Shown here in pieces: positions 1-64,000 of a stretch of 64,000 nt of DNA. The first letter of the stretch is position 1; every line of letters begins with the position of its first letter. The position numbers and the translations under genes are program-made. This DNA comes from Bradyrhizobium diazoefficiens (GTDB lineage Bacteria; Pseudomonadota; Alphaproteobacteria; Rhizobiales; Xanthobacteraceae), in contig NZ_CP067102.1 of the NCBI RefSeq assembly GCF_016616885.1, positions 4,988,501-5,052,500 of the forward strand, read 5' to 3'. The notes below the pieces were generated by a model. It did no database searches, had not been told where the DNA came from, and saw only the letters and a program-made list of their open reading frames with translations.

Positions 1-379
1 CATTCGAGGCCGCGCGGCAGGCTTCGGTCGCGATCAGCCGCAGCCGCTTGGCTTTGCGCAGGTTGATCTTGTCCCGGCAGATGCTGAGCGCGGCGATGGC
101 GCGCTCGATCGCGGCCTCACTGATCGAGCCGGTCGCCGAAACGCCCTCGCCGAGCCGGATGATGCGCGAGAAGGAATCGACCACGCGAAAGCCATCGCTG
201 GTCGGACAGGCGATCAGGAGCCTGCAATTGTTGGTGCCGAGGTCCAGCGCCGCATAGACGCCGGTTCCCGGCGCTTGCGCGGCGACGGCCGGTTCGGGGG
301 CCAATGCCACCGCCGCCATCGACCCCTCGAGCTCACCGTGCGGCCCATGGCCGTCGCGGAGCCGCGTGTGGTCATTCAT
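1..379 (-). CDS. Ppx/GppA-type phosphatase, N-terminal part (cut by window start)
   Basis: The frame starts at ATG 379-377 and runs off the left edge, so only about 126 residues are visible. After a roughly 40-residue variable leader comes YAALDLGTNNCRLLIA, the first phosphate-binding motif of the ASKHA-fold exopolyphosphatase/pppGpp phosphatase family. The segment FSRIIRLGEGVSATGSIS and then IATEACRAA follow, both in the family's usual order. Members remove terminal phosphate from polyphosphate or pppGpp in the cytoplasm. In alphaproteobacteria the gene is often followed by the 23S rRNA methyltransferase rlmE; that cannot be checked here. It is divergent from the CoxL-like gene across about 200 bp in which I see no clear promoter. 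Confidence 0.85.
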   Translation of the reverse strand, partial: MNDHTRLRDGHGPHGELEGSMAAVALAPEPAVAAQAPGTGVYAALDLGTNNCRLLIACPTSDGFRVVDSFSRIIRLGEGVSATGSISEAAIERAIAALSICRDKINLRKAKRLRLIATEACRAASN

Positions 380-588
380 ACAAACTGTCTTTCCGCAGCC
401 CATAGGGCCGAGCTGGAATTGCTTTTTCGCCTGAAACATTAGCAGCGCGACAGGCCTGCGCAACAACGCATCACATGGGACCATGCCCATTCGTGCGTTG
501 TCGTGAACGGGTCGGTGGGTTATCTGAAGGGGCCCCGTCCCGCAAGCGCCCACAAAACGCGCAATTGCCGGCTTTTCAGGTCTTTTCC

Positions 589-2958
589 ATGCAAGAACAC
601 ACCAAATCCTCGACGCTCGAAAACGCTATTGCACTGCAAAAATACGGCGTCGGGCAGCCGGTCCGCCGCAAGGAGGACGACACGCTGGTGCGCGGCAAGG
701 GTCGCTACACCGACGATTTCAATCTGCCCGGCCAAGCCTATGCCGTCGTCGTCCGCTCGACCCACGCCCACGGCGTGATCCGCGGCATCGGCACCGACGC
801 CGCCAGGGCGATGCCGGGCGTGCTGGGCGTGTGGACCGGCAAGGACCTCGACGCGGCCGGCTATGGCCCCTTCACCTGCGGCCTGCCGCTGAAGAGCCGT
901 GACGGCTCGCCCCTGCTCCAGACCAACCGCCAGCCGCTGGCGACCGACAAGGTCCGCTTCGTCGGCGATCCCGTCGCCTTCGTGGTCGCCGCCACGCTCG
1001 CCCAGGCGCGCGACGCGGCCGAGGCCGTCGAGCTCGAGATCGAGCCACTGCCGGCGGTAACCGATCCCGAGGAAGCCACCAAGCCCGGCGCGCCCCAGCT
1101 CTACGACCACATCCCGAACAACGTCGCGCTCGACTACCATTATGGCGACATGGAGAAGGTGAACGCCGCTTTCGCCAGCGCCGCCCATGTCACCAGGGTC
1201 GACATCGAGAACACCCGCGTCGCCGTGGTCTCGATGGAGCCGCGGGTGGGACTTGCCTCCTACGACAAGGCCACCGAGCGCTACACCATCCAGATGCCGA
1301 CGCAGGGCGTCGCGGGCAACCGCGCCAACCTCGCCAAGAACCTGAAGGTGCCGAACGAGAAGGTGCGCATCCTTACCGCCAATGTCGGCGGCTCCTTCGG
1401 CATGAAGAACGTCAACTATCCCGAATACATGTGCATCCTGTACGCGGCGAAGGCGCTGGGACGTCCGGTGAAGTGGCTCGACGAGCGCTCCACCAGCTTC
1501 CTCTCCGACAGCCACGGCCGTGCGCAAAAGATCCATGCCGAGCTCGCGCTCGATGCCGAGGGGCACTTCCTCGCGGCAAAGCTCGAAGGCTACGGCAATC
1601 TCGGCGCCTACATCACCGGCGTCGCACCGAGCCCGCTCTCGCTCAACACGGCCAAGAACTTCGCCAGCGTCTACCGCACGCCGCTGATGGCGGTCGACAT
1701 CAAGACGGTCTTGACCAACACCACGCTGATGGGCGCCTATCGCGGCGCCGGCCGGCCTGAAGCCAACTACTACATGGAACGGCTGATCGACCGTGCCGCC
1801 GACGAGATGGGCATCAACCGGCTGACGATGCGCAAGCGCAACTTCATCAAGCCGCACCAGATGCCCTTCCCGGCCTCCTCCGGCGTCACCTATGACAGCG
1901 GCGACTTCCAGGCGGTATTCACCAAGGCGCTCGAAATCTCCGATCACGAGAATTTCGCCAAGCGCAAGAAGGAGAGCAAGAAGGCCGGCAAGCTGCGCGG
2001 CATCGCCGTGGGCTCCTATCTCGAGGTCACTGCGCCGCCGAGCCCCGAGCTCGGCAAGATCGTGTTCGATCCTGACGGCAGCGTGCAGCTGATCACCGGC
2101 ACGCTCGATTACGGTCAGGGCCACGCCACGCCCTTCGCGCAGGTGCTGTGCGCGCAGCTCGGCATCCCCTTCGAGAGCGTGAAGCTGGTGCAGGGCGACA
2201 GCGACATCGTCCATGCCGGCAACGGCACCGGCGGCTCGCGCTCGATCACCGCGACCGGGCAAGCCATCGTGGAGTCCTCGCGCCTCGTGATCGAAAAGGG
2301 CAAGCGCGCCGCCGCGCACATGTTGGAGGCTTCGGAAGCCGATATCGAGTTTGCCGACGGCGCCTTCACCATCGCCGGTACCGACCGCAGCATCGACATC
2401 ATGGAGCTCGCCAAGAAGCTGCATGACGGCAAGGTGCCCGATGGCGTTCCCAACAGTCTCGACGTCGACCACACCAGCGAGCCGGTGCCGTCGGCCTTCC
2501 CGAACGGCTGCCATGTCGCCGAAGTCGAAGTCGATCCCGACACTGGCGTGGTGCAGATCGTGCGCTACAGCGCGGTCAACGATTTCGGCACGGTGATCAA
2601 CCCGATGCTGGTCGCGGGCCAGCTCCACGGCGGCGTCGTCCAGGGCATTGGCCAGGCGCTGATGGAGCAGGTTCGCTACGACGAAAGCGGCCAGCCGATC
2701 ACGGGCTCGCTGATGGACTATGCGCTGCCCCGCGCCGAGGACGCGCCGTTCATGGAGGTCGGCGATCACCCGGTGCCCGCCACGAGCAATCCGCTGGGCA
2801 CCAAGGGCTGCGGCGAAGCCGGCTGCGCCGGCAGCCTGTCGACGGTGGTGAATGCGGTGCTCGACGCACTGTCGGACTACGGCATCAAGCACATCGACAT
2901 GCCGCTGACCCCGGAGCGGGTGTGGCGCGCGATCCAGGACGCGAAGGGCAAGGCGTAA
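589..2958 (+). CDS. Form-II CoxL-like molybdopterin-binding subunit (xanthine dehydrogenase family)
   Basis: A 789-residue large subunit of a molybdenum hydroxylase. The frame is open back to 475, but the ATG at 589 (MQEHTKSS) has an AGG 8 bp upstream and gives the usual N-terminus, with the conserved GVGQPVRRKEDDTLVRGKGRYTDD. The active-site loop AYRGAGR at about residues 383-389 is the form-II signature; true CO dehydrogenases (form I) have AYxCSFR. The C-terminal GCGEAG places the conserved molybdenum-pocket glutamate near residue 743. The family oxidises aldehydes, purines or aromatic heterocycles, but form-II substrates are mostly unknown. The medium (FAD) and small (2Fe-2S) subunits that normally accompany it are absent on both sides, so partners must be encoded elsewhere. 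Confidence 0.9.
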   Translation: MQEHTKSSTLENAIALQKYGVGQPVRRKEDDTLVRGKGRYTDDFNLPGQAYAVVVRSTHAHGVIRGIGTDAARAMPGVLGVWTGKDLDAAGYGPFTCGLPLKSRDGSPLLQTNRQPLATDKVRFVGDPVAFVVAATLAQARDAAEAVELEIEPLPAVTDPEEATKPGAPQLYDHIPNNVALDYHYGDMEKVNAAFASAAHVTRVDIENTRVAVVSMEPRVGLASYDKATERYTIQMPTQGVAGNRANLAKNLKVPNEKVRILTANVGGSFGMKNVNYPEYMCILYAAKALGRPVKWLDERSTSFLSDSHGRAQKIHAELALDAEGHFLAAKLEGYGNLGAYITGVAPSPLSLNTAKNFASVYRTPLMAVDIKTVLTNTTLMGAYRGAGRPEANYYMERLIDRAADEMGINRLTMRKRNFIKPHQMPFPASSGVTYDSGDFQAVFTKALEISDHENFAKRKKESKKAGKLRGIAVGSYLEVTAPPSPELGKIVFDPDGSVQLITGTLDYGQGHATPFAQVLCAQLGIPFESVKLVQGDSDIVHAGNGTGGSRSITATGQAIVESSRLVIEKGKRAAAHMLEASEADIEFADGAFTIAGTDRSIDIMELAKKLHDGKVPDGVPNSLDVDHTSEPVPSAFPNGCHVAEVEVDPDTGVVQIVRYSAVNDFGTVINPMLVAGQLHGGVVQGIGQALMEQVRYDESGQPITGSLMDYALPRAEDAPFMEVGDHPVPATSNPLGTKGCGEAGCAGSLSTVVNAVLDALSDYGIKHIDMPLTPERVWRAIQDAKGKA

Positions 2959-2980
2959 GGGACGCGCCGCCGCCGAACTC

Positions 2981-3081
2981 CGCTGTCATCGCCCGGCTTG
3001 ACCGGGCGATCCAGTAATCCGAGGCAGTCGTGATTCACGGATGGGCCGCGGCGTACTGGATGCCCGCCTTCGCGGGCACCG
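2981..3081. repeat. Palindromic intergenic repeat (GATCCAGTA type)
   Basis: Two perfect hairpins bracket the segment: CGCCCGG-CTTGA-CCGGGCG at 2990-3008 and TGCCCGC-CTTC-GCGGGCA at 3061-3078. The inner arms read CCAGTA and TACTGGA. It lies between the convergent ends of the CoxL-like and MaoC genes, so it could act as a bidirectional terminator. Its form matches dispersed palindromic repeats I recall from Bradyrhizobium genomes. Confidence 0.7.
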
Positions 3082-3109
3082 TCTCTTTGGTGACGGGCTT
3101 GCCTCTTCC

Positions 3110-3910
3110 CTACGCCGCCGCCTGCTCGCGCGGCTGGTAGATCGCGGTGTGCTGGCAATGCGCCAGCGGCGTCATGCTGTTGGCGACGACCAGCGCGTCG
3201 AGCTCGACGAAGCGGTGGCCCTTCTTCTCGTAATTCGCGGTGACCTTGGCCCGCGCGACGATCTCGTCGCCGGTGCGCGTGGGCGACAGCAGCTGCATGC
3301 GGCTGCCGACATGAATCCATGGGCCGAGAATGGTGTTGTCGACCAGCACGCGGTTCATCACGCGCTGAATCAGACCGGGATGGCCGAGGCCCTCGCGCGC
3401 AAAAATCGGATCGGTTTCCCTGACATCGGCGAGATAGTCGCTCGCCGCCTGCCCGGCCCAGCGGCGCGGCGTCGTGCCGAGCCATTTGCCGACCTCGAAG
3501 ATTTCAGGGCTGACTGGCTTGCGCTCGGCCACCGCGGGCACCTCGACATAGTCACCCAATGACACCGCCGGCGCTGCCGCCGGCAGCGAGGCCGTTCCGG
3601 TGGCGCAAAGCTCGGTCCGGCTGAACACCTCGATCGTCAGCAAGCCGTTGTGCTCGGTCGCATCGACATCGGCGGTCTCGCCGTCATAGACCGGCTTGAT
3701 GAAGCGCGCCTCGACCAGCCCGCGCGCGAGGAAATCGCGGCCCCAGCGCGCCACCGGCACGTGCATCATGTAGGCGAAGACATCGACGCCCGGGACCAGG
3801 CCACTGGAAAAGCCGAAGCGCCGCGCCACCGTGTCGTCGTGCATCTTGTTTTCGGACTGTTTGGCGGTGTTGTAGGCCGCGACGCGGTAGGTCTCGAGCC
3901 GGTTCGGCAT
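3110..3910 (-). CDS. MaoC-like (double hot-dog) hydratase family protein
   Basis: 266 residues from ATG 3910 (MPNRLETYRV), preceded by GGGAAGG. The frame continues upstream, but that part overlaps the divergent DUF188 gene. The N-terminal half has the hot-dog pattern VARRFGFSSGLVPGVDVFAYMMHVPVARWG, and the C-terminal half repeats it with PGLIQRVMNRVLVDNTILGPWIHVGSRMQ. This gives a two-domain layout as in MaoC/FAS1-type dehydratases. These proteins hydrate enoyl-CoA substrates or act as thioesterase-like scaffolds; no substrate can be assigned. It faces the CoxL-like gene across a palindromic repeat and is divergent from yaiI with only about 106 bp between starts. Confidence 0.75.
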   Translation of the reverse strand: MPNRLETYRVAAYNTAKQSENKMHDDTVARRFGFSSGLVPGVDVFAYMMHVPVARWGRDFLARGLVEARFIKPVYDGETADVDATEHNGLLTIEVFSRTELCATGTASLPAAAPAVSLGDYVEVPAVAERKPVSPEIFEVGKWLGTTPRRWAGQAASDYLADVRETDPIFAREGLGHPGLIQRVMNRVLVDNTILGPWIHVGSRMQLLSPTRTGDEIVARAKVTANYEKKGHRFVELDALVVANSMTPLAHCQHTAIYQPREQAAA

Positions 3911-4016
3911 GGCTGGCCTTCCCTGAATTTTTGTTGTTTCAGAGCTGATCGTAGGCCCCGGGGAACACCGGTCAATCCCCTCGCCTTCGGGGCCCGAATG
4001 GGGTACCACGCGGCGA

Positions 4017-4520
4017 ATGACTGACACTCCCACCCGCATCTATGTCGACGCCGACGCCTGTCCGGTGAAGGATGAAATCTACCGTGTCGCGCTCCGTCAC
4101 GGCGTGCCCGTCAGCGTGGTTGCCGGCAACTTTATTCGCGTGCCGCAGGATCCCCTCATCGAGCGCATCGCCGCCGGTGCGGGCATGGACGCGGCTGACG
4201 ACTGGATCGCGGAGCGGGCCAGGCCCGGCGACGTCGTCATCACCTCCGACATTCCGCTGGCAAGCCGCTGCGTGAAAGCGGGCGCCGACGTGATCGCGCC
4301 CAACGGCAAGCCGTTCACGGAGGAGTCAATCGGCATGACGCTGGCGGTGCGCAACCTGATGACCGATCTGCGCTCGGCCGGCGAAGTCACCGGCGGCCCG
4401 CGCTCGTTCGCACCGCGCGACCGTTCCACCTTCCTCTCGGCGCTCGACCAGACGCTGCGCCGGATCCAGCGCCGCCGCGCCGATCACGCCGCGACGAGCC
4501 AGAATTCGAGTCAAGGCTGA
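4017..4520 (+). CDS. yaiI: YaiI/YqxD family DUF188 protein (UPF0178)
   Basis: 167 residues. The N-terminus [15 protein letters not shown] is the family signature, with the paired acidic residues of a PIN-like nuclease fold, followed by VVAGNF and [14 protein letters not shown]. The biochemical role of UPF0178 is not established; metal-dependent RNase activity is suggested only by the fold. It ends 2 bp before the ABC-F gene and is probably co-transcribed with it. Confidence 0.92.
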
Positions 4521-4522
4521 CC

Positions 4523-6334
<1,812 letters not shown>

Positions 6335-6336
6335 AA

Positions 6337-7416
6337 ATGACCACTCCCCTCGCTGCAAAAATCGCCCGCGAATACGGCACGCCTTGCGCCGTCATCGACA
6401 TGGACAAGGTCGAGCGCAACATCGCGCGGATCCAGAAGGCCTGCGATGACGCTGGCGTTGCCAATCGGCCGCATATCAAGACGCACAAGAATCCGACGAT
6501 CGCGAAAATGCAGGTCGCGGCCGGCGCGAAAGGCATCACGTGCCAGAAGATCGGCGAGGCCGAGATCATGGCCAACGCCGGCATCGACGACATCCTGATC
6601 AGCTACAATCTGCTGGGTGAAGAAAAGATGGCGCGTCTCGGCGCGCTGAACGCCAAGACCAACATGACGGTCGCCGCCGACAATTCGACCGTCGTTGCCG
6701 GTCTCCCCAAGGCGGCCGCGGCCTCGGGTCGCCCGCTCTCGGTCGTGGTCGAATGCGACACGGGCCGCAAGCGCGCAGGCGTCGAGACGCCGGCAGAAGC
6801 GATTGCGCTCGCACGCGAGATCGCAGCGTCCAAGGGCCTGGAGTTTGCCGGCTTCATGCTCTACCCGACCGAGACCGGCTGGGGCGATGCACAGAAGTTT
6901 TTCGACGAGGCATTGGCCGGCGTGCGCGCGCACGGGCTCGATGCCAAGATCGTCTCGACCGGCGGCACGCCGAACCTCGTCAATCTCGGCAAGCTCAAAG
7001 GCGGCACCGAGCACCGTTTCGGTACCTACATCTACAACGACCGCATGCAGGTCGCGGCGGGCTCCGCCACCTGGGACGATTGCGCTCTGCACATCTATTC
7101 GACGGTGGTGAGCCGCGCCGCACCCGAGCGCGGCATTCTGGACGCCGGCTCGAAGACGCTGACGACCGACACCGGCGGGCTCGATGGCCACGGCCTGATC
7201 CTGGAGCATCCCGAAGCGAAGATCGCCAAGTTCGCCGAGGAGCACGGCTTCCTCGACCTCTCCCGCAGCAACACGCGCCCGAATGTCGGCGACGTCGTGC
7301 GCATCGTGCCGAACCATGTCTGCGTCGTCGTCAACATGATGGACGAGGTCGTGATGGTCCGCGGCGAGGAGATCATCGGCACGCTGCCGGTCGCCGCGCG
7401 CGGGAAGCTGCGCTAG
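6337..7416 (+). CDS. D-threonine aldolase-like PLP enzyme (DSD1 family)
   Basis: 359 residues with an alanine-racemase-like N-terminal barrel. The segment YGTPCAVIDMDKVERNIARIQ is followed by RPHIKTHKNP, where the lysine is the expected Schiff-base residue, and later by GGTPNLVNLG and GTYIYNDRMQ. The C-terminal metal-binding region has DTGGLDGHGLIL and a VRIVPNHVCVVVNMMDEV segment with the His-x-Cys pair that binds a divalent metal in this family. Members cleave D-threonine and other D-beta-hydroxy amino acids to glycine plus aldehyde, or dehydrate D-serine; sequence alone does not separate them. It is the last gene of the yaiI-uup run, immediately followed by the repeat that hosts the IS element. 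Confidence 0.88.
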   Translation: MTTPLAAKIAREYGTPCAVIDMDKVERNIARIQKACDDAGVANRPHIKTHKNPTIAKMQVAAGAKGITCQKIGEAEIMANAGIDDILISYNLLGEEKMARLGALNAKTNMTVAADNSTVVAGLPKAAAASGRPLSVVVECDTGRKRAGVETPAEAIALAREIAASKGLEFAGFMLYPTETGWGDAQKFFDEALAGVRAHGLDAKIVSTGGTPNLVNLGKLKGGTEHRFGTYIYNDRMQVAAGSATWDDCALHIYSTVVSRAAPERGILDAGSKTLTTDTGGLDGHGLILEHPEAKIAKFAEEHGFLDLSRSNTRPNVGDVVRIVPNHVCVVVNMMDEVVMVRGEEIIGTLPVAARGKLR

Positions 7417-7433
7417 CGAGCTGCTTCCACAAT

Positions 7434-7491
7434 CGTCATTGCGAGGAGCCAGCGACAAAATTGCGAAGCAATTTTGCGCTGGGCGACGAAG
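7434..7491. repeat. Left half of a palindromic repeat split by an IS110-type element
   Basis: Begins CGTCATTGCGAG and continues with GGAGCC and AATTTTGCGCTGG up to GACGAAG. It corresponds to the reverse complement of the intact copy at 16965-17081. The other half resumes at 9181, 1.69 kb away. Confidence 0.9.
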
Positions 7492-7567
7492 ATTCCATGG
7501 GGAGTGGATAGCGACCAGATCTGAGGCCAGACTGAGGTTGCTAAATCCATTCAACCTGGAGACGACG

Positions 7568-8734
7568 ATGTTGCTCGATCATCCTTCCGACGGACCGGCC
7601 GCTATCCGCACGCAGTTTGGCGCAATTTTTGTGTCATTGGAACTGAGCCGCTCGACATGGCTGGTGACCTCGCTGTCGCCCGGCAAGGGCGAGAAGATGT
7701 CCAGACACAGCGTGGAGGCCGGTGATATTGCGGCGCTCTTGAAGCTGTTTGCAGAGCTGAAGCAGAAGGCCCTGGCCCGAACGGGGGAGAACTATCCGAT
7801 CATCACCATCCAGGAGGCTGGACTGGATGGGTTCTGGCTTCACCGCGCTTTGCAGCAGGAGGGCATTGAAAGCCACGTGGTCGATCCGGCCTCGATCGCG
7901 ACGCCGCGCCGGCGCCGGCGGGCCAAGACGGACAGGCTCGATGGCGAGACGCTGCTGCGGTCGCTTCTGGCCTACAAGCGCGGCGAGCCGCGGGTCTGCG
8001 CGATGGTGGTTGCTCCTTCACCGGAGGACGAGGATCGCCGCCGACTTTGCCGCGAGCGGCGGACATTGATCGCGGAGCGGATCGAGCACGTCAACCGGAT
8101 CAAGGGGCTGCTGTTTGCACAAGGGATATCCGGCTATGTGCCGCTGCGGCGCGACCGCAAGGCACGGCTCGAGGCCTTGCGCACCGGGGACGGGCGCCCG
8201 TTGCCGCAGCATTTGAAGGCGCAGGTCGGCCGCGAGCTCGCCCGGCTCGAACTGCTGCTCGAGCAGATCGCGGCGGTGGAGCGCGAGCAAGAGGCGCTAC
8301 TGACGGCGAGCAAGCCAACCGGCGAGAAGGCTGCATCGGACCCGGTCACCATGCTGCTCGGCCTGAAGAGCCTGGGCCCGAACTTCGCTGCCGTTCTCTG
8401 GACGGAAGCCTTCTGGCGCCAGTTTGCCAACCGCCGCCAGGTCGCCTCCTATGCGGGGCTTGCGGCCACGCCATGGCGCAGCGGCGGTATCGAGCGCGAG
8501 CAGGGCGTGTCGAAGGCCGGCAATCCGCGGCTGAGAACCACGATGATCCAGCTCGCCTGGTTGTGGATACGCCACCAGCCCCAATCGGCTCTGACCCAAT
8601 GGTTCAAGGCCAACAGCCAGCGCGGCCGCAAGCGCGCGATCGTGGCGTTGGCGCGCAAGCTGCTGGTTGCCTTGTGGAAGTATGTCACCCAGGGCGTCGT
8701 GATCGAGGGGGCCGTGATGAAGCCTGCCGCCTGA
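7568..8734 (+). CDS. IS110-superfamily transposase (RNA-guided DEDD recombinase type)
   Basis: 388 residues from ATG 7568 (MLLDHPSDGP). The longer open frame back to 7439 crosses the IS end and the host repeat and is not credible as the start. The N-terminal RuvC-like DEDD domain shows FVSLELSRSTW, IQEAGLDGFWLHRAL, HVVDPASI and AKTDRLDGETL. The first acidic position is Glu rather than Asp. The C-terminal Tnp2 domain has LLGLKSLGPNFAAVLWTEAF, the catalytic-serine region YAGLAATPWRSGGIEREQG and VSKAGNPRLRTTMIQLAW. These enzymes recombine a circular donor with a target directed by an element-encoded RNA. The frame is intact, so the element may still be active. Confidence 0.93.
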   Translation: MLLDHPSDGPAAIRTQFGAIFVSLELSRSTWLVTSLSPGKGEKMSRHSVEAGDIAALLKLFAELKQKALARTGENYPIITIQEAGLDGFWLHRALQQEGIESHVVDPASIATPRRRRRAKTDRLDGETLLRSLLAYKRGEPRVCAMVVAPSPEDEDRRRLCRERRTLIAERIEHVNRIKGLLFAQGISGYVPLRRDRKARLEALRTGDGRPLPQHLKAQVGRELARLELLLEQIAAVEREQEALLTASKPTGEKAASDPVTMLLGLKSLGPNFAAVLWTEAFWRQFANRRQVASYAGLAATPWRSGGIEREQGVSKAGNPRLRTTMIQLAWLWIRHQPQSALTQWFKANSQRGRKRAIVALARKLLVALWKYVTQGVVIEGAVMKPAA

Positions 8735-8762
8735 GCCCTCTTCACCACCTCAAAACCAATCT

Positions 8763-9075
8763 GCCGAGGTCCGATCGAACCTCGGCCGATCCGGGTGGAC
8801 GAACCGATGGATTGCATGGCTTCAAACGCCGCAACGAAGAATGGCCTCGTCCTCTCGAGCCTGCCCGCCGCAAGCGGAATGTTGGTGCTGTCGCTATCAC
8901 GCGACGACCGAATGTGAGTTTGATCTGGCAAGCAAAACCAGATTGTCAAAACTGGCTCGAACCTGAGATCGCCTGACGACAAGGAGTTATCCGCCCGACC
9001 ACCAAAGCCTGATGGCGTGCTCGCTCAAGTCAAGGTCAAGCCGCTTCGCGGCGGCCCTACGGGCCGACCTTGACT
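8763..9075 (+). ncRNA. Candidate seek/bridge RNA region in the right end of the IS element
   Basis: This stretch has no plausible gene but is rich in perfect stems. GCCGAGGT/ACCTCGGC at 8763-8786 has an 8-nt loop. A bulged stem TTTG-ATCTGG/CCAGAT-CAAA spans 8919-8950. A three-way junction spans 9028-9075. Short matches to the element's own junctions also occur. TGGATTGC at 8808-8815 is the reverse complement of the right target flank. GCGACGA at 8901-8907 equals the left target flank, and ATGTGAG at 8912-8918 equals the right element end plus core. Known biology (seekRNA downstream of IS1111-type transposases) supports an RNA here; the exact ends and guides are inference. Confidence 0.5.
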
Positions 9076-9180
9076 CGATCTGCGCGCGCCATCCGAAAGG
9101 CCCCACGGTCGGGACGAAGAGCTGGCTGCAATCGAACAAAAAGCTGAACTACCACCTTGACACACCAAATCCCCATGTGA

Positions 9181-9239
9181 GCAATCCAGACTGTCACCGC
9201 GGAAAGATTCTGGATTGCTTCGCTACGCTCGCAATGACG
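9181..9239. repeat. Right half of the palindromic repeat split by the IS
   Basis: GCAATCCAGACTG leads to CTGGATTGCTTCG and CTCGCAATGACG. Together with 7434-7491 it rebuilds one repeat of about 116 bp, similar in length and content to the intact copy at 16965-17081. Confidence 0.9.
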
Positions 9240-9243
9240 GTGA

Positions 9244-10461
9244 TTAGCGCCTGAGCCAACGCAACACACCCCTGCCCGCCGCAGCCCCCGTCGCAAACGA
9301 CGCCTGGAGCAGATACCCGCCGGTCGGGGCCTCCCAATCCAGCATCTCGCCGGCGGCGAATACGCCGGGCAATTTGCGCAGCATGAAATGGTCGTCGAGC
9401 TCATCGAAGGCAATCCCGCCCGCGGTCGAGATGGCGCGATCGATCGGGGCTACGCCGGTGAGTTGAACCGGGATTGCGTTCACCAGATGCGCAAGCTCCG
9501 CTGGCGCGAGCGAGGCCAACGGCCGGCCGGATGCGATGGCCGTCTCCTGCATCAGGCCGATGCCGACCGGCGACAATTGCGCTGCCTTGCGCAGAAAATT
9601 CGCCAGCGATTGCTTGCCGCGTGTGCCCGACAGGCGCGAGGTCAGCGCGGCAGCGTCGAGATCGGGCCGCAAGGCGATCGTAAGCCGCGCCTGCCCGATC
9701 CCCAGCACCGCCTCGCGCAGCTCCGCCGACAGCGCGTAGATCGCGCCGCCTTCGATGCCGCCGCGGGTGATCATGGCTTCGCCGCGCACCGTGTGCGCGC
9801 CGACCGTCAGCGCCACACCCTTGAGCGGCTGGCCTTCGAAACGATCGCGAAACACGTCGGACCATGCGACCGCGAAACCGGAATTGGCCGGCCGGAGCTT
9901 GGAGACGGTGACGCCCTCCGCGGCGAGGCAATCGACCCACGCGCCATCCGAGCCGAGCCGCGGCCAGCTCGCGCCGCCGAGCGCGAGCACCGTTGCGCTC
10001 GGGGCGATGGCAAGCGCACCATCGGGCGTTTGAAATTGGAGCCGGCCCTCCGCGTCCCAGCCGGTCCAGCGATGCCGAAACGCAAATTGCACGCCGGCTG
10101 CATCGAGCCGCCGCAGCCAGGCGCGCAGCAAGGGCGATGCCTTGAACGTTTTGGGAAACACCCGCCCGCTGCTGCCGACGAAGGTCAGCTGCCCAAGCGC
10201 CGCGCTCCAGTCGCGCAGCGCATCGGGCGGAAACGCCTCGACCGCGGCGCGTAGATGCGGCATCGCCTCCCGGTAGCGGGCGAGGAAATCCGGGAGCGGC
10301 TCGCTGTGCGTGAGATTGAGCCCGCCACGGCCGGCCATCAGGAATTTGCGGCCGGCCGACGGCATGGCGTCATAGACGGTGACGCTGCCGCCGCCCTGCG
10401 CCAGGACCTCCGCCGCCATCAGCCCGGCGGGACCGGCACCGATGAAGGCGACCTCACTCAG
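9244..10461 (-). CDS. FAD/NAD(P)-dependent flavoprotein, HI0933-like (TIGR03862 type)
   Basis: About 405 residues. The N-terminus SEVAFIGAGPAGLMAAEVLA is the FAD dinucleotide-binding loop, followed by GRKFLMAGRGGLNLTH, family-typical FVGSSGRVFPKTFKASPLLRAWL, and C-terminal GGIAFDELDDHFMLRKLPGVFAAGEMLDWEAPTGGY. The role of this BaiN/HI0933-like group is not settled. No ATG or GTG lies in frame before the FAD motif. The codon in the usual position is CTG (10461-10459), overlapping the TGA of the upstream SDR as CTGA, with GGGG shortly before it. The first in-frame ATG would destroy the FAD motif, so I take the CTG start. It is the last gene of the valine/acyl-CoA operon. Confidence 0.85.
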   Translation of the reverse strand: MSEVAFIGAGPAGLMAAEVLAQGGGSVTVYDAMPSAGRKFLMAGRGGLNLTHSEPLPDFLARYREAMPHLRAAVEAFPPDALRDWSAALGQLTFVGSSGRVFPKTFKASPLLRAWLRRLDAAGVQFAFRHRWTGWDAEGRLQFQTPDGALAIAPSATVLALGGASWPRLGSDGAWVDCLAAEGVTVSKLRPANSGFAVAWSDVFRDRFEGQPLKGVALTVGAHTVRGEAMITRGGIEGGAIYALSAELREAVLGIGQARLTIALRPDLDAAALTSRLSGTRGKQSLANFLRKAAQLSPVGIGLMQETAIASGRPLASLAPAELAHLVNAIPVQLTGVAPIDRAISTAGGIAFDELDDHFMLRKLPGVFAAGEMLDWEAPTGGYLLQASFATGAAAGRGVLRWLRR

Positions 10462-11375
10462 AGCTTGATCCCCGCCCGTGCCGCGGCCTGCGATACGTAT
10501 TTTTGCGTCTGCTCGAACGCGCCCGCGAGCGCTTTGGCCTTCGACATGTCGCTGATCTCCGCGAAATGCGCGGCGACGGCGTCCGGGGTCCAGTCGGACT
10601 CCGGCAGGTTGATGCCCTCGCTCTCGAGAATCTTGATCACGGCGAAGGAGCCGGCGCCGGCGCCCATGATGGTGCGGGTCGGCGCGTCCTCGCTCAGCAT
10701 GTACTCGACGGCAGGCGTGATCGCGTTCGGCTTCATCAGCTGCAGCGCCTGCGGCGGCAGCAGCTCTTCGGTCATGCGGGTCGCGGCCGTCGGCGAGATG
10801 ATGTTGACGCGGATGTTGGTCTTGCGGCCCTCTTCCGCGAGCACGTTCATCAGGCCGACCATGCCGGACTTCGCCGCGCCGTAATTGGCCTGGCCGAAAT
10901 TGCCGTAGAGGCCGGAGGACGACGTCGTCAGCACGATACGGCCGTAATTGCGGTCGCGCATGCCGGCCCAGACCGCCTTGCAGCAATAGAAAGTGCCGAC
11001 GAGATGCACATCGAGCACCTTCTGGAAGTCGGCGGCTTCCATCTTGCCGAACGATTTGTCGCGCAGGATGCCGGCATTGGCGCACATCAGATCGACGCTG
11101 CCCCACTCCCTGGTGGCGCGCTCGACCATGGCGGTCACTTGCTCGAAATTGGAGACGTCGGCGCCGTCGGCCATCGCGGTGCCGCCGGCTTTGCGGATCT
11201 CCTCGACCACGGCTTCCGCCGGCGAGAGCGAACCGCCGCTGCCATCACGCGCGCCGCCGAAATCGTTGACCACGACTTTCGCGCCGCGGCTCGCGAGGCC
11301 CAGCGCATGCGCCTTTCCGAGACCATTGCCCGCGCCGGTGACGATGGCGACGCGTCCGTCGAACCTGATTGCCAT
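10458..11375 (-). CDS. SDR oxidoreductase, (3R)-hydroxyacyl-CoA dehydrogenase-like (MFE-2 type)
   Basis: 305 residues. Rossmann motif VTGAGNGLGKAHALGLASRGAKVVVNDFGG is the form seen in peroxisomal multifunctional enzyme 2 and bacterial homologues. The NAG motif (ANAGI), the Ser of SSSGLYG, and Y-x-x-x-K (YGAAK) follow. The C-terminal extension beyond about residue 250 is longer than in FabG-type SDRs. It probably oxidises (3R)-hydroxyacyl-CoA, fitting the MaoC hydratase encoded upstream in the same direction. A 242-bp gap with a large inverted repeat separates the two, so the pair may be differentially expressed. It overlaps the flavoprotein by 4 bp. Confidence 0.85.
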   Translation of the reverse strand: MAIRFDGRVAIVTGAGNGLGKAHALGLASRGAKVVVNDFGGARDGSGGSLSPAEAVVEEIRKAGGTAMADGADVSNFEQVTAMVERATREWGSVDLMCANAGILRDKSFGKMEAADFQKVLDVHLVGTFYCCKAVWAGMRDRNYGRIVLTTSSSGLYGNFGQANYGAAKSGMVGLMNVLAEEGRKTNIRVNIISPTAATRMTEELLPPQALQLMKPNAITPAVEYMLSEDAPTRTIMGAGAGSFAVIKILESEGINLPESDWTPDAVAAHFAEISDMSKAKALAGAFEQTQKYVSQAAARAGIKL

Positions 11376-11400
11376 TATCCATTCCCTATTTTTCTTCCCT

Positions 11401-11544
11401 TCTCCCCTTGTGGGAGAAGGTGGCGCGAAGCGCCGGATGAGGGGTATCTCGCAACAGCAGAGCTCGCGGAGAAATAGCCCTCACCCGGCTTCGCTTTCCG
11501 CGAAGCCACCCTCTCCCACAAGGGGCCCACAAGGGGAGAGGGTG
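11401..11544. repeat. Long imperfect inverted repeat between MaoC and SDR genes
   Basis: The left arm contains TCTCCCCTTGTGGGAGAAGG, a GGCGCGAAGCGCC hairpin and GGATGAGGGG. The right arm returns CCCTCACCC, a GCTTCGC...GCGAAGC hairpin, and CCCTCTCCCACAAGGGG, with an extra CCCACAAGGGGAGAG duplication at its end. It can fold into one long branched hairpin. It matches a dispersed repeat family I recall from Bradyrhizobium. At this place it would sit inside the operon transcript. A short GTCAAGTCCGGCCACGAC repeat tail follows at about 11590. Confidence 0.75.
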
Positions 11545-11617
11545 AGAGCGCGAAAATTCGACAGCTTTTGAGCAGCGATGGATGGCCGGGTCAAGTCCGG
11601 CCACGACGGCCCGCGCT

Positions 11618-12097
11618 TTACGCGAAATAGATCAGGCCGAGCCATTCCGCAACCAGCGCGGGCTTGTCCTCGCCTTCGATCTCCACCGTCACATTGGTGC
11701 GGGATTGCAATTCGCCGGCCTTGCGCAGCTTGGCTTCGGCCAGCACGAAACGGCCGCGGACGCGCTTGCCCGAGCGCACCGGCGAGATGAAGCGCAGCTT
11801 GTCGAAGCCGTAATTCACGCCCATCGTGGTGCCCGCAATCGCGGGCATCACCTCATAGGACATCACCGACATCATCGACATCGTCAGAAAACCGTGCGCG
11901 ATGGTGGTGCCGAACGCCGTCTCCGTCTTCGCCCGCTCGGGATCGACATGGATGAACTGGTGATCCTCGGTCACGTCGGCATAGGTGTCGATGCGGGGCT
12001 GATCGATCATGTGCCAGGACGATACGCCGATCTCCTTGCCGACCATGGCCTGATAGGCCTCCAGCGTGATCGGCGGCTTCTTCCAGATTTCGTTCAT
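11618..12097 (-). CDS. MaoC family (R)-specific enoyl-CoA hydratase-like protein
   Basis: 159 residues, a single hot-dog domain. The hydratase-2 signature is present as YADVTEDHQFIHVDPERAKTE, then FGTTIAHGFLTMSMM; the Asp and His expected to activate water are there. The family converts trans-2-enoyl-CoA to (3R)-hydroxyacyl-CoA, and length is normal for PhaJ/NodN-like members. It starts 6 bp after the acyl-CoA ligase gene, so it belongs to the same transcript. Its likely product matches the substrate of the downstream SDR. Confidence 0.88.
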   Translation of the reverse strand: MNEIWKKPPITLEAYQAMVGKEIGVSSWHMIDQPRIDTYADVTEDHQFIHVDPERAKTETAFGTTIAHGFLTMSMMSVMSYEVMPAIAGTTMGVNYGFDKLRFISPVRSGKRVRGRFVLAEAKLRKAGELQSRTNVTVEIEGEDKPALVAEWLGLIYFA

Positions 12098-12103
12098 TTC
12101 GCT

Positions 12104-13819
12104 TCAGGTCTCACTTCTTGTTTTCGGCAGCTCCGGAAAATCCTCCTCGCGGAATTCCCGGCCGCGCAGCGGATCGTTGCGGTCATCGTCACGTTCGAGC
12201 CGTCGTAGCTGCACGCGGCGGATTTTGCCAGAGATCGTCTTCGGGAGCTCGGTGACGATTTCGAGCCGGCGGATGCGCTTGAATGGCGCAAGCCGGGTGT
12301 GCAGGTGCCTGAAGATGGAGAGCGCGGTCTCCGGCGTTCGCTCCGCGCCCGAAGTCAGCAGCACGAAGGCCTTGGGGATCGCGAGCCGGATCGGGTCCGG
12401 GCTCGGCACCACGGCAGCTTCGGCAACAAGCTCATGCTCGAGCAGCACGCTCTCCAGCTCGAACGGGCTGATGCGATAGTCCGAGGATTTGAACACGTCG
12501 TCGGAGCGGCCGACGAAGGTGAGATAACCGTCCTCGTCAGCGAACACCACGTCGCCACTACGGTAGAGCTCGCCCTCCGCGCCGGAGAGCTTTCCGTCAT
12601 CGCCCTGATAGCCCTGCATCAGGCCGGCGGGCCGATCGGCGCCGAGCAGCAAGGCCACCTCGCCCTCCCTGGCCGGATGGCCGTCGGCGTCGCTGACCTG
12701 CACGCGATAACCCGGCAGCGGCCGGCCCATCGAGCCGACCTTGATCTTTTGCCCCGGCGAGTTACCGGCGAGCGCGGTCGTCTCGGTCTGGCCGTAGCCG
12801 TCGCGGATGGTGAGGCCCCAGGCGGCCTGCACCTGGTCGATCACCTCCGGATTGAGGGGCTCGCCGGCGCCGCAGACTTCGCGCAAGCTCACCTTGAACG
12901 ACGCCAGGTTCTCCTGAATGAACAGCCGCCACACCGTCGGCGGTGCGCACAGCGTGGTCACGCCACAGCGGCCGATGGTGGCAAGCAGGCCTTTGGCATC
13001 GAAGCGCGGCTGGTTGACCACGAAAACCGTGGCGCCCGCATTCCACGGCGCGAAGAAGCAGCTCCAGGCGTGCTTGGCCCAGCCGGGCGACGAGATGTTG
13101 AGATGAACGTCGCCGGGCTTCAGCCCGATCCAATACATGGTGGAGAGATGGCCGACCGGATAGCTGCGCTGGCTGTGCCGTACCAGCTTCGGTTTTGCAG
13201 TCGTGCCCGAGGTGAAATAGAGCAGCATCGGATCGTCGGCGTTGGTCGGGCCGTCCGGCGTAAAGGTTTCAGAGGCCTTCGCCGCCTCGTCATAGGAAAG
13301 CCAACCGTCGGAGGCCGCACCGACCACGATGCGCACGACGTTCTCGGCACCAAGGCTTGCGAATTTCGAGACCTGGTCTTCGGCAGCCACCACCGCCTTC
13401 GCCTTGCCGCGATCGAGCCGGTCGCGCAGCTCCTCGGCCGTCAGCAGCGTGGTCGCCGGGATCACGACGACGCCGAGCTTCATCGCGGCCAGCATGGTCT
13501 CCCACAGCGGCACCACATTACCGAGCAGCAGCAAGAGATGATCTCCGCGCTTCAGGCCCTGCGCGCGGAGAAAGTTGGCGACCTGGTTGGAGCGCTTCGA
13601 GAGCGCCGCGAATGACAGTTTTGTCTGCTTGTCTTGCGCGGCATCGACAATCCAGAGCGCGGGTCTGTCCCTGGCTTCCGCGTCTTTCGCCAGCTCGTCG
13701 AACCAGTCGAGCGCCCAGTTGAAGGGAACTGGATCGGGCCAGCGGAAATCCCTAACCGCTGTCTCGTAATCTGTGCGGTTGTGCAGCAGAAACGCGCGCG
13801 CTTCCTGAAATGTCGTCAT
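12104..13819 (-). CDS. AMP-dependent acyl-CoA synthetase
   Basis: 571 residues. The P-loop-like A3 motif YFTSGTTAKPKLV, A5 DGYGQTETTALAG, A7 YRSGDV, A8 GRSDDVFKSSDYRISPFELE, and the A10 lysine in SGKIRRVQLR are all present, so the enzyme should be active. It forms an acyl-adenylate and then the CoA thioester of a short-, medium-chain or aromatic acid; the exact acid cannot be told from sequence. The ATG at 13819 shares one base with the TGA of the 3-hydroxyisobutyrate dehydrogenase gene, so translation is probably coupled. Confidence 0.88.
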   Translation of the reverse strand: MTTFQEARAFLLHNRTDYETAVRDFRWPDPVPFNWALDWFDELAKDAEARDRPALWIVDAAQDKQTKLSFAALSKRSNQVANFLRAQGLKRGDHLLLLLGNVVPLWETMLAAMKLGVVVIPATTLLTAEELRDRLDRGKAKAVVAAEDQVSKFASLGAENVVRIVVGAASDGWLSYDEAAKASETFTPDGPTNADDPMLLYFTSGTTAKPKLVRHSQRSYPVGHLSTMYWIGLKPGDVHLNISSPGWAKHAWSCFFAPWNAGATVFVVNQPRFDAKGLLATIGRCGVTTLCAPPTVWRLFIQENLASFKVSLREVCGAGEPLNPEVIDQVQAAWGLTIRDGYGQTETTALAGNSPGQKIKVGSMGRPLPGYRVQVSDADGHPAREGEVALLLGADRPAGLMQGYQGDDGKLSGAEGELYRSGDVVFADEDGYLTFVGRSDDVFKSSDYRISPFELESVLLEHELVAEAAVVPSPDPIRLAIPKAFVLLTSGAERTPETALSIFRHLHTRLAPFKRIRRLEIVTELPKTISGKIRRVQLRRLERDDDRNDPLRGREFREEDFPELPKTRSET

Positions 13820-14709
13820 CAAGCTTTCCCGGCCAGCCCCCTAACGTGCTTGATAATTCCGGAAAAATCCACCCCGCCCTGACCTGCTCTGTCGAAGGCC
13901 TGGTAAATCTCCTGCGCGTGCTGGCCGAGCGGCGTCGCGGCGCCAGCGGCCTTGGCGGCGTCCTGCGCCAAGGTCAGGTCCTTCACCATCAGCGCCGAAG
14001 CAAAACCCGGCTTGTAGTCGTTGTTGGCCGGCGAGGTCGGCACCGGACCCGGAACCGGACAATAGGTCGTCAGCGACCAGCATTGGCCCGACGAGGTCGA
14101 GGCGACGTCGAACAGCGCCTGATGCGAAAGGCCAAGCTTTTCGCCGAGCGCAAACGCCTCGCTGACCGCGATCATGGAAATGCCGAGGATCATGTTGTTG
14201 CAGATCTTTGCTGCCTGGCCTGCGCCGGCGCCGCCGCAATGCACGATCTTCTTGCCCATCTTCTCCAGCACGGGCTTTGCCGCCGCGAACGCACTCTCCT
14301 CGCCGCCGCACATGAAGGTGAGCGTCGCGCCCTTGGCGCCACCGGTACCGCCGGAGACGGGCGCGTCGACCGAGAGCACACCGTGCTTGGCCGCCAGCGC
14401 ATGCGCCTGCCGCGCGCTCTCGACGTCGATGGTGGATGAGTCGATGACCAGCGCGCCCTTGGTCATGACGGGAACGACCTCGTTCCAGACGCCGAGCACG
14501 TGCTTGCCGGCCGGCAACATGGTGACGACGACATCAGCGCCCTTGACCGCACCCGCGGCACTGTCGGCAATGCTGGCGCCGTCGGCCTTGGCTTGGTTGC
14601 GCGAGGCCTCGACGAGATCGAACGCCACCAGCTTGTGGCCGGCCTTGACCAGATTGGCGGCCATCGGGCCGCCCATGTTGCCGAGACCGATGAATGCGAT
14701 CGTGGCCAT
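13819..14709 (-). CDS. mmsB: 3-hydroxyisobutyrate dehydrogenase
   Basis: 296 residues. The N-terminal Rossmann motif IAFIGLGNMGGPMAANLVKAGH, the substrate-site DAPVSGGTGGAKGATLTFMCGG and the catalytic-lysine segment GAGQAAKICNNMILG are diagnostic of the beta-hydroxyacid dehydrogenase family, and the match to MmsB is close along its length. It oxidises 3-hydroxyisobutyrate to methylmalonate semialdehyde in valine degradation. It sits between the hydrolase that makes its substrate (25-bp gap upstream) and the acyl-CoA ligase (1-bp overlap). Confidence 0.93.
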   Translation of the reverse strand: MATIAFIGLGNMGGPMAANLVKAGHKLVAFDLVEASRNQAKADGASIADSAAGAVKGADVVVTMLPAGKHVLGVWNEVVPVMTKGALVIDSSTIDVESARQAHALAAKHGVLSVDAPVSGGTGGAKGATLTFMCGGEESAFAAAKPVLEKMGKKIVHCGGAGAGQAAKICNNMILGISMIAVSEAFALGEKLGLSHQALFDVASTSSGQCWSLTTYCPVPGPVPTSPANNDYKPGFASALMVKDLTLAQDAAKAAGAATPLGQHAQEIYQAFDRAGQGGVDFSGIIKHVRGLAGKA

Positions 14710-14734
14710 CTTCGTTTCCTCCGCTTGAACGTTG

Positions 14735-15802
14735 TTAGTTGAAGTTCAGCTCGTCGGCGCCGATCTCGGCGAGATACGGCGCAAGCATCTGCGGCGTGAC
14801 ATCCTCGATCCGCGGCGGTGACCAGGTCGGATTGCGGTCCTTGTCGATCACGGCTGCGCGCACGCCCTCACGGAAATCGTCGCTGCGGAAGACTTCCAGG
14901 GCGGCGCGATATTCGCGCACCAGACATTCTTCCAGGCTCGACGCAGAGCGCGCCAGCCGCAGCAGTTTCAGCGTCACCACCATGCCGCGCGGCGATTTTT
15001 CGTTCAGCGTCTTCAGCGTGGCCACCGCAAACTCGGAGCCGTCGCGCTTGAGCGCCGCAAAAATGTCTTCCATGCGATCGAAGCCGAACAACGCGTCAAT
15101 AACAGGCTCATTTGCGGCGACCGGCCCCGCGGTCTCGCCGGTTGCAAAGCCGTTGATGAGCTTGGTGACGTCCGCCGCAGTCGCGCCCTGACGAACCTTC
15201 GTCAGCGCCTCGCGCAGCTCAGGCCATTTGGCCGCTGGCACCACGGCGTCCGCAAACTTTGCGTGGATCGCGTCAGGACCATTCATGGTCTGGCCGGTGA
15301 GCCCGAAATAAGTGCCGATCTCGCCGGGCGAGCGCGACAGCAGCCAGGTGCCGCCGACATCAGGGAAAAAGCCGAGCCCAACCTCGGGCATCGCGAGCTT
15401 GGTGCGATCGGTGGCGACACGATGGCTGGCATGGCCGGACAGGCCGACGCCGCCGCCCATCACCAGCCCGTCCATGAACGCGACATACGGCTTCGGATAC
15501 TTCGCGATCCGCGCGTTCATGACGTATTCCTGGCGCCAGAACCGCGCACCGAGGTCGCCGCCTTCGCGCGAGCTCTCCCAGAGGCCGCGAATGTCGCCGC
15601 CGGCGCAGAGGCCGCGTTCGCCAGCGCCTTCCAGGATGATCACGCTGACAGCGGGATCGATCTCGAAGCGGTCCAACGCCGAGTCGATTCCGATCGACAT
15701 CTCCAGCGTCATGGCATTGATCGCCTTGGGACGGTTGAGGCGGATCACGCCCGCCGCGCCCTCGCGGCGAACGATCAGGTCGCCCTCTTGCACCGAACTC
15801 AT
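14735..15802 (-). CDS. 3-hydroxyisobutyryl-CoA hydrolase (HIBCH-like)
   Basis: 355 residues, crotonase fold but longer than enoyl-CoA hydratases and with the HIBCH-type C-terminus. Visible motifs are EGAGERGLCAGGDIRGL (oxyanion-hole segment), MDGLVMGGGVGLSGHASHRVAT and LAMPEVGLGFFPDVGGTWLLSR, the last carrying the Glu/Asp pair of the hydrolase. It releases CoA from 3-hydroxyisobutyryl-CoA in valine catabolism, which prevents build-up of reactive methacrylyl-CoA. Its ATG overlaps the stop of the acyl-CoA dehydrogenase gene by 4 bp. Confidence 0.92.
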   Translation of the reverse strand: MSSVQEGDLIVRREGAAGVIRLNRPKAINAMTLEMSIGIDSALDRFEIDPAVSVIILEGAGERGLCAGGDIRGLWESSREGGDLGARFWRQEYVMNARIAKYPKPYVAFMDGLVMGGGVGLSGHASHRVATDRTKLAMPEVGLGFFPDVGGTWLLSRSPGEIGTYFGLTGQTMNGPDAIHAKFADAVVPAAKWPELREALTKVRQGATAADVTKLINGFATGETAGPVAANEPVIDALFGFDRMEDIFAALKRDGSEFAVATLKTLNEKSPRGMVVTLKLLRLARSASSLEECLVREYRAALEVFRSDDFREGVRAAVIDKDRNPTWSPPRIEDVTPQMLAPYLAEIGADELNFN

Positions 15803-16944
15803 CGCGCGCCCTCGATCAATTTGCGCGCCACGATGAGCCGCATGATTTCATTGGTGCCCTCGAGGATCTGGTGCACGCGCAGATCGCGCACGATCTTCTC
15901 GATGCCGTATTCGCTGAGGTAGCCGTAGCCGCCGTGAAGCTGCAGCGCATGGTTGGCGACCTCGAAGCCGACGTCGGTGCCAAAGCGCTTGGCCATCGCA
16001 CAGAGCATGGTGGCGTCAGGATCCTTGCGGTCCAGCGCCGCCGCAGCGCGCCACAGGAAGGTGCGCGCGGCCTCGAGCTCGGTCGCCATGTCGGCGAGCT
16101 TGAATTGAAGGGCCTGGAATTCGTCGAGGCGTTTTCCAAATGCCTTGCGCTCCTTCATGTAGCTGCGCGCCTTGTCGAGCGCAGTCTGGGCACCGCCGAG
16201 CGAGCAGGCCGTGATGTTGAGGCGACCGCCGTCGAGGCCGGCCATCGCGATCTTGAAGCCAACGCCCTCTTCGCTGAGCCGGTTGGCCACCGGCACGCGA
16301 GCGTTCTCGAAGATCACGGCACGGGTCGGCTGTGCGTTCCAGCCCATCTTGCGCTCATTGGCACCGAACGAGACGCCCGGCGTCTTGCCGTCGATGACGA
16401 GCGTCGAGATGCCGCCGGGCCCGTCGCCGCCGGTCCGCACCATCGCCACCAGCAGATCGGTGCCGCCGGCGCCGGAGATGAACTGCTTCTGGCCGTTGAG
16501 GACGTAGTGATCGCCATCGCGCACGGCGCGAGTACGCAATGCCGCCGCGTCCGAGCCCGCGCCCGGCTCGGTCAGGCAATAGCTCGCGATCAGCTCCATG
16601 GTGCAGAGCTTCGGCAGCCATGTGTGGCGCTGGGTGTCGCTGCCGAAGGCATCGATCATCCAGCTCGCCATGTTGTGGATGGAGATGAAGGCCGAGGTGG
16701 TCGGGCAGCCCGTCGCCAGCGCCTCGAAGATCAGCGCCGCGTCGAACCGCGACATCGCGGATCCCCCGACATCCTCACGAATGTAGATGCCACCCATGCC
16801 GAGCGTGGCAGCTTCGCGCATCACGTCGACGGGGAAATGCTTCTCCTCGTCCCAGCGCAACGCGTGCGGCGCGATCTTGTCCGCCGCAAACGCCAACGCC
16901 ATGTCGCGAACTGCGATTTGATCCTCATTCAGGGCGAACTGCAT
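15799..16944 (-). CDS. Acyl-CoA dehydrogenase, probably isobutyryl-CoA dehydrogenase
   Basis: 381 residues from ATG 16944 (MQFALNEDQIAVRDMA). The open frame extends upstream only through repeat DNA. FAD-binding and fold motifs are YCLTEPGAGSDAAAL, the FISGAG segment, RLNITACSLGGAQTALD and LHGGYGYLSEYGIE, with the catalytic Glu in ILEGTNEIMRLI. Operon company (HIBCH, MmsB, MmsA) points to isobutyryl-CoA as substrate, giving methacrylyl-CoA; 2-methylbutyryl-CoA is possible. Electrons go to ETF. A palindromic repeat fills the gap to mmsA. No dedicated enoyl-CoA hydratase for methacrylyl-CoA is in the operon; the one at 22.6 kb may serve. Confidence 0.88.
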   Translation of the reverse strand: MQFALNEDQIAVRDMALAFAADKIAPHALRWDEEKHFPVDVMREAATLGMGGIYIREDVGGSAMSRFDAALIFEALATGCPTTSAFISIHNMASWMIDAFGSDTQRHTWLPKLCTMELIASYCLTEPGAGSDAAALRTRAVRDGDHYVLNGQKQFISGAGGTDLLVAMVRTGGDGPGGISTLVIDGKTPGVSFGANERKMGWNAQPTRAVIFENARVPVANRLSEEGVGFKIAMAGLDGGRLNITACSLGGAQTALDKARSYMKERKAFGKRLDEFQALQFKLADMATELEAARTFLWRAAAALDRKDPDATMLCAMAKRFGTDVGFEVANHALQLHGGYGYLSEYGIEKIVRDLRVHQILEGTNEIMRLIVARKLIEGAR

Positions 16945-16964
16945 GCTGGGCTGCTCGTTTTTCT

Positions 16965-17081
16965 CGTCATTGCGAGCGAAGCGAAGCAATCCAGACTGTC
17001 TCCGCGGCAAGACCCTGGATTGCTTCGTCGCACCAGCGCAAAATTGCTACGCGATTTAGTCGCGGGCTCCTCGCAATGACG
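16965..17081. repeat. Intact palindromic repeat (GTCATTGCGAG family) between mmsA and acyl-CoA dehydrogenase
   Basis: Bounded by CGTCATTGCGAG and CTCGCAATGACG. Inside are GCAATCCAG and CTGGATTGC inverted arms and an AAATTGCTACGCGATTT hairpin. It is the uninterrupted counterpart of the two copies disrupted by IS110-type elements and lies within the operon transcript. Confidence 0.88.
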
Positions 17082-17091
17082 GCTGAGGAGA

Positions 17092-18588
17092 TCACTTCAT
17101 CGTCGGGATCGAGAACTCCGCACCTTCCTTGACGCCGGACGGCCAGCGCGAGGTCACCGTCTTGGTCTTGGTGTAGAAGCGGATCGAATCCGGGCCGTGC
17201 TGGTTGAGATCGCCAAAGCCGGACTTCTTCCAGCCGCCGAAGGTGTAATAGGCGATCGGCACCGGGATCGGCACGTTGATGCCGACCATGCCGACATTGA
17301 CCCTGGCCGCGAAGTCGCGCGCGGCGTCGCCGTCGCGGGTGAAGATGGCAACGCCGTTGCCGTAGTCATGGTCGGACGGCAGCGCCAGCGCTTCCTTGTA
17401 GTCATGCGCGCGCACGACCGAGAGCACGGGCCCAAAGATCTCTTCTTTGTAGATCCGCATGTCCTTGGTGACGTTATCGAACAGCGAACCGCCGAGATAG
17501 AAGCCGTTCTCGTAGCCCTGCATCTTGAAGCCGCGGCCGTCGACGGCGAGCGTCGCGCCCTCCTTGAGGCCGATGTCGATGTAGCCCTTGACCTTCTCGA
17601 CCGCCTCGCGCGTGACCAGCGGACCGTAATCGGCCGACGGATCGATCGAGGTGCCGATCTTGAGGCTCTCGACGCGCGGGATCAGCTTGTCCATGAGGCG
17701 GTCCGCGGTGGTCTTGCCGACGGGCACGGCGACCGAAACCGCCATGCAGCGCTCGCCGGCCGAGCCGTAACCGGCGCCGATCAGTGCGTCGACCGCCTGA
17801 TCCATGTCGGCGTCCGGCATGATGATGGCGTGGTTCTTGGCGCCGCCGAAGCATTGGCAGCGCTTGCCGGTCTGGGCGGCGCGCTCATAGATGTACTGCG
17901 CGATCGGTGTGGAGCCGACGAATCCAACGGCCTTGATATCGGGATCATCGAGGATGGCGTCGACCGCTTCCTTGTCGCCGTTGACGACGTTGAGGATGCC
18001 GGCCGGCAGGCCCGCCTCGATCATCAGCTCGGCAAGCATCATCGGCACGCCGGGATCGCGCTCGGACGGCTTGAGGATGAACGCGTTGCCGCAGGCAATT
18101 GCGGGCGCGAATTTCCACATCGGGATCATCGCCGGAAAATTGAACGGCGTGATGCCGGCGACGACGCCGAGCGGCTGGCGCAGCGAATAGATGTCGATGC
18201 CAGGGCCGGCGCCTTCGGTGTATTCGCCCTTCAACAAATGCGGGATGCCGCAGGCGAACTCGGCGACTTCAAGACCGCGCTGGATGTCGCCCTTGGCGTC
18301 GGGCACGGTCTTGCCGTGCTCTCGCGCGAGCAACTCGGCGAGCTTGTCGTAGTCGCGCTGCACCAGCTCGACGAATTTCGTCATGACGCGGGCGCGCCGC
18401 TGCGGGTTGGTCGCAGCCCATTCGGGCTGTGCGGCGCGGGCGTTCTCGACGGCGGCGCGGACCTCGGCCTTGGACGCCAGAGCGACCTTGGCCTGGACGT
18501 CACCGGTCATGGGTTCGAAGACGTCGGCGGTGCGGCCCGAGGTGCCCTTGACCTCCTTGCCACCGATGAAATGTCCGACTGCGCGCAT
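17092..18588 (-). CDS. mmsA: CoA-acylating methylmalonate-semialdehyde dehydrogenase
   Basis: 498 residues, aldehyde dehydrogenase fold. It shows FNFPAMIPMWKFAPAIACGNAFILKPSERDPG, GSTPIAQYIYERAAQTGKRCQCFGGAKNHAIIMPDAD, and the catalytic cysteine in GSAGERCMAVSVAV. MmsA-specific features are the CQxFGGAKNH segment and lack of the usual general-base Glu position. It converts methylmalonate semialdehyde plus CoA and NAD+ to propionyl-CoA, the end of the valine branch. It is the first gene of the leftward operon and is divergent from a LysR gene, with an inverted-repeat operator between them. Confidence 0.95.
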   Translation of the reverse strand: MRAVGHFIGGKEVKGTSGRTADVFEPMTGDVQAKVALASKAEVRAAVENARAAQPEWAATNPQRRARVMTKFVELVQRDYDKLAELLAREHGKTVPDAKGDIQRGLEVAEFACGIPHLLKGEYTEGAGPGIDIYSLRQPLGVVAGITPFNFPAMIPMWKFAPAIACGNAFILKPSERDPGVPMMLAELMIEAGLPAGILNVVNGDKEAVDAILDDPDIKAVGFVGSTPIAQYIYERAAQTGKRCQCFGGAKNHAIIMPDADMDQAVDALIGAGYGSAGERCMAVSVAVPVGKTTADRLMDKLIPRVESLKIGTSIDPSADYGPLVTREAVEKVKGYIDIGLKEGATLAVDGRGFKMQGYENGFYLGGSLFDNVTKDMRIYKEEIFGPVLSVVRAHDYKEALALPSDHDYGNGVAIFTRDGDAARDFAARVNVGMVGINVPIPVPIAYYTFGGWKKSGFGDLNQHGPDSIRFYTKTKTVTSRWPSGVKEGAEFSIPTMK

Positions 18589-18621
18589 GGAATGAGCTCC
18601 TTAGGTCCCGGTCTGAACGCT

Positions 18622-18656
18622 TTGACAAATCCTATCGACCTGCATTTTATAGGATT
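18622..18656 (+). promoter_or_regulatory. Divergent control region: LysR operator overlapping a sigma70-like promoter
   Basis: A perfect 8-bp inverted repeat, AATCCTAT (18628-18635) and ATAGGATT (18649-18656), is separated by 13 bp. TTGACA at 18622-18627 is followed after exactly 17 bp by TTTTAT (18645-18650), a plausible -35/-10 pair reading toward the LysR gene and overlapping the repeat. This layout predicts autorepression and control of mmsA in the other direction. A good mmsA promoter was not found by eye. Confidence 0.65.
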
Positions 18657-18690
18657 CAAGTCTGAGATAATGCACCATAGATGTGCGAAA

Positions 18691-19605
18691 ATGCTGGATC
18701 AAGGCGCTATCGATTGGGATGACTTCCGCTTCGTGCTGGCCATCGTGCGGGGCGGCTCGGTCTCGGCTGCGGCAAAACAGCTTGGCGTCGACCATGCCAC
18801 CGTGATCCGCCGCGTCGACCGGCTCGAGAAGCATCTTTCAGCCAAGCTGTTTGACCGGCGCAAGACCGGCTATCTCCTCACCGAAGCCGGCCAGCGCGTC
18901 GCCGACAGTGCCGAGGCAATGGAATCGACCATCGTCGCCAACCAGGAACAGGTCGGCGGCTCCGTGGCGCGACTGACCGGCACGGTGCGGATCGGTGCGC
19001 CCGACGGGTTCGGCACCGCTTTCCTGGCACCGCGGCTGGCGCCCTTCGCCGACCGCTATCCTGACCTCGATCTGCAACTTGTAGCCACCGCGCGGCTGTT
19101 CAGTCTCTCCAAGCGCGAGGCCGATATCGCCATCAGCCTGACCATGCCGAAGGAAGGCCGCATCGTCGGCCGCAAGCTGCTCGATTATCGCCTCGGGCTT
19201 TATGCCGCGCCCGCCTATCTCGACCGCTTCCCGACAATCACCTCGCGTGAGGTGCTGCCACAGCACCGCTTCGTCGGCTATATCGACGAGCTGCTGTTCA
19301 CACCCGAGCTCGACTATCTGCCGCAGGTGTCGCCGCGGATTTCGGCGCGCTTGCGCAGCGCCAATCTGATCGCGCAGCTCAACGCCACGCTGGCAGGCTT
19401 CGGCATCGCAGTGTTGCCTCACTTCATGGCGGCCGACTATCCGCAGCTTGTCGCGGTGCTGCCTGAGGAGATCTCGATCACGCGGACGTTCTGGATGCTG
19501 ATGCACGCCGACAGCAAGGATCTCGCGCGGATTCGCGCAGTGGCGGATTACATCAGCGAGATCGTCGAGCGGGAGCGGGCGTTGTTTGCGGGGCGCACTT
19601 CGTAG
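18691..19605 (+). CDS. LysR-family regulator of the mmsA operon (inferred)
   Basis: 304 residues from ATG 18691 (MLDQGAIDWDDFRFVLAIV). An in-frame ATG at 18670 is also possible but less like the family start. The winged helix-turn-helix is SVSAAAKQLGVDHATVIRRVDRLEKHLSAKLFDRRKTGYLLT. The substrate-binding domain follows from about residue 90. The WDDFRFVLAIVRGGS start and HATVIRRVDRLE recognition helix are typical of the AaeR/GcvA-like LysR branch. Position opposite mmsA with a shared palindrome makes it the likely regulator of valine catabolism. Its stop lies 7 bp before the target site of the IS701-type element, so the gene is intact. Confidence 0.88.
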   Translation: MLDQGAIDWDDFRFVLAIVRGGSVSAAAKQLGVDHATVIRRVDRLEKHLSAKLFDRRKTGYLLTEAGQRVADSAEAMESTIVANQEQVGGSVARLTGTVRIGAPDGFGTAFLAPRLAPFADRYPDLDLQLVATARLFSLSKREADIAISLTMPKEGRIVGRKLLDYRLGLYAAPAYLDRFPTITSREVLPQHRFVGYIDELLFTPELDYLPQVSPRISARLRSANLIAQLNATLAGFGIAVLPHFMAADYPQLVAVLPEEISITRTFWMLMHADSKDLARIRAVADYISEIVERERALFAGRTS

Positions 19606-19615
19606 GGTGGGTTAG

Positions 19616-21117
19616 TACTACTGAGTCAGTTGGTCGCGGCGATTTGGTCTGAGAATCAAGTATCTGTTGAGATTCATATATTGGCGCGCGGAGAGCCAGA
19701 TGAGTGTCAACAATCACCGGGAAGCCGAAGAGCGTTTTGGGGCTTACGTAGACGGTCTTTCGAGCGTGATCGGTCATCCGAGACGTAGGCGACAGTTGCG
19801 CGATTATTGCACTGGGTTGGTGCTCCCCGGCGAACGCAAGAGCGTGGAACCGTTGGCGGCGCGAACGGATCCGGCGCGGACGGCTGCTCAGCACCAGTCG
19901 TTGCTGCACTTTGTGGGGAATGCATGCTGGTCCGACGAGGACGTGCTGGCGAAGGTCCGCCAGATGGTGCTGCCGGCGCTGGAGAAGGACGGGCCAATCG
20001 AGGCCTGGATCATCGACGACACCTCGTTTCCCAAGCAGGGCAAGCATTCGGTCGGCGTGCATCACCAATATTGCGGTCAACTCGGCAAGCAGGCCAACTG
20101 CCAGGTGGCGGTGTCGCTGTCGATCGCCAGTCGTACCGGCAGCCTTCCGGTCGACTACCGGCTGTACCTTCCGGAGACCTGGGCCAAGGATCGTGCACGG
20201 CGAAAGAAGGCAGGCATTCCGAAGGAGATCAAGTTCAAGACCAAGCCGGAGATCGCACTCGATCAGATACGACGGGCATGCGAGGCCAGCCTGCCGCGCG
20301 GCGTTGCCTTGATGGATGCCGCTTACGGCAGGGACGCGCGGCTGCGTGCAGGCATGTCGGAGTTGAACGTGTCTTACGTGGCCGGCATTGTGCCAACTAT
20401 TTTGATGTGGGGGCCTGGCGCCGGCCCGCGGCGCATGGACAAGCCGATGAACAATACCGGCCGGCGCGACGAGCCTGAGTTGGTCACGGCCAAGACACTG
20501 GCCCTCGGTCTGCCCAAGCTTGAATGGTGCACGGTGAAGTGGCGGGAGGGCTCGGCCGAGCAGCTCACCTCGCGCTTTGCTCGTGTTCGCGTGCGTGTTG
20601 GGTCCAACAAGCTCATCCCGGAGAAATCGTCGGCGGAGTGGCTGTTGATCGAATGGCCGAAGAGCGAAGCTGAGCCGACCAGATACTGGCTCTCCACGCT
20701 GCCGGAGACCATCAGCTTCACGCGGCTCGTCGATCTGGCGAAACTGCGCTGGCGCATCGAGCGCGATTACCAGGAGCTCAAGCAAGAGGTCGGGCTGGGT
20801 CACTACGAGGGGCGCGGCTGGCGGGGCTTCCATCATCACGCGACCCTGTGCATCGCCGCTTACGGCTTCCTGGTCGCCGAGCGGGCGACGATTCCCCCCT
20901 CAGGACCTCGTTGCGCCCCGCCGCTCCCGGCACCTCGCTTACCCGACGACTATCGACCCCGCGGATCCGCCCTGGCGGCCTGAGCGCCACGTCCCAAACT
21001 CGATTGCAACTGTGCGCGCGCGCTTGATCCGGGCGCTGAGCAGAATAATCATGCGATGCCCGTGCTGTGGCGCCGTCCGTCGAGACCGCCCAAAACTCCT
21101 CTTGTGACGCAGTAAAA
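19616..21117 (+). mobile_element. IS701-family insertion sequence, complete (1502 bp)
   Basis: Flanked by a perfect 4-bp duplication TTAG (19612-19615 and 21118-21121), matching the YTAR target known for IS701. The termini are imperfect inverted repeats: TACTACTGAGTCA at the left, and TTTTACTGCGTCA as the reverse complement of the right end (10 of 13 match). The host sequence around it is a GTAGGGTGGGTTA-type repeat, which is contiguous once the element is removed. Confidence 0.9.
19700..20983 (+). CDS. IS701-family DDE transposase
   Basis: 427 residues from ATG 19700 (MSVNNHREAEERFGAYVDG). The RNase H-like core shows AWIIDDTSFPKQGKHSVGVHHQYCGQLGKQANCQVAVS (first catalytic Asp in IDD), VALMDAAYGRDARLRAG (second Asp), and the C-terminal LAKLRWRIERDYQELKQEVGLGHYEGRGWRGFHHH with the YREK-like region and the catalytic Glu. 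The reading frame is unbroken, so the element is probably functional. Confidence 0.92.
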   Translation: MSVNNHREAEERFGAYVDGLSSVIGHPRRRRQLRDYCTGLVLPGERKSVEPLAARTDPARTAAQHQSLLHFVGNACWSDEDVLAKVRQMVLPALEKDGPIEAWIIDDTSFPKQGKHSVGVHHQYCGQLGKQANCQVAVSLSIASRTGSLPVDYRLYLPETWAKDRARRKKAGIPKEIKFKTKPEIALDQIRRACEASLPRGVALMDAAYGRDARLRAGMSELNVSYVAGIVPTILMWGPGAGPRRMDKPMNNTGRRDEPELVTAKTLALGLPKLEWCTVKWREGSAEQLTSRFARVRVRVGSNKLIPEKSSAEWLLIEWPKSEAEPTRYWLSTLPETISFTRLVDLAKLRWRIERDYQELKQEVGLGHYEGRGWRGFHHHATLCIAAYGFLVAERATIPPSGPRCAPPLPAPRLPDDYRPRGSALAA

Positions 21118-21218
21118 TTAGCGAAGCGTAACCCACCATGTCGCCGCGGAAAGAGAATTGGTGGGTTACGCCAGGCGGTCTGCGCTTCGCGCAGTCCGCA
21201 GGGCTAACCCACCCTACG
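21118..21218. repeat. GTAGGGTGGG-type palindromic repeat, right part (left part 19601-19615)
   Basis: Reads TTAGCGAAGCGTAACCCACC, then GGTGGGTTACGC, and ends TAACCCACCCTACG. Joined to CGTAGGGTGGGTTAG at 19601-19615 it forms one palindromic repeat. A related copy lies at 44783-44872. The IS701-type element inserted at its TTAG. Confidence 0.85.
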
Positions 21219-21236
21219 CATCCACCGGCGTCTCGC

Positions 21237-21857
21237 CTAATTCTGCTTCGGCTTCTTCGCAGCCGTCACCTTCGGCTCACGCCGCGCGCCACCCAGCGCA
21301 CTGTCCTTGCCCGCCTTCAACACCTCGTCCGACAGCTCGCTGGAGCCGGCGATACGGGCCAGCAGCATGGTGCCGGCCATCGTCGCCAGCGTGGCGATCG
21401 CCTGTTTGCGCGCGGCCTTGCGCGGCAGGTTCGGGATGAAATCGGTCATCATCTCGACCATCTCGTCGAGCTTGCCGGCAAAGGCTTTTCGCGTCTTCGG
21501 GCTCTCGCGGGCAATCTCGGCGCCGAGCGCGGGGATCGAGCAACCATGGCCGGGATTGTCCCGATGCAAGGCCGAAAGATAAGTCTCCACGATCTGGGCG
21601 AGCTGCTTCTCGGGCGCGACCTGATCGGACTGCTTGCGCCAGTGCTCCATCGAACGGTCCATGCCGTAGGCAAAGGCCTCGATCACCAGCGCCTCGCGGG
21701 AATCGAAATGCGCGTAGAACCCGCCATGGGTCAGGCCCGCCTCCTTCATGAGGTCGGCGACGCCGATGCCGTGGGCGCCCTTTTCGCGCAGCCGCACGGA
21801 CGCCTTCTTCACGATGCGGTCGTGAGTTTCCTGCTTGTGTTCCCGAGAATAGCGCAT
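21237..21857 (-). CDS. TetR/AcrR family transcriptional regulator
   Basis: 206 residues. The N-terminal helix-turn-helix is TDRIV-like, spanning HDRIVKKASVRLREKGAHGIGVADLMKEAGLTHGGFYAHFDSREALV (about residues 12-57). The ligand-binding part has the GHGCSIPALGAEIAR segment common in one AcrR subgroup. The C-terminus is lysine-rich and probably unstructured. It lies 59 bp after the thioesterase gene on the same strand, so the two are likely co-transcribed. The 18-bp palindrome upstream of the thioesterase is a candidate binding site. Confidence 0.88.
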   Translation of the reverse strand: MRYSREHKQETHDRIVKKASVRLREKGAHGIGVADLMKEAGLTHGGFYAHFDSREALVIEAFAYGMDRSMEHWRKQSDQVAPEKQLAQIVETYLSALHRDNPGHGCSIPALGAEIARESPKTRKAFAGKLDEMVEMMTDFIPNLPRKAARKQAIATLATMAGTMLLARIAGSSELSDEVLKAGKDSALGGARREPKVTAAKKPKQN

Positions 21858-21916
21858 GCGGCTCTCATTGGATGTCGGAGGTCATCTCATAACACGGATA
21901 TCGCCCGAGCGGCTCA

Positions 21917-22456
21917 TTAATTCCCGGTAAAATTGTTGCCGATCATGGAAAAGGTTGCAGTTGCATGGACTGCGAGGGCTCCCTTGCCGTCACGGACGAA
22001 GCCTTCGGTGTAGCTGGTCTGGCGCCCCAGCTTGATGATCTTGCCTTCGGCCGAGATCAGCCCCGACCGGACCGAGAGCGGACGCAGGAAGGTCATTTTC
22101 AGGTCGAGCGTCACCGACGACCGCCCGGCCTCCAGCCGCGTCGAAATCGCACACCCCATGGCGGTGTCGAGGAGCGCGGCGGCTGTCGCCCCATGCAGGA
22201 GGCCGATGGTATTTTCGAGGTCCTCGCGCGGCTCCAGCTCCATCACGATCCGGCCCGGCTCGACCACGGCCATGATGAAACCGATCAGCTTTGCGAACGG
22301 CGGCGGCGGCAGCCGGCCGTCACGGAGCCCCAGCATGGCATCCATACCCGACAGGCCCATCGCCACCTTTGCGACCGGCGCAGGCACCTGCCAGTCCACC
22401 ACGCGCTCGCGCCGTTGCGCGGGTGAAAACAGGTCGAGTTGAGCGAGTTCGGTCAT
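21917..22456 (-). CDS. PaaI-like hot-dog thioesterase
   Basis: 179 residues. The core hot-dog segment is LENTIGLLHGATAAALLDTAMGCAISTRLEAGRSSVTLDLKMTFLRPL, where the HGG/HGA turn and the following acidic residue mark the PaaI/YbgC-type acyl-CoA thioesterases. It hydrolyses acyl-CoA, possibly to rescue CoA during fatty or aromatic acid breakdown. Divergent from an enoyl-CoA hydratase gene, with an 18-bp perfect palindrome in between. Confidence 0.87.
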   Translation of the reverse strand: MTELAQLDLFSPAQRRERVVDWQVPAPVAKVAMGLSGMDAMLGLRDGRLPPPPFAKLIGFIMAVVEPGRIVMELEPREDLENTIGLLHGATAAALLDTAMGCAISTRLEAGRSSVTLDLKMTFLRPLSVRSGLISAEGKIIKLGRQTSYTEGFVRDGKGALAVHATATFSMIGNNFTGN

Positions 22457-22468
22457 GGCTATCCCTTG

Positions 22469-22486
22469 GTATGATGCGCATCATAC
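22469..22486. promoter_or_regulatory. Perfect 18-bp palindrome, candidate TetR operator
   Basis: GTATGATGCGCATCATAC is its own reverse complement over all 18 bases. It lies 13 bp upstream of the thioesterase ATG and about 120 bp before the divergent enoyl-CoA hydratase start. Size and symmetry fit a TetR dimer site, and the TetR gene is next to the thioesterase gene. Confidence 0.65.
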
Positions 22487-22608
22487 TACGCTGCGGACTT
22501 TGCGCTGGCAACTCGGTCTCCTGCGCTTGACAAGCGCGAGGTTTCGGCCCGGAAGTGGTCCCGACCGACGCGCCTCGCGCCTGTCCACGAAACCTTCGAG
22601 ATGCCCCG

Positions 22609-23379
22609 ATGGAAATGCTCAACAACCACTGCGGCGTGACGCGCGATGCGCGCGGCGTCGTTCATGTCGCGATCTGCAACGCCGGCCCGCTGAATATTCT
22701 GGGCTCGCCCGTGACCGATGCGGTCCGCGAAGGCCTGCAAAAGCTCGCCACCGACCGCAGCATCCGCGTCGTCGTGCTGCGCGGCCAGAGCGAGAAGAGC
22801 ATGATCGGCGGCGCCGACATCAAGGAGATGGCGAAGCTCGACCAGACATCGGCCGAAGCCTTCATCAGCCGCCTGCGTGATCTCTGCGAGGCCGTGCGCC
22901 AATTCCCAGCTCCCATGATCGCGCGCATGCCCGGCTGGTGCCTCGGCGGCGGTCTAGAGGTTGCGGCGGCCTGCGACTTCCGCATTGCCGCGCACGATGC
23001 GCATTTCGGCATGCCCGAGGTCCGCGTCGGCATTCCCTCGGTCATCCACGCAGCGCTCTTGCCGCGCCTGATCGGCTGGGCCCGCGCGCGCTGGCTGGTG
23101 ATGACCGCGGAGAATATCGACGCGCTGACGGCGCTGGCCTGGGGCCTGATCGACAAGATCGCGCCGGCTGGCGGACTGGATGCCGAGATCGAGCACCTCG
23201 TGAGCGCACTGCTCGAATGCGGCCCCGAGGCGCTGCGGTCGCAGAAGGCACTGCTGCGCCAATGGGAGGAACTGCCGCTGACGGAGTCGGTGAACCTCAG
23301 CGTCAAGGTGTTCGGCGAGTCGTTTCTGACCGACGAGCCGACGCGGCTGATGCAGGCGTTTGTAAACCGGAGGCGGTAG
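22609..23379 (+). CDS. Enoyl-CoA hydratase/isomerase family protein
   Basis: 256 residues from ATG 22609 (MEMLNNHCGVTRDARGVVHV); an ATG at 22615 is an alternative. Crotonase motifs are VVVLRGQSEKSMIGGADIKEM (oxyanion hole) and MIARMPGWCLGGGLEVAAACDFRIAAHDAHFGMPEVRVGIPSVIHAALLPRLIGW. The conserved acidic residue in MPEV is kept. Instead of the usual GG-(T/S)-QRL, it has SVIHAALLP, so it may catalyse a related reaction rather than standard hydration. It precedes a thiolase gene by 129 bp on the same strand. Confidence 0.82.
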   Translation: MEMLNNHCGVTRDARGVVHVAICNAGPLNILGSPVTDAVREGLQKLATDRSIRVVVLRGQSEKSMIGGADIKEMAKLDQTSAEAFISRLRDLCEAVRQFPAPMIARMPGWCLGGGLEVAAACDFRIAAHDAHFGMPEVRVGIPSVIHAALLPRLIGWARARWLVMTAENIDALTALAWGLIDKIAPAGGLDAEIEHLVSALLECGPEALRSQKALLRQWEELPLTESVNLSVKVFGESFLTDEPTRLMQAFVNRRR

Positions 23380-23508
23380 GCCTCCTCGATTCGAACGGCC
23401 AATTCTCATCCGAATCACGACATTTTCTCATGGCGGGCGCGGTTGCATTTTTTGCGCCGCATCATATGATCATCATAATCTTACACCTCATCGCCAGGGA
23501 GTCTTGTC

Positions 23509-24705
23509 ATGGCCGAAGCCGCCGATCCCGTCGTCATCGTCTCCGCCGCCCGAACGCCGCTCGGCCGCTTCATGGGCGAATTGTCACCGCTCGCGGCACA
23601 TAAGCTCGGATCGCATGTGATCAATGCGGCGCTGGAACGCGCGAAGCTTGCGCCCGAGAAGGTCGACGAGGTGGTCATGGGCTGCGTGCTGCCGGCCGGC
23701 CAGGGCCAGGCGCCGGCCCGCCAGGCGGCGCGTAGCGCAGGCCTGCCTGACGCCACCGGCGCGACCACCGTCAACAAGGTCTGCGGCTCCGGCATGAAGG
23801 CGACCATGCTGGCGCACGACATCATCCGCGCCGGCTCGGCCGAGATCGTCGTCTCCGGCGGCATGGAGAGCATGAGCAACGCGCCCTATCTGCTCGCGAA
23901 GGCGCGCGCCGGTTATCGTGCCGGCCATGACCGCGTCATCGACCACATGATGATGGACGGCCTCGAGGATGCCTACGAGACCGGCCGCTCGATGGGCGAT
24001 TTCGGCGAGGCGACCGCGGAGGCCTATCAGTTCACCCGCACGGACCAGGACGCCTACGCGATGGAGACGCTCGGTCGCGCCCGCAAGGCGGTCGAGAGCG
24101 GCGCGTTCAAGGCGGAGATCGCGCCGATCACGCTGACCGAGAAGGCCGGGCCGCGCGTGATCGCCAATGACGAGCATCCACTGAAGGTCGACCCGGCGAA
24201 GATTCCCGGATTGAAGCCGGCGTTCCGCGCCAATGGCACCATCACGCCGGCGGCCTCCTCCGCCAATGCCGATGGCGCCGCCGCGCTGGTGCTGACCAAG
24301 CGCTCGCTCGCCGATCGCAACGGCCTGCCCGCAATCGCCGAGATCAAGGGCCACGCCACGCATAGTCAGGAGCCGCAATGGTTCACCACGGCGCCGATCC
24401 CGGCGATCCGCAAGCTGCTCGACAAGGTCGGCTGGAGCGCAGGCGATGTCGATCTCTTTGAGATCAACGAGGCGTTTGCGGTCGTCGCGATGGCGGCGCA
24501 GCGCGATCTCGGCATTCCCCGCGACAAGCTCAACATCAATGGCGGCGCCTGCGCGCTCGGCCATCCCATCGGCGCCACCGGCGCGCGGCTGATCGTGACG
24601 CTGCTGCATGCGCTCGAGGCCAACAACCTCAAGCGCGGCGTCGCGGCGCTCTGCATCGGCGGCGGCGAGGCCACGGCGATCGCGGTAGAGCGTCTCGCGC
24701 GCTAG
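23509..24705 (+). CDS. Acetyl-CoA C-acetyltransferase (thiolase)
   Basis: 398 residues of biosynthetic/degradative thiolase type. The nucleophilic cysteine is in NKVCGSGMKA (about C92). The other catalytic motifs are FEINEAFAVVAM, GGACALGHPIGATGAR (His) and the C-terminal ALCIGGGEATA (Cys). It condenses two acetyl-CoA to acetoacetyl-CoA or runs the reverse. With the acetoacetate decarboxylase at 28.6 kb it hints at ketone/PHB-related metabolism in this segment. The upstream gap contains ATCATATGAT, a 10-bp palindrome unlike the one at 22469. Confidence 0.92.
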   Translation: MAEAADPVVIVSAARTPLGRFMGELSPLAAHKLGSHVINAALERAKLAPEKVDEVVMGCVLPAGQGQAPARQAARSAGLPDATGATTVNKVCGSGMKATMLAHDIIRAGSAEIVVSGGMESMSNAPYLLAKARAGYRAGHDRVIDHMMMDGLEDAYETGRSMGDFGEATAEAYQFTRTDQDAYAMETLGRARKAVESGAFKAEIAPITLTEKAGPRVIANDEHPLKVDPAKIPGLKPAFRANGTITPAASSANADGAAALVLTKRSLADRNGLPAIAEIKGHATHSQEPQWFTTAPIPAIRKLLDKVGWSAGDVDLFEINEAFAVVAMAAQRDLGIPRDKLNINGGACALGHPIGATGARLIVTLLHALEANNLKRGVAALCIGGGEATAIAVERLAR

Positions 24706-24817
24706 CGCAGATTGGCTGAAATTGAGGGAAGGCTGGCATTTTAGACTTTCGGGTCTTGTGCCAGACTGCAACAATGATGCGGGTCGCCCAAAACCCGCCA
24801 ACCTGGATTGAGGGGCA

Positions 24818-26113
24818 ATGATCTCGAACTGGCTTTCGGCCGCGCTCGGCCGTCGCAATATCCACTACGGCTGGGTGATGGTCGGCGTGACCTTCTTCGC
24901 CGCGCTGATCAGCGCCGGCACGGTCGGCGCGCCCGGCGTGTTCATCGTTCCGCTCCAGAAGGAATTCGGCTGGAGCACGGCCGAGATCTCCTCCGCGCTC
25001 TCGATCCGCTTCATCCTGTTCGGGCTGATGGCGCCGTTTGCCGCCGCCCTCCTCAACCGCTACGGCCTGCGCAACGTCACGCTGACGGCGCAGCTCATCG
25101 TCGTCTCCGCACTGGTGGCCTCGCTCGGCATGACGCAGGTCTGGCAACTCGTCGCGTTGTGGGGTGTGGTGATCGGCATCGGCACCGGCATGACCGCGCT
25201 GGTGCTCGGCGCCACCATCGCAACGCGCTGGTTCGCGGCGCGGCGCGGCCTCGTCGTCGGCATCCTGACCGCGAGCGTCGCCACCGGCCAGCTCGTATTC
25301 CTGCCGCTGCTGGCAAGCCTGACCGAACGTTACGGCTGGCGGCTCGCGCTTGGCTTCGTCTGCATCATGCTCGGCGTTTCTGCGGCGGCGGTCTTGCTCA
25401 TCATGCGCGACCGCCCAAGCGACCTCGGCCTGCGTCCGTTCGGCGACGAAGGCACCTCGCCCGTGCCCGGCCCGCCCGTGAGCCACGGCTCGATCACGGC
25501 CGCGGCGCTCGGCACGCTGCGCGACGCCTCGAAGTCGAGTGCATTCTGGATCCTGTTTGCAACCTTCTTCGTCTGCGGCGCCTCGACCAACGGGCTCGTG
25601 CAGGTGCACCTGATCCCGATGTGCCTCGATTTCGGCATCCCGCAGGTGCAGGCCGCAAGCTTGCTCGCGGCAATGGGCATCTTCGACTTCTTCGGGACCA
25701 TCATGTCGGGCTGGCTGTCGGACCGTTACGACAATCGCTTCCTGCTGTTCTGGTATTACGGCCTGCGCGGGCTCTCGCTGATCTTCCTGCCCTTCAGCGA
25801 TTTCTCGTTCTACGGCCTGTCGATCTTCGCAATGTTCTACGGCCTCGACTGGATCGCGACCGTGCCGCCGACGGTGCGGCTGACCGCGCAAAAATTCGGG
25901 CCCGAACGCGCCAATCTGGTGTTCGGCTGGATATTCGCCGGCCATCAGCTCGGCGCCGGCACCGCGGCATTCGGCGCAGGCCTGTCGCGGACGTTGCTGC
26001 AAAGCTACTTGCCCGCCTTCTTCATCGCCGGCGCGCTCTGCGTGTTCGCCTCGCTGATGGTGCTGGCGCTGTCGCGGCAACCGAAGCCGCAAACGAAACC
26101 CGCGATGGCCTAG
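24818..26113 (+). CDS. MFS transporter
   Basis: 431 residues with about 12 hydrophobic segments. The N-terminus IHYGWVMVGVTFFAALISAGTVGAPGVFIVPLQKEFGWSTAEISSAL is typical of the oxalate:formate antiporter/monocarboxylate-like group (OFA family). The loop motif GWLSDRYDNRFLLFWYYGLRGLSLIFLP follows TM8. It probably carries an organic acid across the inner membrane. The stop overlaps the convergent porin gene by 4 bp (26110-26113). Confidence 0.88.
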   Translation: MISNWLSAALGRRNIHYGWVMVGVTFFAALISAGTVGAPGVFIVPLQKEFGWSTAEISSALSIRFILFGLMAPFAAALLNRYGLRNVTLTAQLIVVSALVASLGMTQVWQLVALWGVVIGIGTGMTALVLGATIATRWFAARRGLVVGILTASVATGQLVFLPLLASLTERYGWRLALGFVCIMLGVSAAAVLLIMRDRPSDLGLRPFGDEGTSPVPGPPVSHGSITAAALGTLRDASKSSAFWILFATFFVCGASTNGLVQVHLIPMCLDFGIPQVQAASLLAAMGIFDFFGTIMSGWLSDRYDNRFLLFWYYGLRGLSLIFLPFSDFSFYGLSIFAMFYGLDWIATVPPTVRLTAQKFGPERANLVFGWIFAGHQLGAGTAAFGAGLSRTLLQSYLPAFFIAGALCVFASLMVLALSRQPKPQTKPAMA

Positions 26114-27495
26114 TACCTGATCGTGGTGGTGACGCCGAATATCGCGGCGTCACCAATCCGCGACACGCCGGTCGGATCGTTCGGGTTCGGGATGCCGCCC
26201 GACGGCCTGAACACATATTGGAAATAAGGCGCGATCAGCCAGCCCGGCTTGATGTGCGCCTCGTAGATCATCTCGATCAGGGCCTCGCTGCTGCGCACCG
26301 GGCTCTGGATGCCGCTGAAGTACTGGGTGTCGACATCGAGGCTTCGGGCGGCCCCCGAAATCCGCATATAGGCCAAGCCGATCCCGAAGCGATCGAGCGG
26401 TCGGCCCGGCGTAAACCCGACGAAGCCGACACCGCCATCGAGATAGAGGTCGATCAAATTGCGATCCGGCGGGCTGTAGGCGATGCGGCCGAATGCGGTG
26501 ACGCCGGGGATCGAGGCCGACACGGTCTTTTCGGTTTCGGTCCCCGGCGGCCGCCACAGGGCCTGCTCGACGACGGCGTAGATTCCGTAATTGCCATTGA
26601 GCTTCGCCGGGATGCCCGATCCGGTGGGATCCGCGAGCGAAAAACCTTCCACGGTGAAGCGCTGGCTGTCGAAGTCGCCGAAATGATACCAGCCACCAGG
26701 CGTGTAGTTGCCGGCAAGCGCGCTTCCGCCGATGTCGACATGATAATCGACATGGATCTGCCCGATGACCCAGGCCGGATCGTTGACGCGAAACGCCAGA
26801 CCATGATTGTCGCGCGTCTGCGGATCGCCCTCGCCGGGTGCGGCCGCGCTGCCGTTGAACACCGCACCGAACACGGTGACGTTGTCGGCGACCTGGGCCT
26901 TGACGCGAATGCCGGGCACCGCAATCGGCGGCGCCGGTCCCCCGGCCGGCAAATTGGTGGCCTTGATGGCAGGCCAGCCGAAGGTGCCGTTGATGAAGAG
27001 GTCGTCGGTCTGGCTGTCGAAGAACTCGACGTCGGCCGCTTGCTGGCCGGCGCGGATGTTCAGCCGGTCGTTGAAGAAGCTCTGCTCGAGATAGGCGTTG
27101 TAAAGCCGCTGGTCGGGCAGCGCCTCGATCTCGCTGATGGTAGCGAGGTTGTGGATGTAATTGCGCGACAGCCCGTGGCCGTAGATGATCAAGCCGTTGG
27201 CGTAGAACCGGCCGCCGGTCCAGCCGACGAGCTTGTCGAGATCGGCGTCGACCGAGAGATCGAGCCGGCCGAAATGGATGGCGCCGCGCCCGACCCCGCC
27301 CGATACATTGCCGATTTTGTCGGCGATATAGGTCGCGCCGAAATTCAGCCCCTTGTTGGCAAGCCCGTCATGCCATTCGTTGAACCATTTTGGAAACAGC
27401 CAGTCGGCCGCGCTCTCATCCTTGGCGCCGGCGAACGCGCTGGTGCTCGCGCACAATACCGCCGTGATCGCGAGCGAACATCGCAACACTCGCAT
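26110..27495 (-). CDS. OprB-like carbohydrate porin
   Basis: 461 residues. A signal peptide (MRVLRCSLAITAVLCASTSAFA) is followed by a mature region with WLFPKWFNEWHDGLANKGLNFGATYIADKIGN, the usual OprB start. There are many alternating amphipathic strands, and it ends in an aromatic-rich strand and terminal Y. Family-typical segments are YNAYLEQSFFNDRLNIRAGQQAADVEFFDSQ and a C-terminal EALIEMIYEAHIKPGWLIAPYFQYVFRPSGG. It forms an outer-membrane channel for sugars or small acids. It shares direction with the ZntB-like gene 3 bp upstream and may be co-transcribed. Confidence 0.88.
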   Translation of the reverse strand: MRVLRCSLAITAVLCASTSAFAGAKDESAADWLFPKWFNEWHDGLANKGLNFGATYIADKIGNVSGGVGRGAIHFGRLDLSVDADLDKLVGWTGGRFYANGLIIYGHGLSRNYIHNLATISEIEALPDQRLYNAYLEQSFFNDRLNIRAGQQAADVEFFDSQTDDLFINGTFGWPAIKATNLPAGGPAPPIAVPGIRVKAQVADNVTVFGAVFNGSAAAPGEGDPQTRDNHGLAFRVNDPAWVIGQIHVDYHVDIGGSALAGNYTPGGWYHFGDFDSQRFTVEGFSLADPTGSGIPAKLNGNYGIYAVVEQALWRPPGTETEKTVSASIPGVTAFGRIAYSPPDRNLIDLYLDGGVGFVGFTPGRPLDRFGIGLAYMRISGAARSLDVDTQYFSGIQSPVRSSEALIEMIYEAHIKPGWLIAPYFQYVFRPSGGIPNPNDPTGVSRIGDAAIFGVTTTIRY

Positions 27496-27498
27496 GCG

Positions 27499-28518
27499 CT
27501 ACTTCTTGAAGATGCCGGTGCGCCGCATGAACAGATAGGCAAGGCCGATCGAGCACACCATCAGCGCCGCCGCCCAGAGGAAGCCCTCGTCGACGTCGGT
27601 GAGCGGCAGGCCCTTGGTGTTCATGCCGAAGATGCCGGTGATCAGCGTCGGCGGCAGCAGCAGCGTCGTCACGATCGAGAGCGTGTGGAGGTGGCGGTTG
27701 CTCTCCTCCTCGTTCTTGAAGCGCAGCTCCTCCTCAAGCAGCCGGCTGCGCTCGCGGAGCTCCACGATGTCGTGATCGAGACCATCGAGCCGCTGGGCGA
27801 GCTTGCCGGCATGAATGCGCAAGGCCGGCGACAGATGATCGGTGTTCTTCTGGTCGAGCCGATGAAACAGCACGCGCAGGCCGGTGAGCTGGCGATGCAA
27901 CCGCACGCAGGTCCGCCGCAGCCGGCCAAGGTCGCGGCGCATCTCCGGCTTCACATCATCGGCCAGAATTCGCTCCTCGATGCCGTCGACCTCCTGGCCG
28001 AGCTTGTCGGCCATCCGATCGAGGGTGTCGGCGACTTCGTCGACGATCTTTTCGAGGAGATGGGCGACGTTGTCGACGCGATAGCCGCCTTCGAGCACCC
28101 GGCGCGTCGCATCCGCCGAGCACAGCGCCTGGTGGCGGCCGGAGACCAGCAGATGCTCGGTCATGGCGAAGCGCAGGAACGCAGTCTCCTCGGTCGCGCT
28201 GTCGATATCGCGAACGAGATCGGAGAACACGCCGTAGACGCAGTGATCGATCACGTGAAGCTGCTGGAACGTGTCGTTCGACAGCAACAGATCGCGCGCC
28301 AATGGCGGCAACGTCGAGGCCGCGATCCACGGCCGCACGCGACCATCTGTCAAATTGAAATGCAGCCAGAGCCGGCCATCATGGCTGAGCTCGATCGGCT
28401 GATCGATCGGCAATGCCTCGGCGCTGCCGTCGCTGTGCAGACGGAACGCCCAGACCAGGCCGGGAATGGCCGGCGCAACATCCGACATCACGCTGGCAAG
28501 CTTTGCCGGCTCAGCCAT
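27499..28518 (-). CDS. CorA/ZntB-family divalent cation transporter
   Basis: 339 residues from ATG 28518 (MAEPAKLASVMSD). A long cytoplasmic alpha/beta and coiled-coil region (LDQKNTDHLSPALRIHAGKLAQRLDGLDHDIVELRERSRLLEEEL) leads to two C-terminal membrane helices. The pore motif is FGMNTKGLPL between them. Two-helix architecture and GxN motif place it in CorA/ZntB; the N-terminal PGLVWAFRLHSDG resembles ZntB, suggesting Zn2+ transport coupled to protons. Mg2+ transport cannot be excluded. Confidence 0.87.
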   Translation of the reverse strand: MAEPAKLASVMSDVAPAIPGLVWAFRLHSDGSAEALPIDQPIELSHDGRLWLHFNLTDGRVRPWIAASTLPPLARDLLLSNDTFQQLHVIDHCVYGVFSDLVRDIDSATEETAFLRFAMTEHLLVSGRHQALCSADATRRVLEGGYRVDNVAHLLEKIVDEVADTLDRMADKLGQEVDGIEERILADDVKPEMRRDLGRLRRTCVRLHRQLTGLRVLFHRLDQKNTDHLSPALRIHAGKLAQRLDGLDHDIVELRERSRLLEEELRFKNEEESNRHLHTLSIVTTLLLPPTLITGIFGMNTKGLPLTDVDEGFLWAAALMVCSIGLAYLFMRRTGIFKK

Positions 28519-28632
28519 GCTGACCCCCACATCATTGCAGCCCACGCCCCGGGGGGCCATTACTGGCCTCCTCCGGGTCCTTCACCTGCAGTCAATTACG
28601 CCTGTGTTACAGTTTGATGATGGCGCGCCGCC

Positions 28633-29415
28633 CTACTCCGCGGCCAGCCCCGTCGCGGCCGCGGCCTCCGCTTCCTTGACGTAGTCGTGGACGACACGGC
28701 CGAACGGCAGCGTCAGGTCGGCGATGTAGTGATGGGCGCCGATGCAGCGGCGGACCGGGAAATCCGCAACCGGGGCGTTGACATGCGGCACCAGATGCAG
28801 CCGGCCGGGACCCATCCAGGAGCCCTTCGGCACGATGTCGATCAGGTTGATCGCGACCAGCTGGCAGACCTCGAGATGGCCGTCGACGCCCGGGATCATC
28901 TTCAGATTGACTTGCGTCTTCGACAGCGTGGCGCGGGTGCGATCGCCGTTGCCGGCCATGCTCTCGTGCTTGTAGCCCATCGTCCCCATGGCAACGAGCT
29001 GGCCGGCATATTCCAGCGTGCCCGTCAGCGTGTCCTTGACGATCTCGAGTTTTGGATGGGCGTATTTCTTGGGAAAGCCCCAGATCTCGCGGCCGGCCGC
29101 GATCGGCGGATCATCGTCCAGATACATCTGCGAGACGAAGTTGACCTCCTCGCCGTGCAGCCGCGCCGGGATCACGAGACCGGATTCGGTGTAGCTGCCG
29201 AAGCCGGACGAGTCCGGCATCTTGATCCATTCATAATGCACGATCGGTTGCTCGATCGGCTCCAGCGGCTCAGGCAGGCCGGCGCGGATCAAGTCCGGAT
29301 CGGTCTCGTAGGTGATGACAAGGAATTCGCGGTTGACGAAGCGGTACGGTCCGGCCGGATAGCTCGGCCCGGCGGCCGGCATGGACGGAAGCCTCAGCAC
29401 GTCTTCCCTGCGCAT
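28633..29415 (-). CDS. adc: Acetoacetate decarboxylase
   Basis: 260 residues from ATG 29415 (MRREDVLRLPSMPAAGPSYPAGPYRF). Active-site segment GREIWGFPKKYAHPKL carries the two adjacent lysines, the first forming the Schiff base and the second lowering its pKa. EVNFVSQMYLDDDPP and GHLEVCQLVAINLIDI are also family-typical. It decarboxylates acetoacetate to acetone and CO2. It is divergent from a patatin-like gene, a pairing I recall from other Bradyrhizobium loci dealing with hydroxybutyrate/acetoacetate. Confidence 0.92.
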   Translation of the reverse strand: MRREDVLRLPSMPAAGPSYPAGPYRFVNREFLVITYETDPDLIRAGLPEPLEPIEQPIVHYEWIKMPDSSGFGSYTESGLVIPARLHGEEVNFVSQMYLDDDPPIAAGREIWGFPKKYAHPKLEIVKDTLTGTLEYAGQLVAMGTMGYKHESMAGNGDRTRATLSKTQVNLKMIPGVDGHLEVCQLVAINLIDIVPKGSWMGPGRLHLVPHVNAPVADFPVRRCIGAHHYIADLTLPFGRVVHDYVKEAEAAAATGLAAE

Positions 29416-29642
29416 CGCGGATCTCCTGTGTGATGTCTGTGATGTCGGCGCGGCCACATCTCGCCCGATGCAAATCGCTAGCCGTCCTCGTTGACTGCGA
29501 TGTGAAGGATTTCCGTCAGCCGCACGACCTTCCGCCATTCTCGCTACGGTTCGCCTGCATGCAGAGGATGCATCGGCGCCGAATTTGTCATCACGCCGTC
29601 ACCGCCGGACGCAATCGTCCGGGAAAGGCAGGAGGCATCACC

Positions 29643-30818
29643 ATGGACGCCCGCACGTCGCAACCGACCCATCAGACCCATCAGCCTCCTGCGCGGGGCT
29701 GGCGCCCTGAGCGGTGCGACCGTGTCGCGCTGGTCTTGCAGGGCGGCGGCGCGCTCGGCGCCTACCAGGCCGGCGTCTACCAGGCGCTGCACGAGGCCGG
29801 CATCGAGCCCGACTGGGTCACCGGCGTCTCGATCGGCGCGATCAACTCCTCCATCATTGCCGGCAACAAGCCGGAGAAGCGGCTCGAGGCCTTGCGCATC
29901 TTCTGGGAGCGCATTACCAACCGCAAGATCTGGCACTACACGCCGGATGGCGACATCTTCCGCCAATGGCGCAACCTCTACAGCTCCTGGATGACGTCCG
30001 CGATGGGCCAGCCGGGCTTCTTCACCCCGCATCAGGTCAATCCCTGGCTCAGCCCGGTCGGCGCCCGGACCGCGACGAGCTATTACGACACGGCTGCACT
30101 TAAGGCGACCCTGCTCGAGCTCGTTGATTTCGACCTCATCAACGAGAAGAAGATCCGCTTCGCGGTCGGCGCGGTCAACGTGCTCTCAGGCAACTTCATC
30201 TATTTCGACAACGCCCATGACGAGATCGAACCGGAGCACATCATGGCCTCCGGCGCCCTGCCCCCGGCACTGCCGATGGTGCGGATCGGCACCGATCATT
30301 TCTGGGACGGCGGCATCGTCTCCAACACGCCGCTGCAGCATCTGCTGGACCAGGAGGACGCGCTCAATTCGCTGGTGTTCCAGGTCGACCTGTTCAGCGC
30401 GCGTGGCGTGCTGCCGCGATCGATCCAGGACGTGATGGCCCGCCACAAGGACATCATGTATTCCTCGCGCACCCGCCACAACACCGACGTCTATCGCCGC
30501 ACCCATAATCTCAAGGTGCTGCTCTACAAGGCGCTTGCAAAGATCCCGGACGAGCAATTGTCCGAGGAGGATCGTAGCCTCAAGGCTAGCCTGCGCAACA
30601 TGCCGGAGATCGCGATCCTGCATCTGATCTACCAGCAGAAGGCCTATGAGGGCGACGCCAAGGACCACGAGTTCTCAGGCACCTCGATGCGCGAGCACTG
30701 GACCTCTGGCTACGAGGACACCAAGCGAACGCTGAAGCGTCGCGACTGGATCAAGATGCCGGAGGAAGGCATGGGGCTCGTGGTGCACGACGTGCACCGG
30801 GAGACGGAGAGCGCGTAG
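29643..30818 (+). CDS. Patatin-like phospholipase with DUF3734 C-terminus
   Basis: 391 residues from ATG 29643 (MDARTSQPTHQTH), preceded by AGGAGG. The patatin fold has LQGGGALGAYQAGVYQALHEAG (oxyanion loop), the nucleophile in GVSIGAINSSI and the catalytic Asp in DGGIVSNTPLQHLL. The C-terminal third (RRTHNLKVLLYKAL to the end) is the DUF3734 extension found in proteobacterial patatins near PHB/acetoacetate genes. It hydrolyses lipid esters. Histidine repeats (QPTHQTHQPP) in the leader are low complexity. A repeat with an IS element follows 12 bp after the stop. Confidence 0.9.
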   Translation: MDARTSQPTHQTHQPPARGWRPERCDRVALVLQGGGALGAYQAGVYQALHEAGIEPDWVTGVSIGAINSSIIAGNKPEKRLEALRIFWERITNRKIWHYTPDGDIFRQWRNLYSSWMTSAMGQPGFFTPHQVNPWLSPVGARTATSYYDTAALKATLLELVDFDLINEKKIRFAVGAVNVLSGNFIYFDNAHDEIEPEHIMASGALPPALPMVRIGTDHFWDGGIVSNTPLQHLLDQEDALNSLVFQVDLFSARGVLPRSIQDVMARHKDIMYSSRTRHNTDVYRRTHNLKVLLYKALAKIPDEQLSEEDRSLKASLRNMPEIAILHLIYQQKAYEGDAKDHEFSGTSMREHWTSGYEDTKRTLKRRDWIKMPEEGMGLVVHDVHRETESA

Positions 30819-30830
30819 TTCTATCCTGCT

Positions 30831-30891
30831 CGTCATTGCGAGCGAAGCAATCGCAAGTAGCACGCGGCTACCTCCAGGTCGTCATTGCGAG
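30831..30891. repeat. Two GTCATTGCGAG repeat starts in tandem; the second is cut by an IS
   Basis: CGTCATTGCGAGCGAAGCAATC at 30831-30852 is a short copy. Its second neighbour CGTCATTGCGAG at 30880-30891 stops at the IS junction and resumes at 32446 with CGCAGCGAAGCAATCC. Confidence 0.85.
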
Positions 30892-31005
30892 TTGGGACCA
30901 GCATTGAGGGGCTGACGCGCGCTGGATGAAACTTTTCGGGGGTGGAGAGAGGCGGTAGATTGGGGCGCCGTCGGCAAAGAGGTCGATTACTCTCTGGTGC
31001 GTGAG

Positions 31006-31111
31006 AGCCCGGTTGCGAGTTGGACCCGGGTTGCCTGGATGACCCACACTGGCGCGGAGGGGCAACATGGCCCTGGAGCACGCTTCCTAGCATTCTTTTC
31101 TGACAGGCGCC
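31006..31111 (+). ncRNA. Candidate bridge RNA guide loops in the IS left end
   Basis: Two stem-loops lie upstream of the transposase. In the first, AGCCCGG (31006-31012) pairs with CCGGGTT (31026-31032, one G-U) and displays TTGCGAGTTGG (31013-31023), identical to the left junction at 30885-30895. In the second, GGC-CCTG (31069-31075) pairs with CAGG-C-GCC (31104-31111) and displays CTTCCTAGC (31083-31091), identical to the right junction at 32438-32446. Order (target-like loop first, donor-like loop second) agrees with the IS621 bridge RNA. Complementary right-hand guides were not convincingly found. The RNA's 5' end is undetermined. Confidence 0.55.
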
Positions 31112-31145
31112 TATGCCGCCGGCGCGAACTGTTGAGGAGAGCAGC

Positions 31146-32417
31146 ATGGATATTCTGTACGAGCGGGTGGCTGGCCTGGATGTGCACAAGGACACGGTCG
31201 TGGCCTGTGTGCGGATCATGGTCGACGGCAAGGCGCAGCGGGAGTGCCGGACCTTTGCAGCCGCGACTGAACAGCTTGGGGAGCTGCGAAGGTGGCTGGA
31301 AGAAAGCCGGTGCACGCATGTGGCGATGGAGGCGACGGGCGTCTACTGGATGCCAGTGTTCCGAATCCTGGGCGAAGGCGCCTTTGAACTGATCGTCGCC
31401 AATGCCGCGCACATCAAGAATGTGCCGGGACGCAAGACCGACATGAACGATGCGATGTGGATCGCCGATCTGTTGGCCTGCGGGCTGATCAAGGGCAGCT
31501 TCATTCCGGAGGAGGAGGTTCAGGAGTTGCGCGCGCTGACGCGGACGCGCAAGCAGCTGGTTCGCGAGCAGACGCGGCACGTGCAGCGGATCGAGAAGAC
31601 GCTGGCAGAAGCCAACATCAAGCTTGGCTCAGTGATCTCCGACATCATGGGCGCGAGCGGCCGGCGGATCATCCAGGCGATGATTGAGGGCGTGCGGCAG
31701 CCCAACAAGCTGGCCGAGCTAGCCGGCAAGCAGATCAAGGCCTCGCCGAAGGAGCTCTACGACGCGTTGCACGGGCGGCTGACGGATCACCACCGCTTTC
31801 TGCTCGCGCTTCATCTGCAGCAGCGGGATGGCCTGGATGAGACGATTCGCAAGCTTGATGTCGAAATCGCTCAGCGGATCGAGTGCATGGAAGCGGAGGT
31901 CAACGGTGGCAAGATCCCCTTTCGCCACTTGATCGGATTGTTGACCACCATTCCCGGGGTCAGCGCGGTGGCGGCGCCGGCCATTCTGTCCGAGATCGGC
32001 GCCGACATGAGCCGCTTCCAGACCGCTGGCCATCTCGTCGCCTGGACCGGACTGTGTCCCGGACAGAACGAGAGCGCCGGCAAGCGCAAGTCCTCGCGCC
32101 TGCGCAAGGGCGCGCCGTGGCTCAAGACGATGCTCATTCAATGTGCCTGGGCTGCCAAGCGCACAAAGAACAGCTACTACCGGGCGCAGTTCTTCCGCTT
32201 GCAGGCCAAGCGCGGGCCGCAAAAGGCTATCTGCGCCGTCGCTGCCTCGATCCTCACCGCAATCTACCACATCCTCAAAGACGGCACGGAGCACCGCGAC
32301 CTCGGCGCTGCTTACTTCGACCGCCGGCCCACGGAGGTCCAAGCAAGCCGCCTCGTCGCGCGCCTCAAAAAGCTGGGCTTCACCGTCCAACTCCAGCCCA
32401 TCGCGGAGGCCGCCTGA
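31146..32417 (+). CDS. IS110-family transposase (DEDD/Ser recombinase)
   Basis: 423 residues from ATG 31146 (MDILYERVAGLDVHKDTVV), preceded by GAGGAG. DEDD residues are visible in AGLDVHKDTV, AMEATGVYWMPVF and GRKTDMNDAMWIADLLA. A coiled middle region (RTRKQLVREQTRHVQRIEKTL) follows. The C-terminal Tnp2 domain has LTTIPGVSAVAAPAILSEIG and AWTGLCPGQNESAGKRKSSRLRKG with the candidate catalytic serine. The frame is intact. It shares only family-level resemblance with the transposase at 7.6 kb, so the two elements are independent arrivals. Confidence 0.93.
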   Translation: MDILYERVAGLDVHKDTVVACVRIMVDGKAQRECRTFAAATEQLGELRRWLEESRCTHVAMEATGVYWMPVFRILGEGAFELIVANAAHIKNVPGRKTDMNDAMWIADLLACGLIKGSFIPEEEVQELRALTRTRKQLVREQTRHVQRIEKTLAEANIKLGSVISDIMGASGRRIIQAMIEGVRQPNKLAELAGKQIKASPKELYDALHGRLTDHHRFLLALHLQQRDGLDETIRKLDVEIAQRIECMEAEVNGGKIPFRHLIGLLTTIPGVSAVAAPAILSEIGADMSRFQTAGHLVAWTGLCPGQNESAGKRKSSRLRKGAPWLKTMLIQCAWAAKRTKNSYYRAQFFRLQAKRGPQKAICAVAASILTAIYHILKDGTEHRDLGAAYFDRRPTEVQASRLVARLKKLGFTVQLQPIAEAA

Positions 32418-32445
32418 CGCTAAACCATCAGCCGTTTCTTCCTAG

Positions 32446-32514
32446 CGCAGCGAAGCAATCCAGAGTCCTTCCGCGGTGGCAGCCTGGATTGCTTCGCTTG
32501 CGCTCGCAATGACG
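32446..32514. repeat. Right part of the GTCATTGCGAG repeat disrupted by the second IS110-type element
   Basis: CGCAGCGAAGCAATCCAGAG, then CCTGGATTGCTTCG and CTCGCAATGACG. It completes the repeat begun at 30880-30891. Confidence 0.88.
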
Positions 32515-32519
32515 GTGTT

Positions 32520-33175
32520 TGACGCATCGTCACGTTCGATCAATTCGCGCTTTAGCCCGCAGACACACTTCCGCATTCTCGCGGCTCATACTGCCCGAGC
32601 TTTGCTCTCGTCTTCGCACCCTCTTGAAGCAAGGGCGCAGGGAAGGCCGGGCGCCGGCTGCACCCGCAGTCCCGTGTGCAAAAAAGACGCGCACGGGGTG
32701 GACGACAGGTGACGCCGGAACGCCCGGCCTTCCCTGCGCGAATGGTTTTACGGCTTATGTCGCGCTCTCCCCGGGGAGCGATGCACTATTGCCCCCGTCG
32801 CCTTGCGGATCACTGATGTGCGGATCCGGTTGGACCACACACATCACCACAAGACTTGACGCACAGACCCCGGGCGTCAGGACCACACGATTTTGCCGTC
32901 CGCGCACATCCCCGCTCCTCGCTCCGATGACTGGCGTGCGCTCGCCACCGAAGCCGAACGAAGACGCTGTCAGCGCCGTGTCGTGCCGCGCTCGCCCTGC
33001 TCACGGAGCACCATTGAAGGAGTTCCGCCCTGCAGCTTGAAATGCGCGCCGACGCAGTCGCGGCCACCGCCTCCCTGCCCGCGCCTCGTGACGATCGCGA
33101 AACGCCCCTTTGTGGCGGGCGGGATAAGCACAACCTACGCTATATCCGAAATTCGGTAAATAGGAATATTTTTGC
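32520..33175. repeat. Long gene-free repeat-like unit with a 19-bp inverted repeat
   Basis: No credible gene lies between the IS and 33448. A perfect 19-bp inverted repeat, GCGCAGGGAAGGCCGGGCG (32635-32653) and its complement (32721-32739), encloses a 67-nt segment. That segment has its own hairpin CCGTGTGC/GCGCACGG (one G-U). Open frames across the unit (32519-33040 plus, 33001-33381 minus) have arginine/proline-rich, frame-independent composition. I recall near-identical hypothetical ORFs in many copies in Bradyrhizobium, which points to a dispersed non-coding repeat. From 33176 to 33447 I see only AT-richer DNA likely to carry the next gene's promoter. Confidence 0.55.
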
Positions 33176-33447
33176 ACGATGGGATTGACAGGGTGTTTTT
33201 GCCCGATGACATCTCCGCTACCGGGGCACCGGCGATGTCGTCGGGCGTCAAATTTACTGCAGCCTTTGCGCATTGCGCCGGCCGCGACCGCTTGCGATCT
33301 CCACTGCGCAGCTTCGTCAATGGTGCTGACGGTAATTCCCCGGAATTGCCGTTGCGACTGACCCGGTCTGGGATGCGTCATTCAACGCCCACTTCGAGAC
33401 AGACGACTGCCCTGCCTCCGCATCGTACATCGGATCTGGAGATGATC

Positions 33448-33873
33448 ATGCGCAACATAGCAACGGTGATGACAATCGTGATCTCGCTGAGCGCGCCGGC
33501 TTTGGCCCAAAAGGCCGAGATTGACGCGAACAATGCGAAATGGATCGAACTGTTCAACAAGGGCGATTTTTCCGGGATTGCATCCCTCTACAGCGCCGAT
33601 GCGATCGCATTCCCGCCCGGCTCCGCGATGGTGCAGGGCCGAGCAGCCATCGAGGCAATGTGGAAGAGTATGGCCGAACAAGTGACCGATCCGAAGCTCA
33701 CAACGGTGGATGTCAAACCGCTTGGCTCTTCCGCGGCACGCGAGATCGGCACGTTCGTCCTGACGACCAAGGGATCGCCGCCGCAGGAAGTGACTGGTAA
33801 ATATGTCGTTGTGTGGGAGAAAGTCGGAGACGACTGGAAGCTCGCCACCGACATCTGGAACGACGGCAAATAG
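33448..33873 (+). CDS. Secreted SnoaL/DUF4440-like protein
   Basis: 141 residues from ATG 33448, with GGAG 6 bp upstream; the ATG at 33442 overlaps that site and the longer frame is not credible. A signal peptide (MRNIATVMTIVISLSAPALAQ) precedes an NTF2-like domain: NNAKWIELFNKGDFSGIASLYSADAIAFPPGSAMVQGRAAIEAMWKSM, then KYVVVWEKVGDDWKLATDIWN. This is the SgcJ/EcaC/DUF4440 pattern of small ligand-binding or isomerase-like proteins. Enzyme activity is unknown. Located alone after the repeat-rich stretch. Confidence 0.82.
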   Translation: MRNIATVMTIVISLSAPALAQKAEIDANNAKWIELFNKGDFSGIASLYSADAIAFPPGSAMVQGRAAIEAMWKSMAEQVTDPKLTTVDVKPLGSSAAREIGTFVLTTKGSPPQEVTGKYVVVWEKVGDDWKLATDIWNDGK

Positions 33874-34144
33874 CCGTCTTACGGTTTGCAGGTCCGCTCT
33901 GCGCCGGAAGGCAGGGCAACCGCATGTGACGTCGGAGCTTTGGGTGCCAAAGCTTCCATGACCTGCTGTGAATGTTCGATGGCGCTTGCCGTGCGCCGGA
34001 AAGATCGCGGCCGCGCCCGATGACGGCGCGTTGGATCAAACCGCACCTGTTCATTCACCGTTGTTATTTGCGACGCCGGCGCTATCGTGCGCATGCGGCG
34101 CGGCCGCGACATTCATCCGACAATTCTAGTGATGGGAGAATCGC

Positions 34145-34420
34145 ATGAAATTCATAACCACCTGGAGCGTACCCCAAGGCACCTTCAATGCAGCCGTCGC
34201 CCGCTTTCTGGAGACCGGTGGCGCGCCACCCGAGGGCGTCAAGATGCTGGGTCGTTGGCATGGCATGAATGGACAGGGATTTGCGATCTCTGAATCGAGT
34301 GATCCAAAAGCCATGTATCGTTGGCTCGCGCAATGGTCTGACCTGCTCCCATTGACCGTCACGCCTTGCCTCGAGGACGGAGACGCGGGCGAGGTGATGG
34401 CGTCACTCCCCAAACGTTGA
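34145..34420 (+). CDS. Small DUF3303-type protein
   Basis: 91 residues with GGGAG 7 bp before the ATG. The sequence MKFITTWSVPQGTFNAAVARFLETGG, VKMLGRWHGMNGQGFAISESSDPKAMYRWLAQWSDLL and VTPCLEDGDAGEV follows the ferredoxin-like DUF3303 family. Function unknown; the fold resembles dimeric alpha/beta-barrel proteins. No operon partner. Confidence 0.8.
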   Translation: MKFITTWSVPQGTFNAAVARFLETGGAPPEGVKMLGRWHGMNGQGFAISESSDPKAMYRWLAQWSDLLPLTVTPCLEDGDAGEVMASLPKR

Positions 34421-34793
34421 CCATCAAGCGTTCGTCATCGATACACACGTCACTGCCGCCGCCGAAACCGGCGGTAGTGACATGCTTACCATTGATGACG
34501 TCCTCACCAGTGATGACGTCGCCGCTAGCTGCTTGCGAGCACCAAGCAGGCCACGCCCGCGCCGAGACGGGCCGCCAAGGAGTTCAATCGCTCTCTGCCA
34601 ATCCTGATCCATAAAGTCCTGTCACCTCCTAGGCCGGGACAGCCGCAAGATGTTGGCGAAGATGTAGAGATGTTGCCGAAATTGTCCCGGTGTTGCCGAT
34701 ATTGTCGTTAGACTTCGCGGCGCAAACGTGGACAATGCGCCCCCAAGCGCTTCGCGCGCGCAGTGCACATCAAGATGCGCCAGGGGAAACAAA
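34421..34793. other. Intergenic region of about 370 bp before the D-2-hydroxyacid oxidase gene
   Basis: Contains a 10-bp direct repeat TGATGACGTC (copies start at 34493 and 34513) and, nearer the gene, the 20-nt tandem repeat at 34651-34710. A 62-codon minus-strand frame (34424-34612) has an AGGAGG 12 bp upstream but no recognisable family and low-complexity composition, so I do not call it. Confidence 0.5.
34651..34710 (+). repeat. Three tandem 20-nt imperfect repeats upstream of the oxidase gene
   Basis: Units begin at 34651, 34671 and 34691, each TGTTGSCGAWRWTGT followed by five variable bases. The exact 20-nt period puts the copies on nearly the same DNA face, as in iterated regulator sites. 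They end 83 bp before the oxidase ATG. Confidence 0.6.
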
Positions 34794-36269
34794 ATGCCGA
34801 CTGCCTTCCCGTCGCCCGTACCCGCCATTCCGACCGCGCCTTTGACCGCCCAGCTCCGCGACGCGTTGCGCGCGATCGTCGGCGAGAAGGGATTTATCGA
34901 GGACGCGCACGACAAGCAGCCGTTCGTCACGGACTGGCGGGGGCTGCTGGTTGGCGGTGCCGGCGCCGTGGTGCGTCCTGGCAGTACCGAGGAAGTCTCG
35001 AAAGTGGTCCGGCTTTGCCATGAGCACGGCGTCGCGATCGTGCCACAGGGCGGCAACACCGGGCTGATGGGCGGCGCCACGCCCTGGCCTGCGCACACCG
35101 GCATCGTGCTGTCGCTCGGCCGCATGAACCGCGTGCTGGACGTCGATCCCGTCGGCTATGCGATGACGGTCGAGGCCGGCTGCGTCTTGCAGACGCTTCA
35201 GGAGATCGCGGCTGAACACGACAGGTTCCTGCCGCTCAGCCTTGGCGCCCAGGGCTCCTGCATGATCGGCGGCAATCTCTCGACCAACGCCGGCGGCGTG
35301 CAGGTGCTGCGCTATGGCAACGCGCGCAATCTCGTGCTCGGGCTCGAGGTCGTCCTGCCCAACGGCGACATCTGGAACGGATTGCGTGCGCTCAAGAAGG
35401 ACAACACCGGCTACGACGTCAAGCACCTCTTCATGGGCGCCGAGGGGACGCTCGGCATCATCACCAAGGCCGTCCTCAAGCTATGGCCGGCGCCGAAGGA
35501 CGTCTGCACCGCGTGGCTGGCGGTTCGCGATCCGCGCGCGGCGCTGGAGATCCTGTCCGAAGCGCATGCGGCATCCGAGGACCATGTCGGGTCCTGCGAG
35601 CTGCTGAGCCGCGCGGCCGTCGACCTCGTGATGCGCCACATTCCCGGCGTCCAGGATCCGCTCAAGGCGGATACGCCGTGGTACCTGCTGCTGGAATGGT
35701 CGTCCTCGCGTCCACGGCAGGACGGGGCCGATGGCATGTCCGAGAAGATGGAGCAGTTTCTCGCCGACCAGCTCGAGGCCGGTCGCGTGCTCGACGCGGT
35801 GATCGCGCAGACCGTCAGCCAATCGCGCAACATGTGGCGCATCCGGGAAGCCATGGCCGAGGCATCACGGGCCGAGGGGCCGGGGCTCAGTTACGATGTG
35901 TCGGTGGCGATCTCCAGAATTCCAGAGTTCATCGATAAGGGGCTCAAGGCCACTCTCGACATTCTCCCGTCCATTCGCCCCTATCCGCTGGGCCATATCG
36001 GCGACGGCAATCTGCATTTTTCGTTCATGGGGCCGAAGGACATGGATCAGCAGACGCTGAACCAATACACCGCCGCCATCACCCGCGCCGTGAACGATCT
36101 CATCACGTCCATGGGCGGCTCGATCTCGGCCGAGCACGGCATCGGCATCGAAAAGCTCGACGAGCTCAGCCACTACCGCTCGAAGACTGAGCTCGACATC
36201 ATGCGTACCATCAAGCGCGCGCTCGACCCGCAGAACATCATGAATCCGGGCAAGGTGCTGCGGGTGTGA
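34794..36269 (+). CDS. FAD-linked oxidase, D-2-hydroxyglutarate/D-lactate dehydrogenase-like
   Basis: 491 residues from ATG 34794 (MPTAFPSPVPAIP), with AGGGGA at good spacing; an in-frame start at 34728 is less likely. FAD-binding type 4 (PCMH) domain: VPQGGNTGLMGGATPW, LPLSLGAQGSCMIGGNLSTNAGGVQVLRYGNARNLVLGLEVVLPNG. The C-terminal cap domain has the metal/substrate histidines in HIGDGNLHFSF and the GGSISAEHGIGIEKLDELSHYRS signature. Such enzymes oxidise D-2-hydroxy acids such as D-2-hydroxyglutarate, D-lactate or glycolate and pass electrons to quinone or cytochrome c. Confidence 0.9.
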   Translation: MPTAFPSPVPAIPTAPLTAQLRDALRAIVGEKGFIEDAHDKQPFVTDWRGLLVGGAGAVVRPGSTEEVSKVVRLCHEHGVAIVPQGGNTGLMGGATPWPAHTGIVLSLGRMNRVLDVDPVGYAMTVEAGCVLQTLQEIAAEHDRFLPLSLGAQGSCMIGGNLSTNAGGVQVLRYGNARNLVLGLEVVLPNGDIWNGLRALKKDNTGYDVKHLFMGAEGTLGIITKAVLKLWPAPKDVCTAWLAVRDPRAALEILSEAHAASEDHVGSCELLSRAAVDLVMRHIPGVQDPLKADTPWYLLLEWSSSRPRQDGADGMSEKMEQFLADQLEAGRVLDAVIAQTVSQSRNMWRIREAMAEASRAEGPGLSYDVSVAISRIPEFIDKGLKATLDILPSIRPYPLGHIGDGNLHFSFMGPKDMDQQTLNQYTAAITRAVNDLITSMGGSISAEHGIGIEKLDELSHYRSKTELDIMRTIKRALDPQNIMNPGKVLRV

Positions 36270-36295
36270 TGGAGCCCGAGCACCTCGCCGCTGTC

Positions 36296-36832
36296 TCAGC
36301 CGCGCGGGTTGACGATGGTGTAGCCCCGCAACGAACGCGCGTGCATGCGCGTGGCATGGCCGCCCGAATTGGCGTCATAGGCCATCCACATGTCGCCGCC
36401 GAGGGGCTGCTCCAGAACGAAGACATGCCCGTGGCGCGCCGCAACCATTCCCGGCGCCGGCGACGTCCGCGGAAAACGCAGCCAGTTAGACGCGAGATTC
36501 AACTCCGGCACGATATGGCCGAACACGCGCAACGCCGCCCCACAGCCGCAGAAGGACGAGGGACAACCGGCCGGGCGGCCGCCAATGACGCGATCACCGG
36601 AGACGCTGATGGTCGTGGCGGTGTTACCCGCGTCCGTCACCGTCATTTGCGTTGCGCGATAGGCTTGCAATGACGGCCTGCGCGTCCGCTCGCGGCGCGG
36701 CTGCGCATACGAGAAGTCGCAGGGCATGGTGACGTTGCACTCAGACGCTTGAAAATTGCGAGAGGGCCGCGCTTCCGAGGCAACTGAACTAACGGCAACG
36801 AAGAAACACGCAGAAATAACTACCTTGATCAT
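36296..36832 (-). CDS. Secreted Cys/His-containing protein, CHAP/NlpC-like in layout
   Basis: 178 residues from ATG 36832, with signal peptide MIKVVISACFFVAVSSVASEA. The mature C-terminal half reads GGRPAGCPSSFCGCGAALRVFG, NLASNWLRFPR and ARHGHVFVLEQPL. The order Cys, Asn-Trp, then His resembles a group of alphaproteobacterial secreted proteins (GCPxxxWCGC...NWxxYG...GHVGIV) thought to be NlpC/P60- or CHAP-like. The proposed catalytic Cys and His are thus present, but peptidoglycan hydrolysis is inference. It is convergent with the oxidase gene, 26 bp apart. Confidence 0.65.
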   Translation of the reverse strand: MIKVVISACFFVAVSSVASEARPSRNFQASECNVTMPCDFSYAQPRRERTRRPSLQAYRATQMTVTDAGNTATTISVSGDRVIGGRPAGCPSSFCGCGAALRVFGHIVPELNLASNWLRFPRTSPAPGMVAARHGHVFVLEQPLGGDMWMAYDANSGGHATRMHARSLRGYTIVNPRG

Positions 36833-37025
36833 TGCAGGACTCCGGTTGGAGGGCCTGCCCCGGTCGCGAGCTACCAATATCGGTTTGGCCGAAATGGGCC
36901 AGAAACGCGGCGGAAAATGGCTGGATTTGGGTGTACCTAATCTGGATTAACTCTCCGGCGAGTGGACAGGACGCACATCGCGCAACAACCGTCATTGGCG
37001 GGCTCGTCGCAACGACAGCTCGGCG

Positions 37026-38585
37026 CTACGGCCGGATCGTCATGTTCTCCGGCGGTCCTGCCTTTCGCAGCGGCTCGGCGAGCCGCGCGAATTCGCAGAG
37101 CAGCGAGCGCGTCTTGCGCGGGTCGATGATCTCCTCGACCCAGAATTTCTCGGCCGAGCGGAACGGCGAGCGCAGCTTGTTGAGGCGTTCCTGGATCTCG
37201 TTGAGCTTGGCCGCCTTGTCCTCGGCCGCGTCGATGTCGGCGCGGTAGGCGGCCTCGATGCCGCCTTCGAGCGGCAGCGAGCCCCAATAGGCCGACGGCC
37301 AGGCGTAGCGGATCGAGAAACGGTCGGCCGGCTGATGCACGACGCCGGCGACGCCGAAGGCGTTGCGCAGGATCACGGTGCACCAGGGCACGGTGGTCTG
37401 GTTGACCGCGGCCATGGCGCGCACGCCATGGCGGATGGTCGCCGCCTTCTCGGCATCGAGGCCGATCATGAAGCCGGGGCAATCCATGAGATAGACGATC
37501 GGCAGATGGAAGGTCTCGGCGAAGTCGACCCAGCGCACCACCTTCTGGCAGGCATCCGCCGTCCAGGAGCCGCCATAGTGGAAGCTGTCGCTGGCGAGCA
37601 GCATCACCGCCCTGCCCTCGAGCCGCGCCAGGCCAACGATGATCGGCTTGCCGAAATTCGAGGCGACCTCGAAGAACGAGCCCTTGTCGACGACCTGGTC
37701 GATGATCGGCCGCATCTTGTAGACCTGCTTGCGGTCGCGCGGTACCGCATTCATCAGCGCCTCTTCGCTCCGCTCCGGATTGTCGGTGCAGGGCAAGGTC
37801 GGCGGCAGCTCGTAGACCGATGACGGCAGATAGGACAGGAAACGGCGCGCGCAGGCAAACGCCTCCTCCTCGGTGTCGACGGCATGATCGACCGCGCCGG
37901 CCTTGGTCTGGATGTCGGCGCCGCCGAGCTCCTCCTTCGAGAGATTCTGCCCCAGCGCCTTCACCACCGGCGGGCCTGCGACGAACATCGCGGACGTCCG
38001 GGTCATGATGGAATAGTGGCTGGCGGCCAGACGCGCCGCGCCCAGGCCCGCAACCGAGCCGAGGCCGAGAGCGACCACCGGCACGCGCGAGAGATTCTCC
38101 GTCGTGAAGCGATACCAGCGGGTGCCGCCGATGCCGCCCGGCAGATTGGCCGCGCCCTTGGTCTCGATGGTCTTGACCGAGCCGCCGCCGCCGGAGCCCT
38201 CGATGATACGGACGATGGGCAGACGGAAGTCGTGCGCCATCTCCTCCGCCATCAAGGGCTTTGCCGAGATCGACGCATCCGCCGAACCGCCGCGCACGGT
38301 GAAATCGTCGCCGACCACGACCACGGTGCGGCCGTCGACGCGTGCGCGGCCGAACACGCAGTTCGCTGGCGTCACGGTTTTCAGCTCGCCCGTGGGATCA
38401 TACTCACCGATGCCGGAGACGGCACCGATCTCGTGGAAGCTGCCCTTGTCGATCAGTTTGTCGATGCGTTCCCGAACAGTCAGCCGGCCCTGGTCATGCT
38501 GTCGCTTGACCTTGTCAACGCCGCCCATCTCCCGCGCGAAGGCTTCGCGCCGGGCGAGCTCGTCGAGTTCCGGCTTCCAGTTCAT
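37026..38585 (-). CDS. Acyl-CoA carboxylase carboxyltransferase (beta) subunit
   Basis: 519 residues with both crotonase-like halves. The N half has GGVDKVKRQHDQGRLTVRERID and RIIEGSGGGGSVKTIE. The C half has GLARLEGRAVMLLASDSFHYGGSWTADACQKVVRWVDFAETFHLPIVYLMDCPGFMIG. It transfers carboxyl from biotin to an acyl-CoA (propionyl-, methylcrotonyl- or geranyl-CoA type); the substrate is unclear. The matching biotin carrier is probably the stand-alone BCCP at 39584. No biotin carboxylase subunit is nearby. Its first 71 bp overlap the end of the IclR gene on the same strand. Confidence 0.9.
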   Translation of the reverse strand: MNWKPELDELARREAFAREMGGVDKVKRQHDQGRLTVRERIDKLIDKGSFHEIGAVSGIGEYDPTGELKTVTPANCVFGRARVDGRTVVVVGDDFTVRGGSADASISAKPLMAEEMAHDFRLPIVRIIEGSGGGGSVKTIETKGAANLPGGIGGTRWYRFTTENLSRVPVVALGLGSVAGLGAARLAASHYSIMTRTSAMFVAGPPVVKALGQNLSKEELGGADIQTKAGAVDHAVDTEEEAFACARRFLSYLPSSVYELPPTLPCTDNPERSEEALMNAVPRDRKQVYKMRPIIDQVVDKGSFFEVASNFGKPIIVGLARLEGRAVMLLASDSFHYGGSWTADACQKVVRWVDFAETFHLPIVYLMDCPGFMIGLDAEKAATIRHGVRAMAAVNQTTVPWCTVILRNAFGVAGVVHQPADRFSIRYAWPSAYWGSLPLEGGIEAAYRADIDAAEDKAAKLNEIQERLNKLRSPFRSAEKFWVEEIIDPRKTRSLLCEFARLAEPLRKAGPPENMTIRP

Positions 38586-39489
38586 TCACTCCCTCCGAAT
38601 TGATCGGCTTGTTATTGTTATGCACGGCCATTGCGACCGGTTTGCGCGAGATGCGGTTGGCGAAGACGTCGCCTTCCGCGCCCTCCATCAGGCTGCCGAG
38701 CGAACGGCCGAGCGCCACCATCAGCGGCGCGACTTCGGCATGCAGACGCTGCTCGTCATACATCGCCGAGAGAAGGCCGATCGTGACGACCACGAAGGTC
38801 TGATACTGCGGCGACCAGATCGGCACCGCGAGCCCGTTGATGTGCGGACTCCACAGGCCGCAGGCCGTGACATAGCCGCGCTCGCGCAGCGACTGCCGGT
38901 TGGCCTCGATGCGGGGCCGCAGGATTTTTGCAGCCTCCGGCGCTTCGCGCTCCATTTCCGCGATGTAGGCATCGCCGACTTCCGGCGACAAGGCCGCGGT
39001 GTAGGCCGCGCCCGCAGCCGTGGAGGCCATCGAGATGCGGCTGCCGGTGCCTTCGTGCAGACCAAGCGCAGAGGCAGAACGCGCGAACTGGAGATAGACG
39101 AGATGGAAGCGATCGGGCACGACGAAGCCGACGGTGCCGGGCAATTGCTCGGCGACTTCCTGCAACCGCTGGCGGATCATGCTGCGCAGCTGCGCGCCCT
39201 TCATCATCGAGGCGCTCATCGCCACCGCGCTCGGTCCGATCCGATATTTCTGATCGCGCGGCAGATAGACCAGCTGGCCCATGCGCGTCAGCGTGTGCGT
39301 AAGCCGCGACACTGTCGAGCGGGGCAAGCCGCAGCGATTTGAAATCTCGAGATTGCCGAGCCTGCTATCGTGGCCCTCGAAGCATCGCAACACGTCGAAC
39401 GCGCGCGACACCACCTGGATGACATCACCCTCACCGGCATCGCCAGCGAGTGCACCTTGCCTACTCAACCGCTCCGAACGTCGTCCCAT
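38515..39489 (-). CDS. IclR-family regulator of the carboxylase genes (inferred)
   Basis: 324 residues, longer than the usual 250-280 because the C-terminus reads 24 codons into the carboxylase gene. Helix-turn-helix region: VIQVVSRAFDVLRCFEGHDSRLGNLEISNRCGLPRSTVSRLTHTLTRMGQL. The IclR ligand domain includes STAAGAAYTAAL and RERGYVTACGLWSPHINGLAVPIW. It faces the BCCP gene across a 94-bp gap holding a three-half-site operator, so it likely controls itself, the overlapping carboxylase gene and BCCP. Confidence 0.88.
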   Translation of the reverse strand: MGRRSERLSRQGALAGDAGEGDVIQVVSRAFDVLRCFEGHDSRLGNLEISNRCGLPRSTVSRLTHTLTRMGQLVYLPRDQKYRIGPSAVAMSASMMKGAQLRSMIRQRLQEVAEQLPGTVGFVVPDRFHLVYLQFARSASALGLHEGTGSRISMASTAAGAAYTAALSPEVGDAYIAEMEREAPEAAKILRPRIEANRQSLRERGYVTACGLWSPHINGLAVPIWSPQYQTFVVVTIGLLSAMYDEQRLHAEVAPLMVALGRSLGSLMEGAEGDVFANRISRKPVAMAVHNNNKPINSEGVNELEAGTRRARPARSLRAGDGRR

Positions 39490-39504
39490 GATCCCTACCG
39501 TCTG

Positions 39505-39530
39505 TTCCGCTCTGCGGAATTAAATTCCGC
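39505..39530. promoter_or_regulatory. IclR-type operator with three alternating half-sites
   Basis: TTCCGC-TCT-GCGGAA (39505-39519) is a perfect palindrome. Its right half also forms GCGGAAT-TAA-ATTCCGC (39514-39530). Two overlapping palindromes sharing a half-site are typical of IclR-family operators. The site lies between the divergent IclR and BCCP starts. Confidence 0.7.
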
Positions 39531-39583
39531 TTGCAGACGACGCTACCTCAGGCATTTTGCCACCACAACAAAAAGGCGGTGGC

Positions 39584-39805
39584 ATGCCAGAAATTAAGAT
39601 CGTCACGGAGGTTGCCGGTCGCATCTGCGCAACTCCCGTGCAAGTTGGAGGAACCGTCGGCGATGGCGATGACGTTGTGGTCGTCGAAGCCATGAAGATG
39701 GAGATACCGGTGCCGGCGCCTGCATCAGGAACGCTCACATCACTGCTCGTGAAGATCGACGACCTCGTTGCCGAAGGTCAGACAATCGCGATCGTCGCGA
39801 GCTGA
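39584..39805 (+). CDS. Stand-alone biotin carboxyl carrier protein
   Basis: 73 residues from ATG 39584 (MPEIKIVTEVAGRI), with AGGCGG upstream; the extra 9 codons of the open frame are not needed. It is a single biotinyl-lipoyl domain with VVVVEAMKMEIPVPAP; Lys38 in AMKM should carry biotin. It shuttles carboxyl groups between a biotin carboxylase and the carboxyltransferase. Position and regulator suggest it serves the divergently encoded beta subunit. Confidence 0.9.
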   Translation: MPEIKIVTEVAGRICATPVQVGGTVGDGDDVVVVEAMKMEIPVPAPASGTLTSLLVKIDDLVAEGQTIAIVAS

Positions 39806-39950
39806 GCACGCGCCGCCTGCGGCCTCTCATCCGCGACAATCTGAAACAGATGATATTGCGCTTCTGCGCGGCGTCTTGCGTTCGGGCGTTACGGCGGACC
39901 ATGGCGCTGGCGGGTTGCGCGTGCCCTGATTGCGTTGCACAAGGGAGCCG

Positions 39951-41798
39951 ATGATAGCGCAACCGCCGCCCGCCTCCGCCTGGACCCGCTCGAAGCCGCC
40001 GCTGCTGCGGTTTCTCGACACGTGCCTCAATGAATTCTCCGCGGAGACTTCAGGCGCGGTCGCCGACTACATTCCCGAGCTGAGCAAGGCCGACCCAGCC
40101 TGTTTCGGCATCAGCCTCGCCACCCTCGACGGCCATGTCTACGAGGTCGGCGACAGCCGGGTGCCCTTCACCATCCAGTCGATGTCGAAGCCGTTCGTGT
40201 TCGCCCTGGCGCTGGATCTTCTGGGTGCAGGCAAGGTCGAGAGCGCGATCGGTGTCGAGCCCTCGGGCGATCCCTTCAACTCGATCCGGCTCAACTCCGA
40301 AAACCATCCGTTCAACCCGATGGTCAATGCCGGCGCAATCGCCTGCACCGGGCTGATCCATGCCAGCAAGGGCACTGACGCTTTCGAGCAGATCCGGCTC
40401 GCGCTCAGCCGGTTTGCCGGGCGCGATCTCGCCGTGGACGAGGCCGTGTACACGTCGGAAAGCCAGACCGGCGACCGCAACCGCGCGATCGGCTATCTGC
40501 TGAAGACCAATGCGGTGATCTCGGACAACGTCGCCGGCGTGCTCGACGTTTATTTTCGGCAATGCGCGGTGCTGGTGACCGCGCGCGACATCGCGGTGAT
40601 GGCGGCGACGCTCGCCAATCGCGGCGTCAACCCGGTCACGGGCGAGCAGGTGCTGACGCCGTATGCGATCTCGCGCACGCTGTCGGTGATGACGTCCTCG
40701 GGCATGTACGACTATGCCGGCGAGTGGATCTACCGGATCGGCATTCCCGCCAAGAGCGGCGTCGGCGGCGGCATTCTGGCGGCGCTCCCCGCCCGTCTCG
40801 GTCTCGGCAGCTATTCGCCAAGGCTCGACAAGCACGGCAACAGCGTGCGCGGCATCAAGGTCTGCGAGGCGCTGTCCTCGCATTACGACCTGCACATGCT
40901 CAACCGCAGCGACGACGCCCGCAACGCCGTGATCGCCGACTACGACATCGGCAAGAGCCCGTCACGCCGCGTCCGCCGCCAGCAGGAGCGCGACATTCTC
41001 GTAGCCCACGAGCAGGAGGTGCGGGTCATCGAGCTGGTCGGGACGCTGTCGCTCTCGGCGGTCGACTACGTCTCGCGCCGTCTGGCCGAACGGCCGCGGC
41101 CGCAATTCGTGATCTTCGATCTGCACCGCGTCACCGCCACCACCCGCGCCGGCGCGCGCCTCGTGGCCGAAGCCTTCGAGGAGCTCGCCGCACTGAACGT
41201 CACCGTGGTGATATCCGGCGTCCGCCGCGCCTCCAAGGAATGGAACACGCTGCGGGAGTGGACCGCCGAGCTGAAGAATGTCCGCGACTTCTATCTGCTC
41301 GACACCGCGATCGAATGGGCCGAAGACCAGATCGTCTACCGCTATGGCGGCTCGATCGATTTTCACGAGACCACCGAATTGTCCGAACAACCGCTGCTCG
41401 ACGGCCTCGGCGCCGAAGAGCTGACGGACCTCGCCTCGATCTGCACGATCCGGACTTATCAGTCCGGAGCAAAGATCCTCACGACAGGCGATCCCGCCGA
41501 CGCCCTGTTCTTCCTGCGCAGCGGCGCGGTGCACGTCACCCTGCCCGACGGCGTCAGGCTGGCGACGCTCACCGCCGGCATGGCCTTTGGCGAGATGGCG
41601 CTGATCGAGACTGCCCGCTCCGCCGACGTGTTCGCGGACATGGCGGCGACCGCGTACGAAGTCCCGCTGAAGGATTTTGAGCGTTTTCGCCGGCAGCACC
41701 CGCGTGCCTCCGAGCGCATCATGCGCAACCTGGCGCAGCTCCTGGCCGATCGCCTGATCGTCGCCAACACCAAGGTCGACATCCTGACGTCGACGTGA
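39951..41798 (+). CDS. glsA: Glutaminase with C-terminal STAS and cyclic-nucleotide-binding domains
   Basis: 615 residues from ATG 39951, preceded by AGGGAG. Residues about 10-310 are a serine-dependent glutaminase: ISLATLDGHVYEVGD, QSMSKPF with catalytic S77 and K80, SENHPFNPMVNAGAIA, SESQTGDRNRAIGYLLK and SGVGGGILAALP. Residues about 355-465 form a STAS domain (RVIELVGTLSLSAVDYV, FVIFDLHRVTATTRAGARLV). Residues about 485-605 form a cNMP-binding domain with the phosphate cassette FGEMALIETARSADVFA. Plain bacterial glutaminases are about 310 residues, so this is a regulated fusion: glutamine hydrolysis to glutamate and ammonia could respond to cAMP or a similar ligand. No frameshift or domain boundary stop was seen. 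Confidence 0.92.
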   Translation: MIAQPPPASAWTRSKPPLLRFLDTCLNEFSAETSGAVADYIPELSKADPACFGISLATLDGHVYEVGDSRVPFTIQSMSKPFVFALALDLLGAGKVESAIGVEPSGDPFNSIRLNSENHPFNPMVNAGAIACTGLIHASKGTDAFEQIRLALSRFAGRDLAVDEAVYTSESQTGDRNRAIGYLLKTNAVISDNVAGVLDVYFRQCAVLVTARDIAVMAATLANRGVNPVTGEQVLTPYAISRTLSVMTSSGMYDYAGEWIYRIGIPAKSGVGGGILAALPARLGLGSYSPRLDKHGNSVRGIKVCEALSSHYDLHMLNRSDDARNAVIADYDIGKSPSRRVRRQQERDILVAHEQEVRVIELVGTLSLSAVDYVSRRLAERPRPQFVIFDLHRVTATTRAGARLVAEAFEELAALNVTVVISGVRRASKEWNTLREWTAELKNVRDFYLLDTAIEWAEDQIVYRYGGSIDFHETTELSEQPLLDGLGAEELTDLASICTIRTYQSGAKILTTGDPADALFFLRSGAVHVTLPDGVRLATLTAGMAFGEMALIETARSADVFADMAATAYEVPLKDFERFRRQHPRASERIMRNLAQLLADRLIVANTKVDILTST

Positions 41799-41805
41799 GC
41801 GGCGC

Positions 41806-42108
41806 CTAGCGGCTCGCCGCCTCGCTGAGCCGTCGCCTGATCTTGGCGGCGCTGGCCTTGAGCAGTTCGGATGGTTGCTGGCCAGTCGCGGCGCACAGGC
41901 AGGCCCAGTAGTAGATGACATCGCCGAGCTCGTCGACGAGACCCGCCTTGTCGAGCCAGTCGTCGCGCAACAGCTTCTTGATATGGTCGGCGACCTCGCC
42001 GGATTCACCGGCGAGGCCGAGCCCAAGATAGGACAGGCGCTCGTTCGAAGGGTGCTCATCGACTTTCGCAATGGTTGCGGCCCAGGCCGCATATTCATCG
42101 ATCGTCAT
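41806..42108 (-). CDS. MazG-like nucleotide pyrophosphohydrolase
   Basis: 100 residues from ATG 42108 (MTIDEYAAWAATIAKV), with GAGGA 6 bp upstream. All-alpha MazG-like fold with the metal-binding pattern GLAGESGEVADHIKKLL then VDELGDVIYYWACL. It likely removes pyrophosphate from (d)NTPs or nucleotide derivatives. Convergent with the glutaminase gene, 7 bp apart. Confidence 0.87.
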   Translation of the reverse strand: MTIDEYAAWAATIAKVDEHPSNERLSYLGLGLAGESGEVADHIKKLLRDDWLDKAGLVDELGDVIYYWACLCAATGQQPSELLKASAAKIRRRLSEAASR

Positions 42109-42134
42109 GACCATTCCTCGCTGCAAGCCTTGGA

Positions 42135-42662
42135 TCAGCCTACCACTTCGGTGACGGGCTGGAGATCGATCTCAAATGTCTCCAGGAACTTTGACGTCAT
42201 GATGTAGAAACCGACCGAGAGCTGCAGCTCGACCAGTGCCGCCGGCGTCAGTTTTGCGGCAATCGCCTTGAAGGTTGCATCCGTCGGCTTCTTCAGCTTG
42301 ACGATCTCGTCGGTGAAGGCAAGCGCGGCGCGCTGCGTCTCGTCGAAACAGCTCGCGGCCTGCCAGTTTTCCAGCGCCTCGTTCTGCGCGTCGGTGACGC
42401 CGACGTTCTTGCCGATGCGCTTGTGCGCGACGATTTCGTACGGCGCCTCGCACAAAATGCCGGTGCGCGTGATCGCGAGCTCGCGCACGATCGGATCGAG
42501 CTCGCCCTTGTGGCGGATGGCGCCGCCGAGGCGGCAGTACTGCTCAAAATAGCTCGGCGAATGCGACATCATGCGGAAGATGTTGGCATTGCGGTTCTTG
42601 TCGAGGATTTCGCGGGTGCGGTCGGACGCCTTGGAGGGATCGCTGTAGCCGATGCGGGCCAT
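42135..42662 (-). CDS. Carboxymuconolactone decarboxylase/AhpD-like protein
   Basis: 175 residues. CMD-domain segments: MMSHSPSYFEQYCRLGGAIRHKGELDPIVRELAITRTGILCEAPYEIVAHKRIGKNVGVTDAQ, then LAFTDEIVKLKKPTDATFKAIAAKLTPAALVELQLSVGFY. The redox CxxC of true AhpD is absent (only one Cys, followed by E-A-P-Y-E and H), so peroxidase activity is unlikely. It is closer to the decarboxylase-like CMD branch of unknown substrate. Confidence 0.83.
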   Translation of the reverse strand: MARIGYSDPSKASDRTREILDKNRNANIFRMMSHSPSYFEQYCRLGGAIRHKGELDPIVRELAITRTGILCEAPYEIVAHKRIGKNVGVTDAQNEALENWQAASCFDETQRAALAFTDEIVKLKKPTDATFKAIAAKLTPAALVELQLSVGFYIMTSKFLETFEIDLQPVTEVVG

Positions 42663-42809
42663 GATTTTCCTTGAGTTTTTCCTGAAGCTTTTGATGCTTG
42701 TTGTCGTTGCCGGAATAAGTTCCCAAAAACTCTATTCGCGCTCGACCGCAGGAGCAACATTATCGAGTCAAAATGCCGCCGCATTGCTGATCGACCCTGG
42801 CACGGTCGA

Positions 42810-42867
42810 TATTCGCCGCGTGGGGACTTAAATCGCGGCGAATACTCGAAGTGGGGTGTTCCGAGTA
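42810..42867. promoter_or_regulatory. Two adjacent hairpins with equal 13-nt loops
   Basis: TATTCGCCGCG (42810-42820) pairs perfectly with CGCGGCGAATA (42834-42844). Next to it TACTCG (42843-42848) pairs with CGAGTA (42862-42867). Both loops are 13 nt and contain GGGG or GTGGGG. No T-run follows, so a simple terminator is unlikely. They end 68 bp before a 33-codon gene. Confidence 0.55.
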
Positions 42868-42935
42868 AAATAGTTGGCCGTCTTTGCGCTCACCGCGCAA
42901 CGATGAGTCACGCCCAAGTCTAGGGAGAAAACGGC

Positions 42936-43037
42936 ATGAAGGAAGCCACCAAGGGGGCGGCCTCGGAAGCGCTCGCGCATATGCTGGCGGTGATGGCGAT
43001 GCTCGTCATCGCCAGCATCCTGTTCTACGGGCGTTGA
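42936..43037 (+). CDS. 33-residue single-span membrane peptide
   Basis: ATG at 42936 has AGGGAGA 8 bp upstream, an excellent ribosome site. The product begins MKEATKGAASEALAHM, a polar amphipathic stretch, and continues into HMLAVMAMLVIASILFYGR, a membrane helix ending with an aromatic-basic pair. No family is recognised. Codon use (GCG, CTG, ATC) fits neighbouring genes. Size and layout resemble small accessory membrane proteins that bind larger membrane complexes. Confidence 0.65.
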   Translation: MKEATKGAASEALAHMLAVMAMLVIASILFYGR

Positions 43038-43056
43038 GGTAGAGTTCCAGAGTTTT

Positions 43057-43139
43057 CGTCATTCCGGGGTGGCTCTCGCACAAGCCAGGCCCAGAATACC
43101 CGTTCCAGGCTCGGTCCCCGGACCGCCCCCGAATGACGG
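43057..43139. repeat. CGTCATTCCGGGG-type intergenic repeat
   Basis: Starts CGTCATTCCGGGG and ends CCCCCGAATGACGG, with CCAGGCCCAGAATAC and CTCGGTCCCCGG inside. It is a third palindromic repeat family in the window and abuts the gene remnant that follows. Confidence 0.75.
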
Positions 43140-43146
43140 AATCCCG

Positions 43147-43225
43147 CTACGTCTTCTTCTTCGCAAAGAACGGGACCAGCCTGCCGGCCGTAGGACGTGA
43201 GGCCGACACCGGTGATGAAGCTCAT
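43147..43225 (-). pseudogene. Remnant of a thiolase-like gene with internal deletion
   Basis: ATG 43225 follows GGGAGGCAGC, a strong ribosome site 10 bp after the CoA-transferase stop, and codes for MSFITGVGLTSYGR, a typical thiolase-family N-terminus. The similarity ends there. In a shifted frame the next bases read GRLVPFFAKKKT and then stop (TAG 43149-43147), which looks like a native C-terminus. The body of the gene seems to have been lost by a deletion between the two ends. Confidence 0.55.
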
Positions 43226-43234
43226 GCTGCCTCC

Positions 43235-44434
43235 CTACCCCGGCGCCGAGCGCGTGGCGCCATCGCGGACCATGGCGGCGATCTCATCAGCGGAGTAGCC
43301 GATCTCGCGCAAAATCTCCGCGCCGTGCTCGTTGAGCCGCGGCGCCAGCCGCACCGGCTCGGCCTCGGTCTCCGACCAGGTCGCCGTGACCTTCATGCTG
43401 CGGATCGGGCCTTCGGTCGGATGATTGACGACCGGGAAGAAGCCGGTCGCCTCCAGGTGCTCGTCGTGCAGGACCGAGGCGAGATCGTGCATCGGCATGA
43501 CAGGCACGTCGGCCTTGGTCAGCAGCTCGATCCACTCGGCCGTGGTGCGCGTCTCGAAGATGCGCGCGAGCTCGGCATAGACAACGTCGATATCGGCGGC
43601 GCGGCCGGCAAACGTCGCGAATTTGGGATCGGCGCGCAGATCGTCGCGCCCCGTCGCCTTGAAGAAGTTCTCCCACTGCTTGTCGTTGTAGACGATGACG
43701 CTGAGATAGCCGTCCGAGGTCTTGTACGGCCTGCGGTCGCGCGCGAGATGGCGGGCATAGCCGCCCTTGTCGAGCGGCGGCTCGTAGGTGAGCCCGCCCA
43801 TGTGATCGCCCATGACGAAGCCGGCCATGGTCTCGAACATCGGGATATCGACGCGCTGGCCGCGTCCGGTGCGGTCGCGATGCACGAGGCTGGCGCAGAT
43901 CGCGCCGACGGCGGTGAGGCCGACGATGCGGTCGACCAGCGCATTCGGCACGTAGCGCGGCACGCCGTCGCCAGTCTGCGCCATCAGCGCCGGCAGCGCG
44001 GTGGCGCCCTGGATCAGATCGTCATAGGCGGGTTTTGCGGCATAGGGCCCGTCCTGGCCGAAGCCGAATACGCCGGCATAGACGAGGCGCGGATTGATCG
44101 CCGAGACGACATCATAGCCGAGCTGAAGCCGCGCCATCGCTTGCGGACGGACGTTGTAGACGAGGACGTCGGCATCCTTCACGAGCCGCAGCACGGCCTC
44201 GCGGCCTGCGGGCTTCTTCAGGTCAAGGCAGATCGAGCGCTTGCTGCGGTTGGTGTTGAGGAACACCGGCCCCATGCCGGCGTGCCGCATCGGGCCGATC
44301 AGGCGGGTGACGTCGCCATCGAGCGGCTCCACCTTGATCACGTCGGCCCCGTAGTCGCCGAGCATCTGGGTCGCATAGGGTCCCATCAGCACGGTGGTCA
44401 TGTCGACGACCTTGATGCCCTTCAGCGGCCCCAT
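43235..44434 (-). CDS. CaiB/BaiF family CoA transferase (type III)
   Basis: 399 residues. Family hallmarks: MGPLKGIKVVDMTTVLMGPYATQMLGDYGADVIKVEPLDGDVTR, NTNRSKRSICLDLKKPAGREAVLRLVKDADVLVYNVRP, and DDLIQGATALPALMAQTG with the catalytic Asp. GIFHxxR is replaced by VFGFGQDGPYAAKPAYDD, as in many acyl-CoA:carboxylate transferases. It moves CoA between organic acids; the substrate is unknown. A thiolase-like gene once followed it (remnant at 43147-43225). Confidence 0.88.
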   Translation of the reverse strand: MGPLKGIKVVDMTTVLMGPYATQMLGDYGADVIKVEPLDGDVTRLIGPMRHAGMGPVFLNTNRSKRSICLDLKKPAGREAVLRLVKDADVLVYNVRPQAMARLQLGYDVVSAINPRLVYAGVFGFGQDGPYAAKPAYDDLIQGATALPALMAQTGDGVPRYVPNALVDRIVGLTAVGAICASLVHRDRTGRGQRVDIPMFETMAGFVMGDHMGGLTYEPPLDKGGYARHLARDRRPYKTSDGYLSVIVYNDKQWENFFKATGRDDLRADPKFATFAGRAADIDVVYAELARIFETRTTAEWIELLTKADVPVMPMHDLASVLHDEHLEATGFFPVVNHPTEGPIRSMKVTATWSETEAEPVRLAPRLNEHGAEILREIGYSADEIAAMVRDGATRSAPG

Positions 44435-44554
44435 TCGTTCGCTCCCGATTGCGCGGGCTCAAGATGCGCCTCGCGATTTCGGTCCAGCTAACGGCAGTGA
44501 CGCCGCGCGCGCAAGGGCGGCCGGCGTATGGCCGCATGCGCGGCAATGCGACCG

Positions 44555-44758
44555 CTATTTCTTCTCGCGGGATTCGCGGATCTTGATGAGACGGTCGAGC
44601 TCGTCGTTCTGCTGGCTAATGCGGTCAGCGATCCGCGACTCATTCTGCTCGCCCGAGGCGGCGGCAGCCTGCTCGATCAGCTGGCGGATATTGTCCTCGA
44701 GGATCGCGATACGATCGTTGAGTTGGTCAGTCGAGAGATAGTCGTAGTCGCTGCTCAT
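44555..44758 (-). CDS. Small coiled-coil protein
   Basis: 67 residues. MSSDYDYLSTDQLNDRIAILEDNIRQLIEQAAAASGEQNESRI continues as heptad-like coiled coil rich in E, Q, R and N, ending KIRESREKK. No enzymatic motif. It superficially resembles SlyX-like short coiled-coil proteins, but I do not assign it. It lies between the CoA transferase and the thiolase genes, the latter separated by a repeat. Confidence 0.65.
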   Translation of the reverse strand: MSSDYDYLSTDQLNDRIAILEDNIRQLIEQAAAASGEQNESRIADRISQQNDELDRLIKIRESREKK

Positions 44759-44782
44759 GATGTCGTCCTAGCAATCAGGAGA

Positions 44783-44872
44783 CGTAGGGTGGGCCAAGCG
44801 AAGCGGGCCCACCATGATCTGGCGCAAGGAAAGATGGTGGGCACGGCGCATAGCGCCTTTGCCCACCCTACG
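44783..44872. repeat. GTAGGGTGGGC-type palindromic repeat
   Basis: CGTAGGGTGGGCCAAGCGAAGCGGGCCCACC is mirrored by GGTGGGCAC and TGCCCACCCTACG. Same family as the repeat hit by the IS701-type element at 19.6-21.2 kb, here uninterrupted. Confidence 0.85.
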
Positions 44873-44876
44873 AGAC

Positions 44877-46046
44877 CTACTTCAGCGGCTCAAGGACGGA
44901 GACGTAATTGGCGACGGCAGCGCCGCCCATGTTGAAGATGCCGCCGAGCTTTGGGTTCTTGAGCTGCATGCCCTCGGGCGCTTGCCCTGCGAGCTGCATC
45001 GCGGTCATCACATGCATGGAGACGCCGGTGGCGCCGATCGGATGGCCCTTTGCCTTCAACCCGCCGGACGGGTTGACCGGCAGCTTGCCGTCCTTGAGCG
45101 TCCAGCCTTCCTTGATGGCGCGGGCGCCCTGCCCCTTCGGCGTCAGGCCCATCGCTTCGTACTCGATCAGCTCGGCGACGGTGAAGCAGTCATGGGTCTC
45201 GACGAAGGAGAGATCGGTGAGCGCAACGCCCGCCTGCTCCAGCGCGCGCTGCCAGGCGACCGTGCAGCCCTCGAACTGGAGGATGTCGCGCTTGGACATC
45301 GGCAGGAAGTCCTGCGCGTGCGCGGTGGCGCGGAAGCCGATCGACTTGCCCATGCCCTTGGCGGTCTCGGCATCGGCCAGCACCAGCGCAGCCGCGCCGT
45401 CGGAGACCAGCGAGCAGTCGGTGCGCTTCAAGGGACCCGCGACATACGGGTTCTTCTCGCTCTCGGCGCGGCAGAAGTCGAAGCCAAAATCCTTCCGCAT
45501 CTGGGCGAAGGGATTGGCAACGCCGTTCTTGTGGTTCTTGGCCGCGATCAGCGCCAGCGCATCGGACTGGTCGCCGTATTTCTGGAAGTAGGAGCTGGCG
45601 ATCTTGCCGAACACGCCGGCGAAACCGCCGACGGTGTCACCGTCCTCAGGCAGATAGGATGCCTTGAGAAGGTTCTTGCCGATCTCCGGTCCCGGGGTGC
45701 GCGTCATCTGCTCGACGCCGACCACCAGCACGATCTTGGCGGCACCTGCGGCGATCGCGCGCAGGCCCTGGTGGACCGCGGCGGAGCCGGTGGCGCAGGC
45801 GTTCTCGACGCGGGTCGCCCGCTTGAAGCGCAGATTTGGGTCGGCCTGGAGCACCAGCGAGGCGGTAAAATCCTGCGCCGAGAAGCCGGCGTTGAAATGG
45901 CCGAGCACGATCTCGTCAACGTCGGAGGCCGAAATGCCGGCATCGGCCATCGCCTCGTTGGCGACGCGCGTGACGAGGCTTTCGACGGTTTCGGTGTCGA
46001 ACTTGCCGAACGGCGTATGCGCCCATCCGACGATGCTGGCGGTCAT
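44877..46046 (-). CDS. Thiolase family protein (SCP-x/lipid-transfer type)
   Basis: 389 residues. The N-terminus MTASIVGWAHTPFGKFDTETVESL, the nucleophile region RVENACATGSAAVHQGLRA, FVETHDCFTVAELIEYEAMGL and C-terminal NPSGGLKAKGHPIGATGVSMHVM define the SCP-x-like thiolase group. It differs from the classical NEAFA/CxGG thiolase at 23.5 kb. It probably acts on branched or aromatic acyl-CoA. It lies just downstream of the eda gene on the same strand, 60 bp apart, but its function is not obviously part of sugar-acid catabolism. Confidence 0.88.
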   Translation of the reverse strand: MTASIVGWAHTPFGKFDTETVESLVTRVANEAMADAGISASDVDEIVLGHFNAGFSAQDFTASLVLQADPNLRFKRATRVENACATGSAAVHQGLRAIAAGAAKIVLVVGVEQMTRTPGPEIGKNLLKASYLPEDGDTVGGFAGVFGKIASSYFQKYGDQSDALALIAAKNHKNGVANPFAQMRKDFGFDFCRAESEKNPYVAGPLKRTDCSLVSDGAAALVLADAETAKGMGKSIGFRATAHAQDFLPMSKRDILQFEGCTVAWQRALEQAGVALTDLSFVETHDCFTVAELIEYEAMGLTPKGQGARAIKEGWTLKDGKLPVNPSGGLKAKGHPIGATGVSMHVMTAMQLAGQAPEGMQLKNPKLGGIFNMGGAAVANYVSVLEPLK

Positions 46047-46106
46047 GGCCTTTTCTCCCTGGCGGTCTCTTGCTGACCTAAGTCTTAGCCCAGCGATGGC
46101 AAGACT

Positions 46107-46757
46107 TCACGCGGCTTTCAGCGCCTGGAGGGTGCGCTGGCAGATGGCAGTTATGCCGGCCCAGTTCCCGGCCCTGATCTCCGCCGTCGGGCACAGCCAG
46201 GAACCGCCGACCGCAACCACGTTGGGCTCGGCCAGCCAGGTCGCCGCATTGGCCTCGCCGACCCCACCGGTCGGGCAGAACCGCACGTTCGGAAACGGCC
46301 CGCCCAGCGAGCGCAGCCCCTTGATGCCGCCGGCCTGCTCGGCCGGGAAGAACTTCGCGACGTCGAAGCCGTAGGACAGCGCCATCATCAGCTCAGACGC
46401 TGTGGCAATGCCCGGCGCAAACGGCAAGGAGCTATCGGTGGCGGCCTTCAGCAGTTCCGGGGTCAGGCCCGGGCTGATGCCGAACGCGACGCCGAGTTTC
46501 TCGACACGGGTAAAGTCTGCCGGATTGAGAATCGTGCCGATGCCGACGACCGCCTCGGGGACTTCAGCCATCATCGCCCGCGCCGCCTCGATCGCAACAG
46601 GGGTGCGCAGGGTCACCTCCAGCGTGCGGACGCCACCGGCCACCAGCGCACGCGCCAGCGGCACGGCATCCTGGATACGCTCGATGGTGAGGACGGGAAT
46701 GACGGTCGCGGCCTTGAACAGCGCGACGAGGTGGTTCTGTTGGGCGGTGGTGGTCAT
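46107..46757 (-). CDS. eda: KDPG/KHG aldolase (2-keto-3-deoxy-6-phosphogluconate aldolase)
   Basis: 216 residues from ATG 46757 (MTTTAQQNHLVALFKAATVIP). Class I aldolase motifs: VRTLEVTLRTPVAIEAARAM with the catalytic Glu, VGIGTILNPADFTRVEKLGVAFGISPGL, the Schiff-base Lys in FDVAKFFPAEQAGG and CPTGGVGEANAATWL. It cleaves KDPG to pyruvate and glyceraldehyde-3-phosphate. It directly follows the KDG kinase gene, giving the last two steps of an Entner-Doudoroff-type route. Confidence 0.93.
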   Translation of the reverse strand: MTTTAQQNHLVALFKAATVIPVLTIERIQDAVPLARALVAGGVRTLEVTLRTPVAIEAARAMMAEVPEAVVGIGTILNPADFTRVEKLGVAFGISPGLTPELLKAATDSSLPFAPGIATASELMMALSYGFDVAKFFPAEQAGGIKGLRSLGGPFPNVRFCPTGGVGEANAATWLAEPNVVAVGGSWLCPTAEIRAGNWAGITAICQRTLQALKAA

Positions 46758-46770
46758 CTTGGCTTTCGTT

Positions 46771-47772
46771 TCACTTGGTCGCTTGACGCGTGGTCGCCGG
46801 CCGGTGCCGCTTCTTCGGCGGCATGGCATAGCCCGGAATGATGGCACCGGGATAGCAGATCACGAGGCTCGCGAGGCGATGCCCGGCCTGGGCCGCCTCG
46901 ACGGCATCGGAACCGCCGAGCCGGGCCGCGATATAGGCCGCGGCAAAGCTGTCGCCGGCTGCCGTGGTGTCAACGACCGGCTTGGTCATTGGTTCGGCGC
47001 GGACTTCACTCGTGCCGCCGGGAAAGCGCAGCAGACTGACGGGCTCGGCGAGCCGGAACACCAGCTCGGGCGTCGGGATGCGCGCCATCAGCTGCTCAGG
47101 GCTCTCGCCGGGATAAAGCGCCAGCAGATCCTCGGTCGAGGTCAGCACGATGTCGGCTACCGCAAACGCCGCGGCAAACACCTCGCGCGCGACATCGCGG
47201 TCGGGCCAGCCGCGCGCACGGAAATTCGTGTCGAACACGAAGCGGGTGCCGAGCAGTCGGGCGCGCTTGATCGCCGCGAACAGGCGATCGCGTCCCGTAG
47301 CGTCGTAGATCGAGAGCGTGATCGCGGAGAGATAGATGATGTCGTAGCTCATCAGCGAGTTGAGCAGCTCGTCGGTCTCCGGCAGGCTCATCAGCTGGCG
47401 CGCCGCCGCGCTGTCGCGCCAGTGGAAGAACTGGCGTTCGCCGTTGGCATCGAGCTGAATCATGTAGAGGCCGGGCAGCTTGCCCGGCAGCCGCACCACG
47501 CGCCGCGTGCCGACGCCCTCGGCATTCCAGGCCGCGATCATCTCCTCGCTCATGCCGTCGTCGCCGAGCGCGGTGAGATAGTCGACCTTGACCTCGAGCC
47601 GCGCCAGATACACCGCCGTGTTGAGGGTGTCACCGCCAAAGCCGCGCGAGAACAGGCCACCGCCCTGCCCGGCAGACTGCCCCGAGGATTGTCCTCCCTG
47701 GGCCTGCCGGAGCTCGACCATGCATTCACCGATGCAAGCTACGCTCGCCATCGTCATATCCACGCTGTTCAT
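46771..47772 (-). CDS. kdgK: 2-keto-3-deoxygluconate kinase
   Basis: 333 residues, PfkB/ribokinase fold. N-terminal IGECMVELRQ; GFGGDTLNTAVYLARLEVKVDYLTALGDD; the C-terminal signature DTTAAGDSFAAAYIAARL with the catalytic Asp. Phosphorylates 2-keto-3-deoxy sugar acids for Eda. An odd Q/G/S-rich insert (about residues 23-38) follows the first strand, and the C-terminus is basic (PPKKRHRPATTRQATK). It lies 9 bp after the DenD-like gene. Confidence 0.91.
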   Translation of the reverse strand: MNSVDMTMASVACIGECMVELRQAQGGQSSGQSAGQGGGLFSRGFGGDTLNTAVYLARLEVKVDYLTALGDDGMSEEMIAAWNAEGVGTRRVVRLPGKLPGLYMIQLDANGERQFFHWRDSAAARQLMSLPETDELLNSLMSYDIIYLSAITLSIYDATGRDRLFAAIKRARLLGTRFVFDTNFRARGWPDRDVAREVFAAAFAVADIVLTSTEDLLALYPGESPEQLMARIPTPELVFRLAEPVSLLRFPGGTSEVRAEPMTKPVVDTTAAGDSFAAAYIAARLGGSDAVEAAQAGHRLASLVICYPGAIIPGYAMPPKKRHRPATTRQATK

Positions 47773-47781
47773 CTCTAACGA

Positions 47782-48768
47782 TCAGGCGACGAAATTGCCG
47801 CCGAGCTCGTCCTCGATGTGGATGCGGATGATATCGTCGAAGGACTTCTCTTCGGTGGTGAAACCGAGCTCGCGCGCCCGCTTCGCCTCGAAATTGCGCG
47901 GCCAGCCGCCGACGATGCCGACGATGAACGGATCGAGCTCATGCTTGATGCGCGCGGCGACCTTGTTGCCGGCCACCCGCCTGAGCGCTGCAATCTGCTC
48001 GCCGACCGTGGCCGAGAAGCCCGGCATGGTCAGGTTGCGGCGCGGACCGACCTTGGCGAGGTCCATGGTGCCGGCATGGAGCAGGAAGCCGACGGCCGAG
48101 CGCGGCGTGGCGTGCCAGTGGCGGACGTCCTCGGACACCGGGAGGACCGCTTCCTTGCCGGCGAGCGGCTCGCGCAGAATGTTGGAAAAGAAGCCCGATG
48201 CCGCCTTGTTGGGCAGGCCGGGACGGATGCAGATGGTTGGCAGGCGAATGCCGATGCCGTCGAGGAAGCCGCGGCGCGAATAATCCGCCAGCAGCAGCTC
48301 GCCGATCGCTTTCTGGGTGCCGTAGCTGAGCAGCGGGGTGTGGAAGAACTCGTCGCCGATCGCATCCGGGAACGGGGCGCCGAACACTGCGATCGAGGAC
48401 GTGAACACCACGCGCGGCTTGTAGCCGCCGCCGACAAGCCTGATAGCGTCGAGCAACATCCGCGTGCCGTCGAGATTGATGCGGTAGCCCTTGTCGAAAT
48501 CGAGCTCGGCCTCGCCCGAGACGATCGCGGCAAGATGGAAGATCACGTCGGGGCGGCCGGCGATCAGTTTTTCAGCAGCACCCGGGACTGCGAAATCGCC
48601 CGAGACGGTCTCGACGGGGAAACCGGCCTTTCCCGGCTTCCTGGGCTCGACCACGTCATGCATGGTCAATTTGGTGATGTCGCTCTTGCCGAGCCGGCCG
48701 TCGCGCAACAGCCGTTCACACAATTTGCGGCCGACCATGCCGGCAGCGCCCAGAACCAGAATGTGCAA
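47782..48768 (-). CDS. denD: NAD-dependent sugar-acid dehydrogenase, D-erythronate dehydrogenase (DenD)-like
   Basis: 328 residues of extended SDR. LGAAGMVGRKLCERLLRDGRLG (NAD loop), FHLAAIVSGEAELDFDKGYRINLDGT, the catalytic Ser in TSSIAVFGAP and Tyr/Lys in SYGTQKAIGELLLADYSRRGFLDG. SGEAE-DFDKGYRINLDGT and GFFSNILREPLAG are typical of DenD, which oxidises D-erythronate to 2-oxo-tetronate. Related enzymes act on uronates or other aldonates, so the substrate is provisional. The downstream steps of the classical erythronate pathway (OtnK, OtnC, OtnI) are not visible here. Confidence 0.82.
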   Translation of the reverse strand: MHILVLGAAGMVGRKLCERLLRDGRLGKSDITKLTMHDVVEPRKPGKAGFPVETVSGDFAVPGAAEKLIAGRPDVIFHLAAIVSGEAELDFDKGYRINLDGTRMLLDAIRLVGGGYKPRVVFTSSIAVFGAPFPDAIGDEFFHTPLLSYGTQKAIGELLLADYSRRGFLDGIGIRLPTICIRPGLPNKAASGFFSNILREPLAGKEAVLPVSEDVRHWHATPRSAVGFLLHAGTMDLAKVGPRRNLTMPGFSATVGEQIAALRRVAGNKVAARIKHELDPFIVGIVGGWPRNFEAKRARELGFTTEEKSFDDIIRIHIEDELGGNFVA

Positions 48769-48884
48769 GAGCCTACTCCTTCTTATTGGCTTATTGGCCG
48801 GAACGCGCCGCGCTTGGCAGTCTCACTTGGTACGTCTGCTTGGCACATCCGCTTGGCCCGCTCCCGAGGGCAGGCCCCCCGCGA

Positions 48885-49820
48885 TCATTCCTTCACAGCG
48901 CCGGTCATCGCCGACACATAATGCTCCACGAAGAAGGCGTAAAGGATGACCAGCGGCAGCGATCCGGCCAGGGCGCCCGCCATCAGAGAGCCCCAGCGAT
49001 AGACATCGCCATCCACGAACTCGTTGACGATCGCGACCGGCACCGTCTTGTTACTGGTCGATTGCAGGAAGGTCAGCGCGTAGATGAATTCGTTCCAGCA
49101 CAGCGTGAAGCAGAAGATGAAGGCCGAGATCAGGCCGGGTATCGCGAGCGGCAGCACGATCTTGATCAGGATCTGCCAGCGACTCGCGCCATCGATCAGC
49201 GCGCATTCCTCCAGCTCGAACGGAATGGTCTTGAAATAGCCCATCAGCAGCCAGGTCGAGAACGGGATCAAGATGGTCGGATAAGTCAGGATCAGGGCAA
49301 GCGGCGAATCGAACAGGCCGTACTGAAACACGACGGTGGCGAGCGGGATGAACAGGATCGACGGCGGCACCAGGTAAGCGAGGAAGATCAGCCCACCGAC
49401 GAGGTTGGCGCCCTTGTAGCGCAATCGCACGATCGCATAGGCCGCGAGCACCGAGGCGATGATCGAGAGCACAGTGGCGCAGACCGCCACATACATCGTG
49501 TTCCACAGCCAATGTGGATAGTAGCTCTCGAACAGCAGCTTGTGGAAGTGCTTGAAGGTCGGATTCCACGTCCAGAACGGATTGTATCTGTCGAGATCGA
49601 GCAACTGGTTGTCCGGCTTTACCGAGGTCAGCGCCATCCAATAGAACGGAAACAGCAGGATCACGACGATGATCGTGAGCGGCAGATAGAGCGTCACGAG
49701 CCGGCGCGGCACCGACTGGAGATAGCTCATGCCCTCGCTGTGATCGTCCTTCGCGACCGTTGGCGACGAGCCTGACAATACGTTCTTGAGATCAATGGAT
49801 CTGGTGGGCAGGTCAATCAT
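48885..49820 (-). CDS. Carbohydrate ABC transporter permease (MalG-like)
   Basis: 311 residues with six predicted membrane helices after a polar N-terminus of about 45 residues. EAA-loop: FELEECALIDGASRWQILIKIVLPLAIPGLISA, the contact to the ATPase. MalG-type inner-membrane permease of a CUT1 sugar importer. The start overlaps the end of the partner permease gene by 8 bp. Confidence 0.92.
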   Translation of the reverse strand: MIDLPTRSIDLKNVLSGSSPTVAKDDHSEGMSYLQSVPRRLVTLYLPLTIIVVILLFPFYWMALTSVKPDNQLLDLDRYNPFWTWNPTFKHFHKLLFESYYPHWLWNTMYVAVCATVLSIIASVLAAYAIVRLRYKGANLVGGLIFLAYLVPPSILFIPLATVVFQYGLFDSPLALILTYPTILIPFSTWLLMGYFKTIPFELEECALIDGASRWQILIKIVLPLAIPGLISAFIFCFTLCWNEFIYALTFLQSTSNKTVPVAIVNEFVDGDVYRWGSLMAGALAGSLPLVILYAFFVEHYVSAMTGAVKE

Positions 49821-50769
49821 TGCTCTCTCCCTGCTGCCACTTGCGCCGCTGGAGGCCGAACCACGAGACCATGATCGCAGCGAGCAGGAACGGGATCATG
49901 GCGCTCGAGATCGCGGCGCCCTCGCCCAGTTGCCCCGCGATGATCGCACGCTGATAGGACAAGGTCGCCATCAGATGGGTGGCATTGACCGGGCCGCCGC
50001 GGGTCATCGCCCAGATCAGCTGGAAGTCGGTGAAGGTGAAGAGCACCGAGAAAGTCATGACGACCGCGATGATCGGCGTGAGAAGCGGATAGGTGATGTA
50101 GCGGAATCTCTGCCAGCCGGAGGCGCCGTCAAGGATTGCAGCTTCATAAAGCGACGGCGAAACCGTCTGGAGGCCTGCGAGCAGCGTGATCGCAACGAAC
50201 GGCACGCCGCGCCAGATGTTGGCGAAGATCACGCAAATCCGCGCCCAGGTGGTGTCGCCGAGAAAGTTGATGTTCTGGCTGATCAGGCCGAGATGCCTCA
50301 GTGACCAGGAGATGATCGAGAACTGCGAATCGAATATCCACCAGAATGCGAGCGCCGATAGCACCGTTGGCACGATGAAGGGGATCAAGACCATGGCGCG
50401 CAGCATCGCCTTGAACGGCATGTTCTCGTTCAAGAGCAGCGCGAGATAAAGCCCGACGGCAAATTTGATGGCGCTGGCCGCGAACGTGTAGAGCAGCGTG
50501 TTGAACACCGAGAGCCAGAAGACGGAGTCGTCCCACAGCCACTCATAGTTCTCGGTCGCGATGAAGTGACCGGCCCGACCGATGCGGGTGTCAGTGAAGG
50601 ACAACCAGATACCGAGGCCCAGCGGATAAGCCAGGAAGAAGATCAGGAACGCCAGGGCCGGCAGCATGAACCAGAAGCCGAGCCAGTTGCGGTTGTGCTT
50701 AAGCTGGTCCCAGGCGCTTGCCGCGCGAAACTGAGGCTTGGCACTGGGAGCAACTGCGAGATCAGCCAT
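49813..50769 (-). CDS. Carbohydrate ABC transporter permease (MalF/UgpA-like)
   Basis: 318 residues with six predicted helices. WLGFWFMLPALAFLIFFLAYPLGLGIWLSFTD is the usual first helix of UgpA-like permeases. EAA-loop: LYEAAILDGASGWQRFRYITYPLLTPIIAVV. Pairs with the MalG-like protein. It is separated from the binding-protein gene by 66 bp holding a strong hairpin. Confidence 0.92.
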   Translation of the reverse strand: MADLAVAPSAKPQFRAASAWDQLKHNRNWLGFWFMLPALAFLIFFLAYPLGLGIWLSFTDTRIGRAGHFIATENYEWLWDDSVFWLSVFNTLLYTFAASAIKFAVGLYLALLLNENMPFKAMLRAMVLIPFIVPTVLSALAFWWIFDSQFSIISWSLRHLGLISQNINFLGDTTWARICVIFANIWRGVPFVAITLLAGLQTVSPSLYEAAILDGASGWQRFRYITYPLLTPIIAVVMTFSVLFTFTDFQLIWAMTRGGPVNATHLMATLSYQRAIIAGQLGEGAAISSAMIPFLLAAIMVSWFGLQRRKWQQGESND

Positions 50770-50798
50770 GCCCGATATTCCCGACCGGAGAAGAAAAC

Positions 50799-50827
50799 GA
50801 GCGGGCGACCGCGAAAGCCGCCCGCTC
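50799..50827 (-). terminator. Intercistronic hairpin between binding-protein and permease genes
   Basis: Perfect 9-bp stem GAGCGGGCG/CGCCCGCTC with an 11-nt loop. On the minus strand it is followed by GTTTTCTTC. It starts 9 bp after the binding-protein stop. It is probably a partial terminator or mRNA-stabilising element that raises binding protein over permease. Confidence 0.65.
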
Positions 50828-50835
50828 CGCGACGA

Positions 50836-52155
50836 TCAACGATAGATGCGCTTCAATTGCCGCTCGGCTTCCGCCATTGCGCCTTTCGCGTCTTTCGTGC
50901 CGGTGCAGTAGTTGGCAAACATGTCGACCACGATGAAGTCGGCGATCGCGGTCGCGGCCTTCTCTCCGACCGTGCCGATACCGGATGCCGGCAGTGTGCG
51001 CTTGGAAGCCTGCGAGAACACGCTGTTCTTGGGGTCCGCGGTCCAGACCGGCGCCGACTCGTAGGCGTTCAAGGTCTGGGTCAAATAACCTTGCGCACCG
51101 TCCAGCCACTTCTCGTAGTTCTCCTTCTCCAGCATGAAGGCGATGAAGGCCTTTGCCGCGTTCGGATATTTGGTGAAGTTGAACGCGAGGATCGGCAGCG
51201 CAAGCTGCAATTCGGTCGGCTTGCCGACGGGCCCGACCGGGTGCAGCGCGTGATAAGTGTCTTCGGCGATTTCCTTCTTGGTCGGATCCGTCTTGGCTGC
51301 GACATAGATCGAGATGCCGTTGAGCGTGCAATAGAGCTCGCCCGCGAGGTAGGCCTTGTTGTTGGAGGAATCGTTCCAGGACGGCGTGCCCGGAATGAAG
51401 GTCTCGGAGAGCGCCTTGCAGTACTCAAGCGCCTTGGCGGTCTCTGGCGAATTGATGATGACCTTGTCGTCCTTGTCGACAGTCCAGGCGTTGTGCCCCC
51501 AGAGAATCCAGTGCAGCCATCCATTGGCGTCGCCGCTGGCGTGGCCAAGGGCGAAACCGGCCGGGGTGTTGTTCGCTTTCAGCGCCTTGCACATTTCAAG
51601 GAAGCTCGGGAAGTCCTTGGGAAACTCCTTGAAGCCGGCCTTGTCGGTCGCCGATTTGCGATAGGTCATGTAGCCGCCGTTGGTCGCAACCGGAATGCCG
51701 AGCCAGTCGTTGCCGAGCATGCAGGTCTTGGCGGCCGCATCAGTCCAGCCGCCGTACTTCTTGCCGAGATAATCGGCAACGTCGTTCATCTTGATGACCT
51801 TGGTCGGGAACAGCTGCGGCAGCGTGTGCAGGCCCCAGGCGAGATCGAGACCCGAGCCGGTGTTGGCCGCGACCGACGCCTTCGGCTGCACGTCCTCGAA
51901 GGACTCGCTGAACACGTTCATTTCCGTGCCCGTGGCGGCTTTGAAGGCCGCGACCATCGCATTGAACGCGTCGTCTTCCGACGGCACGAAGCGCTTCCAG
52001 CGCATCACGGTCAGCTTGGCGCCGGGCTCCGCCTTCCAGGGCGAGTCCGCGGCCCAGGCTTTGGCAAATTCGAACAGTGCAGGTCCGGTCAATGCGCCGG
52101 CGGTCGCCAGTGCGGTTCCGCCTTGAAGCAGCGCCCGGCGCGTAAAGTCTTGCAT
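50836..52155 (-). CDS. Extracellular sugar-binding protein (Tat-exported)
   Basis: 439 residues. The N-terminus MQDFTRRALLQGGTALATAGA has a twin-arginine-like motif (TRRALLQ) and a hydrophobic stretch ending near AKAWA, so Tat export is likely. The mature part is a type-1 family solute-binding protein: LTVMRWKRFVPSEDDAFNAMVAAFKAATGTEMNV, ASGDANGWLHWILWGHNAW, PTELQLALPILAFNFTKYPNAAKAFIAFMLEKENYEKWL. It delivers a sugar or sugar acid to the two permeases. Located between the ATPase gene and the permeases. Confidence 0.9.
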   Translation of the reverse strand: MQDFTRRALLQGGTALATAGALTGPALFEFAKAWAADSPWKAEPGAKLTVMRWKRFVPSEDDAFNAMVAAFKAATGTEMNVFSESFEDVQPKASVAANTGSGLDLAWGLHTLPQLFPTKVIKMNDVADYLGKKYGGWTDAAAKTCMLGNDWLGIPVATNGGYMTYRKSATDKAGFKEFPKDFPSFLEMCKALKANNTPAGFALGHASGDANGWLHWILWGHNAWTVDKDDKVIINSPETAKALEYCKALSETFIPGTPSWNDSSNNKAYLAGELYCTLNGISIYVAAKTDPTKKEIAEDTYHALHPVGPVGKPTELQLALPILAFNFTKYPNAAKAFIAFMLEKENYEKWLDGAQGYLTQTLNAYESAPVWTADPKNSVFSQASKRTLPASGIGTVGEKAATAIADFIVVDMFANYCTGTKDAKGAMAEAERQLKRIYR

Positions 52156-52203
52156 GTCGTCCTCCCTGTGATGCTTTTTTTGCTTCGCTTTATGCGTTTG
52201 GCT

Positions 52204-53271
52204 TTATGCGTTCAGCCGTTTCCCCGTCGCCTCGTCGAACAAGTGAACCACGGACGGATCTGGCTTCAGCTTGACCTTGTCGCCCGGGTTGAACTGGTGA
52301 CGCTCGCGGAAAACCGCGACGACCTGCTCGCCGCCGACCTTCGCGAACACCTGGGTCTCCGAGCCGGTCGGCTCGACCACGACGATCTCGGCGTCGGCAC
52401 CATCGTCGGCAATCGTGAAATGCTCAGGGCGGACACCGTAAACCACCGGCTTGCCGTCCGACCCGGCCGGCACGCTCTTGAGCGGCAGCTTGACGCCGTT
52501 CGGCCCCTCGAAGGTCGCAACGCCGTTGACCCGCACATGCCCCTTCAGGAAGTTCATCGCAGGCGAGCCGATGAAACCCGCGACGAACTGGTTTTCCGGC
52601 TTGTCGTAGAGCTCGAGCGGCGTGCCCATCTGCTCGACGATACCGTCATGCATCACGACGATCTTGTCGGCCATCGTCATGGCCTCGATCTGGTCGTGGG
52701 TGACGTAGACGGTCGTGGTCTTGAGCCGCTGGTGCAGCTCCTTGATCTCGGTGCGCATGGCGACGCGCAGCTTGGCATCGAGGTTCGACAACGGCTCGTC
52801 GAACAGGAAGACCTGGGGATCGCGCACGATGGCGCGGCCCATGGCGACGCGCTGGCGCTGGCCGCCGGAGAGCTGGCGCGGGTAGCGCTCGAGCAACGGC
52901 GTCAGCGCGAGAATTTCGGCGGCGCGCTTGACGCGCTTGTTGATCTCGTCGGAGCCGGCGTTCCGCAGCTTCAGCGAGAAGCCCATGTTTTCGCCGACCG
53001 TCATGTGCGGATAGAGCGCGTAGTTCTGGAACACCATCGCAATGTCCCGCTCCTTGGGCTGGACATTGTTGACGACGCGGTCGCCGATCGAGATCGTGCC
53101 GGAGGTGATGTTCTCGAGGCCTGCGAGCATGCGCAGAAGCGTCGACTTGCCGCAGCCGGAAGGGCCAACCAAGACGACGAACTGGCCGTCCTCGATCGGA
53201 ATCGAGACGCCGTGCAGGACTTCAAAATTGCCGAACGATTTCCGCACGTCGCGGATTTGCACAGACGACAT
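52204..53271 (-). CDS. UgpC/MalK-type ABC transporter ATPase
   Basis: 355 residues. Walker A GPSGCGKSTLLRMLAGLE, Q-loop MVFQNYALYPHMTVGENMGF, signature LSGGQRQRVAMGRAIVRDPQVFLFDEPLSNLDAKLR, H-loop VYVTHDQIEAMTMADKI, then the C-terminal TOBE/OB domain (GVRPEHFTIADDG, FNPGDKVKLKPDPSVVHLFDEATGKRL). It powers the adjacent importer. First gene of the minus-strand arm, divergent from the LacI gene with an operator in the 204-bp gap. Confidence 0.94.
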   Translation of the reverse strand: MSSVQIRDVRKSFGNFEVLHGVSIPIEDGQFVVLVGPSGCGKSTLLRMLAGLENITSGTISIGDRVVNNVQPKERDIAMVFQNYALYPHMTVGENMGFSLKLRNAGSDEINKRVKRAAEILALTPLLERYPRQLSGGQRQRVAMGRAIVRDPQVFLFDEPLSNLDAKLRVAMRTEIKELHQRLKTTTVYVTHDQIEAMTMADKIVVMHDGIVEQMGTPLELYDKPENQFVAGFIGSPAMNFLKGHVRVNGVATFEGPNGVKLPLKSVPAGSDGKPVVYGVRPEHFTIADDGADAEIVVVEPTGSETQVFAKVGGEQVVAVFRERHQFNPGDKVKLKPDPSVVHLFDEATGKRLNA

Positions 53272-53419
53272 CTAGCTCCCTCCTCAGACTTAGACGACGC
53301 AACTGTCGCGCCGCCACCGTCTTGTTTTTTCTGAACTTCGCCGACCCGAAGCCCCTCTAACAGGCGACATTGTCGGCAGTTTATGCGGCTTTGGCAATTT
53401 GTCTTTGGTTAGTCGCTGC

Positions 53420-53433
53420 TGGTAGCGCTGTCA
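53420..53433. promoter_or_regulatory. LacI-type operator in the divergent region
   Basis: TGGTAGCGCTGTCA has LacI-family symmetry around a central GC and matches, in 12 of 14 positions, the reverse complement of the site at 54549-54562. It lies 42 bp before the LacI ATG and 148 bp before the ABC ATPase ATG. Confidence 0.65.
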
Positions 53434-53475
53434 ACGATCCTTTGTTTGCGGGAGTGGCTGTGTTAAGAGCAACAA

Positions 53476-54573
53476 ATGGGTCGAAAGCGCACCAAGTCTG
53501 GCAAGATTCGGCTGGCAGAAGTCGCCGAGCTCGCCGGCGTCAGCCCGATTACCGCCTCCCGCTTTTTCCGCAATCCCGAGGCGCTATCAGTCGCCAAGCG
53601 GACGCGGGTCGAAAGCGCGGCCCAGGAGCTCGGCTATGTGCCCAACCTTGCGGCACGCGCGCTGGCCTCGCACCGCACCGAGGTGATCGGTGTCTTGATT
53701 CCGTCACTGACCAACAACGTGTTCTCCGACGTGCTGCGCGGCATCTATGACGCCTCCGAAAGCAGCCGTTACTCGATCCAGCTGTCCAACACACGCTACA
53801 GTATTCTCCAGGAGGAGAAGCTCTTGCGCCTGTTCCTGGCGCAGAAGCCGGCGGGACTGATCGTCACAGGCATCGACCAGACCACGGAATCGCGCGCCAT
53901 GCTGGAGGCGGCCGACTGCCCGATCGTGCAGATCATGGAGATCGGCCCTGACCCGGTCGACATGATGATCGGCTTTTCCCATTATGATGCAGCACGTGCG
54001 GCGATTGCTCATTTGTTCGCGCAGGGCCACCGCAGGATCGGCTTCGTCGGCGCGCGCATGGACCCACGGGTGCAGCGCCGGCTCGACGGCTATGTCGCAG
54101 CCATGAAGGACGCCGGTCTCTACGACCAAAGACTGATCGTGACGACGGCGACGCCGACCTCGGTCACGCTGGGCGGTGCGCTGTTCTCCGATCTGCTGGC
54201 GCGCGAGGCCGGCATCGACTCGGTGTTCTGCGCCAATGACGACCTCGCGCTCGGCGTCCTCTTCGAATGCCGCCGCCGGGAGATCGCAATCCCCGATCAG
54301 ATCGCGATCGTCGGCTTCAACGACCTTGAATTCATGGCCTCCTCGGTGCCGACGCTGACGAGCGTGCGGACCAACCGTTACGAAATGGGCAGCGCCGCTG
54401 CCGCGATGCTGATCGAGGCGATCGAAGGCAAGCGTCCTGAAGAGCCCGTGCTCGATCTCGGTTTTACCGTGATCGAGCGGCAGAGTTCGCAGACGCAGCG
54501 GCCGGCAGCCGGCCCGCGCGCGCCGGAATGGGCGCCGGCCGTACAAAATGATAGCGTTACCAACGACCCATGA
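53476..54573 (+). CDS. LacI-family regulator (GntR-like) of the sugar-acid regulon
   Basis: 365 residues. Helix-turn-helix: IRLAEVAELAGVSPITASRFFRNPEALSVAKRTRVESAAQELGYVPNLAARALAS with the hinge helix. Ligand domain: IPSLTNNVFSDVLRGIYDAS, GRIGFVGAR-like HRRIGFVGARMDPRVQRR and the FNDLEFMASSVPTLTSVRTNRYEMG end. Resembles regulators of gluconate/idonate-type genes. The C-terminal 20-30 residues are a proline/alanine-rich tail whose coding DNA contains the second operator. Confidence 0.9.
   Translation: MGRKRTKSGKIRLAEVAELAGVSPITASRFFRNPEALSVAKRTRVESAAQELGYVPNLAARALASHRTEVIGVLIPSLTNNVFSDVLRGIYDASESSRYSIQLSNTRYSILQEEKLLRLFLAQKPAGLIVTGIDQTTESRAMLEAADCPIVQIMEIGPDPVDMMIGFSHYDAARAAIAHLFAQGHRRIGFVGARMDPRVQRRLDGYVAAMKDAGLYDQRLIVTTATPTSVTLGGALFSDLLAREAGIDSVFCANDDLALGVLFECRRREIAIPDQIAIVGFNDLEFMASSVPTLTSVRTNRYEMGSAAAAMLIEAIEGKRPEEPVLDLGFTVIERQSSQTQRPAAGPRAPEWAPAVQNDSVTNDP
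54549..54562. promoter_or_regulatory. Second LacI-type operator, inside the 3' end of the regulator gene
   Basis: TGATAGCGTTACCA (reverse complement TGGTAACGCTATCA) agrees with TGGTAGCGCTGTCA at 53420 in 12 of 14 bases. It sits 139 bp before the dehydratase ATG, so it can control the plus-strand metabolic genes separately from the regulator. Confidence 0.65.
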
Positions 54574-54700
54574 GTAGTATCGCACTTGTGAGGAAACGTT
54601 CGCCAGCAGGCGGGCCGTTGTTACATGCTCGCGCTGCCGGGCATCGCATCGACCGACACCCCGGGCGTCGGCCCGTGCGTTTGCATTGAAGGAGAATCCA

Positions 54701-56530
54701 ATGACAAAAAAGCCAACCAATGGGCACGCGCCCGCCGGTAACGGCACCCGCCGCCACCTTCGCTCGCAGGAATGGTTCAACAACCCGCATAATCCGGGGA
54801 TGACCGCGCTCTACATGGAGCGCTATCTGAACTACGGCCTCACCCGCGCCGAGTTGCAGTCCGGCAAGCCGATCATCGGCATCGCCCAGACCGGCAACGA
54901 CCTCTCCCCCTGCAACCGCCATCATATCGAGCTGGCCCATCGTGTCCGTGAGGGCATCCGTGAGGCCGGCGGCATCGCGATGGAATTCCCGACCCACCCG
55001 ATCCAGGAGACCGGCAAGCGCCCGACCGCTGCGCTCGACCGCAACCTCGCTTATCTCGGCCTGGTCGAGATCCTCTACGGCTATCCGCTGGACGGCGTGG
55101 TGCTGACCACCGGCTGCGACAAGACCACGCCGGCCTGCATGATGGCGGCGGCGACCGTGAACCTGCCCGCGATCGTGCTGTCGGGCGGCCCGATGCTCAA
55201 CGGTTGGCATGCCGGCGAGCGCACCGGCTCCGGCACCATCGTCTGGAAGTCGCGCGAGCGGCTCGCCGCCGGCGAGATCGACTATGAAGAGTTCATGGAG
55301 ATCGTGGCCTCATCGGCGCCCTCGGTCGGCCATTGCAACACCATGGGAACGGCGTCGACCATGAACGGGCTGGCCGAAGCGCTCGGCTTCTCGCTGCCGG
55401 GCTGCGCGGCCATCCCCGCCCCCTACCGCGAGCGCGGCCAGATTTCTTATGAGACGGGAAAACGCATCGTCGAGATGGTCTGGGAAGACCTCAAGCCGTC
55501 GGACATCCTGACCCGCAAGGCGTTCGAGAACTGCATCGTGATCAATTCGGCGATCGGCGGCTCGACCAATGCGCCAATCCACATCAACGCGCTCGCCCGC
55601 CATATCGGCGTGGAGCTGTCGATCGACGACTGGCAGAAGTTCGGCCATGACGTGCCGCTCCTGGTCAACATGCAGCCGGCCGGCTTCTATCTCGGCGAGG
55701 AATTCCACCGCGCCGGCGGCGTGCCGGCCGTGGTGCGCGAATTGATGAAGCACAAGCGCATCCATGAGGATGCGGTCACCGTGAACGGCCGCGGCATCGG
55801 TGAGAACTGCAACGATGCGCCGAAGCCCGACAACGACGTGATCTGGGCTTACGACAAGCCGCTGGTGAAGGACGCAGGCTTCCTGGTGCTGAAGGGCAAT
55901 CTGTTCGATTCCGCGATCATGAAGACCTCTGTGATCTCCAAGGAATTCCGCGACCGTTATCTGAGCAATCCGAAGGACCCTAACGCATTCGAAGGCCGCG
56001 CCATCGTGTTCGAAGGACCGGAGGATTATCACGCGCGGATCGACGATGCCTCGCTCGATATCGACGAGCATTGTGTGCTGTTCATCCGCGGCACCGGGCC
56101 GATCGGCTATCCCGGCGGCGCCGAGGTCGTGAACATGCAGCCGCCCGCAGCCCTGATCAAACGCGGCATCCTCGCCCTGCCCTGCATCGGCGACGGCCGC
56201 CAGTCCGGCACCTCGGGCTCGCCCTCGATCCTCAATGCCTCACCGGAAGCGGCCGCCAATGGCGGGCTCGCTATCCTCAAGACCGGCGACAAGGTCCGCA
56301 TCGACCTCAACAAGGGCAGCGCCAACATCCTGATCTCGGACGACGAGTTGAAGAAGCGCCACGCCGAGCTGAAGGCCAATGGCGGCTTCAAGCATCCGCC
56401 GAACCAGACGCCGTGGCAGGAGATCTACCGCAACACCGTCGGCCAGCAGTCGACCGGCGCCTGCATGGAGCTCGCCACGCGCTACCAGAACGTCGCCGGC
56501 GCCTTTGGTGTGGCGCGGGATAATCACTGA
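54701..56530 (+). CDS. IlvD/Edd-family sugar-acid dehydratase
   Basis: 609 residues from ATG 54701 (MTKKPTNGH), with AAGGAGA before it. Iron-sulfur cysteines are in SPCNRH (C71), [11 protein letters not shown] (C139) and [14 protein letters not shown] (C212). The Lys of CDKT is the residue carbamylated for Mg2+ binding. Other segments are [30 protein letters not shown] and [15 protein letters not shown]. It is closer to pentonate/hexonate dehydratases (L-arabinonate, D-xylonate, L-fuconate type) than to IlvD, judged by length and N-terminal [22 protein letters not shown]. It makes a 2-keto-3-deoxy sugar acid. Substrate not assignable from sequence. Confidence 0.88.
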
Positions 56531-56539
56531 CAGCCACAC

Positions 56540-56627
56540 CGTCATTGCGGGCGAAGCGACGCAATCCAGAGATATCTCCGCGGAGACGGTCCTGGATTGC
56601 GTCGTCGCTTCGCTTCTCGCAATAACG
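56540..56627. repeat. GTCATTGCG-type palindromic repeat inside the dehydratase-SDR operon
   Basis: CCGTCATTGCGGGCGAAGCG, GCAATCCAGAG, then TCCTGGATTGCGTCG and TCTCGCAATAACG. It occupies nearly the whole 133-bp gap between two genes that appear to be one operon. Confidence 0.85.
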
Positions 56628-56663
56628 AACTAACAAACAGAGCTTGGTGAGGAGAAAAACAAC

Positions 56664-57395
56664 ATGGCAGACCGCCTCAAGGGTAAGCGCGCCGTCATTA
56701 CGGCTGCAGCCGCAGGTATCGGGCGCGCATGCGCCCTCGCATTCGCGCGTGAAGGCGCAACCGTCATCGCCACCGACATCAACGAGGCCGGCATCGCCGG
56801 CCTGACCAAGGAAGGGATTGCCGAGGTCGCAAAGCTCGACGTGCGCAACACCGCCGACGTCAACGCCTTTGCAAAGCGGGTCGGCAAGATCGACATCCTG
56901 CTCAATGCCGCCGGCTTCGTGCATCACGGCACCATCCTGGAGTGCTCGGAAGAGGATTTTGATTTCTCGTTCGACCTCAACGTCAAATCGATGCACCGGA
57001 CCATCAGGGCGTTCCTGCCCGACATGCTCGCGGGCGGTGGCGGCAGCATCGTCAACATCTCGTCCTGCGCGGCGCTGCGCCCGCCGGCCAATCGTTATGT
57101 CTACAGCTCCTCGAAGGCCGCGGTGTCGCTGCTGACCCGCGCCGTCGCGCTCGACTTCATCACCAAGGGCATCCGCTGCAATTCGATCTGCCCCGGCACG
57201 GTCGAGACCCCCTCGATGCTCGATCGCGCCGCAGCCCAGGGGCCGCAGGGCAAGGAGATGTTCGTCTCGCGCCAGAAGATGGGCCGGCTCGGCACCGCCG
57301 ACGAGATCGCCAACATGGCGATCTATCTCGGCAGCGACGAGAGCGCGTTCACCACCGGCGTCGACCTCGTCGTCGACGGCGGCTACATGCTCTGA
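56664..57395 (+). CDS. SDR oxidoreductase, 2-keto-3-deoxy-sugar-acid dehydrogenase-like (DHRS6 type)
   Basis: 243 residues. NAD motif VITAAAAGIGRACALAFAREGATVIATDIN; NAAGFVHHGTILECSEEDFDFSFDLNVKSMHRTIRAFLPDML; the active-site Ser in NISSCAA and YVYSSSK; C-terminal IYLGSDESAFTTGVDLVVDGGYML. FVHHG-ILEC is characteristic of the DHRS6/BDH2 group, whose bacterial members include 2-keto-3-deoxy-L-fuconate dehydrogenase. That fits a neighbour dehydratase, but a 3-hydroxybutyrate-type substrate is also possible. Confidence 0.85.
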   Translation: MADRLKGKRAVITAAAAGIGRACALAFAREGATVIATDINEAGIAGLTKEGIAEVAKLDVRNTADVNAFAKRVGKIDILLNAAGFVHHGTILECSEEDFDFSFDLNVKSMHRTIRAFLPDMLAGGGGSIVNISSCAALRPPANRYVYSSSKAAVSLLTRAVALDFITKGIRCNSICPGTVETPSMLDRAAAQGPQGKEMFVSRQKMGRLGTADEIANMAIYLGSDESAFTTGVDLVVDGGYML

Positions 57396-57425
57396 CGCCC
57401 AAGGGGTCGAACAGGATCACATCTC

Positions 57426-58172
57426 ATGAACAAGATTGATCTCAACGGCCGCGTCGCTGTCGTCACCGGCGGCGCGCAGGGTTTTGGCCGGGCCATCACC
57501 GAGCGCTTTGTCGCCTCGGGCGCCAAGGTCGCGATCTGGGATTTTGACGAGGCGCTGGCCGAGAAGACGGCGAAGGAAATCGGCGACAACGTCCGCGCCT
57601 TCAAGGTCGACGTCACCGACACCGCCGGCGTCGAGCAGGCGCGCGATGCGACACTGGCCGCGTTCGGCAAGATCGACATTCTCGTCAACAATGCCGGCAT
57701 CGCCGGCGTCAACAAACCGGTCTGGGAGACCGATCTCGATGAATGGCGCAAGGTGCTGCGCATCAACCTCGATGGCCCCTTCATCGTCTGCAAGGCCATC
57801 GTGCCGACGATGCTCAAGCAGAAATACGGGCGGATCGTGAACATCGCCTCGATCGCCGGCAAGGAAGGCAATCCGAACGCGTCGCACTATTCGGCCTCCA
57901 AGGCCGGCCTGATCGCGCTGACGAAGTCGCTCGGCAAGGAGCTCGCCGCGCATGACATTCTCGTGAATGCGGTGACGCCGGCGGCGGCAAAGACCGCGAT
58001 CTTCGACCAGATGACGCAGCAGCATATCGATTTCATGCTGTCGAAAATCCCCAAAGCGCGCTTCGTGCTGGTGGAAGAGCTCGCCGCGATGGCGGCGTGG
58101 CTCGCATCCGAAGATTGTGCCTTCTCCACCGGCGCGGTCTTTGATATTTCCGGGGGACGGGCGACCTATTGA
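57426..58172 (+). CDS. SDR oxidoreductase, FabG-like
   Basis: 248 residues. VVTGGAQGFGRAITERFVASGAKVAIWDFD; NNAGIAGVNKPVWETDLDEWRKVLRINLDGPF; Ser in IASIAGKEG and HYSASK; C-terminal LASEDCAFSTGAVFDISGGRATY. A classical SDR with YSASK; the context suggests a sugar or sugar-acid dehydrogenase making or using the dehydratase substrate. It lies 30 bp after the first SDR and is part of the same transcript. Confidence 0.83.
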   Translation: MNKIDLNGRVAVVTGGAQGFGRAITERFVASGAKVAIWDFDEALAEKTAKEIGDNVRAFKVDVTDTAGVEQARDATLAAFGKIDILVNNAGIAGVNKPVWETDLDEWRKVLRINLDGPFIVCKAIVPTMLKQKYGRIVNIASIAGKEGNPNASHYSASKAGLIALTKSLGKELAAHDILVNAVTPAAAKTAIFDQMTQQHIDFMLSKIPKARFVLVEELAAMAAWLASEDCAFSTGAVFDISGGRATY

Positions 58173-58199
58173 AGCATTGGCCGCCCGAGGAAGGCGGCC

Positions 58200-59357
58200 A
58201 TGACCCTCGGACGTCGGGATTTTGTGAAGCTCGCAGCGGGCGCAGGCGCGCTGCCTTTGCTTTCGCACGGTGCGCTGGCGCAGCTCGCGCCCAACCCGCC
58301 AAGCATCCGCCCGCCCTCGCCGGCCGAGCGCACGGCGATGGGCCGGCTGGCGCAGACCTTCATGGACAAATTCGAGGTGCCGGCGCTCTCCTTTGCGATC
58401 GGCTATGCCGGTGCGATCGTCCATCAGGCCGCCTTTGGCGTTGCCGATCGCGAGCAGAATGAAGCAGCGACGCCGCAGCATCTGTTTCGCATCGCCAGCG
58501 TCAGCAAGATGATCACCTCGGTGACGCTGTTTCGGCTGATCGAGGAGAACCGCGTCAAGCTCATCGACCGCGTGTTCGGCCCCGGCGCGCTGCTCGGCAC
58601 CGATTACGGCGCGCCGCCCTACTCGCCCGGCATCGACCAGATCAGGCTCGAGCATCTCCTGACGCATACCAGCGGCGGCTGGACCAACGACAACCGCGAT
58701 CCCATGTTCACGCATCCGCACATGGACCACGTGCAGCTCATCACGTGGACGCTGGCGAACCGGCCCCTGGATCGTCCGCCGGGCCAGCACTACGCCTACT
58801 CCAATTTCGGCTATTGCCTGCTGGGCCGGGTCATCGAGAAACTCACCGGCCAGCGTTATGCCGAGCACGTCCGCGCCGAGGTGCTCGGCCGTTGCGGCGT
58901 CACTGACATGACGATCGCCGGCAACACACGCGATCAACGCCAGGCCGGCGAAGTCGCCTATTACTGCAAGGTCGAAAGTCCCTACGGCATGAATGTCCGG
59001 CGGATGGATGCCCATGGTGGCTGGATCGCGACGCCAACGGACCTCGTGCAATTCCTGATGCATGTCGACGGCTATGCGCGGCCTGCGAACATCCTGCGAC
59101 CGCGCAGCATCGAGGTCATGACGACAGCGCCCAGCTACAGCCCGGACTACGCCAAGGGTTTTTGCATCAACAAATCAGGCAATTGGTGGCACAATGGCAG
59201 CCTGCCCGGCACCAGCACCATCGCGGTCAGAACCCATGGCGGCTTCTGCTGGGCTACCTTCAGCAATGTGAGCCGGCCGAATACCAACATGGATGGCGAA
59301 CTCGATGAGCTCAACTGGAACATGGCGCGGCAGGTCAGCGAATGGCGGGTGGCCTGA
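58200..59357 (+). CDS. Serine beta-lactamase-like hydrolase (class C fold, Tat signal)
   Basis: 385 residues. Tat-type leader MTLGRRDFVKLAAGAGALPLL with cleavage near GALAQ. Penicillin-binding fold: RIASVSKMITSVTLFRLIEE (Ser-x-x-Lys), QHYAYSNFGYCLLGRVIEK (Tyr-Ser-Asn) and the C-terminal WWHNGSLPGTST, with HxG in place of the KTG triad. Periplasmic esterase/peptidase or D-aminopeptidase-like; no antibiotic role is implied. It starts 27 bp after the SDR gene, so it is co-transcribed, suggesting it may release a sugar-acid ester outside the cell; that is inference. Confidence 0.85.
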   Translation: MTLGRRDFVKLAAGAGALPLLSHGALAQLAPNPPSIRPPSPAERTAMGRLAQTFMDKFEVPALSFAIGYAGAIVHQAAFGVADREQNEAATPQHLFRIASVSKMITSVTLFRLIEENRVKLIDRVFGPGALLGTDYGAPPYSPGIDQIRLEHLLTHTSGGWTNDNRDPMFTHPHMDHVQLITWTLANRPLDRPPGQHYAYSNFGYCLLGRVIEKLTGQRYAEHVRAEVLGRCGVTDMTIAGNTRDQRQAGEVAYYCKVESPYGMNVRRMDAHGGWIATPTDLVQFLMHVDGYARPANILRPRSIEVMTTAPSYSPDYAKGFCINKSGNWWHNGSLPGTSTIAVRTHGGFCWATFSNVSRPNTNMDGELDELNWNMARQVSEWRVA

Positions 59358-59360
59358 GCC

Positions 59361-59447
59361 ATGATCAGGGAAGGTGGATGCCTGTGCGGCGCGGTGCGGT
59401 TCAAGGCGGAAGGCGAGCCGCTGATCAGGGCTGGCTTGAAACGGTGA
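59361..59447 (+). pseudogene. Truncated GFA-family (glutathione-dependent formaldehyde-activating-like) gene start
   Basis: ATG 59361 opens a 28-codon frame reading GGCLCGAVRFKAEGEP near its start. This is the N-terminal zinc-binding motif (CxCGAVRF) of the GFA/CENP-V family, normally about 130-150 residues. The match ends abruptly and a stop follows at 59445, inside the 3' end of the convergent DMT gene. The rest of the gene is missing, probably by deletion. Confidence 0.6.
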
Positions 59448-60336
59448 TATTCGCAGTCTGCACGCGCCGGCCCGCCGTTGTAGCCAACCAGATCCCAGCG
59501 AACACCGCGACGATCCCGGCCGCGAGATTCCAGCGCAACGGCTCGTTCAGCAGCCAGGCACCGACCAGCGATGCCGTGATCGGATTGACCGTCACCGAGA
59601 TCGCCACGCGTGTCGGCGTCGTCCGCTCCAGCGCGAAGGCCCAGAGATAGAAGGTCAGCGCCGCGCCGAAGGCGCCGAGATAGAGCGCTGCGAGCCATTG
59701 CGGCGCGCCAAAACTTGCGACGGGCGCAAAGCTGCCGCGACAGCAGGCGAGCAGGATGAGGCAGATCGCGCCCGCCGCCATGCTCATGGTGGTGAAGGCG
59801 ATCGGGCTGGCGCGCCGGATCAGCGGCTTCGACCAGATGCCGTACAGCGCCATGCACAGCGCAGCCGCCATCATCAGGAGATCGCCGCGCCAGGCGCCTA
59901 ACGGCGCCGAATTGAGGTCGGAGAGGAGCGCGACGGCAACGCCAAGAGTTGCCACCACGACGCCGATCGATTTGCGCCAGCTCAGGGCCTCGCTGCCGAG
60001 CGCGGCACCGATCACCAGCGTCAACAGCGGCAACGTCGACAGCGCGAGCGCGCCGCGCGCCGCTGTCGTGAAGATCAGCGACGCGTTGAACAGGATCGGA
60101 AACAGCGCAAAGAACAGGATGCCGAGCCCGATTGCGGCAGCCCAGTCGCCTCGCCCCGGCCAGCGATCGCCACGCAGCAATGTCAGCGGCAGCAGCAGGA
60201 GAAAGCCGATCCCGAACCGGAACGAGCCGATCGCCAGCGGATCGATGCTACCAACGAGATAGCGCGTGGCGCCGATCAAGGTGCCGCCCAGCGCACTCGA
60301 CAGCACCGCAGCCAGAACGCCAAAAATCTCGCCCAC
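59425..60336 (-). CDS. EamA/DMT-superfamily exporter
   Basis: 303 residues from GTG 60336 (GEIFGVLAAVLSSALGG), with GGGAGG directly upstream. Earlier in-frame starts run toward or into the divergent LysR gene. About ten helices in two EamA repeats: ATRYLVGSIDPLAIGSFRFGIGFLLLLPL in the first and FYLWAFALERTTPTRVAISVTVNPITASLVGAWLLNEPL in the second. Likely exports an amino acid or other metabolite. Divergent from a LysR gene that probably controls it. Confidence 0.87.
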   Translation of the reverse strand: MGEIFGVLAAVLSSALGGTLIGATRYLVGSIDPLAIGSFRFGIGFLLLLPLTLLRGDRWPGRGDWAAAIGLGILFFALFPILFNASLIFTTAARGALALSTLPLLTLVIGAALGSEALSWRKSIGVVVATLGVAVALLSDLNSAPLGAWRGDLLMMAAALCMALYGIWSKPLIRRASPIAFTTMSMAAGAICLILLACCRGSFAPVASFGAPQWLAALYLGAFGAALTFYLWAFALERTTPTRVAISVTVNPITASLVGAWLLNEPLRWNLAAGIVAVFAGIWLATTAGRRVQTANITVSSQP

Positions 60337-60427
60337 AATCCCTCCCGCCGAACGCCCGGACGAACAGCATATGGGCCGTGCCGAAACTGGGAATGGAATT
60401 TCCGTCATGCTGGGATAAATTTTGGTC

Positions 60428-61294
60428 ATGACCGCGCCCGACCTGGATCCCGATCTGCTCAAGGCCTTTCTCGCCGTCGCCGAGCATCGCTCGTTCACGC
60501 GCGCGGCCGATCAGCTCAACCGGACCCAATCGGCGGTGAGCGTGCAGGTCAGGCGCCTCGAGGAGCGGCTCGGGACAAAACTGTTTCAGCGCGGCCGGGC
60601 TGGCGTCGTGCTGACCGCCGCGGGCCATGAGCTGCGCGCCTACGCGCAGCGCATTCTCGCCCTCCATGCAGAAGCGGTTGGCGCGTTGCGCGCACGCAAG
60701 CCGGAGGCCGTCATCCGCCTCGGCGTGATGGACGATTATGGCACGATCGTCATTCCGCCCCTGCTGGCGAGCTTTGCCAAGGAGCATCCGACCGTAAGGG
60801 TCGAGATCGAGACCGGGCTGACCGCGACCATGCCGTCCCGGCTCGGCGAGGCCTATGACCTCGTCATCGCCATGCATCCGGAAGGCAGCGGCAATGGCGA
60901 GCTGCTCCGCCGCGAGCAGGCGGTGTGGGCTGCGGCCGCGTCGTATCCGGCCGAAGAACAGGACACGCTGTCCGTCGCGCTCTACCCGCCGGGCTGCCTG
61001 TTCCGCCAATGGGCCGCCGAGGCGCTCGATGCCGCCGGCCGGCCCTGGCGCCTCGCCTTCGTCAGCCGGACGCTTGCAGCGGTCGAAGCCGTCGCCGCGC
61101 AGGGCCTCGCGATCACCGTCGTGAAAGCCGGCACCCTGCCCGCCTGCCTGCGCATCCTGTCGAACGGCCTGCCGCCGCTCCCCACTGCGGACATCCGCCT
61201 CCACCGTGCGCGCAACTTGTCGCAGCCAGCGGCGCTGCTGGCGGATCATTTACAGCTTGGGATTTCGGAACCGGTGTCCCATATCCTGACCTGA
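60428..61294 (+). CDS. LysR-family regulator next to DMT exporter
   Basis: 288 residues from ATG 60428 (MTAPDLDPDLLKAFLAVAEHRSFTRAA). HTH: RSFTRAADQLNRTQSAVSVQVRRLEERLGTKLFQRGRAGVVLTAAG. Ligand domain from about residue 95 with IRLGVMDDYGTIVIPPLLASFA. The 91-bp gap to the DMT gene contains CAGCAT and ATGCTG in inverse order but far apart, so no operator is called. Confidence 0.88.
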   Translation: MTAPDLDPDLLKAFLAVAEHRSFTRAADQLNRTQSAVSVQVRRLEERLGTKLFQRGRAGVVLTAAGHELRAYAQRILALHAEAVGALRARKPEAVIRLGVMDDYGTIVIPPLLASFAKEHPTVRVEIETGLTATMPSRLGEAYDLVIAMHPEGSGNGELLRREQAVWAAAASYPAEEQDTLSVALYPPGCLFRQWAAEALDAAGRPWRLAFVSRTLAAVEAVAAQGLAITVVKAGTLPACLRILSNGLPPLPTADIRLHRARNLSQPAALLADHLQLGISEPVSHILT

Positions 61295-61361
61295 CGCGTG
61301 CCCCATCACCGGATCGGCCGGCTTGGCTGCAAGGCCGCGAGCGAACCGGGACAGACGAGCC

Positions 61362-62042
61362 GTGAACATTTCCCTTTATGACCTCTCCGTGTGGGTGCTG
61401 CCTCTGGTGCTCTCCATCACCTTTCATGAGGCCGCGCACGCCTTTGTCGCGGACCGTCTCGGTGACAACACGGCTGCGCAGCTTGGGCGCGTCAGCTTCA
61501 ATCCGCTGCGCCACATCGATCCGTTCGGCACCCTGATCCTGCCGGCGATGCTGCTGTTCGCGCATTCGCCGTTCCTGTTCGGCTACGCCAAGCCGGTGCC
61601 GGTGAATTTCCGCAAGCTCAACCATCCCCGGCTGGACATGGTCTGGGTCGCCTTGGCCGGCCCCGTCACCAACATCCTTCTGGCGCTCGTCGCGGGCCTC
61701 GCCCTCCATGCCCTGCCGTGGGCGCCCGCCGGTTCGGCGCAATGGATCTTCGACAACCTCAAGAATGCCCTGCTGATCAACGCCGTGCTGGCGGTCTTCA
61801 ACATGATGCCGATCCCGCCGCTCGACGGCGGACGGGTCGCGGTCGGGCTGCTGCCCCGGCCGCTTGCCCTGCCCCTGTCGCGGCTCGAGCCGTTCGGCAT
61901 GATGATCCTGATTGCGCTCTTGATCCTGCTGCCGCTGGCGGGTTCCCAGTTCGGTCTAAATCTTGATGTTATTTCAGCAATACTGCGAACGTTGACCGGT
62001 TATGTGATTCAAGCTGTTCTCTTGCTGACCGGCAATGCGTAG
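61362..62042 (+). CDS. Site-2 protease family (M50) membrane protein
   Basis: 226 residues from GTG 61362 (NISLYDLSVWVLPLVLSITFHEAAHA). Several hydrophobic helices. Metalloprotease motifs HEAAH (HExxH type) near residue 24 and NMMPIPPLDGGRV, where the Asp is the third zinc ligand. This is the short YwhC-like S2P subgroup without PDZ domain. It may cut membrane-bound substrates such as anti-sigma factors; none is apparent locally. Start choice is uncertain because the ribosome site is weak. Confidence 0.85.
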   Translation: MNISLYDLSVWVLPLVLSITFHEAAHAFVADRLGDNTAAQLGRVSFNPLRHIDPFGTLILPAMLLFAHSPFLFGYAKPVPVNFRKLNHPRLDMVWVALAGPVTNILLALVAGLALHALPWAPAGSAQWIFDNLKNALLINAVLAVFNMMPIPPLDGGRVAVGLLPRPLALPLSRLEPFGMMILIALLILLPLAGSQFGLNLDVISAILRTLTGYVIQAVLLLTGNA

Positions 62043-62555
62043 TTGAAGCACCCTTCAAGATCCGCACTTGAAGATCCTGCACTTGAAGACAAAGCCGAAG
62101 GGCTAGAGGCCAACTTGGTCAAAGCTGCCGATATGCTGATCGCGCGACGCGCCGACACCCGTGCCCGCGCCGATTTCGCCACCTGGAAGATGATGGCCAA
62201 GCTGAATGGGTTGTCGGCGCTGCCTCCGGACGCACAGGGCTTCCTCGACAGCTACAAGAAGCTGCTGGAGCGGATGAGCGAGGGCGAGGCGGCGGAGGCC
62301 ACCATCGCCGAGGTCTACAAATCCTATTATCTGGAGATGGGCGGCGCCGGGAACCCGCCCGACGTGCGCACGCGGCCGGCTGAGCCGGTGGCGGACAATG
62401 TTACCGCCTTCCGGCGCCCGGCCCCCAAGCCGAAGAAGGCCGCGATGTTCGGGGCGACGATGTTTGGTGGAACCGAGAAGCGCCCGCTCCCGGTGGCGCT
62501 GATCTTCGCCTGCCTGGTCGTGGTCTACGTCTCGATCAAATACTACTGGCGCTGA
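62043..62555 (+). CDS. Hypothetical single-span membrane protein
   Basis: 170 residues if TTG 62043 is the start, immediately after the stop of the protease gene. The next usable ATG would be at codon 31 (MLIARRADTRARADFATW). No known domain recognised. N-terminal half is charged and helical (KKLLERMSEGEAAEATIAEVYKSYYLEMGG), then a proline-rich linker (RRPAPKPKKAAM), then one C-terminal helix PVALIFACLVVVYVSIKYYWR. Tail-anchored layout; proximity to the S2P-like gene suggests a partner or substrate, as inference only. Confidence 0.6.
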   Translation: MKHPSRSALEDPALEDKAEGLEANLVKAADMLIARRADTRARADFATWKMMAKLNGLSALPPDAQGFLDSYKKLLERMSEGEAAEATIAEVYKSYYLEMGGAGNPPDVRTRPAEPVADNVTAFRRPAPKPKKAAMFGATMFGGTEKRPLPVALIFACLVVVYVSIKYYWR

Positions 62556-62567
62556 CGACCACGCCGC

Positions 62568-63359
62568 TTATTTCGGCGGCTTCTTAAAATTCACCGGCAG
62601 GCTGAAGGCGAACTGATCGTCCGTGAGGTCGGCCGGCGGGACCGGCACGGGATCCGAGCGGCGCACCATCGCGATGGCCGCATCGTCGAAGGCGGGATCG
62701 CCCGAGGACTCGGCGACGTCGACGGAAACGACATTGCCGCGGCGGTTCAAGACCAGGCTGAGCTTGACCGTCGTCGTCTTGGTCTTGTCCTTGGGATAGC
62801 GCTTGTGAAGCTCGAAATAGGCGCTGATCCGCTTGCCCCATTCGGCTGTCAGCTTGCGAAGGTCCTTGCCGATGCCCTGGTGGGGCGCGGCCGCCTTCTC
62901 ATCCTCGCGCGCGTCTTCGTTCAGCGCCTGCCTCGCCGATTCCTGGGCGTTCGGCATTTCCTCGACCGCCTGGGTTTCGACCTTGGCCACCTTCGTGGTG
63001 TCCTCGACCGGCTTCTTGGAGTCGTTCTCGGTGACGAGGCGGTCCGGGTCTTCGGCTTCCTGAGGTATTTCCTTCGGCAGATCGGTCTCTTTCACCTCGG
63101 CCTGCTGCTGCATCTGCTGCGGCTGGTACTGCGAGGCTTCGCTGTCCGGGCCAGCCGGCAGATCCGTCTCGGGGAGCTTCGGCGAGGTCATTTCGACGGC
63201 GTACTCGGCGCCGTTGGCGCCGAGGCCATCGTCACCGTCGTCAGCACGAAGGTTGGCAAGCGCCAGCGCGGCCCCGCCAAGATGCAGGCCAATCGCGGCA
63301 ATCGCGGCCAGAATCCAGAGCCGCCGGGACGGTTTCGCGTCGATCAGAGGGTCGGACAT
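62568..63359 (-). CDS. tonB: Energy transducer TonB
   Basis: 263 residues. One N-terminal helix (LWILAAIAAIGLHLGGAALALANL, about residues 14-37) is followed by a periplasmic acidic/glutamine-rich spacer (QYQPQQMQQQAEVKET, EIPQEAEDPDRLV), Glu- and Lys-rich rather than the classic Pro-Lys repeats. The C-terminal TonB domain is KDKTKTTTVKLSLVLNRRGNVVSVDVAESSGDPAFDDAAIAMVRRSDPVPVPP. It transmits proton-motive energy from ExbBD to outer-membrane receptors. It lies 10 bp after exbD. Confidence 0.92.
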   Translation of the reverse strand: MSDPLIDAKPSRRLWILAAIAAIGLHLGGAALALANLRADDGDDGLGANGAEYAVEMTSPKLPETDLPAGPDSEASQYQPQQMQQQAEVKETDLPKEIPQEAEDPDRLVTENDSKKPVEDTTKVAKVETQAVEEMPNAQESARQALNEDAREDEKAAAPHQGIGKDLRKLTAEWGKRISAYFELHKRYPKDKTKTTTVKLSLVLNRRGNVVSVDVAESSGDPAFDDAAIAMVRRSDPVPVPPADLTDDQFAFSLPVNFKKPPK

Positions 63360-63369
63360 CGCACTGCTA

Positions 63370-63831
63370 TCAGGGTTGGACGGCCCCCTGCGCCGGCCCA
63401 GCCGCCGCAGGAGGTGCTTCGAGCGCCACCAGCTTGATCCGAGAATAGCCGCCGGACCGCAGGATTTCCATGACGCCCATCAACTCGCCGTATGGCACGG
63501 CCTTGTCGGCGCGCAGGAACACGTATTTGTCCTTGCTCATGTCGGAGATTCCGTCGAGCGAGCTGACCAGGTCGGTTCGCTTGACCGCGATTTCGCCGAT
63601 CGCGAGCGTCAGATCGGGCTTGATGCTGACATAGGTCGGCTTGTCCGGCTTCTTTTGCGGCATCGCGCTCGACGTCGGCAGGTCGATCGGCAGATCGACC
63701 GTCGACAGCGGCGCCGCGACCATGAATATGATCAGCAGCACCAGGATGACGTCGATGAACGGCGTGACGTTGATGTCATGCGTCTCGGAGAAATCGTCGT
63801 CGTCATCATTGTCGGTGAGCGAGACTGCCAT
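63370..63831 (-). CDS. exbD: Biopolymer transport protein ExbD
   Basis: 153 residues. After an acidic start (MAVSLTDNDDDDDFSETHDINVTPFIDVILVLLIIFMVA) with the conserved Asp in the single helix comes the periplasmic domain (KPTYVSIKPDLTLAIGEIAVKRTDLVSSLDGIS, KYVFLRADKAVPYGELMGVMEILRSGGY). Part of the ExbB-ExbD proton motor driving TonB. A run of five Asp codons precedes the membrane motif. Confidence 0.93.
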   Translation of the reverse strand: MAVSLTDNDDDDDFSETHDINVTPFIDVILVLLIIFMVAAPLSTVDLPIDLPTSSAMPQKKPDKPTYVSIKPDLTLAIGEIAVKRTDLVSSLDGISDMSKDKYVFLRADKAVPYGELMGVMEILRSGGYSRIKLVALEAPPAAAGPAQGAVQP

Positions 63832-63834
63832 GGC

Positions 63835-64000
63835 TTACTCCGCCGCGCGCGAATGCGCGCTGCCGTGGCTGCGATCGAGATCGCGCGACAACAACCGGGC
63901 CGCGGCACCCGAGGCGCGGCTGACGAGTTCGAGATAGCTTTTCGTCACGCGCGAGAAGTGATTGTAGATGATGACGGCGGGGATCGCCGCGACGAGACCG
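63835..64000 (-). CDS. exbB: ExbB, C-terminal part (cut by window end)
   Basis: The last 54 residues are visible: GLVAAIPAVIIYNHFSRVTKSYLELVSRAS and a hydrophilic tail ending SHGSAHSRAAE. This is the last helix and cytoplasmic tail of a TolQ/ExbB-type motor subunit; GLxAAIPAVIxYN is family-typical. It ends 3 bp before exbD, so exbB-exbD-tonB form an operon. Confidence 0.88.
   Translation of the reverse strand, partial: GLVAAIPAVIIYNHFSRVTKSYLELVSRASGAAARLLSRDLDRSHGSAHSRAAE

Follow-up and report, generated by a model that had tools for sequence, protein, structure and literature searches.

The junctions of an insertion sequence in the window (the whole 64,000-nucleotide stretch that was analysed, 4988501-5052500 of an 8.09-Mb chromosome) recur inside the element's own left end, which raises the question of whether this end encodes a bridge RNA and how the guides of such an RNA would be arranged. 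The element occupies 30892-32445 on the forward strand, as do all features below; it is 1554 bp long with the right-hand core AG counted in, and its ends were set by comparison of 11 full copies at different sites. It is a member of the IS110 family by protein and layout. The recombinase of 423 aa (31146-32417, stop included) bears out the IS110-type identity proposed in the first-pass annotation: it is a DEDD recombinase that scores over the cut-offs of NF033542 (289 bits against a cut-off of 140), PF01548 (100.7 bits) and PF02371 (82.1 bits), and it matches the 328-residue IS621 chain of the PDB with an E-value of 8.7e-12. The non-coding parts of the element measure 254 nt at the left end and 28 nt, core included, at the right end.

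A search of 146 genomes of the genus revealed four copies with an identical protein in the same genome, three copies at 94% in a second genome (G143) and one copy at 87% in a congener (G030), as well as three copies of a sister element at 71%, again in the genome of the window. All 11 full copies lie in CGTCATTGCGAG with the left end facing the CGTC head, which supports the proposed insertion at ATTGCG-AG of a repeat. The core AG was found at both junctions, with no target duplication beyond the core, in every copy except L128 of the 71% sister, whose right-hand core is AC; left ends were searched for with AG as a requirement, right ends with either AG or AC allowed. In another copy of this sister, L127, the last ~31 bases of the right end are tandemly duplicated, and its right flank was taken after the duplication.

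The left target flank TTGCG and the core AG (30885-30891) belong to the left arm of a CGTC-headed repeat, and the right target flank (32446-32512) is the remainder of that repeat, ending in the opposite arm. When joined, the flanks form a CGTC-headed repeat with opposite-facing arms that aligns across the junction with uninterrupted repeats of the same genome and of congeners (25 of 41 genomes, among the matches listed); an orthologous empty site was not among the matches listed for the 41 genomes. The genome of the window contains 255 occurrences of GTCATTGCGAG versus two of the reversed pattern. The CGTC head and opposite-facing arms resemble the CGTC-tagged REP repeats of Bradyrhizobium, for which the accessible text of PMC3733652 reports few, fortuitous associations with transposase genes; in contrast, all seven full copies of the two sister elements in this one genome are located in CGTC repeats. 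A second IS110-family element, with an apparently downstream non-coding region, is present in six copies in the genome (L187-L192). A CGTCATTGCGAG arm lies directly left of three of the six, one copy is situated at the right flank of L129, and the copy in the window (about 7491-9090) lies between CGTCATTGCGAG arms at 7436 and 9228.

Both junction repeats noticed earlier were confirmed and exceed chance. Within the window, TTGCGAGTTGG is confined to 30885-30895 and 31013-31023 (0.02 expected; two occurrences in 0 of 100 shuffles), and CTTCCTAGC to 31083-31091 and 32438-32446 (0.11 expected; 0 of 100 shuffles). The extents of the matches need some correction. Only TTGCG plus AG (31013-31019) in the first repeat copy corresponds to the target; the TTGG that follows is a separate feature, the first two letters of which track the first two letters of the left end across relatives. 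The final C of the second repeat copy falls in the target flank, outside the element.

Relatives of the element were compared in order to follow these segments. Strict E-value searches beyond the genome of the window found relatives in one genome of the family, two of the class and one of the phylum, the last being one of the class matches; in the family of G1158, 4 of 349 searched genomes besides G1158 itself carried relatives. Among viral_contigs, the first query found four loci, the third and fourth queries found the same four contigs, and the second query found no relatives. L126, L132 and L134 were excluded beforehand as duplicates or neighbours. From the 104 loci entering the parser, 13 without a recognised loop 1 were dropped (L040, L053, L073, L099, L101, L118, L145, L150 and L152-L156), leaving 91. 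The left-end starts of eight loci (L042-L045, L061, L064, L066 and L147) were assigned manually on the basis of the end motif, while the loops were visible. Data were discarded for the left ends of L078 and L105 and for the right ends of L049 and L060, and L115 and L117 were omitted from the column scan. A multi-copy comparison outside the test set draws on G1166 and G1468, to which the G070/G145 groups, L251 and L252 contribute nothing.

Across these relatives, the segment TTGCG plus AG at 31013-31019 covaries strongly with the left target flank, and the segment TTCCT plus AG at 31084-31090 covaries with the element's right end, which constitutes the left donor sequence (32439-32445). In all, the comparison covers 38 different left target guides, every one of which occupies a fixed place in the RNA frame and follows its own flank. 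Seven loop-2 mismatches were counted in the guide comparison, one of which (L056) is a parsing error. As far as sequence evidence goes, it is near certain that these two segments are left guides of a bridge RNA, namely the 3' guides of a target loop and a donor loop. Both comparisons agree with the earlier reading that the left guides carry top-strand letters, that the target loop comes first and the donor loop second, and that the guide-bearing RNA would lie 5' of the transposase gene. A 41% relative in G1166 has eight copies at eight sites (L242-L249), and the left side common to all of them is only GCT plus the core AA, suggesting an even shorter left guide. The seven loci that have the left guide TTTGAGAG (L087, L089, L100, L103, L143, L144 and L149) all occupy a conserved site, CTTGAGAG-AATG, and the annotation gives an IS3 family transposase for the gene that follows the L149 copy.

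The covariance check proposed at the outset revealed conserved, covarying helices around both the target loop and the donor loop. RNAalifold yielded 15 pairs from 49 sequences, and a six-pair outer helix (30970-30975 with 31115-31120) was added by inspection. Changes on both sides occur in 14 of the 21 pairs, amounting to 93 such cells compared with 26.6 in shuffled data (0 of 500 shuffles), and the number drops to 20-26 when the helices are slid out of register. The outer helix is paired in 85.9% of cells and shows both-side changes in 6 of 6 pairs. The target loop would be an internal loop, a shape that covariation supports: it is closed by a covarying stem of GGUC (30981-30984) and GACC (31023-31026), paired in 97.1% of cells, and capped by a hairpin of GGU (30996-30998) and GCC (31007-31009) that is nearly invariant and shows little covariation. 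The helix closing the donor loop (31028-31034 with 31106-31112) has both-side changes in six of seven pairs, and its partners differ from those of the second stem drawn earlier (31069-31111). The CCCGG/CCGGG hairpin that the first-pass annotation had drawn around the first repeat was rejected as the target-loop stem, since it behaves like shuffled sequence, being formed in 62.0% of cells versus 61.9% after shuffling. The structure rests on comparison, because the fold energy of the single sequence is no better than that of shuffles (z +1.46, with 184 of 200 shuffles folding as well) and because two of seven pairs of the donor-loop helix and one of six of the outer helix are broken in this copy. 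No Rfam family matched up to E 1 in 30700-32700.

The first-pass annotation had found no convincing right-hand guides. For this copy the statement stands, as the match at the expected place is poor. Across the clade it does not: in the target loop, a stretch that precedes the left guide on its 5' side (30986-30994 here) is complementary to the top-strand core and right flank, significantly so across clusters. The order right guide, hairpin, left guide is thus well supported for the target loop of the clade by sequence comparison, and the IS621-type layout assumed earlier is reversed within this loop. In multi-copy elements outside the test set, the right flanks of the eight G1166 copies are purine-rich (purines make up 18 of the 24 letters from +1 to +3, judged by eye) opposite a U-run of the RNA, which gives mild support, and those of the five G1468 copies show no match to the upstream stretch. 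A candidate right donor guide was placed at 31044-31050 by position only, where the RNA ends in a CU-like complement of the core; it was set aside, as it does not covary with the left end.

Directly after the left target guide, two bases (31020-31021) have the letters of the first two bases of the left end, as expected for a handshake. This agreement was found in 43 of 48 clusters, compared with a null of 29.7 and a maximum of 38 in 20,000 trials. Among the agreeing clusters 36 are TT/TT, and 7 of the 12 clusters that are not TT/TT agree; the count is inflated by shared descent, because handshake letters and left end are inherited together. Outside the test set, agreement was seen by eye in G1166, L178, L180, L152, L154 and L156, and L155 fails. 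The letter after loop 2 does not agree with the right flank beyond chance (13 of 42 clusters; null 12.2), so that no donor-loop handshake was seen. The core reads AG on the top strand and CT on the bottom strand, and in relatives at 39-41% it reads AA and TT. The clade RNA runs from a guide ending in CU, which would read the right flank, through the hairpin to a guide ending in AG, which would read the left flank, and then two bases. In two IS621-type elements inspected by eye, a left guide ending in CCU is likewise followed by GUAG and then AU.

Several other readings of these data have to be considered. Functionless short exact repeats can arise near element ends, and the junction repeats might have been left behind by slippage or by previous insertions and play no part as guides; that 38 different guides each follow their own flank from one constant position within an RNA frame that is conserved and covaries makes such an origin almost inconceivable. 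The target could instead be chosen by the left guide alone, the variable stretch upstream merely echoing past targets and its reading of the right flank being irrelevant to insertion. Several multi-copy elements indeed have unrelated right flanks among copies of the same element (L043-45, L070-72, L091-94 and G1468), yet the right complementarity is significant across clusters and reaches 4-5 matched letters in L052, L048, L104 and L087, so we regard this explanation as unlikely, though one to be taken seriously.

Doubt may also be raised about the order of the guides. The RNA might be an ordinary IS621-type bridge RNA with the left guide before the right, in which case the upstream signal would be accidental and the true right guide too short to see. 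The agreement with the right flank is modest, at 14.5 to 22 of 42 per position (35-52%), and left-first order is proven in the IS110-type element ISEc21, according to the accessible text of PMC11187229. However, the signal is confined, in two separate halves, to the single register that the core dictates; the leading matches of a blind column scan included no top-strand signal on the 3' side of the left guide; and both the AG core and the side of the handshake agree with the reversed order. An IS621-like order is accordingly improbable.

Taken together, 30892-32445 is very probably an IS110-family insertion sequence that encodes, in its left end, a bridge RNA with a target-loop order reversed relative to IS621 and that inserts under RNA guidance. 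The 3' guide of the target loop, with the letters of the left flank and core, could pair with the bottom strand, and its counterpart in the donor loop repeats the sequence of the element's right end and core; the excised circle would have been inserted into the CGTC repeat at ATTGCG-AG by RNA-guided recombination. Guide order, handshake side and bottom-strand core all follow if the RNA and the recombinase operate in the IS621 manner, only mirrored with respect to the ends of the element. The RNA would retain the IS621 grammar (a 5' guide ending in CU, a 3' guide ending in AG and a two-base handshake), and the bottom strands should be exchanged first, which is a prediction. On balance we favour, with some reserve, the view that a long-recombinase IS110 clade uses such mirrored bridge RNAs, with a 5' guide that reads the flank beyond the far end, bottom strands with a CT core that are cleaved and exchanged first, and a handshake at the left junction.

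The rules published so far derive from a small number of elements: IS621 and ISEc21, with the RNA upstream and the left guide first, and IS1111 types, with the RNA downstream and the right guide first. The clade would widen the rules of RNA-guided insertion by combining an upstream RNA, a right guide first and an AG core, so that guide order cannot be inferred from RNA location. Bridge recombinases are under development for programmable insertion, and reprogramming a clade member by the IS621 layout would place guides on the wrong sides; the clade supplies 38 natural left target guides with their targets, as well as a clear prediction on the first-exchanged strand. We found no prior description of this guide order by title or abstract in mainly open-access literature, in which six further elements of Durrant (Extended Data Fig. 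10) could already show it.

As far as the accessible text of PMC11208160 and PMC11208158 goes, IS621 resembles the present element in having a left-end RNA, a target loop followed by a donor loop, the core in each guide, a 5' guide ending in CU and a 3' guide ending in AG, a handshake after the 3' guide of the target loop, a DEDD recombinase and REP-type targets. Its target loop consists of a left guide (A50-U58), a hairpin, a right guide (G77-G80) and two handshake bases, which form pairs with the donor once exchange has taken place (PMC11208158), whereas the clade has right then left; the handshake partner in the clade is the left end, mirrored with respect to IS621, and a donor-loop handshake was not seen over 42 clusters. 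The left target guide has nine letters in all in IS621 and 5+2 here, and the IS621 chain in the PDB has 328 residues compared with 423 aa. The IS621 core is CT on the top strand, in contrast to AG here (AA in some distant relatives); within it a near-invariant T and a less strict C fit the bottom-strand CT or TT of the clade.

The remaining comparisons follow the accessible text of the seekRNA paper (PMC11187229), which tested one IS110-type element, ISEc21, and states that guide order is reversed between families. ISEc21 is similar in that its non-coding region lies upstream of the transposase and its RNA matches both target strands, but its top-strand match is 3' of the bottom-strand match rather than 5', and transposases of its cluster have 345-385 aa. 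IS110 itself is placed in a subgroup with transposases of 395-455 aa, into which the present element would fall by length; among the experiments in that text we found no member of this subgroup. IS1111 types (ISEc11, ISPa11 and ISKpn4) share with the clade a top-strand match 5' of the bottom-strand match, but in these types the non-coding region is downstream of the transposase, and subterminal inverted repeats of 7-17 bp can be recognised. Two motifs conserved in the clade, ATGAA(A/G)C at ~40 nt into the left ends and G(T/C)TTC beside the donor guide at the right end (both seen by eye), are partly inverse to each other and do not lie at matching distances. If the mirrored reading is true, RNA location and guide order are independent traits, and the clade is the missing combination between the IS110 and IS1111 types.
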